Shown here: one piece after another, positions 1 to 64,000 of the stretch
Layout of the letters: each line of letters starts with the position of its first letter
Position numbering within the stretch: position 1 is the first letter of the stretch
From: an uncultured Prevotella sp.
GTDB taxonomy: Bacteria > Bacteroidota > Bacteroidia > Bacteroidales > Bacteroidaceae
Length of the DNA: 64,000 bases
Direction: 5' to 3'
NCBI GenBank assembly: GCA_946403845.1
Contig: CAMJBL010000001.1
Coordinates: forward strand, 108,605-172,604
The notes under the pieces: model-generated
What the model saw: only the letters and a program-made list of their open reading frames with translations
The model's database searches: none
Told to the model about the DNA's origin: nothing
Program-made: the position numbers and the translations under genes

Positions 1-1
1 C

Positions 2-490
2 TATGTGCGCATCATTCTTTCCGCCAGGCGCTATGTGTATCTCGAAACGCCTTATTTCCTGCCTACCGAACCCGTGCTGTTCGCGCTGAAGACGGCCTCT
101 GCCGCAGGGGTCGACGTGCGTATCATCGTGCCTTACCGCAGCGATGCCAAATGGGTGGAGTGGGCCAGTCGCAGCTACCTGCGCGATGTCGTCGAGTCGG
201 GTGTCACCGTCATGCTCTATCAGGCTGGTTTCCTCCATTCGAAACTGCTCGTCTGCGACGATTCCATCTGTACGTGCGGCTCCACGAATGTCGATATCCG
301 CAGTTTTGAGAATAATTTCGAGTCGAACATCTTCCTCTATGGCGAGGGGGCAGCCCGACAGTTGCGTGAGATGTTCCTGGCCGACGAACAGCAGTCGGTC
401 AATTTGCAGGATATCCCCAAGCGCATGCACCCGAAGTTTATGAAACGCCTGTGGGAGTCGATGGTCCGGATGATGTCACCCCTGATGTAA
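2..490 (+). CDS. Cardiolipin synthase / phospholipase D family protein, C-terminal part (5' end outside window)
   Basis: YVYLETPYFLPTEPV and HSKLLVCDD...GSTNVDIRSFENNFESN are HKD/PLD-family motifs; frame open to window start. Confidence 0.9.
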   Translation, partial: YVRIILSARRYVYLETPYFLPTEPVLFALKTASAAGVDVRIIVPYRSDAKWVEWASRSYLRDVVESGVTVMLYQAGFLHSKLLVCDDSICTCGSTNVDIRSFENNFESNIFLYGEGAARQLREMFLADEQQSVNLQDIPKRMHPKFMKRLWESMVRMMSPLM

Positions 491-1087
491 GGGCTGGAAG
501 ATCGAGAAATTCACGCTGCCGTACTGTCGGTGCTCCACAAAATTGGGATGGTCGGTGAACGAGTGGTCTTTGCCGTGTTCAAACACAAAGACACCATCCT
601 CTTTCAACAGGTTTTTCTCGAAGATAAGCGAAGGAATCGTCGGCAGTTCCTTCAGGGCGTAAGGCGGGTCGGCGAAGATGAAGTCGAACTGCTGCTTGCA
701 GTTCTTGAGATACCGAAACACATCGCCCCTGATCGCAGCCACCTGGGGACGGTTCTTTTCTGGCTGACCCGTTTGCGCGGATTTGCTGTCAGCCAGAAGA
801 GAACCGTCCCCGAGTGGCTGAAGCTTCTGCAGACATTGCAGGATAAAACGGTGATGATCGCGGTCGGCCTCGATGCTCACCACGTGGGCGCAGCCCCGTG
901 AGGCCAGTTCCAGCGAGATGCTGCCCGTGCCCGAAAAGAGGTCGAGGGCTGTAGCACCGTCGAAGTCGATATAGCCCGTCAGCACGTTGAAGATGTTCTC
1001 CTTGGCAAAATCCGTTGTCGGCCTCGCCTTAAACGTGCGGGGAATATCAAAATGTCGTCCCTTATATTTTCCTGTAATGATCCTCAC
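476..1087 (-). CDS. rsmD: 16S rRNA (guanine966-N2)-methyltransferase RsmD
   Basis: MRIITGKYKGRHFDIP, ALDLFSGTGSISLELASRG, FIFADPPY motifs. Confidence 0.92.
   Translation of the reverse strand: MRIITGKYKGRHFDIPRTFKARPTTDFAKENIFNVLTGYIDFDGATALDLFSGTGSISLELASRGCAHVVSIEADRDHHRFILQCLQKLQPLGDGSLLADSKSAQTGQPEKNRPQVAAIRGDVFRYLKNCKQQFDFIFADPPYALKELPTIPSLIFEKNLLKEDGVFVFEHGKDHSFTDHPNFVEHRQYGSVNFSIFQPLHQG
745..811. repeat. 24-bp inverted repeat (1 mismatch), 19-nt loop, inside rsmD
   Basis: ggggacggttcttttctggctgac (745-768) vs gtcagccagaagagaaccgtcccc (788-811). Confidence 0.9.
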
Positions 1088-1111
1088 TTTTCACTTTTCA
1101 CTCCTCACTAT

Positions 1112-1867
1112 TCACTTCTTCTTCAGAAGATCTGTTAGGTCGAACGGCATCACGTAGGCATTCTTCAGATACTTTCGCATCTCGTCTAAGATCCAGTCCT
1201 GCTCGGGAATGTCGCCTAAGATGTGTATCTCGTCGTGTTCCGGCTTCAGGTTCAGCTGCTTCCACACATAGAGCAGGAAGTAGAGGGAGTCGTGGGCGCG
1301 GGTGGTGTCAAACGAGTTGCAGAACTTGAAGCGGTTCTGCTGGAACGAGCAGATGTCGAGCTGCTTGTCGTGGAAATAGCCGTACAACTTACTGCGGTGA
1401 CCCGTGAAGCTGCGCTGGTGCAGATAGGTCCAGACGGGAATCATGCCGTGCATCAGCTGCACATCGTCGTATTTGTCGGTGAGCACCATCAGCAGGTCCT
1501 TGTTGATCGAGTACACGCAGACGGCATTCAGCGAGGGCAGCACGTTGAATTTCACCACCTCCTTCTCGCTCCTGGGGTAGGCGTGCAGGTAGAGCGTGGC
1601 GGCATCGGCCTCCTGAAACTGCTCGATGGGCACCATCAGCACGGGGGCGTTGATCAGCACGCGTACGGCTGGAAAGTCTATCTCCCTGGCGAAGGTCTTG
1701 AAGGCCTCGCGCAGGTTGGCGGCCATCGAGATGCCACTCTTCACCACGTAGGGCTCAAACATGACGGGCTCTTCCGGATTCGCCTTGTCCGTAATCATAA
1801 ACGACAGCGTATTGTTGCCCACGCGAATCGTCAGTTGCTTGCTATTCATGATGCTTGTCGTTGCCAT
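1112..1867 (-). CDS. DUF3822-like hypothetical protein
   Basis: 251-aa ORF; family assignment from memory of Bacteroidetes proteins next to rsmD. Confidence 0.65.
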   Translation of the reverse strand: MATTSIMNSKQLTIRVGNNTLSFMITDKANPEEPVMFEPYVVKSGISMAANLREAFKTFAREIDFPAVRVLINAPVLMVPIEQFQEADAATLYLHAYPRSEKEVVKFNVLPSLNAVCVYSINKDLLMVLTDKYDDVQLMHGMIPVWTYLHQRSFTGHRSKLYGYFHDKQLDICSFQQNRFKFCNSFDTTRAHDSLYFLLYVWKQLNLKPEHDEIHILGDIPEQDWILDEMRKYLKNAYVMPFDLTDLLKKK

Positions 1868-2030
1868 GCCTCAATTCATTGCCGACATCACACTGGCCAC
1901 GCAAACGGCCAGCAGTCCTGCCGCCACCAGCGCCAACGCAATGTTGATTTGTCTGTTACTAATCTGCATATCGCCTGCAAAGGTACGAATTATTTAGCGA
2001 AAACTGAAAAGTTTTCTTCAAAATAATATA

Positions 2031-2145
2031 AACATATACCTCAATCCCCGTGAAAGCCTTTGTACATCGGGGTTTCAGATAGGGTATATGTTGCTTGAAC
2101 ATATACCTAACATATACCTATCATATACCTCAACATATACCTTAT
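2031..2145. repeat. Left flank of VirE gene: 62-bp terminal repeat plus four ~11-bp ATATACCT units
   Basis: aacatatacctcaatccccgtgaaagcctttgtacatcggggtttcagatagggtatatgtt (2031-2092), then aacatataccta repeats. Confidence 0.9.
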
Positions 2146-2207
2146 TATATATGAAGGCCCATTTTGTTTAACAATTCGCAAAAAAACGTGTCTTTTGAGG
2201 GCAAAAA

Positions 2208-2240
2208 TTTGCAAAACGCGAAATTTTTTTGTATCTTTGC
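2208..2240 (+). promoter_or_regulatory. Bacteroidetes-type promoter (TTTG-N20-TATCTTTGC)
   Basis: TTTG 2208-2211, TATCTTTGC 2232-2240, upstream of the VirE gene. Confidence 0.75.
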
Positions 2241-2313
2241 ACCTTGAAAGGCACATGCTATGAAAGGCGTGTCGCAACTAACCATTTTATAAACAATTTA
2301 AACATTAACCATT

Positions 2314-3528
2314 ATGCGTAAAAATCTTTTGATTAACGGAGAGGCTGTTGCGGCCTCTCAGGAGGGAGCCCTGGTGATAGAGCTCTTCCTAAACGACAAT
2401 TACCTTTTCCGTCGCAACGTACTAAATGGAAAGGTTGAATTTCTGACCTTGCCTGAAGGTGAGGGCGTCTCTTGGCGTCCGCTGACTCAGGAGGCACTGA
2501 ACAGCATCATCCTCAAGGCAGAGCGCGAACACATCATGGAGAAAGGCAGCCCGAGTGCCAAGATCAAGATGTATGTGCAGTCTGAGGAGGTGCCCGTTTT
2601 CAATCCCGTCACAGAGCTTTTTGATAGCCTGCCTCAATGGGATGGCAAGAACCACGTGGCCGCTGTTTTCAGTCGCATCCCAGGTCTCAGCACCGAGCAG
2701 CACAGCTTCCTGGCCATCTGGATTCGTTCGATGGTGGCCCATTGGCTGCAGATGGACACCCTTCATGGCAACGAATGCGTGCCAACGCTGATTGGTGAGC
2801 AGGGATGTGGTAAGACCACCTTCGTACGTCGTCTGCTGCCCCCTCAGCTGCGTGAGTATTATCTCGACCATCTGAACCTGTCGAACAAGTTCGATAAGGA
2901 GATGGCGCTGACAAACAACCTGCTGGTCAACCTCGACGAGCTCGAGGCTATCCGCCCCAGTCAGCATGCAGCCTTGAAGCAGACGCTCTCGAAGAGCAAA
3001 GTCAACGGACGTCCTATCTTCGGAAAGGTCCAGGCGGATCGTCCACGTTTCGCCTCGTTTGTGGCCACGACGAACAATCCGCATCCGCTGACGGATCCCA
3101 CTGGCTCGCGTCGCTACATCTGTCTGACGATTCCTGAAGGTCAGCTGATCGACAACGATGGCGACATCGACTACGGACAGCTCTATGCGCAGGTGCTCCA
3201 TGAGCTTCGAGTGGTGAAGGCTCCCTATTGGTTCAACAACCTCGAGGTGCAGCGCATTCAGCAGCTGAACCAGAACTACATGGAGGAGAAGGACATCGCC
3301 GAAATCCTGAACGCCTGCATCCGCAAACCTGAGGAGGGTGAGGTGGCACAGCCGATGGATTGCAAGCAACTGCTCGAACTGGTGCAGAAGGAGTATCCTC
3401 TGGTGGCGAACACGCGAAGCACGAAGATTCATATCGGACTGGCGATGAAGGAGTTCGGCTACGAGTCGACCAAGCGAGGCAACAGGCCCTATTACAAGGT
3501 GGTCCCAATCGCCAAGAATGCTGCGTGA
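2314..3528 (+). CDS. VirE/VapE-family P-loop ATPase (phage/mobile element D5-like)
   Basis: Walker A LIGEQGCGKTTF, Walker B LLVNLDELE, SFVATTNNPHPLTDPTGSRRYICL typical of the virulence-associated E family. Confidence 0.88.
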   Translation: MRKNLLINGEAVAASQEGALVIELFLNDNYLFRRNVLNGKVEFLTLPEGEGVSWRPLTQEALNSIILKAEREHIMEKGSPSAKIKMYVQSEEVPVFNPVTELFDSLPQWDGKNHVAAVFSRIPGLSTEQHSFLAIWIRSMVAHWLQMDTLHGNECVPTLIGEQGCGKTTFVRRLLPPQLREYYLDHLNLSNKFDKEMALTNNLLVNLDELEAIRPSQHAALKQTLSKSKVNGRPIFGKVQADRPRFASFVATTNNPHPLTDPTGSRRYICLTIPEGQLIDNDGDIDYGQLYAQVLHELRVVKAPYWFNNLEVQRIQQLNQNYMEEKDIAEILNACIRKPEEGEVAQPMDCKQLLELVQKEYPLVANTRSTKIHIGLAMKEFGYESTKRGNRPYYKVVPIAKNAA

Positions 3529-3639
3529 GGTATATGTTAAGGTATATGTTAGGTACATGATAGGTACATGTTTGCCTAACATATACCTGCCTCGAAACCC
3601 CGATGTACAAAGGCTTTCACGAGGGTTGAGGTATATGTT
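3527..3639. repeat. Right flank of VirE gene: AGGTATATGTT array plus 62-bp repeat inverted relative to 2031-2092
   Basis: aacatatacctgcctcgaaaccccgatgtacaaaggctttcacgagggttgaggtatatgtt (3578-3639); reverse complement closely matches the left flank. Confidence 0.9.
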
Positions 3640-3670
3640 TGAAGAAAAATCGATAAAACTATAAAAATTT

Positions 3671-4114
3671 ATGGAAATCAAGAAGAAATTCACATTGGAA
3701 GATATACCTGGCGGATACGCCATGTGTATGCGAAACGACTGCACAGTCTGCGAGCATTGTCTGCGACACATCGCTTATAATGATGTGGGGAAAGACCAGA
3801 AAAGGCTCATGATTATCAATCCCTTGCTGGTAGTGCCGAATGAGCAGTGCGAGCATTTCCGGACTGACGAGCTGGCCACCTATGCCAAAGGTTTTGTCCG
3901 TATGAAAGACGAGATGTTGCCCCGTCAGTATGATGAATTCATGGTTCGTTTGATAGGCAAGTTCGGTCGAACAGGTTATTATGAGCGTCGTCGAGGCGAG
4001 CGACTCTGCAAGCCTTCTGAAATCGAATTCATCCAAAAGGTGCTTCAGGAAATGAAGCTTCCCAATCTCGAATTCGATGGTTACGAGAAGCATTATAACT
4101 GGTACGGTGATTAG
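3671..4114 (+). CDS. Cys-rich hypothetical protein (DUF6078-like)
   Basis: 147-aa ORF with RNDCTVCEHCLRH; commonly seen near VirE genes in Prevotella/Bacteroides. Confidence 0.6.
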   Translation: MEIKKKFTLEDIPGGYAMCMRNDCTVCEHCLRHIAYNDVGKDQKRLMIINPLLVVPNEQCEHFRTDELATYAKGFVRMKDEMLPRQYDEFMVRLIGKFGRTGYYERRRGERLCKPSEIEFIQKVLQEMKLPNLEFDGYEKHYNWYGD

Positions 4115-4164
4115 TCTTTCAAAATCGATAAGCTCCACATCGCTCTCAGTACATAACTGGCGCA

Positions 4165-4214
4165 CTCCAGTACGTCCCCAGGCGCACTCGAGTGCGCCAG
4201 TATGCGTACTGGAG
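4165..4214. repeat. Nested palindrome / hairpin
   Basis: CTCCAGTACG (4165-4174)...CGTACTGGAG (4205-4214) enclosing perfect palindrome GGCGCACTCGAGTGCGCC (4181-4198). Confidence 0.9.
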
Positions 4215-4366
4215 CCTTCTAATGATCAATAAGTGCCTAGTATTGCTGAATAAGAGCCTTCCCCTTATCATTAAAAGCCTCTTTATCAATGGGAAACAAT
4301 ACTTTTTTGCTTTTTTATTTGGAAAATTCGATAATTCTTCTTATTTTTGCGGAAAATATTGAATAT

Positions 4367-4684
4367 ATGACCAAGAGTGCAGCATTATCAAGAATCCGTC
4401 AGACGGCCACATCTACAATTCCAGATGGTGGCAAGGCGATTCTTTATGGCTCCAGGGCCAGAGGTGATGCCCGCAAGGATTCTGACTGGGATATTTTGAT
4501 CTTATTAGATAAAGATATTCTTGATCAGTCGGATTACGATAATGTCAGTTATCCCTTTGTCTTGCTTGGTTGCGATTTGGGCGTAGAAATCAATCCTATT
4601 ATGTACACCACAAAGGAATGGGAGTCATATCGCATCACCCCATTTTATGAGAATGTTGTTCGTGATGGAATAGTTCTGGTTTAA
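4367..4684 (+). CDS. MNT-type nucleotidyltransferase domain protein
   Basis: AILYGSRARGDARKDSDWDILILLD motif. Confidence 0.88.
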   Translation: MTKSAALSRIRQTATSTIPDGGKAILYGSRARGDARKDSDWDILILLDKDILDQSDYDNVSYPFVLLGCDLGVEINPIMYTTKEWESYRITPFYENVVRDGIVLV

Positions 4685-4844
4685 CAAACGAGACTTCTCG
4701 CTCCGCTTAGGACAAGAGCCCCATTTGGATTGGCAAGCGACTTGTTAAAGCGGAGTTTTTTTGTGTATAGGAGTAACAAAAGAGACGATTGTGCCCCTTC
4801 ACAAGCCTTGTGAAACTACTTTTTTACATTTTCTTCACAAAATA

Positions 4845-4877
4845 TTTGCAAAGTTCAGAAATAATTCCTATATTTGC
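4845..4877 (+). promoter_or_regulatory. Bacteroidetes-type promoter for the downstream ncRNA candidate
   Basis: TTTG 4845-4848, N20, TATATTTGC 4869-4877. Confidence 0.75.
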
Positions 4878-4881
4878 AACT

Positions 4882-5135
4882 GACTCTATGAGCCCGCAAG
4901 GGTGAAAGGGTCGAACTTATTGGAAAAAGGACGTTTACGAACGTTATCTTCGATGTGCTAATCTCGCAAATTAGGACTCTCTTCGAAGGAGCGCAACCGA
5001 AACGTCTACGTTGGGTGTATTGTACACTGCTACAATATCTCACGACGTGGGCTAACTCGAGTTGCTTGTCCTAAGAGAGAGGCGATGCGAGAGCCTGCAC
5101 ATGGGATAAGCGAGAAGTAGTGACTCCCACGTCTT
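4882..5135 (+). ncRNA. Unidentified structured RNA candidate (~255 nt)
   Basis: Follows a consensus promoter. Hairpins: GACTCT-atga-GCCC-gcaa-GGGT-gaa-AGGGTC; ACGTTtacgAACGT; CTAATctcgcaaATTAG; ATTGTacactgctACAAT; closing ACGTGGG (5045-5051)/CCCACGT (5126-5132) then CTTTATTTATT. No plausible sense ORF. Confidence 0.65.
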
Positions 5136-5376
5136 TATTTATTAACCTAAAAGAAAGCTGAAACTTGGGAGATCAATAGGCGGCTGACAATTGTCTATGA
5201 AATATATAATGGAGATTTCAAAAGCCTTATGGACCGAAAAAGGCTGTTTTGATTATAATATTATGTTTACTTCTGTATCATCATTATTAAAATAATAAAT
5301 GAAGTCCTATTCCTTTTTATTTTGTTAATAATTGGTATGTACATTTCAATATTGAAAATTAATAAATGATATTAAC

Positions 5377-6684
5377 ATGAGAAGAAATAAATATTGGCCA
5401 CTTATAATAGTACTGATCTTGGGCGCAATTATGGCTCCTATTATAATCCGTTGTGATGATGGTAAATATATAGTCTCCTATGATGCTATACCTCCTGTTA
5501 AACCATATAAACCATCCAAGGTTAAGCTATATATCGAGAATTCAGGTAGTATGGATGGGTATATGTTTGATGGATCAGAACTTAAAGATGCTGTCTATAG
5601 CTATGTTAGTGGTTTATCAACACATTCTGATACTACGGAATTATTTTTTGTTAATAGTAATGTTTATAGTGTCAAAGCTCCATTGCACGATTTTATATAT
5701 GCGATGTCACCAACTGCATTCCACAGTTCCCCTGGCAATAAGGCAAACACTGATATTGCAGATATTTTCAGCATGGTTCTTTCTCAAATAGAAGAGAATA
5801 GCGTTAATATACTTGTTACTGATGCAATATTAGATTTACCTTCAGGATCGACAGTCTTCTTTCGTACAAAGCAGACTCAAATCAAGTCTATATTTGAAAA
5901 CTATTTAAAGGTGAATCCCAATTTTGCTATAGAGATTTTCCGTATGTTATCACGGTTCAATGGCAAATATTATTATACTGGAGGCAATGTCACTTTATCG
6001 GATCAACAACGGCCATATTACATGTTTGTCATGGGTGACAAGCAAGCGTTGAGTTCAGCAAACGGCATTGTCGCAAAGAGCCTGATACAACATGGAGTTG
6101 AAGATTACTATGCATATTCTTCATATACTCAGGTTCCTTTTGTGGTAGAGAATAAGAAAAAAAAGGGAAATGGTGGGTATTTTGAAGTGCGGTTACAACA
6201 GAAGTCTGTTCCTGTCATAGCAAAGGTAGACCTTCAGTATACTCTTCATGAAGATGAGTTTCTAATTGAACCCAATTTGTATGCTATTGCGTTTGGAGAT
6301 GATAGCATTAAGATTAAAACCATTAAAGAGTTGCCAAAGGAGCCAGAATATACACATGCATTTACTTTGTCATTGCCAGAAAATGCAACAGAAGGAAGTG
6401 TAAACCTGTATTTCTGTCCTCCACCTTATCCGCTTTGGTTGGAAGACGCTAATGACGATTTATCCGATGCTTCAGTAGCAACGACCATGAAGACAACGGG
6501 TATTAAATACGTTGTCGAAGGTATATCTGATGCATTTGCGAGTACATGCGTAAATAATCCAGCACCATTTACAAATGGAGACAAGGTATATACTCCTAAG
6601 TCTAAAGCTGACAAGAAGCCTATTCCTGTGTTGGCGGGGTGGAAATTCCGTTTGGACAAGAAAGCTAATTATAAAAAACCTTAG
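5377..6684 (+). CDS. Membrane-anchored vWA-like protein (degenerate MIDAS)
   Basis: N-terminal TM segment; KLYIENSGSMDGYM resembles DxSxS; NILVTDAILD. Confidence 0.7.
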   Translation: MRRNKYWPLIIVLILGAIMAPIIIRCDDGKYIVSYDAIPPVKPYKPSKVKLYIENSGSMDGYMFDGSELKDAVYSYVSGLSTHSDTTELFFVNSNVYSVKAPLHDFIYAMSPTAFHSSPGNKANTDIADIFSMVLSQIEENSVNILVTDAILDLPSGSTVFFRTKQTQIKSIFENYLKVNPNFAIEIFRMLSRFNGKYYYTGGNVTLSDQQRPYYMFVMGDKQALSSANGIVAKSLIQHGVEDYYAYSSYTQVPFVVENKKKKGNGGYFEVRLQQKSVPVIAKVDLQYTLHEDEFLIEPNLYAIAFGDDSIKIKTIKELPKEPEYTHAFTLSLPENATEGSVNLYFCPPPYPLWLEDANDDLSDASVATTMKTTGIKYVVEGISDAFASTCVNNPAPFTNGDKVYTPKSKADKKPIPVLAGWKFRLDKKANYKKP

Positions 6685-6712
6685 AGGAAAATTAATAAAT
6701 AATGTTTAATAT

Positions 6713-7138
6713 ATGGATAAAATCTATACTTTACTCTCTGGCCTATATGGTGACGAACTCCATGATTTCCTTCTTGGAGTCAATGGTATGAATGGCACTA
6801 ACCTTTTTAATGTCATGTTTGTAGTACTACTTATTATTTCTATGTTGTTAACTCCTTTCTTTTATTATAAGCTTTGGGATAGGGCAACATGGGCGAGCAT
6901 CGGAAAATGGTTGGTTATGCTGTTAGTAAATGCCACCATTGTATTCTTGGTTAATGTAATTTGGTTGCATTTTCTTTCTGATAAGATGGTAGATGAAGAG
7001 GGTGAGGCTCTTTCTATAGGTCTTTCTAATATAATAGGATTTGGTTTTGCATCCGTTATTCTTGCTTCGTTATTATTTTCCGTTGCCTCGTTGGGTTGGA
7101 AAACGCAAAGTGTTAATTGTCCACACATTCCATTATAA
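6713..7138 (+). CDS. Small multi-pass membrane protein
   Basis: Hydrophobic helices NVMFVVLLIISMLLTPFF, WLVMLLVNATIVFLVNVIWL, ASVILASLLFSVASL. Confidence 0.8.
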   Translation: MDKIYTLLSGLYGDELHDFLLGVNGMNGTNLFNVMFVVLLIISMLLTPFFYYKLWDRATWASIGKWLVMLLVNATIVFLVNVIWLHFLSDKMVDEEGEALSIGLSNIIGFGFASVILASLLFSVASLGWKTQSVNCPHIPL

Positions 7139-7150
7139 ATCTCAGATGTT

Positions 7151-8578
7151 ATGTCAAAATTATATGTATTTGCAATAGGAGGAACAGGCTCAAGAGTCCT
7201 GCGCTCCCTCACAATGCTTGCAGCTGCAGGTGTAGATGTACATGCGAATGAGATAGTTCCAATTATCATTGATCCTGATGCTTCAAATGCAGATCTAACT
7301 CGTACAGTCACTTTAATGAATTGTTATTCTTCAATTCGTAAAGGTATTGAGTTTAGTGACACTAACGAAACTACTTTCCTTAGGCCTGAAATTAGTCAGT
7401 ATGTGCAAAACTATACTTTACACATTAAAGACACAGAGAATAGGCGCTTTGACCAGTTTATAGAATATGCTTCCCTTTCTTTGGAAAACAAGGCTATGAT
7501 GAGCATGTTGTTTTCGGAGAAAAACCTTAATGCACAGATGCAGGTAGGATTTAAAGGTAATCCAAATATTGGTAGCGTTGTATTGAATCAGATTGTTTCT
7601 TCACCTCAGTTTGATGAGTTTGCAACTTCATTTGCCGCAGGCGACAAAATATTTATAATAAGTTCAATTTTTGGTGGAACAGGTGCAAGTGGATTCCCAT
7701 TGTTATTAAAGACTCTTCGTGATAAAAATGCATCATTCCCCAACCATAGTATAATTAATAATGCTGAAATTGGTGCTATTACGATTCTTCCATATTTTAA
7801 ATTGCAACCATCTGAGCAAAGTGAAATAGATTCATCTACATTCATTTCAAAAGCTCGTTCAGCTTTGGCTTATTATGAAACAAATGTAGTTGGGAATAAT
7901 TCCATTAACGCGTTATATTACCTAGCCGATGATGGTAATATATACGAAAATAATGATGGAGGTAGTATGCAGCAGAATCCTGCTCATATTATTGAATTTG
8001 TAGCAGCAACAGCTGCAATTAATTTCATGAATAATAATTATTCAGGTAGATATATGAATCTTGAGTTTGGTATTCAAGATATTAATGATAATGATGGAGT
8101 CACTTTTGGTAAATTCTATTCAGAAACATCGGGTTTACTGATGAAACCTATGACTCAGTTGGCTTTGATGGCAAATTGCCTTCAGGAAGGAAGTCCTCAA
8201 TATAATTTGGTGACCTCTAAGTCTTTGGCTGCAAACTTAACTATATGTGCTAAAGAGAGTTTGTATACTACACCATATTTCAAGGAATTAAAGGCTTTCC
8301 TTGTAAAATACAAAGAGTGGCTTAAAGAGTTAGATGATAATAAACGGTCTTTAAATCTATTTAATTTGGAGTGTGCTGACAAACCTTTTGAATTGCTTAC
8401 TGATCGTAAATCACACCAAGGTGGATTCTTAAGCTTCGAAAAGAAAGATTATGAGGCTTTTTACGGTGCTCTTAATAAAGCTGCTCAAGAGGTACGAGGA
8501 GATAAAGCGTCTAGCTTATTTATAGAGATGTTCTCGCGAGCAACAAAGAAATTGGTAGAAGAAAAACTTAAAATGTAA
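7151..8578 (+). CDS. Tubulin/FtsZ-superfamily-like GTPase
   Basis: N-terminal YVFAIGGTGSRVLRSL, then IISSIFGGTGASGFPLLLK resembling the tubulin GGGTGSG signature loop. Confidence 0.75.
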   Translation: MSKLYVFAIGGTGSRVLRSLTMLAAAGVDVHANEIVPIIIDPDASNADLTRTVTLMNCYSSIRKGIEFSDTNETTFLRPEISQYVQNYTLHIKDTENRRFDQFIEYASLSLENKAMMSMLFSEKNLNAQMQVGFKGNPNIGSVVLNQIVSSPQFDEFATSFAAGDKIFIISSIFGGTGASGFPLLLKTLRDKNASFPNHSIINNAEIGAITILPYFKLQPSEQSEIDSSTFISKARSALAYYETNVVGNNSINALYYLADDGNIYENNDGGSMQQNPAHIIEFVAATAAINFMNNNYSGRYMNLEFGIQDINDNDGVTFGKFYSETSGLLMKPMTQLALMANCLQEGSPQYNLVTSKSLAANLTICAKESLYTTPYFKELKAFLVKYKEWLKELDDNKRSLNLFNLECADKPFELLTDRKSHQGGFLSFEKKDYEAFYGALNKAAQEVRGDKASSLFIEMFSRATKKLVEEKLKM

Positions 8579-8583
8579 ATGTT

Positions 8584-11500
8584 ATGTCAAAGATATTTAG
8601 ATTAGGTGAAGGCCCCCGCACTTATACTGATTGGTCCGAATCGCCTTCTTTCCCATATGACAGTAATGCTAGAAAGAAGATACAAGATCCTGATGGCGCA
8701 ACTGCTGAGAAGGAAATTACGTCAATTCCCTCTCCATTCGCTCGTATTGATTTGATAAAGAATGCTTTTCGCGAGGTTTGTGATAATCAAGACCTTGATG
8801 GTCATACAATCTTCCATAAGATGGTGTCTGATGCGCTAGATATTGGTGAGATATTCTTTAATATCGATCGTTTCAATGATAAAGTTGAGATCATTACCTG
8901 GAATCCTGCAAGTTGTATTAAGGAGATGAAAAACTCTGATCTTGATGGTCATCATTATTTAGGTGATGTCCTTGATAAGTATCTTGATTCTGATGCTAAG
9001 GCGTATAACTTTGACTCCATGCAGAATATATATATTCTCAATTATAAGAATGGTATAAAAGAACTGAATATTATAGGCGCTACATCCCCAGCCACGTTAT
9101 TCTTCTCAAATGCCAACGATTTAAGCTACCTTTCGGATGAACTGTCGTTTGAGTTAGATAAACCATTTGATAATAAATATAATCCCCTTTATAAGCGAGA
9201 TTCTCAGTACGTAAAAGCACTATTCCTTTACAGAAAAGTTTATCCAGGCTTTGCTACTGCTTTTCGTGAATTGAATGATTATTTCGACTTGACATTCCAA
9301 AAGCTATCTCCCGAGCTTCGTAATGAAATTCGTGATTTGAGCGCAAATGATGTGGGGAGTTATGGAACGATTTCTGTTACTCGAGGTAATCTAAACGACA
9401 TTGTTGAAGTGCTAGGACAGAATCTATTCAAATTAAAAGGTACGACCTCAATTGAGAATTCGGACTTCCTGATAGATTCAGCTAAGTGTGATGACCAGAT
9501 ATTGGTATTACCTATTGATAAGGGTAATACGTATAGCGACTTGATTTATGTGACAGAGAGATGGGGTGAAGAGAACTTTGCGCAAGCATATGATAGGAGG
9601 GAAATATCTGAAAGAACCCTTCCTTCTCGTGGTGATAAAAAGCCATATCTTACTATAAGCGATTTCTTGGAGCCGGAAATTATACGAGTGCCATACTTGT
9701 TGAATGAAGATGATTTCTATACGGCTCATAATCGTAAGAATGGTGAGGAAGCAACTTTCTTACTACCACTCAAGCCGCTATTCTTTAAGTATTTTAGCGT
9801 AAATGATATCACCGAAAAAAATCTGATAACAGTTACAACGTTGTCAAGATCTTCTGCTGAGGTGACATTGCGCATACCTATTCGTAGCAAGCAACAACCC
9901 AAGCAAATAGTGTATTCACGTACATATTATGATTCAAATGCTGACCCAGACGAAAAAAACAACAAGGGAGCTGTTGTCGAGATGAAAATCTCTGGATTTG
10001 TTATGCCAAATGTACGTTTTATGCGTCCAGAAGAAGCAATCTATAAAGTTGGTTTGGTAATGATGAACGCCAATCGATATATGCTTGATTTCTATAAAGA
10101 CGATCAGATTATCAGTGCAATTACACCTTCTGTAAGACAAGGTGCGAACGAACTTGCTAAGAATGCTGTATATACAATAGAAAAAAGCAACTTTGATTAC
10201 ATACGAGTGTCATCAAATACAACAGCACATAGTGTAATTATACCAAGATTTAAGTCTCAGACAATTAACAATGAGTTTAAGTTTGCTGTAGATCTTGGTA
10301 CATCAAATACTCATATCGAGGTTTCTATGAATGGACGCGAATCAGAAGCTTATGGTTATCAGAAGTCTCCTGTAAGCATGTTCTTCTTGCAAACGTTTGA
10401 TGATCATGGGGCCCCTAAGAATCTCCAGATTGAGAATAATATTATGGAAAAGGACATGTTGCCAACTGTAGTTGGTAAAAATTCTGATTTCCGTTTCCCA
10501 ACTCGGACAATATTGTCTTGTGCAAAGAGTATTGACTGGTCTGCAAATTTGAATTGCTTTGAAATGCATAATTTACCATTGACATATGGTAAACGTGTAG
10601 AATTATCATATAATGATTATCATTATGATATCAAGTGGGGAACTGATGAAAAAGATAAAGAAATTCTACGTTGCTATGTCGAAGACCTATTGTTCATGCT
10701 TCGTACTAAGGTTGTTGCTGAAGGTGGAGACCTCACAAAGACCAAGTTGACTTGGTTCTTCCCAATTAGTATGCCGATAGGAAGAAAGGAAAAGCTATCT
10801 AAGATATGGAATGAGTTGTATTATAAGTACTTCCCAGGTGCAGTTAATGGCATTGAAGCGATGTCTGAATCATATGCTCCTGTTCTTCATTATCGTAATG
10901 AGAATACAACGGTTTCAAATCTTATCAATATTGATATTGGTGGTGGTACCACTGATGTTGCATACTTTGTAGATAAAGAGTTGTCTTTTGTCACATCATT
11001 TAGGTTTGCTGCTAATGACATCTTCCAGGATGCTTATGCGAAGGATACAGTTCACAATGGAATTGTTGATGCATATAAGGATAAAATTAAGGCTGTATTG
11101 GAATCGAATTCTGCAGATGCAGCAGTGCGTGACGTATTATCAATCTTTGATTCAGACAACAATCGCCATCCTGCAAATATGGCGTCATTCTTATTCTCAT
11201 TGCGAGACAATCAGAATTTGAAGAATGTGAATAAAAATAAGATTGATTTTAATGAACTCCTTCAAGATGACGAGCAGTTCAAGATTGTCTTTATATTATT
11301 CTATACTGCTATTATTTACCATATTGCTCAAATTGTTAAGCTACAGCAATTACCATTACCTCGTCATATATCATTAAGCGGTAATGGCAGTAAAGTAATT
11401 AAAATTATCTCTACAGATAGTTCGATCCTTTCTTCATATACGAAGAAAATCTTCGAAATAGTTACTGGACAGAGTTATGATGGTAATCCTCTTGGTATCA

Positions 11501-11925
11501 TTGGTCTTGATAAAGAAGGCTCAAAAGAGTCTACATGCAAAGGTGGAATTTTAGGAACAGAGCCAACAGGAAATAAGGAAAAACAAGTAGTCCTGAAGTC
11601 TAATGGTGATGAACTGATGGCTGATGTTGTATTTGGCGCTGTTGATGATGCCTATAAGAGAATGGTAGAGCAAAGTGCAGGTAAATTCTTTGAATTCTTC
11701 TTCTCGCTGTGTTCGAAGTATAATATGAAGGACAACTTCGGAATTACAAATAATAGCATTAGTACTGCTAAAAAGTATTGTGATCAAGACCTTGCTACGT
11801 TTATAAACCGTGGTTTGGAACAGCAGCGTAAAGACTACGAGGATTCTGATCCTCTACGCGAGACGTTGTTCTTCTATCCATTGAAGGGCTTCTTGAGTAA
11901 CCTTATTAACAATTTAAATGAGTAA
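8584..11925 (+). CDS. 1113-aa protein with C-terminal Hsp70/actin-like ATPase domain
   Basis: FAVDLGTSNTHIEVSMNG (phosphate-1), NIDIGGGTTDVAYF (phosphate-2), HISLSGNGSKVIKII (adenosine-like). Confidence 0.8.
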   Translation: MSKIFRLGEGPRTYTDWSESPSFPYDSNARKKIQDPDGATAEKEITSIPSPFARIDLIKNAFREVCDNQDLDGHTIFHKMVSDALDIGEIFFNIDRFNDKVEIITWNPASCIKEMKNSDLDGHHYLGDVLDKYLDSDAKAYNFDSMQNIYILNYKNGIKELNIIGATSPATLFFSNANDLSYLSDELSFELDKPFDNKYNPLYKRDSQYVKALFLYRKVYPGFATAFRELNDYFDLTFQKLSPELRNEIRDLSANDVGSYGTISVTRGNLNDIVEVLGQNLFKLKGTTSIENSDFLIDSAKCDDQILVLPIDKGNTYSDLIYVTERWGEENFAQAYDRREISERTLPSRGDKKPYLTISDFLEPEIIRVPYLLNEDDFYTAHNRKNGEEATFLLPLKPLFFKYFSVNDITEKNLITVTTLSRSSAEVTLRIPIRSKQQPKQIVYSRTYYDSNADPDEKNNKGAVVEMKISGFVMPNVRFMRPEEAIYKVGLVMMNANRYMLDFYKDDQIISAITPSVRQGANELAKNAVYTIEKSNFDYIRVSSNTTAHSVIIPRFKSQTINNEFKFAVDLGTSNTHIEVSMNGRESEAYGYQKSPVSMFFLQTFDDHGAPKNLQIENNIMEKDMLPTVVGKNSDFRFPTRTILSCAKSIDWSANLNCFEMHNLPLTYGKRVELSYNDYHYDIKWGTDEKDKEILRCYVEDLLFMLRTKVVAEGGDLTKTKLTWFFPISMPIGRKEKLSKIWNELYYKYFPGAVNGIEAMSESYAPVLHYRNENTTVSNLINIDIGGGTTDVAYFVDKELSFVTSFRFAANDIFQDAYAKDTVHNGIVDAYKDKIKAVLESNSADAAVRDVLSIFDSDNNRHPANMASFLFSLRDNQNLKNVNKNKIDFNELLQDDEQFKIVFILFYTAIIYHIAQIVKLQQLPLPRHISLSGNGSKVIKIISTDSSILSSYTKKIFEIVTGQSYDGNPLGIIGLDKEGSKESTCKGGILGTEPTGNKEKQVVLKSNGDELMADVVFGAVDDAYKRMVEQSAGKFFEFFFSLCSKYNMKDNFGITNNSISTAKKYCDQDLATFINRGLEQQRKDYEDSDPLRETLFFYPLKGFLSNLINNLNE

Positions 11926-11927
11926 TT

Positions 11928-12659
11928 ATGAAATTGATTCAAGAACATAGCTTACTGATAATTGCAATATTATTAGTATTGCTTATAATATCTGTTCTCT
12001 TTTATTTTTTAAGGGAACGTAATTCTCGTGATGATTCTAGTGGTATCTCGCGTCGAGGATCAGTTTCAAAAGAAAAATTTAATCTCGTTTTTAATCAGAG
12101 AAATGAGGAATCTCAAGAAAAAGTGAAATTTGAGAATCTTTATAATGATTATAGAGAAAAATATGAGAAGGCATGTGTTGAAATCGGTAAACTCAAAAGC
12201 AGAATAGATGAACTAACTCGAGATTATAACGAGTTGAGTGAGTTATATAACAAAGATACTGCTCCTTATGATGTCGATGAGAAATCAGAAGGAGCAAATC
12301 CTATAGTTGACCATTCTTTAGAGAGTGAAACGACTCAAGGAGCGATAGTGGGGCAAAAAATAAAGTACGCATCTTTCCCTCGCTCTGCTGGTAACACCAT
12401 ATATTTCTCTGATCTGACAGATAAACTTGTAGATGATTCTTATTTTGAAATAAGACTCTCTGGTGATACAGACAAAGCTTCTTTCAGACCATTGGATTTT
12501 ATGAAAATTCGCAACTATGATCCTGCTATGGCAGCAATACTTACGGATGGCGTGAAACCTAATGTCGCATCTACTGTACTTGGTGTAGAACCAGGAGATG
12601 TGTGTTTAGAAGGCAATGATTGGATTATTAAAAAATTGGCAAAAGTAAAATTGGCATAA
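11928..12659 (+). CDS. N-terminally anchored coiled-coil protein
   Basis: HSLLIIAILLVLLIISVLFYFL TM helix followed by a heptad-rich region. Confidence 0.75.
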   Translation: MKLIQEHSLLIIAILLVLLIISVLFYFLRERNSRDDSSGISRRGSVSKEKFNLVFNQRNEESQEKVKFENLYNDYREKYEKACVEIGKLKSRIDELTRDYNELSELYNKDTAPYDVDEKSEGANPIVDHSLESETTQGAIVGQKIKYASFPRSAGNTIYFSDLTDKLVDDSYFEIRLSGDTDKASFRPLDFMKIRNYDPAMAAILTDGVKPNVASTVLGVEPGDVCLEGNDWIIKKLAKVKLA

Positions 12660-12660
12660 A

Positions 12661-14274
12661 ATGGATTTGACATTTCCCATGATTCTAACCATTACTGTTG
12701 TATTAGTAGTGGTTTGTTTTCAGTTATATAAATTCTTTGAAAATCGCAAAAGAATTAATTTGTTCAGTAGCATTTTTGCTGGACAAGATTATGATTTGGT
12801 AAGAAATGAAAGTGAGCTGGTAGTAGGTATCACAGGTTCTGGTAATGAAATCTTTGATGATATAAAAAGTTCAATAAATGGCTATCTTAAAGGTACAAAA
12901 GGTACTGAGGTTGATTTTCAACTACTAAAAGATTCCGTTGATCGTCATTGTGATATGATTGAGGATGAGATCAATTCGCAGATGCCTTTGCCTTTGTACT
13001 TTGGACTCGCAGGTACTATGGGTGGTGCAATTATTGGGCTTATGGCTTTAGTGTGGGGTGATGCAATCCTTCAGTTGATGGCCGGTGATTTAGGTTCAGC
13101 TGGGAATAATGCAGCGAACAATATCAACGATCTGCTATGGGGCGTTGCCATTGCCATGCTAGCTAGTGCTATTGGCATTATATTGACATCATTAAACACA
13201 GTTTATTTTAAAAACAAAAAACTGCAAGAAGAAACAGAAAAGAACATATTTCTTGCATGGATGCAGTCGCGTGTTTTGGCTGCTGTTCCTTCTACTGTTT
13301 CTCAGCAAATGAAGGCCTTGGTAAACCAATTGGTCACTTTTAATAGGACCTTCAAATCAAATACTGATGCAATCACTACAACTCTAGACAAAGCAAAAGA
13401 AGTCTACAAATCGCAAGCTGATGTTATCGAAGAATACAAAGCTATTGACTTGGAGGCTATTGCAACTGGAGTAAGTAGTATTATGCGTCGATTAAGAAGT
13501 AGCACTGAAAGCTTAGACAACTTTACTCAATATCTGGATAAGGTCCATGATTATTATGAGAAAATGCAAGTCTTTGCAGAAAACCTGAATAAGGAGTCAG
13601 AGAGAATTGGCATACTTCAGGATATTCAGAGGTTCTTCCAATCTCACAAGGGCGTTATTGCAGAGGAAACAGCTGATGCTCATAAAAACATCCAGGAGTC
13701 AATAAAAGCGGTGCAGGAATCTACTGAACAGCAAGTTAATGAGACTTATGCTGCCCTTACTGAACAATCGCAGAAACTAAAGAATGCTGTTGACGAAAAT
13801 AACAAACAGTTTGAAGAACTCTGTCAGGATATGCGTAATAAGTTCAAGGAACAAATGGACGAAATGCCTGAAGTTGCACAAAGCTTGAAGAAACTTGAAG
13901 ACATACCTAATCAATTAGAGGCTGTAGTTTCAAAGATTACCCAATCACAAGAACGTCTTGCATTGGATTTCCTTGCAGCAGCAAAACAGATTGTAGATAC
14001 TGTTGGCAAGGAAAAGAAAGATCCATTTATTATTAAAGATGGTTTTAATTCTAACCAAGTACCAGTTAAAGAGATCATTCCTTCAAGCCTCAAATGGATA
14101 ATTGTTGGTGGTATAATCGTAATGTCTATAGCTACAGTAGGGAATACGGCTTATAATATATGGAAGGGTGAAATAGCCCCAGTCCAGATTGTACAGGAAG
14201 AGGAACTTGTAGATAGCGTTGCAGCTACGATTCCTATACAGGTTGTTGACAGTACCCTTGTTCAGAACCCATAA
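12661..14274 (+). CDS. MotA/TolQ/ExbB-superfamily protein with long cytoplasmic coiled-coil (ZorA-like)
   Basis: LPLYFGLAGTMGGAIIGLMALVWG and NNINDLLWGVAIAMLASAIGIILTSLNTVYF, then ~270 residues of coiled-coil and a C-terminal TM. Confidence 0.75.
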   Translation: MDLTFPMILTITVVLVVVCFQLYKFFENRKRINLFSSIFAGQDYDLVRNESELVVGITGSGNEIFDDIKSSINGYLKGTKGTEVDFQLLKDSVDRHCDMIEDEINSQMPLPLYFGLAGTMGGAIIGLMALVWGDAILQLMAGDLGSAGNNAANNINDLLWGVAIAMLASAIGIILTSLNTVYFKNKKLQEETEKNIFLAWMQSRVLAAVPSTVSQQMKALVNQLVTFNRTFKSNTDAITTTLDKAKEVYKSQADVIEEYKAIDLEAIATGVSSIMRRLRSSTESLDNFTQYLDKVHDYYEKMQVFAENLNKESERIGILQDIQRFFQSHKGVIAEETADAHKNIQESIKAVQESTEQQVNETYAALTEQSQKLKNAVDENNKQFEELCQDMRNKFKEQMDEMPEVAQSLKKLEDIPNQLEAVVSKITQSQERLALDFLAAAKQIVDTVGKEKKDPFIIKDGFNSNQVPVKEIIPSSLKWIIVGGIIVMSIATVGNTAYNIWKGEIAPVQIVQEEELVDSVAATIPIQVVDSTLVQNP

Positions 14275-14289
14275 ATGATTTTTTGAAGT

Positions 14290-14910
14290 ATGAAGAAATC
14301 AAAAGAGTCTTTCTTTTGGACAAGTTATTCCGATTTGATGACAAGCCTATTCATTATCATGTTGGTCCTTTTTGTCTTGGTAATAGTGCTGCTTAACAAA
14401 CGAATGGAGGCTACTATCATAGAGCTTGAGGATATAAAGAAGGTGGAAGCATCAACTCGTGACCTCGAAGGTAAATTCTTTACTTACAATAAGGAATATG
14501 AAAAGTTTATTCTTAATATAGACTGTCAATTTCCCGTAAGCAAGTATGATATAGGACTTTTAAGTGATACTACAAGGTCTCAGTTGATGGACGCAGGTCA
14601 ACAAGTAAAGGATTTCTTAGAGAAACATTCAGAGAATCAATATCTGGTTATTGTTGAGGGGCAGGCTTCTGCTAATTCCGAAGCGATGATGGAGTTTAAT
14701 TACAATCTTTCATATCAACGAGCTTTGAGCCTTATTAAGTTTTGGGCAACAAATCCAAATGTTAAATTTTCAGAAAAGAATTGCGAACTCCAAATTGCCG
14801 GTAGCGGAGATGGTAGACTCAGCGCGAAAACTATGCGTGATTCTGTAAATGAAAAGAATCAGAGGTTTCTAATTTATATTATACCTAAGAATATCATCAA
14901 AAAACAATAG
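14290..14910 (+). CDS. MotB/OmpA-family protein (ZorB-like)
   Basis: FWTSYSDLMTSLFIIMLVLFVLVIVLL with the MotB-type Asp at the TM start; C-terminal IVEGQASAN...NLSYQRALSLIKFW...NQRFLIYIIPK OmpA-like. Confidence 0.82.
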   Translation: MKKSKESFFWTSYSDLMTSLFIIMLVLFVLVIVLLNKRMEATIIELEDIKKVEASTRDLEGKFFTYNKEYEKFILNIDCQFPVSKYDIGLLSDTTRSQLMDAGQQVKDFLEKHSENQYLVIVEGQASANSEAMMEFNYNLSYQRALSLIKFWATNPNVKFSEKNCELQIAGSGDGRLSAKTMRDSVNEKNQRFLIYIIPKNIIKKQ

Positions 14911-15870
14911 ATGCGAAGGAAAAAAGTCATAATCGTATTGTTACTTATAATCTCGCATGTCTCATCATTGGCTCACGCCTCTTGGGAACAGCATGCAGAT
15001 GATATGTATGAGGTATTAGGATTGGAGAGAAACGAAAAGCTTACAGATTGGATGAGATTTGTAAGCTCTGTTCTGATTGATAATTACAATGCCGAATATG
15101 CTTTTTCTGATAACGGGGAACCATTCGATTTCTATTTATATCTAAAAGAAAAATACCCAGAGTTTCAGTGTAAACACAGATTACTATTTCACTGGGGCTA
15201 TAATTCGAGGCCTTGGTCTACTTATCTTCAGAATAAAGTTCTCGGATATGGATGGTCTGATACAATGATTAGAGACTTTCAGGCTGACCTAATTGCAGAA
15301 CAAAAACGTAGAAATAGTTTCGCGAATAATTATACGGAGAATCTTTTTGGTTTTGCGCATGGAGGAAAAGAGGCGCGCGTGGCAAGGGTTATTATTTCTG
15401 TTGTATATGATGTCCATTTATTAGGAGATTATGAGCCTGATAATATTGATCTGGAAGGATTGCAGGATATTGGGTCTGTGGTCGGAGATATAATCAACAA
15501 TATAAATGCATTGGATAAAAGAACTGGGGCACAGCTGACCAAACTGTTACAAAAAATTTCTCAAAATTCCAATTGTGACGTACAAGACAAAGCTGCCGCG
15601 TTGTTGAGGTTGTTGAAAGAGCATTTTGGAGTTTTTCTAAGAACTGCAGATAACGGAACAATTGAAGAACATTTAAACGCACAGGGATTTTTTTTTGTAG
15701 ATTATAGTGCAAAACAGCCTAGTTATGAAAAAAAAACAACTCAGAAGGATTTTACTGATAAGAAAACTCGAAATAAAACTTTTAAAAAGGGGGGAGGCAT
15801 TGGCGTAGTTATAATTATTTCATTAATAATACTAGTTGTGTTATTAGTTATTCTATTTAAGAAAAAATAA
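14911..15870 (+). CDS. Exported/anchored protein of unknown function
   Basis: Signal peptide VIIVLLLIISHVSSLAHA and C-terminal TM GVVIIISLIILVVLLVILFKKK. Confidence 0.75.
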   Translation: MRRKKVIIVLLLIISHVSSLAHASWEQHADDMYEVLGLERNEKLTDWMRFVSSVLIDNYNAEYAFSDNGEPFDFYLYLKEKYPEFQCKHRLLFHWGYNSRPWSTYLQNKVLGYGWSDTMIRDFQADLIAEQKRRNSFANNYTENLFGFAHGGKEARVARVIISVVYDVHLLGDYEPDNIDLEGLQDIGSVVGDIINNINALDKRTGAQLTKLLQKISQNSNCDVQDKAAALLRLLKEHFGVFLRTADNGTIEEHLNAQGFFFVDYSAKQPSYEKKTTQKDFTDKKTRNKTFKKGGGIGVVIIISLIILVVLLVILFKKK

Positions 15871-15886
15871 GATTACTCGAAGATGT

Positions 15887-16792
15887 ATGATGAGTTTGAG
15901 TGATATATATATATGTGTATTAAATAAACTTGATGGTTTTAATGAAAAAAACATTCTTAAAGCCATAGACTTAGCTAATAATGATGTCGTTGAAACGCTT
16001 GATGATTTCATTGACTTTATTAATTTCAATATTGAAGATTGTAGATTTGAGGATATCACTCAACCTATTAATAAGGAAACTATAAAGAAAGTTGTTGAGA
16101 AAGTTTTGAAAAACAAAGATAATATAGTACATTATGTAAATCCATCAGATGGTAGTTTCCCCAAATGTTTGCCTATTGAAGAAATAGAGGCGCCTTCTCT
16201 TTTGAAATATAAGGGGAATTTGGAGAACCTTAAACGCAAAACAATACTAATAACAGGATCCCCCACTGTATCAGACAATGCTAGGTTAGCTTCTGAATAT
16301 ATTGGGAAGGTTTTGGCTTCAGGCGGCTATAACATATTGTCTACTTTTTCAAATGAATGTGAAGAAAAAGCAATAAAGGGATGTAAAGAAGTCAAGGGGG
16401 TAAGTACATTCTTTTTGCCTCATAGTTTAGAACGGCTGACATCTGAAGAAATAGAAGTTATTCATAGCGAAATCGATTCTGAACGCTCAATGATTATTTC
16501 TGTTGATGATTATGCTCTGGCAAATGCTGAATCAATTGAAAAAGCTTGTAAATATTCAATGGCACTTGCTGATTGTATGATTATTCCCCAAATTAGTAAT
16601 ACTGATTATATCTTTGACCATGTTAAGAAGTTTTTGAAATCAGACAAACCAGTTTATCTTGTAAGATACAAAACAAGAACTATTAAAGAGTACAATTGTA
16701 TAAAAGCTCTTGAATCATTAGGGGTGATGTATTTGTCTAGTAATACTGTGTTAAAGCAGATAAAAGATACGGTTGGAGAGGTGTTGATATGA
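15887..16792 (+). CDS. DprA/SMF-like Rossmann-fold protein
   Basis: PSLLKYKGNLENLKRKTILITGSPTVSDNARLASEYIGKVLASGGYNILSTFSNECEEKAIKG resembles DprA; next start overlaps by 4 bp. Confidence 0.7.
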   Translation: MMSLSDIYICVLNKLDGFNEKNILKAIDLANNDVVETLDDFIDFINFNIEDCRFEDITQPINKETIKKVVEKVLKNKDNIVHYVNPSDGSFPKCLPIEEIEAPSLLKYKGNLENLKRKTILITGSPTVSDNARLASEYIGKVLASGGYNILSTFSNECEEKAIKGCKEVKGVSTFFLPHSLERLTSEEIEVIHSEIDSERSMIISVDDYALANAESIEKACKYSMALADCMIIPQISNTDYIFDHVKKFLKSDKPVYLVRYKTRTIKEYNCIKALESLGVMYLSSNTVLKQIKDTVGEVLI

Positions 16793-18192
16793 AGAAAGTA
16801 TATTTAATTATAGCAGCCATTATGCTGCTTTGTTTGGCACCAATGCCATACGGGTATTTCCAGTTGGTGAGATTCTTGTCGACACTGGTGTTTGGTGTGA
16901 TGGCATTCCGATATTACCAGGAGCGAAAGGAGTGGCTGGCTTATATATGTGGTACATTGGCTCTGCTGTTTCAGCCGTTCTACAAGATTGCATTGGGCAG
17001 AACGGTATGGAACATCGTGGATGTTATTGTTGCTATAGGATTAATCGCACTTTTCATCTATGAATGGAAGGAGGGGGATGGTAAAACGGAATTTAAGGGT
17101 AATACACCACCCATAAACATAATAGGCGAACCAGTAGAGTCAAACAACTTTGAGTTTAAACTCGAGGGAAAACTTGGTCCCAAGGAACTTATTTATGTTG
17201 CATCTGAAGAGGATAAGGATCTGGAGGATCTGTTTGAGAATAAACCTGAGGTCTTCGAAGGCTGGGGTCAGATGATGGGGTTCCATATTATCTATCTGCC
17301 ATTACTTATCAAGAAACTGCAGGAGAAACGAGTTCTCCAATATCGTGCGCCTTATCTGAATGATACCGAGGTTAAAAGCGCTATTGTTGGCAATGATTTC
17401 TTGCTGAGGTTCCTGGATAATCCTGCTGATAGAGGTAAGATGAAGCATGGATTTATCCGAACAGAGAATATTCATCGTGGCGATGACGGGAAAGATAAAG
17501 CCATAAACCGTTTCTATCCCTTGTCATCGAAGAGTGGGGAGCCTATAGCTGATCAGTTGCATAGAATAAGCAAGCAGATTGCTGCTGAGGATAGTCAAAA
17601 GAAACTGCCAGGCGCATCGTATGATGAGTGGGGTGATGGCGATCAGTCTGATAGTCCGGCAGACTCTCAGTTCAATTCGCAACAAGGCGGTGAGAATATT
17701 GAAGATCTGATGGAGGAAGTCAGAGAGAGGATTGCCAAGTTACGTCAACGTGGTATCGCAGAATACTTGCTGGAGCAGCTGATACATCCAGATAATAGAT
17801 TGAGTCGAATGGTTATCACCAAGGATTACCGTATCGTATTGCCTGACTATAACGATATGGAAATCAAGATGGAGCCTTTGGTTAAGGCTGTGTATCTGCT
17901 TTTCCTGAAGCATCCTGAAGGTATCATGTTTAAATGCTTGCCTGACTATCGAGAGGAATTGGCTCGTATATATGCAGAGTTGAGACCACAAGGTTTGACG
18001 GACAGAGCGCTGCAAAGCATAGAGGATGTTACAAATCCTCTGCTGAACTCTATCAACGAGAAATGTGCTCGAATAAGAGGAGCATTTGTAGGACAATTTG
18101 ATGATTATATGGCGAAGAGTTACTATATTGATGGGCTACGTGGGGAGGCAAAGAAAATCTCGCTTCCTCGTAATCTGGTAGTCTGGGAATAA
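16789..18192 (+). CDS. Membrane protein with C-terminal domain shared with the 23077-23661 product
   Basis: Four N-terminal hydrophobic helices; C-terminal RMVITKDYRIVLPDYND...KAVYLLFLKHPEGIMFKCLPDYREEL...SINEKCARIR. Confidence 0.8.
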   Translation: MKKVYLIIAAIMLLCLAPMPYGYFQLVRFLSTLVFGVMAFRYYQERKEWLAYICGTLALLFQPFYKIALGRTVWNIVDVIVAIGLIALFIYEWKEGDGKTEFKGNTPPINIIGEPVESNNFEFKLEGKLGPKELIYVASEEDKDLEDLFENKPEVFEGWGQMMGFHIIYLPLLIKKLQEKRVLQYRAPYLNDTEVKSAIVGNDFLLRFLDNPADRGKMKHGFIRTENIHRGDDGKDKAINRFYPLSSKSGEPIADQLHRISKQIAAEDSQKKLPGASYDEWGDGDQSDSPADSQFNSQQGGENIEDLMEEVRERIAKLRQRGIAEYLLEQLIHPDNRLSRMVITKDYRIVLPDYNDMEIKMEPLVKAVYLLFLKHPEGIMFKCLPDYREELARIYAELRPQGLTDRALQSIEDVTNPLLNSINEKCARIRGAFVGQFDDYMAKSYYIDGLRGEAKKISLPRNLVVWE

Positions 18193-18227
18193 AATCGCAT
18201 TTCCACAAGCCTTGTGGGCTGTAATTA

Positions 18228-18260
18228 TTTGGTGGCAATGATACAAGTTCGTATCTTTGC
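18228..18260 (+). promoter_or_regulatory. Bacteroidetes-type promoter
   Basis: TTTG 18228-18231, N20, TATCTTTGC 18252-18260. Confidence 0.75.
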
Positions 18261-18284
18261 CACCAAATTTAATTGTGTGCGATT

Positions 18285-19046
18285 ATGGAAAAAATGAAAC
18301 TTTTCTGCGCTTTTGTGATATGTGTCGCAATATGCGCTTGTAGTGAGACGAAGAAGAAATCTTCGGAGTTACAAAATTTGTACAATCTAATTATCATTGA
18401 TGAGAGTGGGTCTATGTGGACTATCGAAAAAGAAGCTGTAAGCGGATTGAATGAAACGTTTCAGACTATCGCTGCTGCTCAGAAAGAGCATACACAACAG
18501 AGGCATTTTGTTAGCCTTGTCACATTCAATAGCTTGCGGATTCACAATGTCTATGATAGAAAACCTATTGGGGAGGATAGCTTAAAATGGGATGACTATC
18601 ATCCACGAGGCTGTACTCCGTTATTTGATGCTATGGGAAGTGCAATAGATAGCCTTAGGAAGTATGTAACGGCTGATGATATTGTGTTGGTGACGATTAT
18701 TACTGATGGACTGGAGAATGCTTCGAAAAAATATAGTGGTAAACATATTAAGGAAATGGTTTCTGAGTTGAAGTCGCAGGGATGGGTATTCGCTTATATC
18801 GGCACGAATCAAGATGTAGATTCTATTGCAGATGAAATAGGCGTGCGAAACAGAATGGGATACCATTATTCGTCAGAAGGTGTTCGGGATATGTGGGAAA
18901 CAGATAAAGAGAGCAGACTGAGACTTTATTATAGTGCTGCTCACGAGGGGAGATCTGCTATTGATGAGAACTATGGGTATTATAATAAAAGAAAAAATGG
19001 GGCCTCGAAAGGAGAAACTTCTACTATCAAACAAAATGATAAATAA
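18285..19046 (+). CDS. vWA-domain lipoprotein
   Basis: Lipobox-like VAICAC; MIDAS LIIIDESGSMW; CTPLFDAMGSAID; ITDGLENAS. Confidence 0.88.
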   Translation: MEKMKLFCAFVICVAICACSETKKKSSELQNLYNLIIIDESGSMWTIEKEAVSGLNETFQTIAAAQKEHTQQRHFVSLVTFNSLRIHNVYDRKPIGEDSLKWDDYHPRGCTPLFDAMGSAIDSLRKYVTADDIVLVTIITDGLENASKKYSGKHIKEMVSELKSQGWVFAYIGTNQDVDSIADEIGVRNRMGYHYSSEGVRDMWETDKESRLRLYYSAAHEGRSAIDENYGYYNKRKNGASKGETSTIKQNDK

Positions 19047-19054
19047 GTCTAGAT

Positions 19055-19669
19055 ATGGTTCACATTATTATTTGGGTAATTATACTCGGTGTTTATTACT
19101 TCTACCATGTTTATAAGGCAAGTGTGGAGGAAAAGGAGGCAGAGGAAGATCGGTTCTTTGAAGAGCTAAAGAATGGTGATAGTCATAATGAAATTGTCAC
19201 TGAGGAGCCTGCGTATCTTGATGAAAAAACTACCACAGAATTGGTTTTATGTACCTTGCGTAAAATTGGTTGCGAACCTGAGACAGAGGAACAAGGGGAT
19301 CTATGGAGGGTCTACTTTACTTATCAAGGGGAAAAGTTTGCGATAGAATGTAATGACAGCTGTAGATTCATCGTAATATATGACACATGGTGGTATCAGA
19401 TGTCTGTCTATAGTGACGTCGAAGATATTGCTAATCTTCATAAAGTGATAAATCTTGCAAATCAACAGGCTAGTGTAACGGTCATCCACACTGTTAATCA
19501 GGAGATTGAAGAAATAGGTGTTCACAGCAGAAGAAATATATTGTTCATTCCACAGATTCCTGAGATTGATCAATATCTTGTCAGCGTTTTGAATGAATTC
19601 TTCAAGGTTCAGAGGTATGTGGTGACAGAATTGGAAAAGTGTAAAGTAAGAGAAGAACAAAGTATATAG
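19055..19669 (+). CDS. Membrane-anchored YbjN-like protein
   Basis: N-terminal TM; LRKIGCEPETEEQGDLWRVYFTYQGEKFAIECND...NLANQQASVTVIHT resembles the YbjN / T3SS-chaperone-like fold. Confidence 0.45.
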   Translation: MVHIIIWVIILGVYYFYHVYKASVEEKEAEEDRFFEELKNGDSHNEIVTEEPAYLDEKTTTELVLCTLRKIGCEPETEEQGDLWRVYFTYQGEKFAIECNDSCRFIVIYDTWWYQMSVYSDVEDIANLHKVINLANQQASVTVIHTVNQEIEEIGVHSRRNILFIPQIPEIDQYLVSVLNEFFKVQRYVVTELEKCKVREEQSI

Positions 19670-19674
19670 GAGTT

Positions 19675-20100
19675 ATGACAGATTACGAGTACATTATTAA
19701 TCAGGTAAAGAAATTCCATTTTTCAAAATGGGATGATGATGAGTTAAGGAAGTGCGTTGATAAACTGCCCAAGCTGTCGAGGCAGGAGTTGGTAATGCTT
19801 TATCAGAGCAGGTGGTTGGGTAATGAGACAACGTTTAAGGATGCCATTTTTAATCTATTGTTTAAGGAACGAATAGAGGAGAGGGACAAGAAGATCAAGG
19901 CGATGAATGTGGATGAACTGATTGAGAACCTGCACGACGAAAACGGTTATGGGAAGTTCATCGTGCTTGAAATGAAAGAGCGTTATGACTCGCTTGACGA
20001 TGAGGATAGGGTGAAGATTTTTGATACGCTGGCTGAGACGACCAAAGCGAATCAGAAGTGGGCTGAGAGTAAGAGGAAACAATTGAATGCTGACAAGTAA
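19675..20100 (+). CDS. Hypothetical helical protein
   Basis: 141-aa ORF in the operon, tight spacing. Confidence 0.65.
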   Translation: MTDYEYIINQVKKFHFSKWDDDELRKCVDKLPKLSRQELVMLYQSRWLGNETTFKDAIFNLLFKERIEERDKKIKAMNVDELIENLHDENGYGKFIVLEMKERYDSLDDEDRVKIFDTLAETTKANQKWAESKRKQLNADK

Positions 20101-20105
20101 ACTAT

Positions 20106-21617
20106 ATGCCAGGACAAAGGAATAATAATAGGCGCGCGCAACAACCATTGGATCTTTCCTATGGTCATGTGATGCCTCAGGCTCCGGAAATAGAGAAAGC
20201 TGTGCTGGGAGCGATGATGATAGACAAGGATGCCTATCTGGAGGTGTGCAATTTGTTGAGGCCAGAGAGCTTCTACGAGCCAAGAAACCAAATGGTGTAT
20301 GATGCTATTCTGCAGCTGAGCAGGGATGAGAGCCCTGTGGATGTGCTGACTGTGACAAATATGTTGGGGAAAATGGGTAAACTCGATGAGGTAGGAGGAC
20401 CTGGTTACATTGCAGAACTGAGTTCGAGGGTAGCCACTTCCGCCAATATCGAATATCATGCCAACGTAGTGGCGGAGAAATTCTTGTCACGTCAGATGAT
20501 TGAATATGTCAATGTCATTGGAAAGAAGGCATTCGATGAGACCTACGACATTAGGGACGTGATGCAGGAGGCTGAGGAAACTCTCTTGGAACTGTCGATG
20601 AAAAACATGAAGAAAGACTATTCTGCATTGGGGCCAGTTGTTGACAGAGCGGTCAAGGCTGTAGAGGAAGCTTATGCCAACAACGGAAGTTTTACAGGTA
20701 TTCCATCTGGCTTATACAAACTCGATGATATCACATGCGGATGGCAAAAGTCGGACCTTGTGATTATCGCGGGCCGTCCTGCGATGGGCAAAACGGCCTT
20801 TGCACTCTCTGTGGCGAAGAATATCGCTGTGGATCAGAAGAGACCTATAGCGTTTTTCTCACTGGAAATGTCGGATGTACAGTTGGCAAATCGATTGATG
20901 TCGAATGCTTGCGAGATAGATGGAAAGAAACTGCTCAGCGGACAGTTGGATAGAGAGGATTGGAAAAGGCTTGATAGAACTCTAAGTGTACTGACTGATG
21001 CACCGTTGTTTGTGGATGATACGGAAGGCCTCTCAGTGATGGAACTGAGGACAAAGGCTCGCAGGCTTCAAAGGGAACATCATATTGAACTGATCATGAT
21101 TGATTACCTGCAACTGATGACAGCAAGCGGTATGAGATATAATAGTCGTCAGGAGGAGGTGTCGCTGATTTCGCGTTCGTTGAAGGGCTTGGCGAAGGAA
21201 TTAAATATACCAGTATTGGCTTTGAGCCAATTGAATCGTGGCGTGGAATCGCGGGAAGGTGCAGAAGGGAAACGGCCTCAATTGTCTGACCTCAGGGAGT
21301 CGGGAGCCATCGAGCAGGATGCGGATATGGTGATTTTCCTACATCGTCCGGAGTATTACCATATCCTTATGAGTGAAGATGGATTCACAGACTATCGGGG
21401 TAAGGCAGAGGTGATTGTATCCAAACATCGTAAGGGCGCAACAGGTATCGTCACGATGGACTTTATGGGAGAATATACACGTTTCGCAAATCCGGAGGAT
21501 AGAAAACTTGGAAATAGCTCGCCACGAGATGGCGGAGAGGTTAGGGACTCTGCTGTGAATGGAGAGAATAATGACTTGCCTTTTCCTCCTGCGGATAATA
21601 ATCCTCCTGAAGTATGA
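20106..21617 (+). CDS. dnaB: Replicative DNA helicase DnaB
   Basis: VMPQAPEIEKAVLGAMMIDKDAY, IIAGRPAMGKTAFALS, IMIDYLQLM, SQLNRGVESR, DLRESGAIEQDADMVIFLHRPEYY. Confidence 0.95.
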   Translation: MPGQRNNNRRAQQPLDLSYGHVMPQAPEIEKAVLGAMMIDKDAYLEVCNLLRPESFYEPRNQMVYDAILQLSRDESPVDVLTVTNMLGKMGKLDEVGGPGYIAELSSRVATSANIEYHANVVAEKFLSRQMIEYVNVIGKKAFDETYDIRDVMQEAEETLLELSMKNMKKDYSALGPVVDRAVKAVEEAYANNGSFTGIPSGLYKLDDITCGWQKSDLVIIAGRPAMGKTAFALSVAKNIAVDQKRPIAFFSLEMSDVQLANRLMSNACEIDGKKLLSGQLDREDWKRLDRTLSVLTDAPLFVDDTEGLSVMELRTKARRLQREHHIELIMIDYLQLMTASGMRYNSRQEEVSLISRSLKGLAKELNIPVLALSQLNRGVESREGAEGKRPQLSDLRESGAIEQDADMVIFLHRPEYYHILMSEDGFTDYRGKAEVIVSKHRKGATGIVTMDFMGEYTRFANPEDRKLGNSSPRDGGEVRDSAVNGENNDLPFPPADNNPPEV

Positions 21618-21880
21618 CGATTGAAGAGGTTATTGACAGGGCTGTGATGTTGAGGCAGACGATAGAGATTGAGTATTGCACGCGAAGTGGGAGCGTGTTT
21701 ACATGCAGGATCTCTGATATCGTTTATTCTCAGTATTATGGTGGTGGCTATATTCAGGCCTTCCGCGAGGATATGGGAGAGGAACGGACATTCAAAGTCA
21801 GCAGAATCCAAAAGGTGAATGGTCATTCGTTTTCGAGAATCTTTTGGAATCAGATAGGCGATAATTTTAATAGGATATAG
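21614..21880 (+). CDS. Standalone WYL-domain-like protein
   Basis: QTIEIEYCTRSGSVFTCRISDIVYSQYYGGGYIQAFREDMGEERTFKVSRIQKV follows the WYL domain pattern; overlaps dnaB end by 4 bp. Confidence 0.6.
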   Translation: MTIEEVIDRAVMLRQTIEIEYCTRSGSVFTCRISDIVYSQYYGGGYIQAFREDMGEERTFKVSRIQKVNGHSFSRIFWNQIGDNFNRI

Positions 21881-21888
21881 ATGTTAGT

Positions 21889-22476
21889 ATGAGGAAGTTT
21901 TTGTTTGGGGTGATACTGGTGGTGGGCGTTAGCGCTTATTTTGCTAGGAGTGGGCAGAGTAAGGAGAAGAAGGTGGTCGTGCATGACACAATCTTCAAAG
22001 ATACACAATATATTACGGAACGTGACACGGTGTTCTATGATGCGAAATGGTTGCGGAATCAGTTTCAGGTTGCACCTAAGGCATATTGGAAAAACTATGG
22101 AGATGGGTACGAGGTTGAATTTCCTGATTTTATGAATAAGGTGTTATTGAACAAAGGGGAACGGAATCTGAAGGTGGAATATCATGGTATCAGTATGGTC
22201 GTTAGTGCCTATGATGATGAGTTTGAGATGCCCGTATTGGAGAAATATGAGGGCCTGAATATGTCTGCGGTGACGAAATCTATGGCCGATAGTTCGTTTC
22301 TGTTGGCTGGGAAGTGTGATAAAAACAAGTTTTACTTTGAAAAGGACATCAAACTGAAGAACCGTACTTGGCTGTATCTCCGTGTGGAATTTCCACGAGA
22401 ATTGACCTGGGCTGTAGATCCACTGCTGCATTATGTGAAGGATTATGACCCAAAGAATAAAGTAGAAGGAGCGTGA
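21889..22476 (+). CDS. Membrane-anchored hypothetical protein
   Basis: N-terminal hydrophobic segment FLFGVILVVGVSAYFA; operonic. Confidence 0.65.
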   Translation: MRKFLFGVILVVGVSAYFARSGQSKEKKVVVHDTIFKDTQYITERDTVFYDAKWLRNQFQVAPKAYWKNYGDGYEVEFPDFMNKVLLNKGERNLKVEYHGISMVVSAYDDEFEMPVLEKYEGLNMSAVTKSMADSSFLLAGKCDKNKFYFEKDIKLKNRTWLYLRVEFPRELTWAVDPLLHYVKDYDPKNKVEGA

Positions 22477-22477
22477 T

Positions 22478-23053
22478 ATGAAAGAATTGATTCGGAAAGC
22501 CGTTACTTGGGTACTGGTGATATTGGCTGGATTTTTGTCCTTGGCTGTCATCATGATGTGTTGTTTGACGATTAGCTCTATGCTTTGTCTTGGTTATGTA
22601 GCGATAATCCTATATTGCCTTATACCCAGGTCGTGGAGCTATGTGGGCATTTCGTTGTCGGTTATTGCTGCCTGTTTGTATATTTGTGCCATGTTTCTTT
22701 GTCTTTTTTATCAACCTGGCAGTGTCTTGCTGTCAGCTTTGTTGCCAATTATGGCGGTATTAGCGATGCTGAAAGGCAAACCACTATGGATGTGGGGTCT
22801 TGTTGCGTTGATATTTCTGGCAATGGGTGTGTTTAGCTTGTTTTATAATGATATTATTGGGCCTATGACATTTATGATTTGTGATCGACCCATTGATGTG
22901 CCTGCACAATGGGGCCACTGCTACCGTCTGTTCTGGAGTGCTTTGTTGTTTAATATTGTGGCTTATCGGGCTGGCATTCTGTCGATTCTTGTTCTAAGTG
23001 GCATTTCTTTATATAAAAGATATCGCAAGCCTTGCGAGGATTTGGAAGTATAG
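22478..23053 (+). CDS. Multi-pass membrane protein
   Basis: Several hydrophobic helices across 191 aa. Confidence 0.75.
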   Translation: MKELIRKAVTWVLVILAGFLSLAVIMMCCLTISSMLCLGYVAIILYCLIPRSWSYVGISLSVIAACLYICAMFLCLFYQPGSVLLSALLPIMAVLAMLKGKPLWMWGLVALIFLAMGVFSLFYNDIIGPMTFMICDRPIDVPAQWGHCYRLFWSALLFNIVAYRAGILSILVLSGISLYKRYRKPCEDLEV

Positions 23054-23076
23054 AAAATCTTTGCTAACTTTGTGGC

Positions 23077-23661
23077 GTGATAGAACAAGAAGGACAAATG
23101 ACCCCTGAGGAAGCGGCTCTGGAGGTGAGAAAACTGGCGGAGCAACTGATGGCAGCAGACAGGAAGGACCTGCTGTTGAAGGCTATAGGCGTGCCTACGC
23201 TAGAGGCGTTACGCATCGAAGCTGCGAAGGGAGAGTTGTCGCGACTAGTGATAACGGCTGACTACCGTTTTATGCTAGTGGACTATCATGTGGAAGTGGA
23301 ACTGCAGCCTGTACACAAGGCGGTGTATCTATTGTTTTTGGCGCATCCCGAGGGTCTCGAGTTCAAGCGGTTGACTGACTACAGAGAGGAACTGAAGGGC
23401 TACTATATGCAGACGGCGAAGCTGTTGGATAAGGAGAAGATCGAAGAGGGCGTGAAACATCTGGTGGATCCGCTCGATAATGCTATCAACGAGAAGTGCT
23501 CGCGTATCAAGAAGGTGTTTCTTGAACTGATGGACGAATATCGGGCGAGCTACTACTTTATCAGTAGCCATACGCAAAAGCATGTCGCTGGACGGGTCTG
23601 GTATGAAAGACTGAAAATCATTACGCTTCCAAGAGAACTGGTAATAAGGGAATATTTATAG
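23077..23661 (+). CDS. Soluble protein homologous to the C-terminal domain of the 16789-18192 product
   Basis: GTG start; RLVITADYRFMLVDYHVEVELQPVHKAVYLLFLAHPEGLEFKRLTDYREEL...AINEKCSRIKKVF...ITLPRELVIREYL. Confidence 0.8.
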   Translation: MIEQEGQMTPEEAALEVRKLAEQLMAADRKDLLLKAIGVPTLEALRIEAAKGELSRLVITADYRFMLVDYHVEVELQPVHKAVYLLFLAHPEGLEFKRLTDYREELKGYYMQTAKLLDKEKIEEGVKHLVDPLDNAINEKCSRIKKVFLELMDEYRASYYFISSHTQKHVAGRVWYERLKIITLPRELVIREYL

Positions 23662-23679
23662 TTTAGAGTTAAGAGATAC

Positions 23680-24936
23680 ATGGGTGAGGAGATTATACCG
23701 TTTTTTCCTGAGGTGAGGGACCAGATGCAGGGCATCATCAAGGTTGTGGGCGTTGGAGGCGGAGGCTGCAACGCTGTGAGGAATATGTACAGCGAGGGCG
23801 TGGAGGGTGTGACGTATGCTGTGTGTAATACGGATAGCCAGTCGCTCTCGCGTTCGCCAGTGCCTGTGAAGATCCTGCTGGGCAAGTCTGGTCTTGGTGC
23901 AGGCGGTGAGCCTCAGGTAGGTAAGCTGGAGGCGGAAACGAATATCAATGATATTGTGAAACTGTTCTCAGACGGTACGAAGATGGCGTTCGTAACGGCA
24001 GGTATGGGTGGCGGTACGGGTACGGGTGCTGCGCCTGTCATTGCTGGGGTGGCCAAGGATATGGGCATTCTGACGGTGGGTGTGGTGACGATTCCCTTCG
24101 CTTTTGAGAAGAAACGTAAGATTATCAAGGCGCTGAAGGGGGTCGACGAACTGCGCAAGAATGTTGACGCACTGTTGATTGTGAACAATGAGCGCCTTTG
24201 TGATGTGTATTCGGATTCGGATATCCCCATGAAGGAGGCCTTCGTGAGGGCTGACAATATCCTGATGAATGCGGTAAAGGGTATCTCGGAACTGATCACC
24301 CTACCCAGCGACGGTGGTATCAAGAGCGACTTCCGCGATGTGGAGACCACGATGAAGAATGGTGGGGGCGCCATCATGGCAATGGGTCGCGCCAATGGTG
24401 ATCATCGTGTGGAGCGGGCTATCCTGAATGCGCTTGACTCACCGCTGCTATATGGCAACGATATAGAGAAGGCCAAGCGTGTCCTCTTTAATATTTATGC
24501 GAGCGACGAGCATCCGATTTTTGTGAGGGAGTTGCAGGAGATCGATGATTTCTTTGACCAGCTGGATCCTAACATTGATGTGATCTGGGGAACGGCTACT
24601 GACGATTCGCTGGGTGAGGACATTAAGGTGACGATCTTGGCGACGGGTATGGAGAATCGTCTGGAAGAGGAGGTGAAAACCGATGTGCATCAGAATGAGG
24701 ATGACTATTATGAGGACTTGATTAACAGACTTTATAAACCAGCGAAGAAAACGCCAACGATGGCTGCAGTCATCACGCAACAGGAAATAGAGTTTGAGGT
24801 GGAGCCGGCTCCAGAGCCTGAACCTAAGCCTGAGCCTATTCCAGAACCAGAACCTGAGCCCGAAGAAAAAGAACCAACGATTCTGGATAAATGGAAGAAT
24901 TGGTTGAATAATCTGGTGAATGATGTTGTAGAGTAA
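23680..24936 (+). CDS. ftsZ: FtsZ homologue
   Basis: IKVVGVGGGGCNAVRNM, MAFVTAGMGGGTGTGAAPVIA, VDALLIVNNERL; C-terminal PEPEPKPEP linker and DKWKNWLNNLVNDVVE. Confidence 0.93.
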   Translation: MGEEIIPFFPEVRDQMQGIIKVVGVGGGGCNAVRNMYSEGVEGVTYAVCNTDSQSLSRSPVPVKILLGKSGLGAGGEPQVGKLEAETNINDIVKLFSDGTKMAFVTAGMGGGTGTGAAPVIAGVAKDMGILTVGVVTIPFAFEKKRKIIKALKGVDELRKNVDALLIVNNERLCDVYSDSDIPMKEAFVRADNILMNAVKGISELITLPSDGGIKSDFRDVETTMKNGGGAIMAMGRANGDHRVERAILNALDSPLLYGNDIEKAKRVLFNIYASDEHPIFVRELQEIDDFFDQLDPNIDVIWGTATDDSLGEDIKVTILATGMENRLEEEVKTDVHQNEDDYYEDLINRLYKPAKKTPTMAAVITQQEIEFEVEPAPEPEPKPEPIPEPEPEPEEKEPTILDKWKNWLNNLVNDVVE

Positions 24937-24967
24937 AAACGTCATGCACGAGAAAAACTGAATATAA

Positions 24968-25000
24968 TTTGGTTTTCTGCTTGCTTATTCGTACCTTTGC
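24968..25000 (+). promoter_or_regulatory. Bacteroidetes-type promoter very close to the helicase ATG
   Basis: TTTG 24968-24971, N20, TACCTTTGC 24992-25000; ATG at 25004. Confidence 0.7.
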
Positions 25001-25003
25001 AAT

Positions 25004-26563
25004 ATGATTCAGGACGAGCTGAAATATAGGATTCTGCAGACGTTGGGGTTTGAGCCGACGGCGGAGCAGGAGCAGGCGCTGGAGGTGTTTGCGCGGTTTA
25101 TGACCGACAGGGCAGAGCACGTGGTGATGATACTGCGGGGCTCGGCGGGAACGGGAAAGACCACGCTGGCGGGGGCTATCGTCAGGGCCTTGACGGCGCT
25201 GAACCAGAAGCTGATGCTGTTGGCACCGACGGGTCGTGCAGCGAAGGTGTTCTCGCTTTATTCGGGACATGCTGCCTATACCATCCATAGGCGTATCTAT
25301 CGGCAGAAATCGGCTGGCGACCTGAGTTCGTTCAGTCTGAATGACAACCTGAACAAGGATATGCTGTTTATCGTGGACGAGGCGTCGATGATCTCGAATC
25401 TGGGCTTGGGCGATATGGCATTCGGTAGCGGATGTTTGTTGGACGATCTGATGCAGTTCGTCTACAACGGCCAGAACTGTCGCCTGCTGCTCATCGGCGA
25501 CAAGGCGCAGTTGCCGCCTGTGGGCGAGGAGGAGAGTCCGGCGCTGTCGGCTTCGGTGCTACGAGGCTATGGCATGGAGGTGTATGAGAGCGACCTGAAC
25601 CAGGTGCTCAGGCAGAGTGAGGGCTCGGGGATTCTGTGGAATGCGACGAGGATTCGAGGAGTGGGGAGTGAGGAGTGTGGAGTGAGAATAGACTTGCCAA
25701 AGATAAGACTAAAAGGGTTTGCGGATATCCAGGTGGTGCCGGGCGATGAGTTGGTGGAGTCGCTGGCGAGCAGTTACAGCCGGGTGGGGATGGACGAGAC
25801 GATGGTGATCACCCGCAGCAATAAACGGGCGAACATCTATAATCAGGGCATCCGCAACATGGTGCTCGACCGCGATAGTGAACTGTCGAGGGGCGACTTG
25901 CTGATGATCGTGAAGAACAATTATTATTGGGTTGAAAAGTTGACAGTTGACAGTTTACAGTTTACAGATGATTACTCTGCTGCAGAAGGAGGGCTTGCAA
26001 GCAAATCCGCTCGACCCGAAGGGGCGCTTTCCTCAGAAAGAACTGTAAACTGTAAACCATCAACTGTAAACAAATTGTCTTTTATTGCGAATGGCGACAG
26101 GGCGGTGCTGCAAAGGGTGAGGCATGTGCAGGAACTTTACGGATTCCGTTTCGCTGAGGCTACGATGACCTTTCCTGATTACGACGACTACGAACTGACG
26201 GCGACGGTGATATTGGACTCGCTCACCACCGAGGCACCGGCCCTCACGCGCGACCAGCAGGAACAACTTTATAACGCCGTGCTCGAAGACTATAGCGATA
26301 TTCCCAGAAAAGCAGATCGCATAGAGAAACTGAAAAACGACCGGTTTTATAATGCGCTGCAGGTGAAGTTCGCCTATGCCGTGACCTGTCATAAGGCGCA
26401 GGGTGGACAGTGGGCGCATATCTATCTGGATCAGGGATATATGACGGATGATATGCTCACATCCGACTATATCCATTGGCTCTACACCGCTTTTACACGT
26501 GCAACGGAGAAGCTGTTTCTGGTGAATTGGCCGAAAGGGCAAATAGAAGAGGTAAAAGATTAG
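25004..26563 (+). CDS. RecD/Pif1-like ATP-dependent DNA helicase (AAA_30, UvrD_C_2)
   Basis: LRGSAGTGKTTLAGAIV, IVDEASMI, LLIGDKAQLPPVG, VTCHKAQGGQW, WLYTAFTRA. Confidence 0.92.
   Translation: MIQDELKYRILQTLGFEPTAEQEQALEVFARFMTDRAEHVVMILRGSAGTGKTTLAGAIVRALTALNQKLMLLAPTGRAAKVFSLYSGHAAYTIHRRIYRQKSAGDLSSFSLNDNLNKDMLFIVDEASMISNLGLGDMAFGSGCLLDDLMQFVYNGQNCRLLLIGDKAQLPPVGEEESPALSASVLRGYGMEVYESDLNQVLRQSEGSGILWNATRIRGVGSEECGVRIDLPKIRLKGFADIQVVPGDELVESLASSYSRVGMDETMVITRSNKRANIYNQGIRNMVLDRDSELSRGDLLMIVKNNYYWVEKLTVDSLQFTDDYSAAEGGLASKSARPEGALSSERTVNCKPSTVNKLSFIANGDRAVLQRVRHVQELYGFRFAEATMTFPDYDDYELTATVILDSLTTEAPALTRDQQEQLYNAVLEDYSDIPRKADRIEKLKNDRFYNALQVKFAYAVTCHKAQGGQWAHIYLDQGYMTDDMLTSDYIHWLYTAFTRATEKLFLVNWPKGQIEEVKD
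25939..26071. repeat. 29-bp inverted repeat with ~75-nt loop, in frame inside the helicase gene
   Basis: gttgacagttgacagtttacagtttacag (25939-25967) vs ctgtaaactgtaaaccatcaactgtaaac (26043-26071), 3 mismatches. Confidence 0.9.
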
Positions 26564-26609
26564 AGGTGAGAGGATACCGTGATAAACAGAAGAAGTTTCT
26601 GGTGTTGGA

Positions 26610-27659
26610 TTAGAGTTTGCTGAGGAGGATGTCGACGAGGCGGGGAATGGCGTAGTTGTCGAGGTCGGATTCTTTGATCCAGATGTAGTCTGAAGGCAGC
26701 TGTGGGCGCTCTGTGGGTTCCCAGAGATAGAAATCGACTGTAAGTACCTGATGCGTTAGAACGTGTTTCACGTCTTTCGCAATCAGTTGCATTTTGTTAT
26801 AATCTAACATATCTCCTGACTCCTGACTCCTGTCTCCTGACTCCTTTAAAACCGGCTCCCAAAGCCCTTGCCAAATATCCCCTTCGCCACGACGGTGGAT
26901 GGCGGTCTCGCTTTGATAGCGCACATATATATAAGTAAGGTGACGCTTTTGGATCTTGAGAGTTTTCTGTTTCACAGGCAGCTGACTGATGGTTCCTGAG
27001 CGCAGGGCCTCGCACGACTCCTGTAGCGGACAGACGATGCATTTGGGCGACTGGGGGGTGCACTGGATGGCCCCGAAGTCCATGATGGCCTGATTATAGA
27101 GGCCGCAGATGTTCTCACCGCTGGTGCCTGTGGCCTCTGGCATCAGACTCTGCGCCAAGGCTGTAAACGCCTTTTTACCCTCAGTCGAGTTAATGGGGAT
27201 GTCGATGCCGAAATGACGGCTGAGGACGCGATAGACATTACCGTCGACCACCGCAGCGGGAAGCCCGAAGGCAATGCTAGCGATGGCCGCTGCCGTGTAG
27301 TCGCCCACGCCTTTGAGCTGTTTGATCTTGTCGAGGGTATTTGGGAAATGCCCCAAGGCCACTATCTGACGGGCTGCGAAGTGCAGATTGCGGGCGCGGC
27401 TGTAGTAGCCCAGGCCCTGCCACTCGCGGAGCACCTCGTCCTCGGAGGCGGTAGCGAGGTCGTCGACCGTTGGCCAGCGCTGCATGAACCGTTGCCAGTA
27501 GTCCCATCCCTGCTTGACCTGGGTCTGCTGGAGGATGATCTCCGAGAGCCAGATGGCGTAAGGGTCGCTTGTCTGGCGCCAAGGAAGCTCGCGGCCATTG
27601 TCGCGAAACCAATTCAGCAACGTCTGTGCGAAGCCGTTTATGGTGCTTTTTTTCTGCAT
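26610..27659 (-). CDS. mutY: A/G-specific adenine glycosylase MutY
   Basis: LPWRQTSDPYAIWLSEIILQQTQV, LKGVGDYTAAAIASIAFG, DFGAIQCTPQSPKCIVCPLQESC. Confidence 0.93.
   Translation of the reverse strand: MQKKSTINGFAQTLLNWFRDNGRELPWRQTSDPYAIWLSEIILQQTQVKQGWDYWQRFMQRWPTVDDLATASEDEVLREWQGLGYYSRARNLHFAARQIVALGHFPNTLDKIKQLKGVGDYTAAAIASIAFGLPAAVVDGNVYRVLSRHFGIDIPINSTEGKKAFTALAQSLMPEATGTSGENICGLYNQAIMDFGAIQCTPQSPKCIVCPLQESCEALRSGTISQLPVKQKTLKIQKRHLTYIYVRYQSETAIHRRGEGDIWQGLWEPVLKESGDRSQESGDMLDYNKMQLIAKDVKHVLTHQVLTVDFYLWEPTERPQLPSDYIWIKESDLDNYAIPRLVDILLSKL
26813..26846. repeat. CTCCTGA tandem repeat inside mutY
   Basis: ctcctgactcctgactcctgtctcctgactcctt. Confidence 0.85.
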
Positions 27660-27783
27660 GATTGTCAATTTTGTCTGCAAAGTTATGAATTTTTTCATGA
27701 TTCACTATTCACTATTCACTTTTTTTATTATCTTTGCAGCGTCAAATCGACGAATTGTTATTTCATGAATTAATCAATAAGGT

Positions 27784-28383
27784 ATGAAAAAGTTATTAGT
27801 ATCAATCGTTGCAGCCCTGATGGCTGTGCCTTCGTTCGCCCAGTATTCGAGCGGTGGTTTTGAACTCGACAAAGAGAGCATGTATTATGGTATCCGTTTC
27901 GGTGGAACGCTCGCTTCTGTTGGTGGTGATGTTTCTGTAGGCTCAAAGACCGGTCTTACATTGGCTGGTGTTGTTGGTCTGCGCGTTTCAGGCTCAGCTC
28001 CTGTATTCCTGGAGTCTGGTCTCTACTATACGCAGCGTGGTGCCAAGGAGGGTAATATCACGATTACGCACGACAACCTTGAGATTCCCGTTCTGGTGAA
28101 GTATGGTGTGAAGGCTACCGACGAGATCGCTCTGCTGCCATTCTTCGGACCTTATTTTGCCTACGCTGTGAGTTCGGAGTATAAGTACAAGGGCAACACT
28201 GCCCCCGCAGATCAGTTCCGTCCGAACCGTAACAACATGGGCTTCAAGCTGGGTTGCGGTGCTGAGTACAACAAGATCTATGCTGAACTCGGTTACCAGT
28301 TTGCTGTGACCAACTTTGTGGATAGCGATGACATCACTGCTCACAACAATGCATTGTTCCTGAACTTCGGCTTGAACTTCTAA
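27784..28383 (+). CDS. Outer membrane beta-barrel (PorT-like) protein
   Basis: Signal peptide, G-rich beta pattern, C-terminal NNALFLNFGLNF. Confidence 0.8.
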   Translation: MKKLLVSIVAALMAVPSFAQYSSGGFELDKESMYYGIRFGGTLASVGGDVSVGSKTGLTLAGVVGLRVSGSAPVFLESGLYYTQRGAKEGNITITHDNLEIPVLVKYGVKATDEIALLPFFGPYFAYAVSSEYKYKGNTAPADQFRPNRNNMGFKLGCGAEYNKIYAELGYQFAVTNFVDSDDITAHNNALFLNFGLNF

Positions 28384-28398
28384 GACGTTCTTAATACA

Positions 28399-28480
28399 CA
28401 ACGGATTACACGGATTAAACGGATTAAACTCATACTAATTATCAGGAGTCTTCAATCCGTGCAATCCGTGTAATCCGTTG
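28399..28480. repeat. 27-bp inverted repeat made of CGGATTA(C) units
   Basis: caacggattacacggattaaacggatt (28399-28425) vs aatccgtgcaatccgtgtaatccgttg (28454-28480). Confidence 0.9.
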
Positions 28481-28498
28481 TTCTTTATATCCGTTGTT

Positions 28499-29746
28499 TT
28501 ACGGTTCGCACAAGGCTGTGCAGACCTTATCCTGAAACGTCCGTCCGCTGGCGTTGCGCAGTACCCCTTGATTGATAATGGCGAAAGCCAGCTGGTGGCC
28601 GTTGGCTGCGGTGCAGTAGCCCGCGAGCGACGAGATGCCTGTCAGCGTGCCAGTCTTCGCCCGTACGTTGCCGTTGGTGAAAGCCCCTTTCATGCGCTTC
28701 TCCAGTGTGCCATCGACACCTGCGATGGGCAGGGCGGGGTAGAGGTGGCCGTAGATATTCTGATTGTGATAGGCATAGCGCAGCAGACTGACCATAAGCT
28801 CAGCAGAGACGTAGTTGTAGAGTGAGAGTCCGCTACCGTCAGCGAATTTGTAGTCGCCAGGCGTAAGGCCGATGCGCGTCACGAGTTTGTTGATCCATTG
28901 ACGGGCGTGGGTGGCTGAGGCGTTCTTCACACCGCCTGAGGCCGCTATCTGGTAGAGCACCGACTCGGCATAGAGGTTGTCGCTCTCCTTGAGCATGCGC
29001 ATCAGCACCTGATCAAGGGAGTGGAAGCGCGAGCAGAGATGGATGAGCGGACGGTTCTTGGTCTTATTGTTGGCAATCGCCTCTTCGTTGTCGATGACGA
29101 CGATACCCAAATCGTTGAGCTCCTGACGGAATCGCTCCATAAACATATCTTTCTTTCCGATGAGCAGTGGGGTGAGCGAGGGGTTGTCGTCGTCCCAGCA
29201 CCAGCCTTCGCCCAGACGCGTGTCGTCCTTCATCGACGTGTCGGCTATCAGGCGTCCGCAGATGGTGTCGATGCCCATCTTTTGCAGACTCTCCGCAAAG
29301 GCCCGCATGTCGTCGTTGTTGAATCGGGGGTCCATGCCGCCCACGCAGTAGAGGTTGCCTCGGAGGATGTTGCGATCGATGAGGCCCGTATAATATAAAG
29401 AGGTGCGGAACTGGTAGCCGCCGCCCAGTTTGTCGATGGCGGTGATGGCCGTTATGAGCTTCATGGTCGAGGCGGGGCGTAATGTCTGGCGCTCCCCCTG
29501 CTTGTAGATAGCAGAGTCGGCTGTGAGGTCGTAGACCAGAAGTCCGAGTTGTGTCTTTTTCAGCAAGGGCTCGTTCATGAGGCTGTCGAGGCGTGCTGTC
29601 ACATTCTCCGGCCATTGCAGTCGTGGAGCAATGGTGTCAGAGAACTCACTGGGGACGGTTCTTAGTGAGTCTTCGGGCAAGGACTCACTAAGAACCGTCC
29701 CTAATGAGCTCCACAAAAATGCGGTGATAAACAGTATTTTCTTCAT
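28499..29746 (-). CDS. dacB: D-alanyl-D-alanine carboxypeptidase/endopeptidase (PBP4, S13)
   Basis: PASTMKLITAITAIDKLG, ESDNLYAESVLYQIA, DGSGLSLYN, RAKTGTLTGISSLAGY. Confidence 0.9.
   Translation of the reverse strand: MKKILFITAFLWSSLGTVLSESLPEDSLRTVPSEFSDTIAPRLQWPENVTARLDSLMNEPLLKKTQLGLLVYDLTADSAIYKQGERQTLRPASTMKLITAITAIDKLGGGYQFRTSLYYTGLIDRNILRGNLYCVGGMDPRFNNDDMRAFAESLQKMGIDTICGRLIADTSMKDDTRLGEGWCWDDDNPSLTPLLIGKKDMFMERFRQELNDLGIVVIDNEEAIANNKTKNRPLIHLCSRFHSLDQVLMRMLKESDNLYAESVLYQIAASGGVKNASATHARQWINKLVTRIGLTPGDYKFADGSGLSLYNYVSAELMVSLLRYAYHNQNIYGHLYPALPIAGVDGTLEKRMKGAFTNGNVRAKTGTLTGISSLAGYCTAANGHQLAFAIINQGVLRNASGRTFQDKVCTALCEP
29652..29701. repeat. Perfect 19-bp inverted repeat, 12-nt loop, in the 5' region of dacB
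   Basis: gggacggttcttagtgagt (29652-29670) / actcactaagaaccgtccc (29683-29701). Confidence 0.92.
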
Positions 29747-29836
29747 ATTCTGCTACAAAGGTAGTAAATTTTTCATTATTCACTATTCACTATTCACTTT
29801 TTTTCGTATCTTTGCAGCAGATTATTGATTTTGCTT

Positions 29837-31426
29837 ATGTTATACAAGTATGACTTTCTGATTATCGGTGCTGGCGTGGCCGGAATGAGTTATGCCCTGA
29901 AGGTGGCGCGGGCCAAAAAGGGCAAGGTGTGTATGATCTGCAAGACCTCGCTCGACGAGGCTAATACGTCGTTTGCACAGGGCGGTGTGGCGAGCGTGAC
30001 GAACATGAAATTGGACACCTTCGACAAGCATATCGCAGACACAATCATCGCTGGCGACTACATCTCCGACCGTAAGGCCGTAGAGCAGGTGGTACGTCAG
30101 GCACCTTCGCAGATCCAGGAACTGGTGCAGTGGGGTGTGAACTTCGACAAGAAGGAGGATGGCTCGTTTGACCTGCACCGTGAGGGCGGACATTCTGAGT
30201 TCCGTATCCTGCACCATGCCGATGATACGGGTGCCGAGATCCAGCGCGGACTAATGGAGGCGGTGCGCAACTGTCCTGACATTGAGGTGAAGGAGGATCA
30301 TTTCGCTGTGGAGATCATCACGCAGCACCATCTGGGTGTGCGCGTCACGCGTCGCTCGCCTAACATACAATGTTATGGTGCCTATGTGCTGAATCCCAAG
30401 ACGCAGAAGGTGGATACCTATCTCTCGAAGATCACTGTGATGTGTACGGGCGGCTGCGGTGCTGTCTATCTGACAACCTCGAACCCCGTGATTGCTACGG
30501 GCGACGGTATTGCAATGGTGTATCGCGCCAAGGGAACGGTGGCCGATATGGAGTTCGTGCAGTTCCATCCGACGGTGCTCCATAACCCCTCGGAGACGCA
30601 TCCCGCCTATCTCATTACGGAGGCGATGCGAGGTTATGGCGGTATCTTGAAACTGCCTAATGGTGAGGAGTTTATGCAGAAATACGATGAGCGTCTCTCG
30701 TTGGCGCCTCGCGATATCGTGGCACGTGCCATCGACAAGGAAATGAAGATTCATGGCCTCGACCATGTCTGTCTCGATGTCACCCATAAGGATCCGGAAG
30801 AGACGCGACATCACTTCCCCAATATCTACCAGAAATGTCTCTCTATCGGTATCGACATCACCACCGACTATATTCCCGTCAGACCTGCGGCCCACTATAT
30901 GTGTGGCGGTATCAAGGTCGATATCAACGGCCAGAGCAGTATCGAACGCCTCTATGCCCTTGGCGAGTGCTCCTGCACAGGTCTGCATGGCGGTAACCGT
31001 CTGGCCTCGAACTCATTGATCGAGGCGGTGGTCTATGCCGACGCTGCCGCCAAGGACTCGTTGGCGCATGTCGACCTGTATGATTATAATGAGAAAGTGC
31101 CCAAGTGGAACGATGAGGGTACGATGACCAACGAGGAGAAGGTGCTGATTACACAGTCGGTGAAGGAAGTGAACCAGATCATGTCGAACTATGTGGGTAT
31201 CGTGCGCAGCGACCTGCGTCTGCATCGTGCCTGGGACCGTTTGGATATGCTCTACGAGGAGACGGAGCGCTTGTTCAAGCGCGTGAAGGCGTCGAAGGAT
31301 ATCTGCGAACTGCGTAACATGATCAACGTGGGCTATCTCATCACCCGCTGGGCGCTCGAACGGAAAGAGTGCAGAGGCCTGCACTTCACCATCGACTACC
31401 CCGTACACGCTTACGACAAGAAATAA
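29837..31426 (+). CDS. nadB: L-aspartate oxidase
   Basis: YDFLIIGAGVAGMSYAL, ANTSFAQGGVASV, GGYGGI-type REAMRGYGG, YALGECSCTGLHGGNRLASNSLIEAVVY. Confidence 0.94.
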   Translation: MLYKYDFLIIGAGVAGMSYALKVARAKKGKVCMICKTSLDEANTSFAQGGVASVTNMKLDTFDKHIADTIIAGDYISDRKAVEQVVRQAPSQIQELVQWGVNFDKKEDGSFDLHREGGHSEFRILHHADDTGAEIQRGLMEAVRNCPDIEVKEDHFAVEIITQHHLGVRVTRRSPNIQCYGAYVLNPKTQKVDTYLSKITVMCTGGCGAVYLTTSNPVIATGDGIAMVYRAKGTVADMEFVQFHPTVLHNPSETHPAYLITEAMRGYGGILKLPNGEEFMQKYDERLSLAPRDIVARAIDKEMKIHGLDHVCLDVTHKDPEETRHHFPNIYQKCLSIGIDITTDYIPVRPAAHYMCGGIKVDINGQSSIERLYALGECSCTGLHGGNRLASNSLIEAVVYADAAAKDSLAHVDLYDYNEKVPKWNDEGTMTNEEKVLITQSVKEVNQIMSNYVGIVRSDLRLHRAWDRLDMLYEETERLFKRVKASKDICELRNMINVGYLITRWALERKECRGLHFTIDYPVHAYDKK

Positions 31427-31427
31427 A

Positions 31428-31456
31428 AAATCCCCGCTCAACTGAGCGGGGATTGA
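31428..31456. terminator. Bidirectional intrinsic terminator
   Basis: aaaaatccccgctcaactgagcggggatt between convergent genes. Confidence 0.85.
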
Positions 31457-31461
31457 TGTGT

Positions 31462-31869
31462 TTAATAAGTCATCTTCGGTTCAAGTACCTTGGCTTGGTC
31501 GATCATCTTCTGTACCTCGCTGATGGCGGGAACGCGTCCGCAGATGTGGAACTCGGCGTTGATTTCCTCGAGCTTCGGCTGCAGGTTCTCTGCTACCCGA
31601 TGACGGAACTCCTTGACGGTGTCGACGCCAGCCTTCTCCAGCAACTCAGAGAACTGAGGGCCTACGCCGTTGATGCGGAAGAGGTCGGCATGATTGGTCC
31701 AACGCAGAATCAGCTTCTCGCTGATGCCTGTAGCGTCGGCCAGTTCCTTGCGGCCCTTGGGGGCAGCACACTTCTCGAGCAGTTCGCTCACTTTGTTGAT
31801 ACCTGCGGCAACCAGTTTCTCAGCATAAACGTCGCCTACACCTTCGATGTCGATAATCTTGTAATCCAT
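31462..31869 (-). CDS. Helix-hairpin-helix (DUF4332-like) protein
   Basis: IEGVGDVYAEKLVAAGINKVSELLEKC and INGVGPQFSELLEKAGVDTVKEF. Confidence 0.8.
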   Translation of the reverse strand: MDYKIIDIEGVGDVYAEKLVAAGINKVSELLEKCAAPKGRKELADATGISEKLILRWTNHADLFRINGVGPQFSELLEKAGVDTVKEFRHRVAENLQPKLEEINAEFHICGRVPAISEVQKMIDQAKVLEPKMTY

Positions 31870-31995
31870 AATCTGTTGGTTTTAAAAGTTTAAGTTTGTG
31901 AGATAATAAGTTTTATGCTGCAAATATAGATAAAATATCTGATAAATGCAATTATTTGGCCGATTTTTTGTATTTTTGCATCAAAATCAGAGCCG

Positions 31996-32571
31996 ATGCA
32001 CATATTATTAAGTCAGGATATATGGGACTTTGATCTCGATGCCGCCCTTTCGGAGATTTCCGAACAACGGCGTGAGCAAGCCGTTAAGTTCAAGCATGAA
32101 CTGGGGCAGCGTCTTTGTGTTCTGGCCTATCAGCTGCTGAAACAGGGCCTGCACGAGGCCTATGGCATCGAGGGGAATCCACAGTTTGAATACAACGAGC
32201 ACGGTAAGCCCGCAATTGTGGGGCATCCTGATATATTCTTCAACCTCAGCCATTGCAAGGAAGCGGTCCTCTGTGCTATCAGCGACCAGCCTGTGGGCGT
32301 TGATGTGGAGTCGGTAAGGTCGTTCAACGACAGTCTGGTTCACTATACCATGAATGAGGACGAAATCCGGGAGATTGAGACGGCTGAGGATCGGGCTGTG
32401 GCTTTTATCCGATTGTGGACCATGAAGGAGGCGGCATTGAAGTTGGAAGGTACGGGAATCAGCAAGGATATGAAACAGGTTTTGCTTCAGGATGGACTTG
32501 ATTTTGAGACGTTTACCGACGTCAAGGGCCGTTTCGTCTATTCAATTTGTCAGTTTAATGTTAAAAAGTGA
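31996..32571 (+). CDS. 4'-phosphopantetheinyl transferase (Sfp type)
   Basis: GKPAIVGHPDIFFNLSHCKEAVLCAISDQPVGVDVE, RLWTMKEAALKLEGTGI. Confidence 0.9.
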   Translation: MHILLSQDIWDFDLDAALSEISEQRREQAVKFKHELGQRLCVLAYQLLKQGLHEAYGIEGNPQFEYNEHGKPAIVGHPDIFFNLSHCKEAVLCAISDQPVGVDVESVRSFNDSLVHYTMNEDEIREIETAEDRAVAFIRLWTMKEAALKLEGTGISKDMKQVLLQDGLDFETFTDVKGRFVYSICQFNVKK

Positions 32572-32657
32572 AAATAAATAGCAGATTGTTTGTTGGTTTA
32601 CTTTTTTTTGTGTACCTTTGCAGCCAAATTAGTTAGACCATTAAAAATTTTGATTAG

Positions 32658-33296
32658 GTGAAGCGTTTAGTAAAAGCATTATTGATTGGATTACCTATTG
32701 TTGTATCCTTTTCGTTAGCTAGTTGTCAAGGTTCATCAAATGGGGCGCCTGCATGTTGTGATTCTGACTCTGTTCAGATTCTCGGTACTGACACCACGTT
32801 GGTATCGGATACTCTGCAGTCAGAAGTATCGGCTATGGTGGAGCGCGGCGTTGTTCTGGAGCGTGTCCAGAACATTTATTCCATCATCAAACAGGAATGC
32901 ACCTACATGGGTGGCTCTACCGACAGCGACCTGCTCGATAAGGCTTTCTGCTCAGAATCGTGGAACCAGCTGCTGATGGCTGTTCGCCGTCAGGAGTATC
33001 TGACTAATACCCTTTTCTTTGAGGTGGACCATTGGACGATGTCGCATGATACCGACCTCGTTAACTTCGATGAGTTTGAGGTCAGGAACCTGGTGTTCAC
33101 AAATGAGGAAAAGCGTGCTCAGGTCGACTTCACCGTATATGAGGATGATAAATCATATATACCAGCCCGTATTGAGCTGGTATATGAGGATGGTCAGTGG
33201 AAGATCGACAATTTCTATCACCTCAAGTATATGTTCAACTTGCGTGAACGTATGTGGGAGTATCTGGATAATACCCCGATGGCCTATCTCCTCTAA
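32658..33296 (+). CDS. Putative lipoprotein
   Basis: Signal peptide with lipobox-like SLASC. Confidence 0.7.
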   Translation: MKRLVKALLIGLPIVVSFSLASCQGSSNGAPACCDSDSVQILGTDTTLVSDTLQSEVSAMVERGVVLERVQNIYSIIKQECTYMGGSTDSDLLDKAFCSESWNQLLMAVRRQEYLTNTLFFEVDHWTMSHDTDLVNFDEFEVRNLVFTNEEKRAQVDFTVYEDDKSYIPARIELVYEDGQWKIDNFYHLKYMFNLRERMWEYLDNTPMAYLL

Positions 33297-33308
33297 TCAA
33301 GATTCTGC

Positions 33309-34895
33309 TTATTTTACGAGATTACCCAGAATGTCACGCGTGAGTTCCTTCGTGATGGAACGCGTGGCTGCGCTGGTGGCATTTTTCACCACACGCCCTG
33401 TGGCAGAGGTCTTCGATTTGGTCTTCTTACCTGTTACCTTATCGCTGACATAGGTGCCGAGGATGGTGGCTAAGGTAGAGGTGACGGCGGTGATGACGGC
33501 CTTCCATACCTTACTCATCATACCAGGCTTCTTCTTCTCTGCCTTGCCTTCCTTTTCTGGTTTGGGAATATCAATCTCAGTCTCTTGCTGGCCTGCTTCT
33601 GCCAATTGTCTTTCGGCATCGGCAATGAGCATCTCGAAGGCGCTGTCACGCTCCTTGGGCTCGTCGTACTTACCGTAGATGCGACTTTGCTTGATGATAT
33701 CCAGACGCTGACCCTCGGTGATAGCACCGATCTGCGACAACGGGAACAGAATCTTGGCGCGCTCCACCATGTTGGGAGCACCCTTCTCGTCGAGGAAACT
33801 CACAAGGGCTTCACCTGTCTCGAGATTCATGATGGCCTCGTCGGTCTTGAATTCCGGATTAGGACGGAAGGTGTCTGCAGCGGTCTTTACGGCTTTCTGG
33901 TCTTTCGGTGTGTAGGCACGGAGAGCGTGCTGCACACGGTTGCCTAACTGACCCAGGATGTTCTCGGGAATATCCGTTGGACTCTGGGTGATGAAATAGA
34001 TACCCACACCCTTTGAACGGATGAGACGGATCACCTGTTCAATCTTGTCGAGCAGCGCCTTCGAGGTATCCGTAAAGAGCATGTGGGCCTCGTCGAAGAA
34101 GAACACGAGCTTTGGCAGAGGCAGGTCGCCTACTTCGGGTAGTGTGGAGTAGAGTTCGCTCATGAGCCACAACAGGAAGGTGGAGTAGAGCTTCGGCTGC
34201 ATCATCAGTTTGTCAGCAGCCAGAACGTTCATGATACCCTTCCCGCCTTCAGTCTGGAGCAGGTCGTAGATGTCGAACGAGGGCAGGCCGAAGAACTTGT
34301 CGGCACCCTGCGCCTCGAGTTGCAGCAAGGAACGTTGGATAGCGCCGATGCTTGCGGTGGTGATATTACCGTATTTCGTGGTGTACTCCTTGGCGTGCTG
34401 CGATACCCAGTCGAGCATGGACCGCAGATCCTTCAGGTCGTCAAGCAGCAAACCGCGTTCGTCGGCAATGCGGAACACGATGTTCAGCACACCGTCCTGG
34501 GTCTCGTTGAGTTGCAACAGACGGGAGAGCAGTTGCGGGCCCATCTGTGAGATGGTGGCACGCATGGGATGACCTTGCTCGCCGAAGACGTCGAAGAAAC
34601 GTACGGGGCAGCTCTGGAACTCCGGGTTCTCAATGCCGAATTCAGGCAGGCGTTTCTCAATGAAACCACTCATCTTTCCTACTTGTGAGATGCCGGAAAG
34701 GTCGCCTTTCATATCTGCCATGAAACAGGGCACACCTGCCTGGCAGAAAGTTTCTGCTATCACCTGGAGGGTGACGGTCTTTCCTGTACCTGTGGCTCCC
34801 GCAATGAGTCCGTGACGGTTAGCCATCTTACCTGTAATGCTGAGTGCGCCGTTGGCGCAATGGGCGATGTAAAGCCCTCTTTCCTTGTCGAGCAT
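33309..34895 (-). CDS. HerA-like ATPase (DUF853/YjgR family)
   Basis: NRHGLIAGATGTGKTVTLQVIAE, FFDEAHMLF, ITQSPTDIPENILGQLGNRVQHALRAYTPKDQKAV. Confidence 0.9.
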   Translation of the reverse strand: MLDKERGLYIAHCANGALSITGKMANRHGLIAGATGTGKTVTLQVIAETFCQAGVPCFMADMKGDLSGISQVGKMSGFIEKRLPEFGIENPEFQSCPVRFFDVFGEQGHPMRATISQMGPQLLSRLLQLNETQDGVLNIVFRIADERGLLLDDLKDLRSMLDWVSQHAKEYTTKYGNITTASIGAIQRSLLQLEAQGADKFFGLPSFDIYDLLQTEGGKGIMNVLAADKLMMQPKLYSTFLLWLMSELYSTLPEVGDLPLPKLVFFFDEAHMLFTDTSKALLDKIEQVIRLIRSKGVGIYFITQSPTDIPENILGQLGNRVQHALRAYTPKDQKAVKTAADTFRPNPEFKTDEAIMNLETGEALVSFLDEKGAPNMVERAKILFPLSQIGAITEGQRLDIIKQSRIYGKYDEPKERDSAFEMLIADAERQLAEAGQQETEIDIPKPEKEGKAEKKKPGMMSKVWKAVITAVTSTLATILGTYVSDKVTGKKTKSKTSATGRVVKNATSAATRSITKELTRDILGNLVK

Positions 34896-34951
34896 ATTTT
34901 TAGTTTTAAGTTCTGCAAAAAAAGGCCCCCTCAGCGGGAGCCATATGTTGA

Positions 34952-35911
34952 TTAGTTGTATTTCAGAATCTGTCCCGGCATCAGTCGGATATTCTTGCCG
35001 ATGTGGTTCAACTTACACAGCGCATCGACGGTCATGCCTCTTTTGCGGGCGATGGTTTGGAGGGTCTCACCCTTCTTTACCTTATGGAAATGAACATCGG
35101 GTGCAAATGAAGCCTCAGGAGCGGCGATGGCCAACTCGGTGTCATCGTCAGGCTCGGTGTCGAAACGGCTGAGTTCGCTGCTGCTGGCACCACGCAGACG
35201 GGTAGCCTGTGCCGACTCGCTTGCGTACTTCTTACGATTATAAGTGTAGAAGTCGCCTGTCACGTCCTGAGCACGGAAGTCGAACATCAGGGCGGGGTTC
35301 AGGGCTACACCACACAGACGAGTCTCAAAGTGCAGGTGTGAACCCGTACTACGTCCGGTATTACCTCCCAGACCGATAGGATCACCAGCCTTGACTTCCT
35401 GGTCTTCCTTCACAAGTTGCTTTGACATGTGGGCATAATAGGTCTCCAGTCCGTTGTAGTGGCGGATGACGACATATTTACCATAGCCCTTAGCCTCGTA
35501 CTTCACGATGCGCACCTTGCCGGAGAAGGCTGCACGGATGGTGTCTCCGACATAGACTTTAATGTCGAGACCTTTATGCTGGCGTCCCCAACGGGCACCG
35601 AAGTTCGAAGTGATGACGCGACTTGGAGTGGGCATGCAGAAGCCGCGCAAGTCGATAGTAGCGGTTTGTGGCAGTGTAGTCTCTGCGTTATGATAATGGG
35701 TCATTTCCGTATCCCACTCGTCATAGAGGTCGGCAGCGGGATTCTCGAGCATCTCCTGATAGATCAACTGGTGGAGTGCTACGGAATCAACCTTCTTCAT
35801 TTTCTTGTCTACGGGAGCCTGACGTGCTAACAGATCCTGACCATTCATGGGAACGGCTGCAAACGACATCAGTGCTAATATAAATGCAATTTTAAGATTC
35901 TTCAAATTCAT
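34952..35911 (-). CDS. M23 family peptidase with LysM domain
   Basis: GRQHKGLDIKVYVGDTIRA, GRSTGSHLHFETRL, C-terminal KVKKGETLQTIARKRGMTVDALCKLN. Confidence 0.92.
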   Translation of the reverse strand: MNLKNLKIAFILALMSFAAVPMNGQDLLARQAPVDKKMKKVDSVALHQLIYQEMLENPAADLYDEWDTEMTHYHNAETTLPQTATIDLRGFCMPTPSRVITSNFGARWGRQHKGLDIKVYVGDTIRAAFSGKVRIVKYEAKGYGKYVVIRHYNGLETYYAHMSKQLVKEDQEVKAGDPIGLGGNTGRSTGSHLHFETRLCGVALNPALMFDFRAQDVTGDFYTYNRKKYASESAQATRLRGASSSELSRFDTEPDDDTELAIAAPEASFAPDVHFHKVKKGETLQTIARKRGMTVDALCKLNHIGKNIRLMPGQILKYN

Positions 35912-36037
35912 TACTTTAGTTGGGTTTTAATTGCAAAAAGCAAAAAATACGTTGCAAAGGTAATAATATTCTTCCGAAACCCCAAAAGATATGTGTGTAC
36001 GTTAACAAAGTTTTGGAATGTTTTAACACTTAATGAC

Positions 36038-38131
36038 TTAGGAGATGGCCGCCCAGTTGATGTTTGTCTTACGGATTTCCTTGAGCCTGCGCCAAAGAAT
36101 CGCGTATTTGTCAGAGGTGCAGGTGGGGTCTTCCTCGATGATAGGCTGAGCCGTCTCTCGAGCCATCTGAACAAGCTGACCGTCGCGCGCAATGTCGGCT
36201 ATTTTCAAATCGAAAGCCATACCGCTCTGCTGGGTACCTTCCAAGTCGCCGGGTCCACGTAGTTTCAAGTCGGCCTCTGCGATGCGGAAACCGTCGTTGG
36301 TGTCGCACATGATGTCGATACGCTTGCGGGTGTCCTCGCTTAGCTTATAGGGAGTGACAAGGATACAGAAACTCTGGTCGGCACCGCGTCCTACGCGGCC
36401 TCTGAGCTGATGCAGCTGGGAAAGGCCGAAACGCTGGGCTTCGAGGATAACCATCACGGAGGCGTTGGGCACATTGACACCCACTTCGATGACGGTGGTG
36501 GCCACGAGGATCTGCGTCTCACCCTTGACGAACTTCTGCATCTCTTCTTCCTTGTCCTTGGGCTTCATCTTGCCGTGAACCTTACTCAAGCGGAATTCAG
36601 GGAAGGCTTGCTTCAATACCTCGAAGCCATCTTCAAGATTTTTCAAATCTGATTTCTCACTCTCCTCGATAAGTGGGAAGACGATATACACCTGACGCCC
36701 TTCGCGGATCTGCTGACGGATACCGTCGTAGAGCGAGGTCATGCGGGTGTCGAAGACGTGAGTGGTTCTCACGGGTTTGCGACCTGGAGGCAACTCGTCG
36801 ATGACACTCACGTCGAGGTCGCCATAAAGGGTCATGGCGAGGGTGCGCGGAATAGGTGTGGCTGTCATCACAAGGACATGTGGAGGATTGGTGCTCTTGC
36901 TCCATAGTTTGGCGCGTTGGGCGACTCCAAAGCGATGCTGCTCGTCGACGACGACAAAACCGAGACGGGCAAACTGAACCCAGTCCTCGATGACAGCATG
37001 TGTGCCCACGAGGATATGGATCGTACCATCCATCAGTCCTTCGAGCACTTCCTCACGACGCTTGCCTTTCACGATGCCCGTCAACAGGGCGACGCGCAGG
37101 TCCATACCCTTCAGGAATTCCATGATGGTGGCTAAGTGCTGTTCTGCCAGGATCTCGGTAGGTGCCATGATACAGGCCTGATAACCGTTGTCGATGGCGA
37201 TGAGCATCGACATCAAGGCTACGAGAGTTTTTCCTGAGCCTACATCACCCTGTAGCAGACGGTTCATCTGTCGTCCGCTGCCCATATCCTTGCGAATCTC
37301 GCGGATCACACGCTTCTGGGCCTCTGTCAAAGGGAAAGGCAGGTTGTTGCGATAGAAGGAATTAAACACTTCGCCGACCTGTGAGAATACATAACCCCGA
37401 TATTTCCTGCGCTGGTCGCTGGCATATCTCAGGATATTCAGTTGGATATAGAATAGCTCCTCGAATTTCAGTCGTACCCTTGCGCGCTCCAGATCTTTGG
37501 CGTTCTGCGGATAGTGCACATTGCGTAAGGCCTCGTCGCGTCCCATCAGATGACGCTCTGCGATGAGGAAGTCGGGTAGGGTTTCAGGCAATGGAGGAAG
37601 TTTTTCGACGAGCGTCTTGGTCAGTCGTTCGATGGCCCGAGAGTTCAGACCGCTCTTCTTCATTTTCTCCGAGGTGTTGTAATAGGGCTGAAGCCCCATG
37701 CTTGAGAGGTCTACTTTCGCAGCATCGTCGAGATCGGGATGGGTGAAATTAATGCGGTTGTTGAAGACTGTGGGCTTGCCAAAGACCAGATATTCTGTGC
37801 CGATCTTATAAGTCTGCTTGGCATATTTGCCACCATTAAACCACGTGAGGTCGGCAATGGCTGTACCATCGGTGAAATGCGCCACGACACGCTCCTTGCG
37901 AGGACCCATGGGGAAGGTCTCGAAGCTGAGGATATGGCCGATGACCTGCACAAACGGCATCTCACCCGTTAGTTCGTGAATGGTATAGACCTTCGAACGG
38001 TCGACATATTTATAAGGGTAGTATTCGAGCAGGTCACCATAGGTCTCTATACCAAGCTCATTGCTCAGCATCTTCTTGCGGTTGGGCCCTACGCCTGGCA
38101 AGTATTTGATGTCCTGGTCGAGAATGTTCAA
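36038..38131 (-). CDS. recG: ATP-dependent DNA helicase RecG
   Basis: LLQGDVGSGKTLVALMSML, VVDEQHRFGVAQR, VMTATPIPRTLAMTLYGDLDVSVIDELPPGRKP, LHQLRGRVGRG. Confidence 0.95.
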   Translation of the reverse strand: MNILDQDIKYLPGVGPNRKKMLSNELGIETYGDLLEYYPYKYVDRSKVYTIHELTGEMPFVQVIGHILSFETFPMGPRKERVVAHFTDGTAIADLTWFNGGKYAKQTYKIGTEYLVFGKPTVFNNRINFTHPDLDDAAKVDLSSMGLQPYYNTSEKMKKSGLNSRAIERLTKTLVEKLPPLPETLPDFLIAERHLMGRDEALRNVHYPQNAKDLERARVRLKFEELFYIQLNILRYASDQRRKYRGYVFSQVGEVFNSFYRNNLPFPLTEAQKRVIREIRKDMGSGRQMNRLLQGDVGSGKTLVALMSMLIAIDNGYQACIMAPTEILAEQHLATIMEFLKGMDLRVALLTGIVKGKRREEVLEGLMDGTIHILVGTHAVIEDWVQFARLGFVVVDEQHRFGVAQRAKLWSKSTNPPHVLVMTATPIPRTLAMTLYGDLDVSVIDELPPGRKPVRTTHVFDTRMTSLYDGIRQQIREGRQVYIVFPLIEESEKSDLKNLEDGFEVLKQAFPEFRLSKVHGKMKPKDKEEEMQKFVKGETQILVATTVIEVGVNVPNASVMVILEAQRFGLSQLHQLRGRVGRGADQSFCILVTPYKLSEDTRKRIDIMCDTNDGFRIAEADLKLRGPGDLEGTQQSGMAFDLKIADIARDGQLVQMARETAQPIIEEDPTCTSDKYAILWRRLKEIRKTNINWAAIS

Positions 38132-38146
38132 TTGAGAGTTTACAGT

Positions 38147-38866
38147 TTATAGTTTACAGAGGGCTTCGGCAACGACGATATCGTAGGGTGTGGTGATCTT
38201 GATGTTCTCACGATTGCCCTCGACAAGGGTGATCTGGTGGCCGTAGCTTTCCACAACAGAGGCATCGTCGGTAAAGCCATCGTTATAAGGTTGGCGATTT
38301 GCAGCCTTCAGCAGTTGGATGTCGAAGGTCTGCGGCGTCTGCACTAGTCTGTACTCATTGCGAGGTACGGTGAGGGAGGCGATGCTTTTCAGATTACTCG
38401 GAATACTCGGATTATTCAGATTACTCGGAGAATCTGCGATGATCTTTCTGACCGTCTCCACCACAGGGATGACAGGAATAACAGCCTTTTCAGTTCGAGT
38501 TGTCTCGTAGCAGTTGCGGATAACCTCGATGCTGGGGAAAGGACGCACGCCATCATGCACACCTACCACGCCTTGTGCATCGTCAGGAATCAGAGCAAGA
38601 CCGTTCTGCACGGAGTGGAATCGCGTCTCTCCGCCATTCGCCAGCAGATACTTCACCTCAAAGTGATACTGTTCGCAGAGTTGTCGCCAGTAATCCTGCT
38701 GAGCCTCAGGCAGCACAAGGATAATCTGCAGATCCTCAGCATATTCGCGGAACCGTTCGATAGTCCGCATCAAGACCGGCTTCCCTCCTATAGGCAGGAA
38801 CTGCTTCGGGATATCACTCCCCATACGCAGGCCCTTACCCCCTGCTACGATGATGACGTAATCCAT
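38147..38866 (-). CDS. ispD: 2-C-methyl-D-erythritol 4-phosphate cytidylyltransferase
   Basis: [39 protein letters not shown]. Confidence 0.93.
38391..38436. repeat. AGATTACTCGGAAT-type tandem repeat in frame inside ispD
   Basis: agattactcggaatactcggattattcagattactcggagaatctg. Confidence 0.85.
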
Positions 38867-39435
38867 TAGTCCATCAGGTGCTTGAAGCGCATACCCTCTG
38901 CAATCTGGTCAGAGGTTTTTTTGTCAACGAGTTGGGTAAGCAGTTCGTAGGCGTAGGGGAAAGCAGCTGCAGGACCCTCACCAGTGGTGACGTTGCCATC
39001 GACGGTGACGAGGTCGCCTGTATAAGTAGCACCAGCCTCCGACAAAGCCTTCTCGAAGCCAGGATAGCAAGTGGCCTTCTTGCCGTCGAGAACACCAAGT
39101 TGAGCCAGTACCACAGCAGGAGCGGCACAAATGGCAGCTACCTTTTTGCCTGCAGCAAACTGGTTCATGACCACCTTGCATACGCCTTCATGCTCAAAGA
39201 GATTACTGGCTCCAGGCATACCGCCGGGCAGCATAATCAGGTCGGCATCCGCGTAGTCGCTCTGCTCGAACTGGATATCAGCCTCAATGTTCACACCATG
39301 AGCCGACTCTACGAGTGGGAACTCTGTCGTGCTTACGGTTATTACATCCACACCGCCACGACGCAGCACGTCGATGGGAATCAGCGCCTCGACATCCTCG
39401 AAGCCGTCTGCTAAGAATACATAAACTTTTGCCAT
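38866..39435 (-). CDS. DJ-1/PfpI family protein
   Basis: [52 protein letters not shown]. Confidence 0.9.
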
Positions 39436-39542
39436 AACTATTTCAATTATTTGAGTTTCTGACCGCAAATATACAAATTTTTTTGGACAGATGAACATAA
39501 TGTCTAAAAAAAAAACTATCTTTGCAACCAAAAGCAAGAATT

Positions 39543-40427
39543 ATGGAACACGGTAAACTCAGATTCGCCCTTTTCGGCAATATCTATCAGGGTAAGAAAT
39601 CGGCCAGCATCCAGCAGGTGCTCTCCAGCATCAGCCGTTATGAGGCTGAGCTCTATGTGGATATGGAGTACTATTATTTCCTGAAGGATAACCAAAGGCT
39701 TGACATCAAGGCCACCAAACTGTTTACCGATGATGATTTCGATGCCGACTTTGTGATTTCGATGGGAGGTGACGGTACGTTCCTCAAAGCAGCCAGTAGG
39801 GTAGGTGCGAAGAACATTCCTATTCTGGGTGTCAACGTGGGGCGCTTGGGTTTCCTTGCCGATATCAGTCCTGATCAGTTTGATGCCACCCTCGATGCCC
39901 TTTATCACGATGACTATTACCTCGAGTCACGTGCGCTGATACAGGTGGAGACCGATGGGGCCTCTCTTGGCACCTATCACTGTGCGCTCAACGATGTGGC
40001 CATCCTGAAGCGCGATACCGCTTCGATGATCAGTATCCGAACCTGCGTCAACGGCCAGTATCTGCATACCTATCAGGCCGACGGCTTGGTCATCTCCACG
40101 CCTACGGGTTCTACGGCTTATTCGCTTTCCAATGGCGGACCGATCATCGTGCCTGGCACCAAGGTGTTCTCGATGACGGCTGTTGCACCGCATTCGCTGA
40201 ATGTACGTCCCTTTGTATTGCCTGATTCTGCTGTCATCGACCTCGAAGTGGAAAGCCGTAGTCATAATTTCCTGGTGGCCATCGATGGCCGTTCTGAGAA
40301 ATGTGCTGAGGGTACGAAGATTACCCTGCGTCGCGCACCTTATGATATCAAGGTGGTGAAGCGGAGTGACCATCGATACTTCGACTCCCTCCGCGAGAAG
40401 ATGATGTGGGGAGCAGATACGCGCTAA
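39543..40427 (+). CDS. nadK: NAD kinase
   Basis: VISMGGDGTFLKAASRV, LGVNVGRLGFLADI, STPTGSTAYSLSNGGPI. Confidence 0.94.
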   Translation: MEHGKLRFALFGNIYQGKKSASIQQVLSSISRYEAELYVDMEYYYFLKDNQRLDIKATKLFTDDDFDADFVISMGGDGTFLKAASRVGAKNIPILGVNVGRLGFLADISPDQFDATLDALYHDDYYLESRALIQVETDGASLGTYHCALNDVAILKRDTASMISIRTCVNGQYLHTYQADGLVISTPTGSTAYSLSNGGPIIVPGTKVFSMTAVAPHSLNVRPFVLPDSAVIDLEVESRSHNFLVAIDGRSEKCAEGTKITLRRAPYDIKVVKRSDHRYFDSLREKMMWGADTR

Positions 40428-40607
40428 TCATCCTTCATTCGCGTAAATAAATAAGGTTCGCGCGAAAGGGGAATGCTTAAATAACGTTAATTAATTGAAG
40501 ATTTCCGTCCAAAAGTTTGGAAGGAAAGGAAATTAATCCTACTTTTGCAGTGTACTATTAGAGTAGTACACTATAACAGAAGTATAAACCAACTAAATGA
40601 TAACATT

Positions 40608-41423
40608 ATGATTGAGGTAAACAACATCAGTTTTAAGTATGCAGGTCAGAAGGATCTGGTATTTGACGATTTCAGCCTGACGCTGAAACAGGATAACATC
40701 TACGGTTTGCTGGGCAAGAACGGTACTGGCAAATCCACGCTTCTTTATTTGATCAGTGGTCTGCTCCGTCCCAAGAAGGGTACAGTCAGTTTCGATGGCA
40801 TCGAGACCAAACTCCGCAAGCCCGAGACGTTGCAGGAGATATTCATCGTGCCTGAGGAGTTCGACCTGCCATCGATCTCGCTCGATCAGTATGTCAAGAT
40901 CAACCGTCCCTTCTATCCTTTGTTCAGCACACAGGTGCTCGAGGCTTGTCTGAAGGACTTCGAACTGACCACCGACCTGAATCTCGGCGCCCTCTCGATG
41001 GGACAGAAGAAGAAGGTGTTTATGGCCTTTGCATTGGCGACAGGTACGAAGGTGATGCTGATGGATGAGCCTACTAACGGCCTCGATATCCCCTCGAAGA
41101 GTCAGTTCCGCAAGGTGGTGGCGCAGTATATGAGTGGCGACCGCACGCTGATCATCTCCACCCATCAGGTGCATGATGTAGAGGCACTGCTGGATCATAT
41201 CCTGATTCTGAATCAGCAGAAGCTGTTGCTCAATGCCTCTGTGGCTGAGATCCAGGAGAAGTATGCTTTCGAGTATCGCACACCAGATGATATGGCCGAT
41301 GCACTTTATGCCGAGCCTTCGCTGCAGGGTAATGCAGTCATCGCACCTCGTAAGGAGGGTAGTGCTGAGACACAGGTAAACCTCGAGCTTCTGTTCAACG
41401 CCGTCAATGAAGGAAAGATCTAA
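40608..41423 (+). CDS. ABC transporter ATP-binding protein
   Basis: GLLGKNGTGKSTLLYLISG, LSMGQKKKVFMAFALATG, LMDEPTNGLD. Confidence 0.93.
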   Translation: MIEVNNISFKYAGQKDLVFDDFSLTLKQDNIYGLLGKNGTGKSTLLYLISGLLRPKKGTVSFDGIETKLRKPETLQEIFIVPEEFDLPSISLDQYVKINRPFYPLFSTQVLEACLKDFELTTDLNLGALSMGQKKKVFMAFALATGTKVMLMDEPTNGLDIPSKSQFRKVVAQYMSGDRTLIISTHQVHDVEALLDHILILNQQKLLLNASVAEIQEKYAFEYRTPDDMADALYAEPSLQGNAVIAPRKEGSAETQVNLELLFNAVNEGKI

Positions 41424-41436
41424 AAGCGTCACGATT

Positions 41437-42231
41437 ATGATACAGTTTGATTTCAATAGATTCGGAAAGTTGGCGAAGTGGTCGATGACCAAAGACAAGC
41501 GATACTTCGTGAGGTCGTTCCTGCAAATGCTGGTGGTAATGCTGCTGGTATTCCTGTTCTTTACGGAGATGGAGAATACCAATAGTGTGCCGGATCCCAA
41601 CTATAGGGGATGTTGCGTGATTGTCTTTTTGGCGCTTGCTATTCAATTTTTGTTAGGCCCGGCTATGATGTTCTATAGTATGGAGGGCAAGCACGACATG
41701 CAGACACTGATGGTGCTGCCAGCCTCAAACTTCGAGAAATACCTGATGCGCTATTCTACGTGGCTGATCCTGTTGCCGCTCTTTGTGGTTGCCTTCTTCG
41801 GAGCCGACTTGTTGCAGTATCTGTATCACTTGTTGCTGGGTCATGACTACGGGCAGTTTGTGATTGCCAATCTGGCGGATACTTGGAGTAAGATTTTTGA
41901 GAGCGAAAATGCAAGTCCTAATGCTCCCAGATTCTGGACAAGTTTCATTGTAATGGGTATTTGGCTTCATTCGGTCTTCGCCCTTGGTGCTACGTTCTTC
42001 CGTTCGCGTAAGTTCAACGGGGTGCTGAGCATGCTGGTAATCGTTCTGATAGGCATATTGATTTTATGGCTGACACCTAAGCAGTCTGCGCTTCAATATG
42101 GTGAAGAGTCTTCCACGCTGGCAGTTGTTATGGGCAATGTAATATACATTAGCTGGATTTTGCTGAACTTCTGGCTGTCGTACAGACTTTTCTGCAGGAC
42201 TCAGGTGATTGGAAAGTTTGTGAACCTCTAA
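41437..42231 (+). CDS. ABC transporter membrane protein
   Basis: Multi-pass hydrophobic protein downstream of the ATPase. Confidence 0.7.
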   Translation: MIQFDFNRFGKLAKWSMTKDKRYFVRSFLQMLVVMLLVFLFFTEMENTNSVPDPNYRGCCVIVFLALAIQFLLGPAMMFYSMEGKHDMQTLMVLPASNFEKYLMRYSTWLILLPLFVVAFFGADLLQYLYHLLLGHDYGQFVIANLADTWSKIFESENASPNAPRFWTSFIVMGIWLHSVFALGATFFRSRKFNGVLSMLVIVLIGILILWLTPKQSALQYGEESSTLAVVMGNVIYISWILLNFWLSYRLFCRTQVIGKFVNL

Positions 42232-42261
42232 AAAAGATTTTCATGCAAAGGGAATTTTATG

Positions 42262-42341
42262 TTTCAGGGCGAGAAACTTGTGTTTCAGGGCGAGAAATAC
42301 ACATTTCAGGCCGTGAAACGTACATTTCAGGCCGTGAAATA
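42262..42341. repeat. Four-unit 21-bp-period array of short palindromes TTTCAGGcCGTGAAA
   Basis: Units start at 42262, 42283, 42304, 42325. Confidence 0.9.
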
Positions 42342-42376
42342 TAAAAATGAAAAGGAAATAAAAACAAATACGCAAT

Positions 42377-43339
42377 ATGAATAGTTTTAGTAGAAATAGA
42401 TTTGGAAAGACGCTCCGTTGGGTGGTGAGCGTGAACTTCCGCAAGCTGCTGATGTGGACAATTGGTGCTGCCCTGGTAGTATTCTTGGGTGAGATGCTAT
42501 TGTTTAAATTGGCTCCTCTTACTGTCCCGCAATCATCGCTTGAGATTTTCTCTGTCTTGTGTACGCTGCTTTTGGTGATAGCTTCGTTCGTTTTGATCAG
42601 TTCCATCGTTTCCAGCATCAATGAAAAGCGCAAGCGCGAGGCCTTCCTGATGCTGCCGTCTACCAACCTCGAGAAGTATCTCTCGCTGGTGGCTTATACC
42701 ACCGTTATCAGCATTGCCTGCATCTTCCTGGCTATCGTCGTGGGTGATTCGCTGCGCATGCTCTGGCTATGGGCCAGTGGGTATTCCAATGAAATGATGA
42801 ATACGACGATTCCAACGAGGCATAATGGAGAAACCTATTATTGGTATTCATCGGCCATTCCACAGGTGCTGCATAACCTGACGCCACATATTCGCCCAAA
42901 TGGATATACCCATATTTCGGTCGATGGTAAATTGAAAATAGTCTATATGTGTACCAATGCATACCTCATTGTGCGACCTATTATGATTGCTGCTTTCTAT
43001 TTGTGGATTCACTCACTTTTCACATTTAGCGGCACGTTGCTCCGCAAGTATGCCTTCGTGGTGTCGGGTATCGTGGTGTTTTTTGTCGCGTGGTTGAATG
43101 GGTGGGCAGATCATCTCGGCTTTGGTTTATACGACCGTCAATCTTATATGCAATATGGCAGAGAGGGTTTTCAGCAATTTGAGACAGTTGTTTTCATGCT
43201 TAATTCTTCTATTGCCTCTGTAGTTCTTCTCTTGCTCACATCGCTCTCTATCTTCAATTACTGGGCTTCGTTCCATATCTTCAAAGGTTTTCAGTTAATA
43301 ACAAATAAGTGGACTAATTATGACATTCTCAAACGATAA
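42377..43339 (+). CDS. Membrane protein related to the 41437-42231 product
   Basis: Shared motif LMLPSTNLEKYLSLVAYTT vs LMVLPASNFEKYLMRYSTW. Confidence 0.75.
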   Translation: MNSFSRNRFGKTLRWVVSVNFRKLLMWTIGAALVVFLGEMLLFKLAPLTVPQSSLEIFSVLCTLLLVIASFVLISSIVSSINEKRKREAFLMLPSTNLEKYLSLVAYTTVISIACIFLAIVVGDSLRMLWLWASGYSNEMMNTTIPTRHNGETYYWYSSAIPQVLHNLTPHIRPNGYTHISVDGKLKIVYMCTNAYLIVRPIMIAAFYLWIHSLFTFSGTLLRKYAFVVSGIVVFFVAWLNGWADHLGFGLYDRQSYMQYGREGFQQFETVVFMLNSSIASVVLLLLTSLSIFNYWASFHIFKGFQLITNKWTNYDILKR

Positions 43340-43685
43340 ACCCATCTATATCCAGATGGCCGACCGCCTGATGGACGAGATACTTGCCGGCAAGTATCAG
43401 GACGACGATCGTATTCCGTCAGTCCGCGAGTACAGTGTGCTCCTCGAGGTGAATACGAATACAGCCGTTAAGGCCTATGAGCAGCTGGCACGCGAGGAGA
43501 TTATCTACAACAAGCGCGGCTTGGGCTACTTCGTCACGCCTGGTGCCAAGAAACAAATCCTCAAGGCCCGTAAGAAGGAGTTCATGAAGGAGCGCCTGCC
43601 AGAGCTCTTCCGCCAGATGCGCCTCCTCGACATCACGATCGACGACGTCGCAGAAGCCTTTAAAAGCTTACAGGATGTTAAATAA
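43320..43685 (+). CDS. GntR family transcriptional regulator (YtrA-like)
   Basis: KPIYIQMADRLMDEILAGKYQDDDRIPSVREYSVLLEVNTNTAVKAYEQLAREEIIYNKRGLGYFV. Confidence 0.93.
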   Translation: MTFSNDKPIYIQMADRLMDEILAGKYQDDDRIPSVREYSVLLEVNTNTAVKAYEQLAREEIIYNKRGLGYFVTPGAKKQILKARKKEFMKERLPELFRQMRLLDITIDDVAEAFKSLQDVK

Positions 43686-43819
43686 TCGTCTAATTTCCGT
43701 CCGTTTGTCACAAATGTCTACAGAATATCCCAAATATTTGGTTCGCCCTGCAACTTTTTGTACTTTTGTGGCGTCTAACAGACAGAACTAAGTTAAATTA
43801 AGGTATTAAGATTGTTTTC

Positions 43820-44539
43820 ATGATACATTTACAAGACATCAACAAAACCTATTTCGGTGCGCAGCCGCTGCATGTGCTGAAAGGCATTTCGCTCGACATC
43901 GCCAAGGGAGAGTTCGTCTCGATCATGGGTGCCTCAGGATCTGGCAAGAGTACCTTGCTCAATATCCTGGGCATCCTCGACAACTACGACTCAGGCACCT
44001 ACGAGCTGGCAGGCGTACCCATCTGGAACCTCTCCGAGCGTAAGGCGGCCGACTACCGCAACCGGATGATAGGTTTTATCTTCCAGTCGTTTAATCTCAT
44101 CTCTTTCAAAACAGCCGTGGAAAACGTTGAGTTGCCATTATTTTATCAAGGGGTATCTCGCCGTAAGCGCCATCAGATGGCTCTGGAATATCTGGAGCGT
44201 CTTGGGCTGCTGGATTGGGCAGAACATTACCCCAACGAACTGTCGGGAGGACAGAAGCAACGCGTGGCAATAGCCAGAGCACTCATCACCCATCCACAGA
44301 TCATCCTGGCCGATGAGCCTACGGGCGCCTTGGACTCGAAGACTTCTGTGGAGGTGATGCAGTTGCTCAAGCAGCTGAATCAGGAGGATGGCATGACCAT
44401 CGTCGTGGTGACGCACGAGAGCGGTGTGGCGAACGAGACGAATAAGATAGTACACATCAAGGACGGTATCATCGGCGAGATCGAGGAGAATCTCAACCAT
44501 AATGCCTCACCCTTCGGCAGTGGAGGTCTGATGAAATAA
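43820..44539 (+). CDS. MacB-type ABC transporter ATP-binding protein
   Basis: SIMGASGSGKSTLLNILGILD, ELSGGQKQRVAIARAL, LADEPTGALDS. Confidence 0.94.
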   Translation: MIHLQDINKTYFGAQPLHVLKGISLDIAKGEFVSIMGASGSGKSTLLNILGILDNYDSGTYELAGVPIWNLSERKAADYRNRMIGFIFQSFNLISFKTAVENVELPLFYQGVSRRKRHQMALEYLERLGLLDWAEHYPNELSGGQKQRVAIARALITHPQIILADEPTGALDSKTSVEVMQLLKQLNQEDGMTIVVVTHESGVANETNKIVHIKDGIIGEIEENLNHNASPFGSGGLMK

Positions 44540-44577
44540 GACTAGCCAGACTAGTCGGACTAGTAATACTAGATAAT

Positions 44578-45834
44578 ATGCGAGACATTATTACTGAAAT
44601 ATGGTCGACGGCCAGGCGAAACAAGCTCCGTACTACGCTTACGGGCTTTGCTGTGGCATGGGGCATCTTCATGATCATCGTGCTCTTAGGCGCAGGCAAT
44701 GGTCTGATCAATGCCACCATGAAGCAGCATAACGACTTTCTGTCGAACTCGATGGAGGCCTACGGCGGTATGACCTCGAAGGCTTACAACGGCCTGAGCG
44801 AAGGAAGATACATCAGACTGAATGAGCGTGACCTCACCACCACCGATTCGGAATTCAAGGCCACCATCGATGAGGTGGGTGCCACGTACTCCATCAGTTC
44901 GATCGTGACGTATGGTGAGGAATATGTGAACATGCAGATCTCGGGTATATTCCCCATTCATTCGAAGATTGTGAAGCGCGAACTGCTCTACGGACGTTTC
45001 ATCAACGACATCGACCTGAAAGAGAAGCGTAAGGTGCTTGTGCTGAACGACCAGATGGCAAAAGAACTGGAGCCGAAGGATTACAAGACGTTGATCGGTA
45101 AGTACGTCAAGGTAGGCAACTTCGCCTTTAAGGTCGTAGGTATCTTTAAGAGTAGTGGCGACGGTGAGAACTTTGGCTATTCGGCCTATTCCACCATCAA
45201 GAGCATCTATGGTGCAAACACCGACGATCTGGGACACATCGAGTTTACCTTCCACGGACTGACGACGGATAAGGCCAACGAGGATTTCGAAGATACCTAC
45301 CGCAGGCGTCTGAATGCCAACCACCAGGCACATCCTGAGGATGAGCGCAGTATCTGGATCTGGAACGGCTATACGCAGAGCATGCAGATGGAACAGGCCA
45401 TTGACGTCATTCATACCTTCCTTTGGGTAGTGGGCTTGTTTACATTGCTCTCAGGAATCGTGGGCGTCAGCAACATTATGCTCATCACCGTCAAGGAGCG
45501 CACCCATGAGTTCGGCATCCGCAAGGCCATTGGCGCCAAGCCTTGGAGCATCCTGAAACTGATTATCATAGAGAGTGTGATCATCACCACGTTCTTCGGC
45601 TATCTGGGTATGCTGCTGGGTATTTTTGCCAACGAGTACATGGATGCTACACTGGGGCATGACGTCACAGATCTGGGCGTCGTAAAACTGACGCTCTTCG
45701 TGGATCCCACCGTCGGACTCGACGTCTGTTTCGAGGCCACGATGGTGATGATTATCGCAGGTACCATCGCAGGACTCATCCCTGCCTATAAGGCCTCGCG
45801 CATCCGTCCCATTGAAGCGTTAAGGGCTGACTAG
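44578..45834 (+). CDS. MacB-like ABC transporter permease
   Basis: FtsX-like C-terminal domain; LSGIVGVSNIMLITVKERTHEFGIRKAIGAKPWSI. Confidence 0.9.
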   Translation: MRDIITEIWSTARRNKLRTTLTGFAVAWGIFMIIVLLGAGNGLINATMKQHNDFLSNSMEAYGGMTSKAYNGLSEGRYIRLNERDLTTTDSEFKATIDEVGATYSISSIVTYGEEYVNMQISGIFPIHSKIVKRELLYGRFINDIDLKEKRKVLVLNDQMAKELEPKDYKTLIGKYVKVGNFAFKVVGIFKSSGDGENFGYSAYSTIKSIYGANTDDLGHIEFTFHGLTTDKANEDFEDTYRRRLNANHQAHPEDERSIWIWNGYTQSMQMEQAIDVIHTFLWVVGLFTLLSGIVGVSNIMLITVKERTHEFGIRKAIGAKPWSILKLIIIESVIITTFFGYLGMLLGIFANEYMDATLGHDVTDLGVVKLTLFVDPTVGLDVCFEATMVMIIAGTIAGLIPAYKASRIRPIEALRAD

Positions 45835-45876
45835 TCAGACTAGCCAGGCTAGATATACTAGAAATACTAGAAGATT

Positions 45877-47130
45877 ATGAGAATAGATATAGATTCATAT
45901 AGAGAAATCCTCGACACGCTGACGCGCAATAAGGCGCGTTCGTTCTTGACGGGCTTCGGTGTGTTCTGGGGCGTGTTCATGCTCGTGGGGCTGATGGGAG
46001 GCGGTAAGGCCATGAAAGAGCAGCTCGATAAGACCTTCGAAGGCTTCGCCCAGAATACCGTCATCATAGGTGCCGAGCAGACCACGAAACCCTACAAGGG
46101 ATTCCGCAAGGGCCGCTGGTGGAGTATGGACTACAAGGATATCGGTCGTTTGAAACAGCATGTGCCCGAACTCGATGCTGTGGTACCGATGATTTTCTCC
46201 CGTTGGGGAGGCAGTAATACCGCCTACTATGGCGATCAGAAGACCACACCACGTATTCAGGGCACGTTGCCGGAAATGGCAAAGGTCATGGAGCCGAAGA
46301 TGTACTACGGGCGTTACCTCAACGACATGGATATCCGCGAAGCCCGTAAGGTCTGCGTCATCGGTAAGAAGGTCTACAAAGAGCTCTTCAAGGAAGGTGG
46401 CGACCCCTGTGGCAAGAAGATTCGTGTCGACAGTACCTACTTCGAGGTGGTGGGTGTCGACTATTCTTCCAGCAGCCTGAGTTTCAACGGCCGTGCAGAG
46501 GAGAAGATCACCCTGCCCATTACCCTGATGCAGAACTTGTTTAATCGTGGCAACGAGGTTGACTTGATCGCTGCCACAGGACACAAGGGGGTTGTGATGA
46601 GCCATATCACCGACCGCATCCGTGCAACGGTGGCCCGTGCGCATTATGTCGATCCTACCGACGAGCAGGGCGCTTTCGTATTCAACACCGAGTTGATGTT
46701 CCAGTTGGTTGACAATGTCTTCAAGGGTGTCAACTTCCTCATCTGGCTGGTGGGTCTCGGAACCTTGCTGGCGGGTGCCATCGGTGTGTCGAACATCATG
46801 ATGGTTACCGTGCGTGAGCGAACCACAGAGATCGGAATCCGCAGAGCCATCGGTGCTACACCCAAGAATATTCTCAGCCAGATTATCTCAGAGAGTATTG
46901 TTCTTACCCTTGTGGCGGGCATGAGTGGTATCCTCTTCGGTGTCATGATCCTGCAGATGCTGGAGTTGTATAACACTGAGGACGGTATCATCAATATCCA
47001 CTTCCAGGTGTCATTCTGGACGGCTATCTTCTGTGCCGCCGTGATTGCCACTATGGGTGTCCTCGCAGGCCTTGCTCCTGCCGCCCGCGCTATGTCGATT
47101 AAACCCGTCGATGCCATGAGGGATGAATAA
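45877..47130 (+). CDS. MacB-like ABC transporter permease
   Basis: GAIGVSNIMMVTVRERTTEIGIRRAIGATPKNI. Confidence 0.9.
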   Translation: MRIDIDSYREILDTLTRNKARSFLTGFGVFWGVFMLVGLMGGGKAMKEQLDKTFEGFAQNTVIIGAEQTTKPYKGFRKGRWWSMDYKDIGRLKQHVPELDAVVPMIFSRWGGSNTAYYGDQKTTPRIQGTLPEMAKVMEPKMYYGRYLNDMDIREARKVCVIGKKVYKELFKEGGDPCGKKIRVDSTYFEVVGVDYSSSSLSFNGRAEEKITLPITLMQNLFNRGNEVDLIAATGHKGVVMSHITDRIRATVARAHYVDPTDEQGAFVFNTELMFQLVDNVFKGVNFLIWLVGLGTLLAGAIGVSNIMMVTVRERTTEIGIRRAIGATPKNILSQIISESIVLTLVAGMSGILFGVMILQMLELYNTEDGIINIHFQVSFWTAIFCAAVIATMGVLAGLAPAARAMSIKPVDAMRDE

Positions 47131-47187
47131 TCCAATTACTCAGAATACTCAGATTACTCAGATAATAAATAAAAACAATATAGAATT

Positions 47188-48300
47188 ATGAAACGTTATT
47201 CAAAACTGATCATCGCAGCGATTATCGCGCTGATTTTCATCGGAACCTTCGTGTTCCTGTGGCAGAAGAGCCAACCCAAGGAAGTGGTCTACAACGAGTT
47301 CACACCGAAACTCGACAGTATCCAGAAGACCACCATCATCACCGGTAAGATCGAACCTCGCAATGAGGTCAACGTCAAGCCCCAGATCTCTGGTATCATC
47401 TCCGAGCTCTACAAGGTGCCTGGCGACTATGTCAACGCAGGCGACATCATCGCCAAGGTGAAGGTGATTCCTGATATGAGTCAGCTCTCGAGTGCTGAGA
47501 TGCGCGTGCGGCTCGCCGACATCAACCTGAAGCAGGCACAGACCGACTTCCAGCGCGAGGAGAACCTCTACAACCAGAAGCTCGTTTCTGCCGATGAGTA
47601 CGACAAGAGCAAGATGGCCCTCCAGCAGGCAAAGCACGAGAAGCTGGCTGCTGAGGATGCCCTCGAAGTGGTGCGTGACGGTGTGTCGAAGTCGAATGCC
47701 AGAGCCTCGTCGACGCTCATCCGCTCTACAATCAGCGGTGTCATCCTCGACATCCCTGTGAAAGTGGGTAACTCGGTGATTCTCTCGAATACCTTCAACG
47801 ACGGTACTACCATCGCTACCGTGGCTAATATGAACGACCTTATCTTCCGCGGTAACATCGACGAGACGGAGGTTGGCCAGCTCGTGGTCTCTATGCCCAT
47901 GAAGATTACTATCGGTGCCCTGCAGGACCTGAAGTTCGATGCGAACCTGGAGTACATCTCGCCAAAGGCTGTCGAGAGCAACGGTGCTAACCAGTTTGAG
48001 ATCAAGGCGGCTGTGAAACTTGCTGAGGGCGGCAAGATCCGTTCTGGCTACAGCGCCAATGCAGAGATCGTGCTGGCCAGAGCCGAGAAGGTGCTCAGCA
48101 TTCCTGAGAGCGCCATCGAGTTTTCTGGCGACTCCACCTTCGTCTATGTCATCAAGGGCGAGGGTAAGGCGAAGACCTACGATCGCACTTACGTCGAGAC
48201 CGGTCTCTCCGATGGCGTGAACATCGAGATCAAGAAGGGCATCACCGCCAAGGATAAGGTTCGCGGCCCTGAAATCATCACCGACGAAGATAATAAATAA
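47188..48300 (+). CDS. HlyD/RND-type periplasmic adaptor
   Basis: ITGKIEPRNEVNVKPQISGIISELYKVPGDYVNAGDIIAKVKV. Confidence 0.9.
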   Translation: MKRYSKLIIAAIIALIFIGTFVFLWQKSQPKEVVYNEFTPKLDSIQKTTIITGKIEPRNEVNVKPQISGIISELYKVPGDYVNAGDIIAKVKVIPDMSQLSSAEMRVRLADINLKQAQTDFQREENLYNQKLVSADEYDKSKMALQQAKHEKLAAEDALEVVRDGVSKSNARASSTLIRSTISGVILDIPVKVGNSVILSNTFNDGTTIATVANMNDLIFRGNIDETEVGQLVVSMPMKITIGALQDLKFDANLEYISPKAVESNGANQFEIKAAVKLAEGGKIRSGYSANAEIVLARAEKVLSIPESAIEFSGDSTFVYVIKGEGKAKTYDRTYVETGLSDGVNIEIKKGITAKDKVRGPEIITDEDNK

Positions 48301-48306
48301 TGAGCT

Positions 48307-49641
48307 ATGAAGAAGTTTTCTATCCTAGTCATACTAGTCGTACTAGCCAAGTTAGACGTACTAGCAGAAACGAAGCAGTGGAACCTGCGTGAGTGCTGTG
48401 ACTATGCCGTTGAGCATAACATCAGCATCAAGCAGCAGCAGAATGCTTGTCGTCAGCAGGAACTGCAGCTTTCGACATCGAAGAACTCCCGGCTGCCTGA
48501 CCTCAACGCTTCCGCAGGACAGAACTTTTCCTTCGGACGTGGTCTGACGGCAGAGAATACCTATTCGAATACGAATACGTCGTCGACCTCATTCTCCCTC
48601 AGTTCCAGTGTGCCCCTCTTTACGGGTTTTCAGATTCCGAATCAGATCAAGCTCAACCAACTGAACCTCGAGGCTGCTACAGCCGATCTGGAGAAGGCGA
48701 AGAACGACATCCGCATGCAGGTGGCGCAGGCTTATGTGCAGATTCTCTATGATATGGAAATCGCTGAGGTGGCCCATCGGCAGATTGCCATCGATTCAGC
48801 CCAGGTGAACCGTTTGCAGGCCTTTGTCGATAACGGCAAGGCTGCTGAGGCTGAACTCTCGCAGCAGAAGGCCACATTAGCCAACAGCCGCCTTACAGCC
48901 ACGCAGGCTGACAACAACACCCGTTTGGCAATCCTCAGTCTGACACAGCTCCTCGAACTCCCCACGCCCGAGGGCTTCACTATCGTCAAACCTAGCCTGG
49001 ATGAACTAGTCGGACTAGTAGGGCTAGACAAACTAGTCACCCCTGATCAGATCTACGCCGAGGCCTTGGGCATCAAGCCCGAGATTCTCTCGCAACAGCT
49101 GAGGCTGAAGGGTACGGAGCATAGCATCAAGATTGCTGAGGCTGGCAATTATCCGACCCTCTCCCTAAGCGGTGGCCTTGGTACGAACTACTACACGACC
49201 AGCGGCTTTAAGAGCGACGGCTTTGGTAAACAGCTGAAGAACAACTTCAGCCAGTATATCGGCTTGAATCTGAGCGTGCCCATCTTCAACCGTTTCCAGA
49301 CGCGCAATAACATTCGCAATGCCCGTATTGAGCAGGAGAACCAGCAGTTACAGCTCGACAATACGAAGAAGACACTCTATAAGGATATCCAGCAGGTGTA
49401 TTATAATGCCCTGAATGCGCAGTCAAAGGAAAAAACTTCCGAAGAGGCCCTGCAGAGCACGAAAGATGCCTTCGAGCTCATGCAGGCGAAGTATGAGAAT
49501 GGCAAGGCCACTATTACCGAGTTCAACGAGGCGAAGAACAACTATCTGAAATCCGAATCCGACTTGGTTCAGGCCCGTTATGAGAATCTCTACCAGCATG
49601 CGCTGATTGATTTCTACCGAGGTAAAGATCTCAGCTTCTAA
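48307..49641 (+). CDS. TolC family outer membrane efflux protein
   Basis: WNLRECCDYAVEHNISIKQQQ; YENGKATITEFNEAKNNYLKSESDLVQARYE. Confidence 0.92.
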   Translation: MKKFSILVILVVLAKLDVLAETKQWNLRECCDYAVEHNISIKQQQNACRQQELQLSTSKNSRLPDLNASAGQNFSFGRGLTAENTYSNTNTSSTSFSLSSSVPLFTGFQIPNQIKLNQLNLEAATADLEKAKNDIRMQVAQAYVQILYDMEIAEVAHRQIAIDSAQVNRLQAFVDNGKAAEAELSQQKATLANSRLTATQADNNTRLAILSLTQLLELPTPEGFTIVKPSLDELVGLVGLDKLVTPDQIYAEALGIKPEILSQQLRLKGTEHSIKIAEAGNYPTLSLSGGLGTNYYTTSGFKSDGFGKQLKNNFSQYIGLNLSVPIFNRFQTRNNIRNARIEQENQQLQLDNTKKTLYKDIQQVYYNALNAQSKEKTSEEALQSTKDAFELMQAKYENGKATITEFNEAKNNYLKSESDLVQARYENLYQHALIDFYRGKDLSF

Positions 49642-49642
49642 G

Positions 49643-49682
49643 ACAAAGAAATCCCTGCCATGAAGGCAGGGATTTCTTATTT
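49643..49682. terminator. Bidirectional intrinsic terminator
   Basis: aaagaaatccctgccatgaaggcagggatttctta. Confidence 0.8.
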
Positions 49683-49865
49683 CTTGTGTCTGTTGGCACG
49701 CTGCTCACGGTATTTGGCCTTCTGCCTGGCAGAGCCGCTACCATGAGCCCCTGTGATATATTGCTTCTTTTTGGCCTTGGTCTTTACCTTGCCGTCGTCC
49801 TTGGGCTTGTCGCCGCCACGACCGAAGCTGATACCGTGTTCGAGGATATTCTGAAAATCGTCCAT
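49677..49865 (-). CDS. Small basic conserved protein
   Basis: 62 aa, KTKAKKKQYITGAHGSGSARQKAKYREQRANRHKK. Confidence 0.6.
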   Translation of the reverse strand: MDDFQNILEHGISFGRGGDKPKDDGKVKTKAKKKQYITGAHGSGSARQKAKYREQRANRHKK

Positions 49866-49904
49866 GCTATTCCTAGTTGTTCTAGTCTGACTAGTCAGGC
49901 TAGA

Positions 49905-51092
49905 TTAATGATGGAACAGGCGCACGCCTGTAAACGCCATCGCGATGCCATATTTATCGCAGGTCATGATCACATGATCGTCACGTACGCTGCCGCCAGC
50001 CTGGGCGATGAACTCTACGCCGCTCTTATGGGCGCGCTCGATATTGTCGCCGAAGGGGAAGAAGGCATCCGAGCCAAGGGCCACCTTTGTGTTCTGGGCA
50101 ATCCAGGCTTTCTTCTCCTCCATCGTCAGCACCTCGGGCTGCTCCTTGAAGAACTGCTGCCAGGCACCGTCGCGCAGTACATCGTCGTGCTCGTCCTCAG
50201 AGATATACACATCGATGGTGTTGTCGCGGTCAGCGCGGCGGATACCGTCCACGAATGGCAGATTCATCACCTTCGGATGCTGGCGCAGCCACCAGATGTC
50301 AGCCTTATTACCTGCCAGACGGGTACAATGGATACGGCTCTGCTGACCGGCTCCGATACCGATGGCCTGACCGTCTTTCACGTAGCAGACGGAGTTCGAC
50401 TGCGTATATTTCAGCGTGATGAGGGCGATAATCAGGTCGCGCTTGGCTTCAGGGGTAAAGGTCTTGTTCTGTGTGGGTATATTCTCGAAGAGGGCATCGT
50501 CGTCGAGGCGTATCTCGTTGCGGCCCTGCTCAAAGGTGATACCGAATACCTGCTTGCGCTCAATAGGCTCAGGCTGGTAGCTGGGGTCGATCTTAATCAC
50601 GTTATAGGTACCCTTGCGCTTGTCCTTCAGGATCTCGATAGCCTCAGGGGTATAGTCGGGAGCAATCACACCGTCGCTTACCTCACGCTTCAGGATCTTG
50701 GCCGTCACAGCGTCACAGGTGTCGCTCAGCGCTACGAAGTCGCCATAGCTCGACATGCGGTCGGCGCCACGGGCTCTTGCATAGGCACAGGCGATGGGAC
50801 TCTCGTCGAGGCCCTGGATATCGTCCACGAAGTAGACCTTTTTCAGTGTGTCGCTCAGAGGCAGACCCACGGCAGCACCAGCAGGACTCACGTGCTTGAA
50901 CGAGGCAGCTGCGGGCAGACCGGTAGCAGCCTTCAGCTCCTTCACGAGCTGCCAGGCATTAAAGGCGTCGAGGAAATTGATATAGCCAGGACGGCCGTTA
51001 ATCACTTCGATGGGTAACTCCCCCTCCGTCATGAAGATGCGAGAGGGCTTCTGGTTCGGATTGCATCCGTACTTGAGGGCTAATTCTTTCAT
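49905..51092 (-). CDS. AICAR transformylase-like protein (PurH C-terminal domain only)
   Basis: KYGCNPNQKPSRI, RPGYINFLDAFNAWQLVKEL, ASFKHVSPAGAAVG, GAGQQSRIHCTRLA, DAFFPFGDNIERAHKSGVEFIAQAGGSVRDD. Confidence 0.9.
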   Translation of the reverse strand: MKELALKYGCNPNQKPSRIFMTEGELPIEVINGRPGYINFLDAFNAWQLVKELKAATGLPAAASFKHVSPAGAAVGLPLSDTLKKVYFVDDIQGLDESPIACAYARARGADRMSSYGDFVALSDTCDAVTAKILKREVSDGVIAPDYTPEAIEILKDKRKGTYNVIKIDPSYQPEPIERKQVFGITFEQGRNEIRLDDDALFENIPTQNKTFTPEAKRDLIIALITLKYTQSNSVCYVKDGQAIGIGAGQQSRIHCTRLAGNKADIWWLRQHPKVMNLPFVDGIRRADRDNTIDVYISEDEHDDVLRDGAWQQFFKEQPEVLTMEEKKAWIAQNTKVALGSDAFFPFGDNIERAHKSGVEFIAQAGGSVRDDHVIMTCDKYGIAMAFTGVRLFHH

Positions 51093-51171
51093 AAGTTCTT
51101 TCGATTTTTTCGAATTTGGGTGCAAAATTACAACTTTTTTTGTAATTTTGCAAGCGAAGAACAAATATGTT

Positions 51172-51324
51172 ATGGAAAAGAAGAGAATCGCACTAAGAAA
51201 ACTGATGGAGGCTGTGGAGAGAGAACTGCTCCACAAGCCCGATAAGAAAACGCTCGACCGCCTGTCGCTGTTGGCTGGTTTCCAGAGTTGGGAAGACTTC
51301 CAGAACGCCCTCCACGGAGAATAA
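51172..51324 (+). CDS. Short hypothetical protein
   Basis: MEKKRIALRKLMEAVERELLHKPDKKTLDRLSLLAGFQSWEDFQNALHGE after an ORF start at 51172. Confidence 0.6.
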   Translation: MEKKRIALRKLMEAVERELLHKPDKKTLDRLSLLAGFQSWEDFQNALHGE

Positions 51325-51325
51325 A

Positions 51326-51360
51326 AAAAGAGACCTCACGGATGAGATCTCTTTTTTATC
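51326..51360. terminator. Intrinsic terminator
   Basis: aaaaagagacctcacggatgagatctctttttta. Confidence 0.8.
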
Positions 51361-51376
51361 TTGTTCACAGTGCGGA

Positions 51377-51739
51377 TTACTCTGCGCTAACAGGACGACG
51401 CTTCTCCTTGATGCGGGCAGCCTTACCTGTGAGCTTGCGCAGGTAGTACAGCTTAGCGCGACGTACCTTACCAATCTTGTTGATCTCGATTGAATCGATG
51501 TTCGGAGACTCGATGGGGAAAATACGCTCAACACCTACGGTGCCAGACATCTTGCGAACGGTGAAACGCTTCTTGTCACCATGACCACAGATCTTGATGA
51601 CCACGCCACGATAGAGCTGGATACGCTCCTTGGAACCCTCGATAATTTTGTAAGCGACAGTAATCGTGTCACCAGCCTTGAACTCTGGGAACTTCTTGCC
51701 GGTTGCAAATGCTTCTTCAGCAACTTTAATTAAATCCAT
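51377..51739 (-). CDS. rplS: 50S ribosomal protein L19
   Basis: [56 protein letters not shown]. Confidence 0.96.
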
Positions 51740-51923
51740 TTTATCTACTAAATAATTAAATTTGTTGTATCGTTCCAACGCAACATAGCGGGCAACTCGC
51801 TACTTCCCACCATCGGTTACGCCGAAAAGCGGGTGCAAAGGTACACATTTTTTTAGACATAGGAACATAGGAACATAAAAACCCGCTTTTATGCGCTATG
51901 ATTTATGAATTATTAACAATTTT

Positions 51924-52667
51924 CTATTCGAAATAGAAGGTCAAAACAATCATCTTCGTCTGTCCGCTCTTTACTGCGTTGGCATACATCCGTTTGTTCG
52001 TATCCTGCAATTCGTTGGCATGACCGGCATCCAAGGCATTGGTCAGACTATAGCAGAATTTCAATTCGGGAATCAGCTTGAAGAAGGGTAGGTAGAGGTC
52101 GCAGCCCAGTCCGATTTCCAGCATGGTGTCGGTACGTTTCAGTTGCAGGAAGTCCTGGTTCTTACTGGTCAGGTTCACCAGCTGACTCACGCCGGCTATC
52201 ACGTAGGGGCGGTAGTTGTTCCAGCGTTCTGCCGAGAACTTCAGTCCTACGGGGAATGCGATATAGGTGCTCTTCATGTCCTGCGTCAGTTCCATCAGTC
52301 GTCCCTCCGGAGTCAGTTCCGTCATATTATAAAAGGTGAGGTGCTTGGCGCCGAAGTGCATGGTGGGCGTAAAGCGCAGGTTCAGGTGCTGCGACAGCCT
52401 CAGGTCGGCCAGCACGCCTACCGAGAAGCCGGCATTCCATTTGTCGTCGTCGCAGACGATGGACTGCGTCTTAGTGGTGCCGTCGTCGAGGGTGATGGTC
52501 TGCGGCCCTACGTTCTCCAGCTCGATATCCTGCAGATTCATACCCACGAGAATTCCCAAGTGCAAAGGCCGCAAGTCGGTATACGGCTTGTTTTGCACCT
52601 TCCTCTCCTGGGCCGTTGTCAGCAGGGCCGTCAGGCAGAGAGTCAGCATCAGGAGCGATCTCTTCAT
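51924..52667 (-). CDS. PorT-like outer membrane beta-barrel protein
   Basis: Signal peptide; LHLGILVGMNLQDIEL; LNLRFTPTMHFGAKHLTF; FPVGLKFSAERWNNYRPYVIAG. Confidence 0.85.
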   Translation of the reverse strand: MKRSLLMLTLCLTALLTTAQERKVQNKPYTDLRPLHLGILVGMNLQDIELENVGPQTITLDDGTTKTQSIVCDDDKWNAGFSVGVLADLRLSQHLNLRFTPTMHFGAKHLTFYNMTELTPEGRLMELTQDMKSTYIAFPVGLKFSAERWNNYRPYVIAGVSQLVNLTSKNQDFLQLKRTDTMLEIGLGCDLYLPFFKLIPELKFCYSLTNALDAGHANELQDTNKRMYANAVKSGQTKMIVLTFYFE

Positions 52668-52849
52668 CTATCCATAATAACGTTTGGAAAGGGCGTTTTA
52701 TTATATTCCTCACTATTTCGACATTGTATAAATTAAGGTCGGTAGATAAAAATAGCTACCCAAAATTTGGTATATTCGAAAAAAAGTTCGTACCTTTGCA
52801 TCGTCAAAAGTGAGTATTAACAGTATTAACATTTTTAATTTATACGATT

Positions 52850-53017
52850 ATGGCATATGTAATTGGTGACGACTGCATCGCTTGCGGTACATGTCAGGGT
52901 GAGTGCCCCGTTGAGGCAATTTCTGAGGGTGAGAAGTATTCTATCGATCCCGATCTGTGCACAGAGTGCGGTACCTGCGCTAGCGTTTGTCCTTCAGAGG
53001 CCATCAGCCTGGGATAA
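52850..53017 (+). CDS. 2[4Fe-4S] ferredoxin (55 aa; below the ORF-track cutoff)
   Basis: MAYVIGDDCIACGTCQGECPVEAISEGEKYSIDPDLCTECGTCASVCPSEAISLG. Confidence 0.97.
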   Translation: MAYVIGDDCIACGTCQGECPVEAISEGEKYSIDPDLCTECGTCASVCPSEAISLG

Positions 53018-53036
53018 TCGGCAGTTATCAGAAAAA

Positions 53037-53070
53037 TAATCCCCCGCCAAACGGCGGGGGATTATTTTTG
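53037..53070. terminator. Bidirectional intrinsic terminator
   Basis: aataatcccccgccaaacggcgggggattattttt. Confidence 0.88.
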
Positions 53071-53084
53071 ATGTCTTATTTCAC

Positions 53085-54503
53085 TTATTTCACACCGAGG
53101 ATCTGCTTGGCGATTTCGTTGTCAGGATCGATGGCGATGAGCTTGTTGGCAATTTCCTTAGCCTGGGCCTTGTCGTCTTTGACAATGAAGTAGTAAGCGA
53201 TGTTGTAGCGGTAAGCCTCAATGAGACGGGCCTTGTCGGTGTTGTCCTTCTCAGCCTTGGGGGCGATGAGCTCGATGAGCTTGTCGTAGTAAGGCTTGGC
53301 GAGACCTTGCTTGGAATCGGGGTCCATCTGGGCGTTTACACGGGCACGCATGAAGTTGGCATACTCAATGGCATTCTCGAACTTCTCTGCCAGACCAGCA
53401 TAGACACCATCGGCCTGCGTGAAGGCTTCCTTCTTGGCAACGGGATCGGTCAACTTGCCGGCATACTGTGTGTACAGGCTTCCGAGAGCGGCCATATCCG
53501 TAGCGGTGGCTTTCTCAATGCCTTCCAGATATTCCTTATAACGCTCGATGGCGTTGATATAGTCTTCCTTCTCAGCATAGGCGTCTGAAAGCTGCTTGAT
53601 GACACCAGCGCGCTTGGCCTTGTTGTCGAACTCTGACTGCAGAGCCAGGTTGTACTGCTCGATAGCCTTATCAGCTTGCTTCAGACCATTGAAGGCATTG
53701 CCCAGATAGGCGTAGTCGAGGTAAGAGAACTTAGCGCTGTCGGACTTGTTGAAGAGAGCGTCTCCGAACTTAACTGCATCGTCGAAGTTGCCCAGCTCGG
53801 TATTGAAGAACATAGCCAGACGGTTCATAGCGGCATTGCGCGGCTCCTTGGCCAGACCGGCCTTCACCTTCTCAAGACCTTCAGCGTGCTTGCCGAGGAA
53901 GTAAGAAGCCATAGCGTACTCCACGATGTCGTTCTTCTCCATCTTGCCTACGGGTACCTTACCGTATGCCTCACGGGCCTTCTCGAACTCATTGGAGAGA
54001 TAGTAGATGTGACCGGAGAGGGCATCAACTTCGATGTCGGGACGCTGAACCTTCAAATCAGCCAGTTTCTGAACGGCTCCTTTTGGAGAGATCTTACGAT
54101 AGACGAGGGCATACTTGTAATAGCCTGTGGGATCCTTGGGATCGCAGTAGGTAGCCTGGTTGTAGTAACCGGCAGCCTTACCTCCCTCGTTGCCAAATGC
54201 CTCGATGTCGCCCAAGAGGATGAAAGCGGGTGCATACTTGTGCTTCGATGCCTCGTCGGCCAGATTGGCAAACGTACGGGCCTGAGCCGTATCCTGTACC
54301 TCATAGAAGGCACGACCGATGGCTACAAGGGCCTCGGGGTTCTTCTTGTTCTTCTTCTGAGCGGTTTTTACTGCGTCAGCCTTGTTGGCTGCATTGTCCT
54401 TGATGGCCTGCAGGGCTGCGTTGAGCTCTGCCTCCTGTGCCATAGCGGCGGTGCTGAAACCTGCCAGCAACACACCCATTACTAAATATTTGATCGTTTT
54501 CAT
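53085..54503 (-). CDS. TPR-repeat periplasmic protein
   Basis: Signal peptide MKTIKYLVMGVLLAGFSTAAMAQ and multiple TPR motifs. Confidence 0.88.
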   Translation of the reverse strand: MKTIKYLVMGVLLAGFSTAAMAQEAELNAALQAIKDNAANKADAVKTAQKKNKKNPEALVAIGRAFYEVQDTAQARTFANLADEASKHKYAPAFILLGDIEAFGNEGGKAAGYYNQATYCDPKDPTGYYKYALVYRKISPKGAVQKLADLKVQRPDIEVDALSGHIYYLSNEFEKAREAYGKVPVGKMEKNDIVEYAMASYFLGKHAEGLEKVKAGLAKEPRNAAMNRLAMFFNTELGNFDDAVKFGDALFNKSDSAKFSYLDYAYLGNAFNGLKQADKAIEQYNLALQSEFDNKAKRAGVIKQLSDAYAEKEDYINAIERYKEYLEGIEKATATDMAALGSLYTQYAGKLTDPVAKKEAFTQADGVYAGLAEKFENAIEYANFMRARVNAQMDPDSKQGLAKPYYDKLIELIAPKAEKDNTDKARLIEAYRYNIAYYFIVKDDKAQAKEIANKLIAIDPDNEIAKQILGVK

Positions 54504-54591
54504 AATTCTTTCGTTTTTTACGTTATACATCTTGTTAATTATCTCTCGCTTTTATGACGTTTGAAAACTCAAATGGTTTAATGAGTATTCA

Positions 54592-55554
54592 TTACTCCCG
54601 GTTCACTATCACCTCTCTGACATTCATGTTGGCTGTTCTTGGCAGCAGTCCTGCGCGCAGGATGATCTTCTGTCCCTTGGGCAACTGGCAGAAGTGGGCG
54701 AAGCTTGACGGTACGCCGCTTCTGGGCTCGTTGAGCAGGGCATAGATGGTGCGGATGAGGGGGTAGTTACCATTATATAGGTAGAACTGATAGGGCTTCC
54801 AGCTGTTGGCCTTGGTGGCGGAGTCGAGCTTGGAGACGCCCATCACGGTGATATTCTTCTTGAAGGTGACATTGGTGGTGTCACGTTTGTCGTTGAGCCA
54901 GTTGGAACCGATGATGCCGAGGGCGTTCGGGTGGTTCTCAACATAGTCGATGACAGCAGCACTGGTCTTTACGGCGCCGACATTGGGGTTCTTGAATTCC
55001 TGACCTCCGAGGATGGAGTCCACGCACCAGCGGACGGTGCTGGACAGGGGGTTGTCGAATACGACGTCGATGTCGCCCAGACTAGATTTTGTGTTGTTCA
55101 GCTCGCTCCATTTGGTGAGCTCGCCCAGGAGGATACGTCTGAAATCCTTGACGGTGATGCAGGTATCCGGATTGGTGTTGTTGACAATGATGGCAAGACC
55201 ATCATAAGCGATGGGAATGGCCCTGGGCAGATACCTGCGGTCTTGCAGGCTCTTTCTTTCGTTGGCTGTGAAGTCACGGGTGGTGAATGCCAGCCAGGTT
55301 TCCAGCTTCATCAGACGCTGTACGGCCTCCTGCTCGTTGATATAGTCAGGAGTAATCGAGTCGAGCGTTTGGTTCTGGAAATAATAGAGTGCTTCGTCGA
55401 TGATGGGGTAGAAACTCTCGTCGGCTGCCAGGTGGCTGGCGGCTTTCTGATAGGCCTCCTCCATTTCAGGATTAGGCTTGCTCCCACATGCGTGGAGCAA
55501 GCCTAACATTAGTGTGAATCCAACTAATAAAACTATTTTGTTGAATGCGTTCAT
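54592..55554 (-). CDS. PstS-like substrate-binding lipoprotein
   Basis: Lipobox LLHACGS; TVRWCVDSILGG; IDYVENHPNALGIIGSNWL. Confidence 0.8.
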   Translation of the reverse strand: MNAFNKIVLLVGFTLMLGLLHACGSKPNPEMEEAYQKAASHLAADESFYPIIDEALYYFQNQTLDSITPDYINEQEAVQRLMKLETWLAFTTRDFTANERKSLQDRRYLPRAIPIAYDGLAIIVNNTNPDTCITVKDFRRILLGELTKWSELNNTKSSLGDIDVVFDNPLSSTVRWCVDSILGGQEFKNPNVGAVKTSAAVIDYVENHPNALGIIGSNWLNDKRDTTNVTFKKNITVMGVSKLDSATKANSWKPYQFYLYNGNYPLIRTIYALLNEPRSGVPSSFAHFCQLPKGQKIILRAGLLPRTANMNVREVIVNRE

Positions 55555-55563
55555 CTTTAATAA

Positions 55564-56397
55564 TTACTGAAGACGGAAGGTTACAGGTACGGTGTACTTC
55601 ACACGTACGGCAGAACCGTTCTGCTTACCAGGAATCCAGTGCGGCATGGACTTCACCACGCGAGTAGCCTCCTTATCGAGTGACGGGTCAACTGACTTGA
55701 CAACCTTCACATCGGTAATCGAACCGTCGCGCTCGACGACGAAGGTCACGATAACACGACCCTGTACGCCGTTTTCCTCAGCCACAACGGGATACTTGAT
55801 GTTCTTCGAAAGATACTCGAACAGGGCGTTGGGACCGCCGGGGAACTGAGGCATTTCCTCAACCACGTCGAAGACTTTGGTCTCCTCCTCCTTCGGGGGT
55901 TCGGGCTGTGCGATTACTTCCTTAGCCTTGAGCACTTCACCTTCAGCCTCATCGTTACCCTTCACATCGAAAGCACCGATGGCGGTGTTCGTCTGTGCCA
56001 GTTCGTCCTGAGACTTGATTTCGTCCTCGGGGGCTACATCTTCATCCTTCTTAATTTCAGGTGTTGTAAATGCTACAGAGCTCTTTACCTTCTCAACCTC
56101 GATCTTCTCAACCTGAGGTTCTTCCTTACGCTCTACCTTTGCTTCCTTCTTCTCTGCCAGGCTCGTCAGCTCCACATCGGTCTCGATGGCTGCATTGCGC
56201 GAAGCCATATAGTTGTCGATAGAAACCTTTGCGATAACGATGGCAGCGATGATGGCAAACATGGCGAACATGGTGAGCAGCGCCTTAAGGTTACGTTTAC
56301 CTGTATCCTTACGTAATTGATAAGCTCCGTAGGCCTGGTTCTTACCATCAAATACGAGGTCGACCCAGCCATTGTCTATAAGATCTATTTTTCCCAT
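55564..56397 (-). CDS. TonB family energy transducer
   Basis: FPGGPNALFEYLSKNIKYPVVAEENGVQGRVIVTFVVERDGSITDVKVVKSVDPSLDKEATRVVKSMPHWIPGKQNG. Confidence 0.93.
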   Translation of the reverse strand: MGKIDLIDNGWVDLVFDGKNQAYGAYQLRKDTGKRNLKALLTMFAMFAIIAAIVIAKVSIDNYMASRNAAIETDVELTSLAEKKEAKVERKEEPQVEKIEVEKVKSSVAFTTPEIKKDEDVAPEDEIKSQDELAQTNTAIGAFDVKGNDEAEGEVLKAKEVIAQPEPPKEEETKVFDVVEEMPQFPGGPNALFEYLSKNIKYPVVAEENGVQGRVIVTFVVERDGSITDVKVVKSVDPSLDKEATRVVKSMPHWIPGKQNGSAVRVKYTVPVTFRLQ

Positions 56398-56418
56398 AGT
56401 TCTTTTCGTTTTTAGGGG

Positions 56419-57081
56419 TTACTTGACACCTGCCTTCTCAATGAGTGCCTTATCGTCGTCACTCATCTTGTCGACATCGTCAATCACATACTTATCAATA
56501 TTGCTGATCAGCATCTCATCAAGAGCGGCAACCATGTTGGCATAGGTAGCTGTCGGAAGCGGACGGATGATACAGGTCAGCGTGGGCACCTTCTCACCAG
56601 TGGGAAGCTCACCCTTCTTCAGTTTCTTCAACTGCTCCTGATACTGCTCTTCGGTCATCTTCGAGTTGTACTCGTTCTTCTTAGCGTCGAGCTCCTTCTT
56701 TGCCAGCTTGATCTTGGCCACGGGGTTGATACCCTCCTCGGTCGTATGCTCGTTAAGCACTTTCTCGATACCGTCCTTACCATAGGTGGTCTCCTTCACA
56801 CAAGAAGCGGGATCGTCGTAGTTGGGCAGACCAGCCACGTACCAGATCTTGTCGTTCTCGCCCAGATAAAGGGTAATGGTATGAGAAGCCTTCGTTACCT
56901 GCTTATCTTCCTTCTGCAAGTTCTCGTCGTTACTTGGCATGGTGAGCTGCATAGCCTGCGGCTTAGCCAAGGTAGTACACAGCATGAAGAAGGTGATCAG
57001 AAGCATCATCATGTCTACCATCGGCGTGAAGTTCACGCGGGTATCCATCTTTTTCTGCTTGGATAGATTTTTCTTTGCCAT
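56419..57081 (-). CDS. ExbD/TolR family protein
   Basis: VNFTPMVDMMMLLITFFMLCTTL. Confidence 0.92.
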   Translation of the reverse strand: MAKKNLSKQKKMDTRVNFTPMVDMMMLLITFFMLCTTLAKPQAMQLTMPSNDENLQKEDKQVTKASHTITLYLGENDKIWYVAGLPNYDDPASCVKETTYGKDGIEKVLNEHTTEEGINPVAKIKLAKKELDAKKNEYNSKMTEEQYQEQLKKLKKGELPTGEKVPTLTCIIRPLPTATYANMVAALDEMLISNIDKYVIDDVDKMSDDDKALIEKAGVK

Positions 57082-57084
57082 ATA

Positions 57085-57705
57085 CTATTCAGCGTTTAGA
57101 CGTTTAACATCGAGATTCGTAATGAGCTGGAAACGGTTTTCGCTCATGTCCTGAAGTTCTGACATCATCTTCTTGACGACTGCGTAAGAAGTGTTAGCAT
57201 CGCACTTGATGGCGAGCTTCATGTCAGGATTAGCACTGCGGGCCGCAGAGACCCACTCCTGGAATTCGCTCTTTCCACCGTCGATACTGTCGAGCGGCAG
57301 GCCGAGCTTCTGGATTGCCTCTGTCATCTTCTCCGTAGAGAGGTTCAGATAGTCACCAAGCTTACCCATGGGAGCTCCAACCATAGCATCCTCGAGGAAG
57401 TGCTTCTCCTGGTTGGCGTTGAGCTGGACACCGAACTTGTCGGTCATCGTCTCCAGCATCTCCTTCATGTGGTTCTTGTTTTCGGTACCCACGTAGATAT
57501 TGCCGTCTGGGTTCACCAGAATAGTCAGCAGATCCTGCTCGGGTATCTTGACTTCCGACACAGAGTTAGGCGCGTTGACTTGTACTGGTTCTGGTGTCAG
57601 GAATGTTGAGGTCAACATAAAGAAACACAGAAGCAGCGTCATCACGTCTGACATTGGCGTCATGTCAATCCAGATGTCTTTTTTCTGTATCTTAATTTTA
57701 GCCAT
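57085..57705 (-). CDS. ExbD/TolR family protein
   Basis: IDMTPMSDVMTLLLCFFMLTSTFL. Confidence 0.92.
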   Translation of the reverse strand: MAKIKIQKKDIWIDMTPMSDVMTLLLCFFMLTSTFLTPEPVQVNAPNSVSEVKIPEQDLLTILVNPDGNIYVGTENKNHMKEMLETMTDKFGVQLNANQEKHFLEDAMVGAPMGKLGDYLNLSTEKMTEAIQKLGLPLDSIDGGKSEFQEWVSAARSANPDMKLAIKCDANTSYAVVKKMMSELQDMSENRFQLITNLDVKRLNAE

Positions 57706-57745
57706 TCTCTAAATGCTTTTAATGCGTTAAAAAAATGGTTAAGAA

Positions 57746-58576
57746 TTAAGCCTCGTTGTGATTAGAATCGTATGTTGCAGCGATGGTGAAACCAATCTCA
57801 TCGAGAGCGTAAGTCAGCTTATCGATCTTGTTTGAGAAGAAGTTGTAAACAACGGTAGCAACCCAAGAGGTCAAGATACCAGATGCTGTGTTCACAAGAG
57901 CCTCAGAAATACCGGCAGACAGAGCCATAGAGTCAGCACCACCACCAGCAGACAGAGCCTGGAATGATCCGATCATACCGAGCACAGTACCGAACAGAGC
58001 GGTCAGGGTACCCAGAGATACGATGGTAGCAACCATAGGCATGTTCATCTGAAGGGTAGGCATCTCCAGCTGCGTAGCTTCCTCGTGAGCCTGAGAGATC
58101 TTAGCGATCTTAGCGGCCTTCTTCAGAGTGTCGTCACCCTCAACGGTCTGGTACATCTTGATAGAAGCCTTCACCACATTAGCTACAGAACCCTGCATCT
58201 TGTCGCAAAGAGCCTCAGCCTCGGGGAACTTCTGAGCCTTGATGAGCTCCTTCACCTGAGCGGTGAACTTAGCGAGGTTGATCTTACCGGCAGCGGTCTT
58301 GATAGCGAAATAGCGCTCGATACCGAGGCAGATAACGGTGAAGAGAAGGGTAAGGATCAGACCTACCACGAAACCTCCCTTATACACGGTACCCAGCAGG
58401 TTGGCGGGGTGTCCGCTGCGGTCGCCACCGATGAAGTTGTCGGGGTTACCCATTACGAAATACCATACACTGTAACCTGCGATAGCACAGATAACGAGGA
58501 TAATCCATGCAGCTTTAACACCTTGGAAGCCCGAATTCTTTTTGGCTGGGGCTGCAGCCTTTGTTGTTGTTGCCAT
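57746..58576 (-). CDS. MotA/TolQ/ExbB proton channel family protein
   Basis: IVSLGTLTALFGTVLGMIGSFQALSAGGGADSMALSAGISEALVNTASGI. Confidence 0.92.
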   Translation of the reverse strand: MATTTKAAAPAKKNSGFQGVKAAWIILVICAIAGYSVWYFVMGNPDNFIGGDRSGHPANLLGTVYKGGFVVGLILTLLFTVICLGIERYFAIKTAAGKINLAKFTAQVKELIKAQKFPEAEALCDKMQGSVANVVKASIKMYQTVEGDDTLKKAAKIAKISQAHEEATQLEMPTLQMNMPMVATIVSLGTLTALFGTVLGMIGSFQALSAGGGADSMALSAGISEALVNTASGILTSWVATVVYNFFSNKIDKLTYALDEIGFTIAATYDSNHNEA

Positions 58577-58752
58577 AATTAAAATTAATTTTAGTTATTA
58601 AAAATTGAGTTATAAATATTCGTTTTACAATGCTTTTAGCCAGCTCCGTAGCTCATCTCTTCCGACTTCCGCCGAAAACACTGGGCAAAGATAGCAAATT
58701 TCACGCGACTTCCGCACGGATTAACAACATTTAACTTGTTAATTTTCAATAA

Positions 58753-59946
58753 TCACTTTAAATCTGCCAGTACCTGTTTCATGCGTCTCATGGCTTCGAT
58801 GATGTTTTCATCGCTTGTGGCATAGCTCATACGGAAGCAATCCGGATCGCCGAAGGCGTCGCCTCCAACCGTTGCCACATGGCCCTTTTCAAGCAGGTAC
58901 ATGGCGAAGTCGGTGGAGTTGTTGATTGTGGTCTGTCCGTCGCTCTTGCCAAAGAACGAGCTGCACTTGGGGAAGAGATAGAAGGCACCTTCGGGCATGT
59001 TCACCTCCAGACCAGGAATCTCCTTGGCGAGCTTCACGATAAGGTTGCGACGGCGCTCAAAGGCCTGACGCATATCCTCGACACATTGCTGGTCGCCGAC
59101 GTATGCGAACTCGGCTGCCTTCTGGCTCACAGAGCACGGTCCGCTAGTGTACTGTCCCTGCAATTTATTGCAGCCTTTTACAATCCACTCAGGGGCTGCG
59201 ATGTAGCCGATACGCCAGCCTGTCATCGCATAGGCCTTCGACACACCGTTGACGATGATGGCCCGTTCCTTCATGCCTGGGAACTGGGCAATCGACTCGT
59301 GCTTGCCGATGTAGTTGATATGCTCGTAGATCTCGTCGGCCAACACGAAGAGGTCCTCATGTTTCAGGATCACGTCGGACAGCGCCTGCAATTCGTCCTT
59401 GCTGTATACGCTTCCCGTCGGGTTGCTGGGCGAGCAGAGGATGATCATACGGGTTTTGGGGGTAATGGCAGCTTCCAACTGGGCAGGCGTCATCTTGAAG
59501 TTCTGCTCAAAGCCGGCCTCTACAATGACGGGCTTACCGCCTGCCAACAGCACCATCTGGGGATAGCTCACCCAGTAGGGGGCAGGGATAATCACCTCCT
59601 CACCATCGTTCACCAGAGCCATCACCGTGTTGCAGACACTCTGCTTGGCACCGTTCGACACGAGAATCTCCGCAGGGGTATAGTGCAGGTGGTTCTCGCG
59701 CTCCAGCTTACGGGCGATGGCCTGCCTAAGGTCAGGATAGCCTGGAACAGGCGAATAACGGGAGTAGTTCTCGTCGATGGCCAGTTTGGCAGCCTGCTTA
59801 ATGGGATCGGGGGTGTTGAAGTCGGGTTCGCCCACACTCATGTTGATCACATCAATGCCTTGCGCCTTCATTTCAGCGCTTTTCTGTGACATTGCAAGCG
59901 TGGCCGAAGGAGCCAAACGCTGCAAACGATCGGAAAGTTTTGCCAT
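58753..59946 (-). CDS. Pyridoxal phosphate-dependent aspartate aminotransferase
   Basis: GEPDFNTPDPIKQAAKLAI, LCSPSNPTGSVYSKDEL, NGVSKAYAMTGWRIGYIAAP. Confidence 0.94.
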   Translation of the reverse strand: MAKLSDRLQRLAPSATLAMSQKSAEMKAQGIDVINMSVGEPDFNTPDPIKQAAKLAIDENYSRYSPVPGYPDLRQAIARKLERENHLHYTPAEILVSNGAKQSVCNTVMALVNDGEEVIIPAPYWVSYPQMVLLAGGKPVIVEAGFEQNFKMTPAQLEAAITPKTRMIILCSPSNPTGSVYSKDELQALSDVILKHEDLFVLADEIYEHINYIGKHESIAQFPGMKERAIIVNGVSKAYAMTGWRIGYIAAPEWIVKGCNKLQGQYTSGPCSVSQKAAEFAYVGDQQCVEDMRQAFERRRNLIVKLAKEIPGLEVNMPEGAFYLFPKCSSFFGKSDGQTTINNSTDFAMYLLEKGHVATVGGDAFGDPDCFRMSYATSDENIIEAMRRMKQVLADLK

Positions 59947-60072
59947 ATTTTATCAAAATTTTGTGCAAAAGTACTATTTTTTAGTGAAAAGTGGGAAGTG
60001 AATAGTGAAAAGTTGCTATGCCTTGTTTTTTTTTAACTATTCTCTCACCTCTTATCTCTCACCTCTTACTTC

Positions 60073-61284
60073 TTACTTCAAATGCAGTGTGTGCCCCATC
60101 CGGTTCTTTTTCGTTTCCAGATACCGGAAGTTATAGGGATTGGGCGTCACCTCAATGGGCACGTTCTCTACAATCTCAAGTCCGTAGGCCTCGAGACCCA
60201 CGCGCTTCACGGGGTTGTTTGTCAGCAGACGCATCTTGTGGACGCCTAAGTACCTGAGCATCTGGGCGCCACAGCCGTAGTCGCGCTCGTCGGGCTTGAA
60301 ACCTAAGTGGATATTGGCATCGACGGTATCGAGACCTTCCTCCTGCAGTTTATAGGCGGCTATCTTGTTCATCAAACCGATGCCGCGGCCTTCCTGCTGC
60401 ATATAGACCACCACACCCTTGCCTTCTTTCTCGATGGCCTGCATGGCCTTGTGCAGCTGCTCGCCACAGTCGCAGCGCTTCGAACCGAGGATGTCGCCCG
60501 TCATGCACGACGAGTGGACGCGTACCAGCACCGGCTCGTCTTCCTTCCACTCGCCCTTGATGAGGGCCAGGTGCTCCTGACCGTTGCTCTTCTGACGGAA
60601 GGGTATCAGTCGGAAATGCCCGTAGTCGGTGGGCATATCCACCTCTTCGCCGACCTCGATGAGCGACTCCGTACGCAAACGGTAGGCTATGAGGTCCTTG
60701 ATGCTGATGACCTTCAGATGCCATTCCTGCGCCATCTCCAGCAGTTGTGGCAGACGGGCCATCGTGCCGTCTTCGTTCATGATTTCCATCAGGGCACCGG
60801 CAGGGTAGAGGCCTGCCATACGACACAGGTCGATGGTGGCTTCCGTATGTCCGCTGCGCCTCAATACGCCGTTTTCCTGGGCGTAGAGAGGGTTCACGTG
60901 ACCCGGACGTCCGAAGGTCTGTGGGGTGGAGGCGGGGTCAGCGAGTGCCTTGATGGTCTCTGCACGGTCGTGGGCTGAGACGCCTGTGGTACATCCCTCT
61001 AACTTATCGACGGTCACGGTGAAGGGGGTGCCTAATACTGAGGTGTTGTCCTCTACCTGATGGGGCAGCTCGAGTTCCTTGCAGCGCTCGATGGTGATGG
61101 GTGCGCAGAGCACGCCTCGGGCGTATTTCAGCATGAAGTTCACCTTTTCGGGGGTAATCTTCTCGGCAGCGATAATCAGGTCGCCTTCGTTCTCGCGATC
61201 CTCATCATCGACGACAATCACGAACTGTCCGGCCTTGAAATCCTCGATGGCCTCTTCTATCTGGTTCAGTCGTAGTGGATCCAT
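60073..61284 (-). CDS. ribBA: Bifunctional DHBP synthase / GTP cyclohydrolase II
   Basis: [80 protein letters not shown]. Confidence 0.96.
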
Positions 61285-61299
61285 ATATATAAGTAATGT

Positions 61300-63195
61300 T
61301 TACATATTATTAATGCGCTCCACAATGTGGTCGCTGGTATGCCGGATGGTGCGCAGGTCGCGGTAAAGTCGCATTCTAAAGCGCAGCATGCGGATATATA
61401 AGAAGATACCCAGCGGAATGATCAGTCCGGCGATGATGTTGAGCCACTTCTTGCGGAAAGGTCGTGTGTGGGCCGTCGTTGCCAGGATGGGGTAGTTGTT
61501 CAGCTCCGAGAGGATGATCTTGTCCTTGGTGTAGCCCAGATCCTCGATCACCTCTTCCAGTCGCTCGCTGATAGTCTCCATCTCCTGATCGTCGCCTTCA
61601 TGGAAGAATACCTTGATAGGACTGGGCCAGTGGAGCAGCTTGTGTTCGTGGGTATAGCGGTAGATGTCCTGGTTCAGACTGAGCAGCTTTTCTGCATCGG
61701 CCTGATACTTCGGATCCTCGATGATCACCTCCTTGCGGAAGATATGGCGCTTGGAGCGCAGACCCAGCAGTTTCATCGCCAGGTTCTTGTAGAGGTCGAT
61801 GTTGAACACCACCGAGTCGTTGTTCGCCTTATAGGTGAAGAAGACGGCGATTGGCGTGAGTACTGCGGTGGAGATGAGTTTGCCGAACCACACCGTCCAT
61901 TGGTCGTCGCGCGCCATCTTCATACCTGAGTTCTCGAAGATGAAGTAGACAATGAACACCAGCACGGAAACGATGACAGGCACACCCAGACCGCCCTTAC
62001 GGATAATGGCACCCAGCGGTGCACCGATAAAGAAGAAGATGATACACGACAGGGCCAGCGTAAACTTGCCGATGGCCTCAATCTGGTGGGTGCGCATCCT
62101 GCGGTGCAGGTATTCGGTGTATTCACCCTTAAATTCCATATCGGTCATCGTCATGCGGATGCTGTTCATCGCATCAGTCACCACCTGTTGCTTCTCGCGG
62201 TTGCTCAGCCTGCCGAAGATCGTGTCGATGTTCACCTTCCCGCTCCGCGCCTCCTTGAATGCTTTTACCGAGTCGTTCTTCGAGAGTTGGGGATGACGGT
62301 AAGTATAGTGCTGGGCCTCGTTGTAATAGGCATGGCCCACGCTGTCGTTAAACTCGCGGATGGAGTCCATGTCGTGCAAAATCTTGCCTAAACTCTTCGC
62401 TCGTGCATCGGCAGAGATGTCCGCCAGATCGGCCAGATTGAAGCCGCCGTCGAAGTCGAGTACGATGCGTTTGGTCGAGAAGGTCTCCCTGCGGTAGGGC
62501 ACAGCGGCGCTATTGGCGAGGTCCTGCGAGCGCATGTTCTCAAACCACTCGCCGCTATAGAGGTTCAGCACTAGGTGCTTCTTCTCGGCCGTCGATTGCA
62601 TCATGCCCGAGTCGGCCAGGATAATCGCCTGGTCCTCGTAGCTGCCCGACTGCCGGTAGATCATCACACCATAGAGCATACCCGTCTTCAGGTCCTTCTT
62701 CTGTACGTAGATGTTACTGCCCTGAATACCGTCGTAGAAGATACCTTCAGGAATCTCCACCTCAGGACTCTTCTGTTTTACGCCTAAAAGCAGGCGGTAG
62801 AAGCTCTGGTTGGCCATCGGGGCCACGATATTCTGGAAGTAGAACGAGATACCGGCTATGATGAGCACGATGAAAATCAGGGGACGGAAGGCCTGCAACA
62901 GCGAGACACCCGCTGCCTTGATAGCCGTCAGTTCCGAACTCTCACCTAAGTTACCGAACGAGATGAGCGAGGAGAGCAGAATGGCCAGTGGCAGGGCCTG
63001 CGGAATAAGCATCAGACCCATATACCAGAAGAACTGCGCCATAATCTCCAGCGACAGACCCTTTCCGATGAGCTCGTCGACGTATCGCCACAGGAACTGC
63101 ATCATCAGCACGAACTGGCAGATGAAGAACGTTCCCAGAAACAGCAGCGCGAACTGCTTGACGATAAATATGTCTAATTTCTTGATTCGGAACAT
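61300..63195 (-). CDS. LptF/LptG family permease
   Basis: LDIFIVKQFALLFLGTFFICQFVLMMQFLWRYVDELIGKGL; SSLISFGNLGESSELTAIKAAGVSLLQAFRPL. Confidence 0.92.
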   Translation of the reverse strand: MFRIKKLDIFIVKQFALLFLGTFFICQFVLMMQFLWRYVDELIGKGLSLEIMAQFFWYMGLMLIPQALPLAILLSSLISFGNLGESSELTAIKAAGVSLLQAFRPLIFIVLIIAGISFYFQNIVAPMANQSFYRLLLGVKQKSPEVEIPEGIFYDGIQGSNIYVQKKDLKTGMLYGVMIYRQSGSYEDQAIILADSGMMQSTAEKKHLVLNLYSGEWFENMRSQDLANSAAVPYRRETFSTKRIVLDFDGGFNLADLADISADARAKSLGKILHDMDSIREFNDSVGHAYYNEAQHYTYRHPQLSKNDSVKAFKEARSGKVNIDTIFGRLSNREKQQVVTDAMNSIRMTMTDMEFKGEYTEYLHRRMRTHQIEAIGKFTLALSCIIFFFIGAPLGAIIRKGGLGVPVIVSVLVFIVYFIFENSGMKMARDDQWTVWFGKLISTAVLTPIAVFFTYKANNDSVVFNIDLYKNLAMKLLGLRSKRHIFRKEVIIEDPKYQADAEKLLSLNQDIYRYTHEHKLLHWPSPIKVFFHEGDDQEMETISERLEEVIEDLGYTKDKIILSELNNYPILATTAHTRPFRKKWLNIIAGLIIPLGIFLYIRMLRFRMRLYRDLRTIRHTSDHIVERINNM

Positions 63196-63220
63196 AATCA
63201 GCGTGCAAAATTATAAAAAA

Positions 63221-63332
63221 ACCACGAATTACACGAATTTTACGAATTATAATTAGTTAAATCACCTCAATTCTTAAGAAAGAATTGTGGTTGTCATAGC
63301 ATATAATTAGTGTAATTCGTGAAATTCGTAGT
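63221..63332. repeat. Imperfect ~30-bp inverted repeat made of ACGAATT units
   Basis: accacgaattacacgaattttacgaattat (63221-63250) vs ataattagtgtaattcgtgaaattcgtagt (63303-63332). Confidence 0.8.
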
Positions 63333-63340
63333 CTTATGAA

Positions 63341-63736
63341 TCACAGTCCGCTGGCGCGGTGGAGCCTGTCGAGGTTGCTTTCCCAGAGGATCTTCAACCC
63401 GTCGGCATCGTCGTCCTCCGCAAAGTCGGTGATGAGCAGGTTCAGATGGTTGGTCAGCGGGCTCTTCTCGATGCGCATCTCCCAATAAGAGTCGTCGTCT
63501 TCCTCTTCCCACTGCAAACGGATATGGTCATATTTTACATATTCTATTAATTGCGCTTTGCGGACGTCCTGTTCCGTCCAAGGCTCTCCCCAGGTAAAGG
63601 TAAACACACCTTCTTCTTCCGTCACATGGTCTGCCAGCCAGCGTTCTAAGCCGTGCGCACTACTGATTTGTTCCCAGATAATGTTGGGAGACTCTGTTGT
63701 CAGAGGATATTCGATGTTAATTTGTTGCTTTCCCAT
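63341..63736 (-). CDS. START-like domain protein
   Basis: INIEYPLTTESPNIIWEQISSAHGLERWLADHVTEEEGVFTFTWGEPWTEQDVRKAQL. Confidence 0.8.
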   Translation of the reverse strand: MGKQQINIEYPLTTESPNIIWEQISSAHGLERWLADHVTEEEGVFTFTWGEPWTEQDVRKAQLIEYVKYDHIRLQWEEEDDDSYWEMRIEKSPLTNHLNLLITDFAEDDDADGLKILWESNLDRLHRASGL

Positions 63737-63819
63737 ACGCTTTAGGGGTTTGTTATTGTGATTAGTCGCTACAAAATTACATAAAATTTATGGAAACACA
63801 AAATATTTTCCGGAAAAAT

Positions 63820-63851
63820 TTTGGTAGTTTCCAAAAAAGTAGTACCTTTGC
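63820..63851 (+). promoter_or_regulatory. Bacteroidetes-type promoter upstream of tRNA
   Basis: TTTG 63820-63823, N19, TACCTTTGC 63843-63851. Confidence 0.75.
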
Positions 63852-63954
63852 ATCCGATTTCACGAAATCGCCTGCGAAGATGGGCTGCACTTCGGCAAAA
63901 AGCGAGCTTTCTGCACTCAGTTTGCACCATCTTTGCACCGCTTAAAAAAATGAT

Positions 63955-64000
63955 GGCGGGATAGCTCAGCTGGTTAGAGCGCATGATTCATAATCATGAG
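63955..64000 (+). tRNA. tRNA-Met (CAT anticodon), truncated by window end
   Basis: GGCGGGATAGCTCAGCTGGTTAGAGCGCATGATTCATAATCATGAG: acceptor, D-arm and anticodon arm. Confidence 0.93.

Follow-up and report, generated by a model that had tools for sequence, protein, structure and literature searches.

Directly 5' of an operon on the + strand of the window (the whole stretch of 64,000 nucleotides of DNA that was analysed, from a gut-type bacterium) lies a predicted folded leader RNA of about 300 nt. The operon (5377-16792) opens with a lipoprotein-like protein of 435 aa that has no match in Pfam, PADLOC or NCBIfam, and the weak matches among its products are to tubulin/FtsZ-like, FtsA/Ppx-like, ZorA-like, ZorB-like and DprA-like proteins, the ZorA-like and ZorB-like ones being membrane proteins. 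It looks like an undescribed Zorya-related conflict system; a related operon stands behind the leader RNA at another locus, L059. A 32-codon open reading frame before the first long gene, with its ATG at the spacing typical of first genes in the family, is a possible leader peptide or gene remnant (Table 1).

Table 1. Leader RNA, its predicted pairings and the adjoining reading frames, in window positions
Feature	Span	Strand	Segments	Basis
Promoter, TTTG-N20-TATATTTG	4845-4876	+	TTTG 4845-4848; 20-nt spacer; TATATTTG 4869-4876	Bacteroidota consensus; sequence
P0, 5' hairpin at expected transcription start	4882-4912	+	GACTCT (4882-4887)..GCCC-gcaa-GGGT..AGGGTC (4907-4912)	Sequence; minimum-energy (MFE) fold
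P1	4929-5007	+	4929-4936 with 5000-5007, GGACGTTT/AAACGTCY	98% of cells paired; both-side changes at 3 pairs
P2	4947-4989	+	4947-4951 with 4985-4989	87% of cells paired; both-side changes at 4 of 5 pairs
P8 pseudoknot	4953-5102	+	4953-4957 (ATGTG) with 5098-5102 (CACAT)	Both-side changes at 5 of 5 pairs
P3 hairpin	4959-4973	+	4959-4962 with 4970-4973; loop 4963-4969 CTCGCAA	89% of cells paired; both-side changes at 3 of 4 pairs
Kissing loop K	4963-5091	+	4963-4968 (CTCGCA) with 5086-5091 (TGCGAG)	99.5% of cells paired
P7 pseudoknot	4977-5079	+	4977-4983 (CTCTCTT) with 5073-5079 (AAGAGAG)	Both-side changes at 7 of 7 pairs
P4 hairpin	5018-5037	+	5018-5024 with 5031-5037	84% of cells paired; both-side changes at 4 of 7 pairs
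P5	5044-5133	+	5044-5051 with 5126-5133	100% of cells paired, 32-sequence alignment
P6	5064-5111	+	5064-5071 with 5104-5111	98% of cells paired
PC hairpin	5081-5095	+	5081-5083 with 5093-5095	94% of cells paired
U-tract after P5	5134-5144	+		Conserved over about 10 nt in essentially all 138 copies
P9 hairpin region	5157-5181	+		Anchored pairing test, 135 homologues
Short ORF, 32 aa	5197-5295	+		ATG at family-typical first-gene spacing
First long operon gene, 435 aa, lipoprotein-like	5377-6684	+		Sequence

A first-pass annotation of this DNA had described a perfect TTTG-N20-TAnnTTTG promoter ending at 4877; the promoter is there, with its end one base earlier. TAnnTTTG occurs within 140 nt upstream in 124 of 137 homologues, compared with a mean of 11 and a maximum of 17 of 137 in shuffled sequences, and TTG-N17-22-TAnnTTTG in 90 compared with 1.4. 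The GNRA-capped stem reported just behind it is likewise present as P0, capped by GCAA and included in the minimum-energy fold. Most homologues do show a 5' stem (GACTC/GGGTC, for instance), and a bulk test for it discriminates poorly, with a mean of 6.6 bp compared to 6.1 in shuffles. Extended promoter regions recur nearby at 78-96% identity at L059 (9782-9844, 11107-11177, 13790-13859), L068 (2523-2591) and L076 (8959-9048), which suggests that these promoters are of one type and have additional conserved sequence in common. Further upstream, a long hairpin at 4700-4765 (ctccgctt..aagcggag) followed by TTTTTTT probably serves the upstream 131-aa gene as terminator. The complementarity once noted between 4693-4716 and two segments of the RNA (5065-5074 and 5109-5118) exists, and is exact over 11 nt in the first, but it is not conserved, homologues doing no better than shuffles, and we take this antisense stretch to belong to the terminator hairpin of the upstream gene.

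The RNA had been taken for an unidentified structured RNA with its own promoter 5' of the operon, lacking the marks of RNase P, tmRNA, SRP or a group II intron, and a direct match to an Rfam family had been named beforehand as one result that would overturn this. In an Rfam 15 scan of the window at the gathering cut-off no family matches the RNA, and none of 20 divergent homologues reaches any family's gathering cut-off on it; a scan of 4400-5600 at relaxed thresholds gave chance matches alone, none of them credible on the RNA, and the Rfam covariance models for 6S, SRP, tmRNA, RNase P and group I/II introns do not match either. A literature search for a named equivalent found none. In single-sequence folding the window RNA has an energy z-score of -4.3, with 0 of 200 shuffles equally low. 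Judged by these comparisons the candidate is a member of a large family absent from Rfam, and its conserved unit reaches to about 5181, the earlier bounds of 4845-5135 being slightly short. Structured leader RNAs are of course a known kind; it is the architecture and the distribution that appear to be new. To our knowledge, Bacteroidales have yielded few large structured RNAs so far.

We collected 138 distinct copies. A BLASTN search of 149 related genomes yielded copies with 67-84% identity, and some of the genomes contain several. A covariance model made from 32 of these copies was used in large scans that scored the best five candidates per genome: of the 393 Bacteroidales genomes sampled, 78 carry the RNA, representing 44 of 206 genera, and it was found in no Bacteroidota genome sampled outside that order. 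With fuller scoring a genome holds up to nine copies; the window's own genome, which is 80% complete, has two. Among the matches listed in a pattern scan of named genomes are Prevotella, Xylanibacter ruminicola, X. brevis, Bacteroides congonensis, Muribaculaceae and Candidatus Cryptobacteroides, and named isolates with the RNA include Xylanibacter brevis ATCC 19188, Bacteroides congonensis and Prevotella sp. tc2-28. The plasmid and phage records searched contain no relative, two pattern matches in viral contigs being discarded as chance, with the rest of the RNA missing there. Two loci carry damaged copies: at L073 unrelated hairpin-rich sequence takes the place of the 3' half, and at L076 the 5' part of the RNA alone is left.

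The fold derived from the alignment has two hairpin domains, P1-P3 and P5/P6/PC. Three contacts lock the two to each other: P7, P8 and a kissing loop between the P3 loop and the PC loop, which bears the kissing sequence. The pairings occupy separate bases and can therefore all coexist, and it appears that the apical loops of the two domains dock over their full length. P7 and P8 vary in sequence in nearly every copy with their complementarity kept, and the kissing loop occurs in matched variants such as CTAGCA/TGCTAG, CTTCGCA/TGCGAAG and CTGGTA/TACCAG. In the 3' domain, the changes in P6 are mostly A-U/G-U exchanges on one side, and those in P5 are one-sided changes among GU, AU and GC. The closing pair ACGTGGG/CCCACGT (5045-5051/5126-5132) seen in the first pass is part of this last helix, which has 8 bp in full, closes the 3' domain and is terminator-like. 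The apical part of P4 grows to more than 100 nt in some homologues. Missing from the self-complementary stems described earlier are the key helices, which are pseudoknots. Single-sequence folding was set aside as an account of the full fold for the same reason, as was a pairing of the CTCG between P5 and P6 with the PC loop, where complementarity fails across variants.

The covariation that was to be looked for among homologues is strong. Over the whole structure 151 cells show changes on both sides, compared with 56.5 +/- 7.8 in shuffles (0 of 500 as high), a contrast that is partly built in, as the structure was drawn from the same aligned sequences; sliding the structure by one to three columns abolishes the signal. 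In a permutation test that sets each copy's own strands against those of other copies, for P7, P8 and the kissing loop 0 of 5000 permutations equal the complementarity within copies, with 0 of 3000 doing so in 59 independent sequences that were not used in defining the helices. RNAalifold, unaided, recovers most of the nested part (P1, P2, P3, P5, P6 and PC). On the modelled strand there are 143 G-U cells compared with 49 A-C cells, and this excess identifies it as the RNA strand.

Downstream of P5 the T-rich stretch pointed out earlier proves to be a conserved U-tract, with a T fraction of 0.57-0.96 over its first ten positions and about 0.25 thereafter in the 138 copies. A GC-rich 8-bp helix with a U-tract directly after it has the layout of an intrinsic terminator, and we predict P5 and the U-tract to form one that surrounds the remainder of the 3' domain; about 75 nt lie inside P5, which is unusual for a terminator. 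Beyond the U-tract, P9 presents GG or GGG and further bases that can pair with the 3' strand of P5 and with the flank on its 5' side. In the window GGGAG (5167-5171) is complementary to CTCCC (5124-5128), and the P9 stem itself is weak here; elsewhere the matches are GATTCCC/GGGAATC (L103), GTTCCC/GGGAAC (L110), GCTTCTCCC/GGGGGAAGC (L050) and GTGTGATTCTC/GGGAGTCGCAC (L084). Some copies have no anchored match. When the pairing is anchored, 0 of 5000 permutations match the observed value in 135 homologues, and the same holds with one copy per distinct 7-mer (n=51, 0 of 5000); an earlier, loosely anchored test had given a weak effect (6.59 compared to 6.19).

The CCC at 5126-5128 is used both in P5 and by the P9 loop, so that the top of P5 and the P9 pairing are mutually exclusive, the competition being limited to the top 3 bp of P5. 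Alternative exclusive pairings, as in a cis-regulatory leader, are supported across the family, P5 and the P9 pairing alike. Since P9 sits past the U-tract it cannot block termination like a classical antiterminator: it must act after read-through, or else the U-tract is no terminator.

The position of the RNA is that of a leader, between the promoter found in 124 of 137 homologues and a start codon on the same strand, located at most 450 nt further on in 135 of 138 copies. The first start codon after the core lies at a median of 73 nt, mostly 50-80 nt (135 copies). What follows is very diverse, with 58 singletons among 135 first genes, and by a rough criterion, one that carries no background control, 79 of the 135 first proteins appear to be secreted. 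The genes include BspA-type LRR, dockerin, FGE-sulfatase/vWA, caspase-like, HerA-like and tubulin-like proteins, LytTR, FHA and small HTH-like proteins, and CXXX-repeat radical SAM peptide systems. They share no common function, and a ligand is therefore not suggested by them.

The leader RNA is probably a hitherto unrecognised RNA switch that serves genes of many kinds. The reading we favour, with moderate confidence, is a leader switch that acts in cis and has a terminator built into it. As we infer it from the fold, the covarying and exclusive P5 and P9, the place between promoter and start codon and the conserved U-tract, transcription would begin at hairpin P0 and the nascent RNA would form its two hairpin domains, to be locked by P7, P8 and the kissing loop. 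P5 and the U-tract would then terminate, so that a share of transcripts ends near 5140. In transcripts that read through, the P9 loop near the start codon may pair with the 3' strand and 5' flank of P5, opening the top of P5 and keeping the leader in its other state; this would influence translation, or how stable the open state is. The balance, and with it gene expression in cis, would be governed by a signal that either binds the locked core or destabilises it; a metabolite, a second messenger, a protein or temperature are candidates.

An own promoter, a terminator-like end and several paralogues per genome would also suit a small RNA acting in trans, one that stops at the U-tract and has its target mRNAs elsewhere, its position before genes being incidental, and the FopS sRNAs of Bacteroides are likewise multicopy (PMC11697453). 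FopS is in these respects a close comparison, a multicopy Bacteroidales RNA with its own promoters and a terminator. It consists of a single-stranded 5' stretch with an R1 seed and a terminator hairpin, has susC-like mRNAs as its targets in trans and is deposited as a family in Rfam (PMC11697453). The leader RNA, unlike FopS, is pseudoknotted and lies before unrelated genes; we rejected its identification as a FopS sRNA on its fold, the 5' region being taken up in P0-P3, and on the missing Rfam match. The compact fold leaves no conserved free seed. Same-strand start codons at a near-constant distance, and a P9 that lies past the end of such an sRNA and yet covaries with it, make action in trans less likely, and we consider it unlikely, if worth keeping in mind.

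The 5' position would also fit a processive antitermination element, an RNA that stays on RNA polymerase and allows read-through of operon terminators, for which the EAR element, put RNAs and LoaP/UpxY-type systems are the comparisons. Large operons do follow in places (about 11-14 kb in the window; a 2394-aa gene at L070), but many copies stand before single short genes and the element has a terminator-like U-tract at its own end, which leaves this explanation improbable. A self-cleaving or otherwise self-processing RNA might be imagined from the compact pseudoknotted fold and its many invariant unpaired bases; however, no known ribozyme family in Rfam matches and there is no sign of a cleavage site, so we give it very little credence. 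That the unit is portable and precedes very different genes could suggest that what is conserved is DNA and not RNA, such as a recombination cassette or the end of a mobile element. The fixed promoter, the compensating changes and the G-U tolerance of one strand speak against this, and we find it barely conceivable.

Other structured RNAs offer partial parallels. GOLLD, ROOL and OLE are much larger than the leader RNA. They are, like it, elaborate conserved bacterial RNAs, and they form homo-oligomers (PMC12286853); the leader RNA differs in having no Rfam match. The HMP-PP riboswitch (thiS motif), a terminator-embedded aptamer, has its terminator within the conserved fold as here (eLife 2019, PMC6478431), whereas the leader RNA has another gene context and taxon, no Rfam match, and a P9 hairpin past the U-tract that also covaries. 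Candidate structured RNAs, some from Bacteroidota, were reported by Weinberg et al. 2010 (PMC2864571) and by Fremin and Bhatt 2021 (PMC8040213). One of the latter, HMP2_1881, of 108 bp, lies near radical SAM genes and was expressed in all 13 assembled cases (PMC8040213); going by this description, it might correspond to part of the leader RNA.

Bacteroidales are major gut and rumen bacteria, and the leader RNA occurs in a fifth of the order's sampled genomes, with unusually strong covariation that extends to a kissing loop and two pseudoknots and with an evident two-state element beside the start codon. Should it act as a sensor, a single signal would connect surface proteins, peptide systems and defence-like operons. 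We propose tentatively, and rate at somewhat short of an even chance, that it represents a widespread new class of RNA sensor of undescribed architecture through which a single signal reaches surface proteins, CXXX-repeat peptide systems and defence-like operons in gut Bacteroidales. The architecture in question, two hairpin domains, two helices flanking a kissing loop and a P5/P9 toggle, would be previously undescribed. The covariation also supplies exact mutants of the RNA.

The CXXX-repeat radical SAM peptide genes preceded by the RNA are at L064, L075, L043, L117, L119, L120, L131, L147, L163 and L183. In the operons tested at such loci the matches are to TIGR04115 and TIGR04119, with TIGR04117 below cut-off, and a TatC-like protein lies near several of them. 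At nine other loci (L080, L084, L089, L132, L136, L141, L144, L146 and L157) the first gene encodes a conserved HTH-like protein of about 70 aa, one of the nine weakly matching HTH_26.

Follow-up and report, generated by a model that had tools for sequence, protein, structure and literature searches.

A ZorAB-type motor pair encoded with tubulin- and actin-like proteins in Bacteroidota may belong to a new type of envelope or immune machine

Results

Gene content of the operon

The window, by which we mean the whole 64,000-nucleotide stretch of uncultured Prevotella sp. DNA analysed here, contains an operon in which the genes for a motor A subunit (P0001, 537 amino acids) and a motor B subunit (P0002, 206 amino acids) are separated by 15 bp and follow genes for a predicted lipoprotein, a small membrane protein, a tubulin-like protein, an actin-like protein and a linker (Table 1). 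The two motor reading frames had originally been placed at 12661-14274 and 14290-14910, and both sets of coordinates hold.

Table 1. Features of the operon and the genes that follow it
Feature	Coordinates	Strand	Basis
MIDAS-motif ('vWA-like') predicted lipoprotein	5377..6684	+	Family in 90/99 loci
Small membrane protein, usually 3 TM	6713..7138	+	Family in 86 loci; 3 TM in 69/86
Tubulin/FtsZ-like GTPase, FtsZl1/Tubulin_2 kind	7151..8578	+	Signature, Pfam, tblastn
1113-aa protein with C-terminal actin/Hsp70-fold ATPase	8584..11925	+	AlphaFold, Foldseek, motifs
TM + coiled-coil linker protein	11928..12659	+	Held-out HMM of the same-slot family in relatives, E 6.4e-21
ZorA-like motor A subunit (P0001)	12661..14274	+	Fold, profiles, tree; coiled-coil tail and C-terminal TM segment
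ZorB-like motor B subunit (P0002)	14290..14910	+	TM Asp15, OmpA-like domain; alignments and profiles
Signal-peptide + C-terminal TM protein in hydrolase slot	14911..15870	+	Hydropathy; no recognised domain
DprA/ShosA-like SLOG protein, possible accessory	15887..16792	+	Pfam DNA_processg_A 2.9e-8; PADLOC ShosA 4.2e-9
DUF6804 membrane protein, recurrent downstream accessory	16789..18192	+	Pfam 7.2e-27

Two of the upstream genes encode cytoskeleton-related NTPases. The signature of the tubulin-like protein, SIFGGTG, is invariant in the alignment of its family, and Pfam matches among 14 members are weak but consistent (Tubulin in 13/14, Tubulin_2 in 11/14, best E 3.2e-9); the window's member by itself falls below the Pfam cut-offs, and tblastn with the tubulin-like protein finds an annotated cyanobacterial 'tubulin-like doman' protein at 5e-15. 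The AlphaFold model of the actin-like protein reaches a pLDDT of 88.8, Foldseek matches its C-terminal half to MreB (5.6e-9) and DnaK (1.6e-8), and the DxGT and DIGGG motifs are invariant in its family. The N-terminal half of this protein (residues about 50-555) is beta-rich and confidently modelled; the PDB matches listed for the model are all of the actin/Hsp70 fold. The predicted lipoprotein carries the motif E-N-S-G-S, a DxSxS motif with D replaced by E, and ExSxS is found in most members of its family, in which Glu54 is invariant and Cys26, Ser56 and Ser58 are each conserved at 90% or above. Neither Pfam nor PDB profiles confirmed a vWA fold, and we use 'vWA-like' for a putative identity suggested by the MIDAS-like motif.

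The motor subunits

Hydropathy and the structural model bear out the TolQ/MotA-like TM segments and long coiled-coil tail originally predicted for P0001. An N-terminal TM segment is followed by a cytoplasmic stretch, two core TM segments and a coiled coil, with hydrophobic segments at 2-20, 114-132 and 158-176 and a helical/coiled-coil stretch of about 250 residues at roughly 200-450. The AlphaFold monomer has a pLDDT of 60.7 overall, with values of 65-90 across most of the first 210 residues and weak ones beyond, and its fold matches are the A subunits of 5:2 motors, namely TolQ, ExbB and ZorA, at a best E of 1.4e-3 with none below 1e-3. Because unrelated coiled coils swamped the whole-A-subunit profile in the PDB comparison, we used only matches to the TM core. 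In the model, TM1 is followed by a strand pair (43-49 and 52-58); additional beta structure is listed as a Zorya-type trait in an mBio survey. Two polar TM residues are well kept within the family, T119 in 56/58 relatives and S169 in 55/58. Hydropathy further reveals a C-terminal hydrophobic segment at 472-490, absent from the layout first proposed and present in about two thirds of A-subunit relatives (52/78). If this segment spans the membrane, as its hydropathy suggests, the tails of the A subunits that carry it must fold back to the membrane, unlike the free rod of Zorya.

P0002 carries the motif FFWTSYSDLMTSLF, and its Asp lies, as predicted, at the position typical of MotB-type TM helices: this residue, D15, is invariant in 56/56 relatives. 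The predicted C-terminal OmpA-like domain is sub-threshold in Pfam, where MotB_plug and OmpA give matches below the cut-offs only, and is clear by profile against solved ZorB structures: a 14-sequence B-subunit profile matches 8vvn_B at 2.4e-15 and 8qyd at 8e-8, with MotB at 3e-4 and other OmpA proteins at 0.035 at best. The peptidoglycan-binding residues of ZorB include H186, T187 and R203 (PMC11890865). Arg144 of the P0002 family, at the R203 position, is kept in 56/56 relatives, while the His/Thr are replaced by Gln/Ala and similar residues, with EGQAS where ZorB has the peptidoglycan-binding GHTD. P0002 scores 48.7 bits with the PADLOC ZorB1 model; we do not count this as evidence, as ordinary OmpA proteins reach 57-71 bits with that model and apparent true ZorB1 proteins 128-205 bits.

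Kinship of the motor pair

We built profiles from 56-58 sequences of this family and from nine Zorya I pairs from Bacteroidota. The best outside matches of the family profiles are ZorA and ZorB, above ExbB/TolQ/MotA and MotB/ExbD/TolR respectively, and scores agree in both directions with one reciprocal exception: under the Zorya profiles, resident ExbB scores like many family A subunits and MotB like many family B subunits. We also computed a maximum-likelihood tree for 35 A subunits drawn from this family, Zorya I and Mot/Tol/Exb. Its branches are long; the family forms a clade (95/94) beside Zorya I ZorA (97/94), and the two are split from Mot/Tol/Exb (97/99). This phylogeny, proposed with the original prediction, puts the pair outside housekeeping ExbBD/TolQR and MotAB. 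That the pair is itself such a housekeeping or flagellar motor, to which the whole-fold similarity of P0001 to TolQ and ExbB might point, is extremely improbable given the tree split, the failure of ExbD and TolR to score appreciably against the family B profile (2.0 and -1.0 bits) and the presence of separate ExbB genes in this genome.

A second alternative is that the operon is a true Zorya system whose divergent effectors play the usual roles. ZorAB are indeed the closest motor relatives, but the pair occupies a separate clade, falls far under the curated NCBIfam cut-offs (ZorA 23.9 bits against 190, ZorB1 26 bits against 400), and is accompanied by no homologue of ZorC/ZorD, ZorE or ZorF/ZorG among the operon genes or among 79 downstream proteins of relatives. 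We already disfavour this alternative and consider it very improbable. On profile scores and phylogeny, then, the pair is of ZorAB type and forms a distinct sister clade; because the curated Zorya models are far from satisfied, we do not count it as Zorya proper.

A conserved gene order linking motor and cytoskeletal NTPases

The same gene order recurs across Bacteroidota: MIDAS-motif lipoprotein, 3-TM protein, tubulin-like protein, 1100-aa actin/Hsp70-fold ATPase, coiled coil, ZorA, ZorB. We count six genes as conserved in fixed order around the ZorA-ZorB pair. Loci came from a scan with a tubulin alignment, which matched at least 564 relatives and of which the 80 best were used, and from searches of genomes; a single-protein scan of genome contigs with the actin-like protein gave no matches. 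Among the 78 loci with at least 5 kb after the actin gene, ZorA is present in 70 and both ZorA and ZorB in 64, in a sample that contains a few near-duplicates and is biased towards Bacteroidota. The alignments, and the finding of one gene order at dozens of loci, show that this conservation is not due to chance. Pairwise distances are also correlated between the tubulin-like and actin-like proteins (0.915), actin-like protein and ZorA (0.885), tubulin-like protein and ZorA (0.868) and tubulin-like protein and ZorB (0.72, against 0.19 for the best of 1000 permutations), values to which shared descent contributes.

The two halves of the operon also occur apart. Some loci in cyanobacteria and some in Bacteroidota have the tubulin-actin genes without ZorAB, among them L172 (4881-14788, Gloeothece verrucosa plasmid Cy782204), which encodes tubulin-like and actin-like proteins and a small TM protein; this absence of ZorAB from a cyanobacterial locus suggests that tubulin-actin is the older core. 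L172 also has a divergent lipoprotein gene. Loci L034, L039 and L038 have tubulin, actin and linker without ZorAB, and other proteins, one with a WG repeat, occupy the slot after the linker; these are possibly an alternative output module.

ZorAB-like pairs, in turn, are found without tubulin-actin. One such pair lies beside a DarT DNA ADP-ribosyltransferase and an ADP-ribosylglycohydrolase (L019, 6317-11422), and another beside a DarT DNA ADP-ribosyltransferase and a NADAR/DUF6939 protein (L170, 5523-9645, Parabacteroides distasonis plasmid NZ_OY725823.1); each pairing is a possible defence module. At L020 (7646-14636), which has no tubulin or actin gene, the partners of the ZorAB-like pair are a PP2C phosphatase, a vWA protein and a Ser/Thr kinase.

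These separate occurrences are what would be expected if the ZorAB and tubulin/actin genes were only co-transcribed and their products acted independently. We think this improbable, however, in view of the fixed phylum-wide order, the high co-evolution and the joint retention of both parts across a genus (below). The original suggestion that the motor is coupled to the cytoskeletal ATPases is thereby sustained at the level of genome organisation.

Exchangeable hydrolases downstream of zorB

The pair had been described as lacking an effector, which is correct for those of Zorya type, including SNF2 and HNH genes, of which there are none among the ten operon genes scanned, and not supported more generally: in relatives, the gene directly after zorB usually encodes a signal-peptide or lipoprotein hydrolase, a protease or nuclease, and often overlaps zorB by 4 bp. 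The 79 downstream proteins scanned include trypsin-like proteins (21), retropepsin-like aspartyl proteases (13), SNase (8), Endonuclease_NS (7) and EEP (3) proteins. A lipoprotein N-terminus (CAHKSGHxR-like) is common to the trypsin-like and aspartyl types, whose catalytic motifs, SNYHV and FDTGAS, are visible. Mapped onto the tubulin tree, hydrolase types assigned by motif require 11 changes, where shuffled labels require 12.0 on average and as few in 67/200 shuffles; close sisters, L102 and L113 for example, can themselves differ in type. This swapping was not seen in the six genes upstream of the operon.

In the window, the hydrolase slot holds a protein that nothing in Pfam, NCBIfam or the PDB sequences matches convincingly and that has no relative among the other loci. 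We considered an S1/P1-type nuclease here, as HLLGDYEPDN resembles a metal-binding motif, and rejected it, since none of these three sources supported it. The DprA/ShosA/PsyrA-like SLOG protein that follows is apparently co-transcribed with the operon. DUF6804 recurs after ZorB at other loci (6/79 downstream proteins scanned), and the C-terminal region of the window's DUF6804 protein is common to a second downstream protein at 23077-23661.

Distribution and mobility

The operon differs in composition from the DNA around it (GC 36.6% against 51%), and its GC lies more than 5 points below the flanks in 23/53 other loci. In several Bacteroidales loci (L048 at 3486-4688, L051, L054 and L059) a tyrosine recombinase lies directly upstream of the operon, marking either a mobile element or a phase-variation switch. 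Searches with the tubulin-like protein found it in a few plasmid records only, and in none from phages. The draft genome of the window also carries two replicative DnaB genes that are 67% identical (window 20106-21617 and G000:C65:9657-11138); in relatives with better assemblies, any second copy is more distant.

A different pattern is seen in the genus of genome G461, which is almost certainly Hymenobacter, since its loci and those of named Hymenobacter form a close cluster. Here the tubulin gene is present in 51/51 species and ZorA in 50/51, and the two lie on one contig and one strand, 6.2-8.2 kb apart, in 47/47 testable genomes. Operon GC matches flank GC in loci of the named Hymenobacteraceae Hymenobacter, Rufibacter and Pontibacter, and the Hymenobacter copies have no downstream hydrolase. 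The tubulin gene is found in 83/101 genomes of the family of G461 and in 9/348 across the phylum; ZorA is found in 10/295 genomes of the order and is missing from three relatives in the family of the window genome.

Universality and matching GC in Hymenobacter argue against a purely accessory defence role. They are what a resident envelope machine with no part in defence would predict: powered by proton or sodium flow, the motor would exert force on a membrane-remodelling apparatus of tubulin and actin, with surface remodelling, secretion or vesiculation as examples of its use. The hydrolases would be cargo or housekeeping lipoproteins. The presence of the operon throughout one genus without a hydrolase favours this explanation, as do its prevalence in the family, the invariable tubulin-ZorA linkage and the earlier prediction that FtsZl1 operons act in membrane remodelling. 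Its patchy occurrence elsewhere in the order and phylum, foreign GC, hydrolase swapping and sister clades with DarT toxins tell against it, and we regard it as a serious contender that is nonetheless doubtful.

Discussion

We tentatively favour a reading, to which we give slightly less than an even chance, in which the operon encodes a Zorya-like trans-envelope sensor-motor that acts through its tubulin/actin NTPases, has exchangeable periplasmic effectors and serves as a conflict or surveillance system. Sequence comparison establishes the parts, their conservation and their linkage, from which we infer an order of steps. ZorB would report on the periplasm or cell wall, and ion flow would then rotate the ZorA pentamer and its tail. 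At the cytoplasmic face, the tail would alter how the tubulin/actin pair assembles, or its nucleotide state; the pair would stand in for ZorC/D/E, and as the output the periplasmic hydrolase would be deployed. Copies that are mobile and bear a hydrolase, the window's among them, would form a Zorya-like conflict or surveillance system; the hydrolase-less Hymenobacter copies would be a resident version of the same machine.

We favour a conflict system because of the kinship of the motor, the swapped hydrolases, the foreign GC and the sister ZorAB copies beside DarT modules. Several observations count against it: the window's copy has no recognised hydrolase, the His/Thr of the ZorB GHTD motif are not kept, and the vWA fold is unconfirmed; tubulin-actin loci occur without ZorAB; and in Hymenobacter the operon is universal and GC-matched, unlike a typical defence system. 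We consider rather unlikely, though worth stating, a wholly new machine in which an H+/Na+ rotary motor would act directly on the tubulin-actin pair, which might form a ring or filament on the inner membrane, for envelope sensing or remodelling and release of exchangeable periplasmic proteases or nucleases, a Zorya-like immunity relayed by cytoskeletal NTPases.

Overall, the gene set may encode a bacterial machine of a new kind, with a role in the envelope or in immunity. Among described ion-driven 5:2 motors, we know of none that acts on a tubulin- or actin-like protein. A functional linkage would bring together rotary stator motors and prokaryotic cytoskeletons, fields so far studied apart, and would provide the FtsZl1 operons described in 2010 with a source of power and an output that can be tested. 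ZorAB-like motors also emerge as modules that can be reused, with tubulin/actin at some loci and DarT toxins or kinase/phosphatase sets at others. A genus in which the machine is universal opens its normal role to genetic testing.

Comparison with known systems

The pair shares the A-subunit fold and ion-path logic with ExbBD/TolQR, GldLM and MotAB, but it forms a clade separate from ExbB, TolQ and MotA, the A subunits of these motors sampled in the tree, and its operon has no TonB, TolA or Gld partners. The vWA/MoxR ternary conflict systems (VMAP; PMC10907252) likewise combine NTPases, trypsin-like peptidase effectors and exchangeable effector domains, and they have a vWA-type protein to which our lipoprotein is a putative counterpart; no MoxR or VMAP homologue was seen here, and the operon instead has lipoprotein hydrolases and a membrane motor. 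With Zorya, in which ZorAB act with ZorCD, ZorE or ZorFG (PMC11890865), it has in common a 5:2-type motor, the TM Asp, the OmpA-like domain and a long A tail. It differs in having tubulin-like and actin-like proteins and no ZorC-G, signal-peptide hydrolases where Zorya has cytoplasmic nucleases, EGQAS for GHTD, and A tails that often end in a TM segment.

Our literature search, which covered main texts and little of the subscription literature, found no description of a ZorAB/actin/hydrolase version. The nearest relatives by gene content are the FtsZl1/vWA operons of Makarova and Koonin (2010), for which the main text describes the FtsZl1 tubulin, a vWA partner and OmpA-like proteins, proposes membrane remodelling, and includes Bacteroides caccae in the alignment (PMC2875224). 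An FtsZl1 (Tubulin_2-type) protein is present in our loci as well, and close to it is encoded a conserved lipoprotein with a MIDAS-like ExSxS motif, whose vWA fold is unconfirmed; the P-loop GTPase and Ser/Thr kinase partners, frequent but not universal in the 2010 operons, are absent among the operon genes scanned here. MotB, HSP70 and DnaK do not occur in the 2010 main text, which in the passages seen uses 'actin' for other systems and leaves a ZorAB motor, an 1100-aa actin-fold partner and swapping hydrolases undescribed (PMC2875224). The operon extends the FtsZl1 operons of 2010 with these components: a motor, an actin-fold partner and hydrolases.
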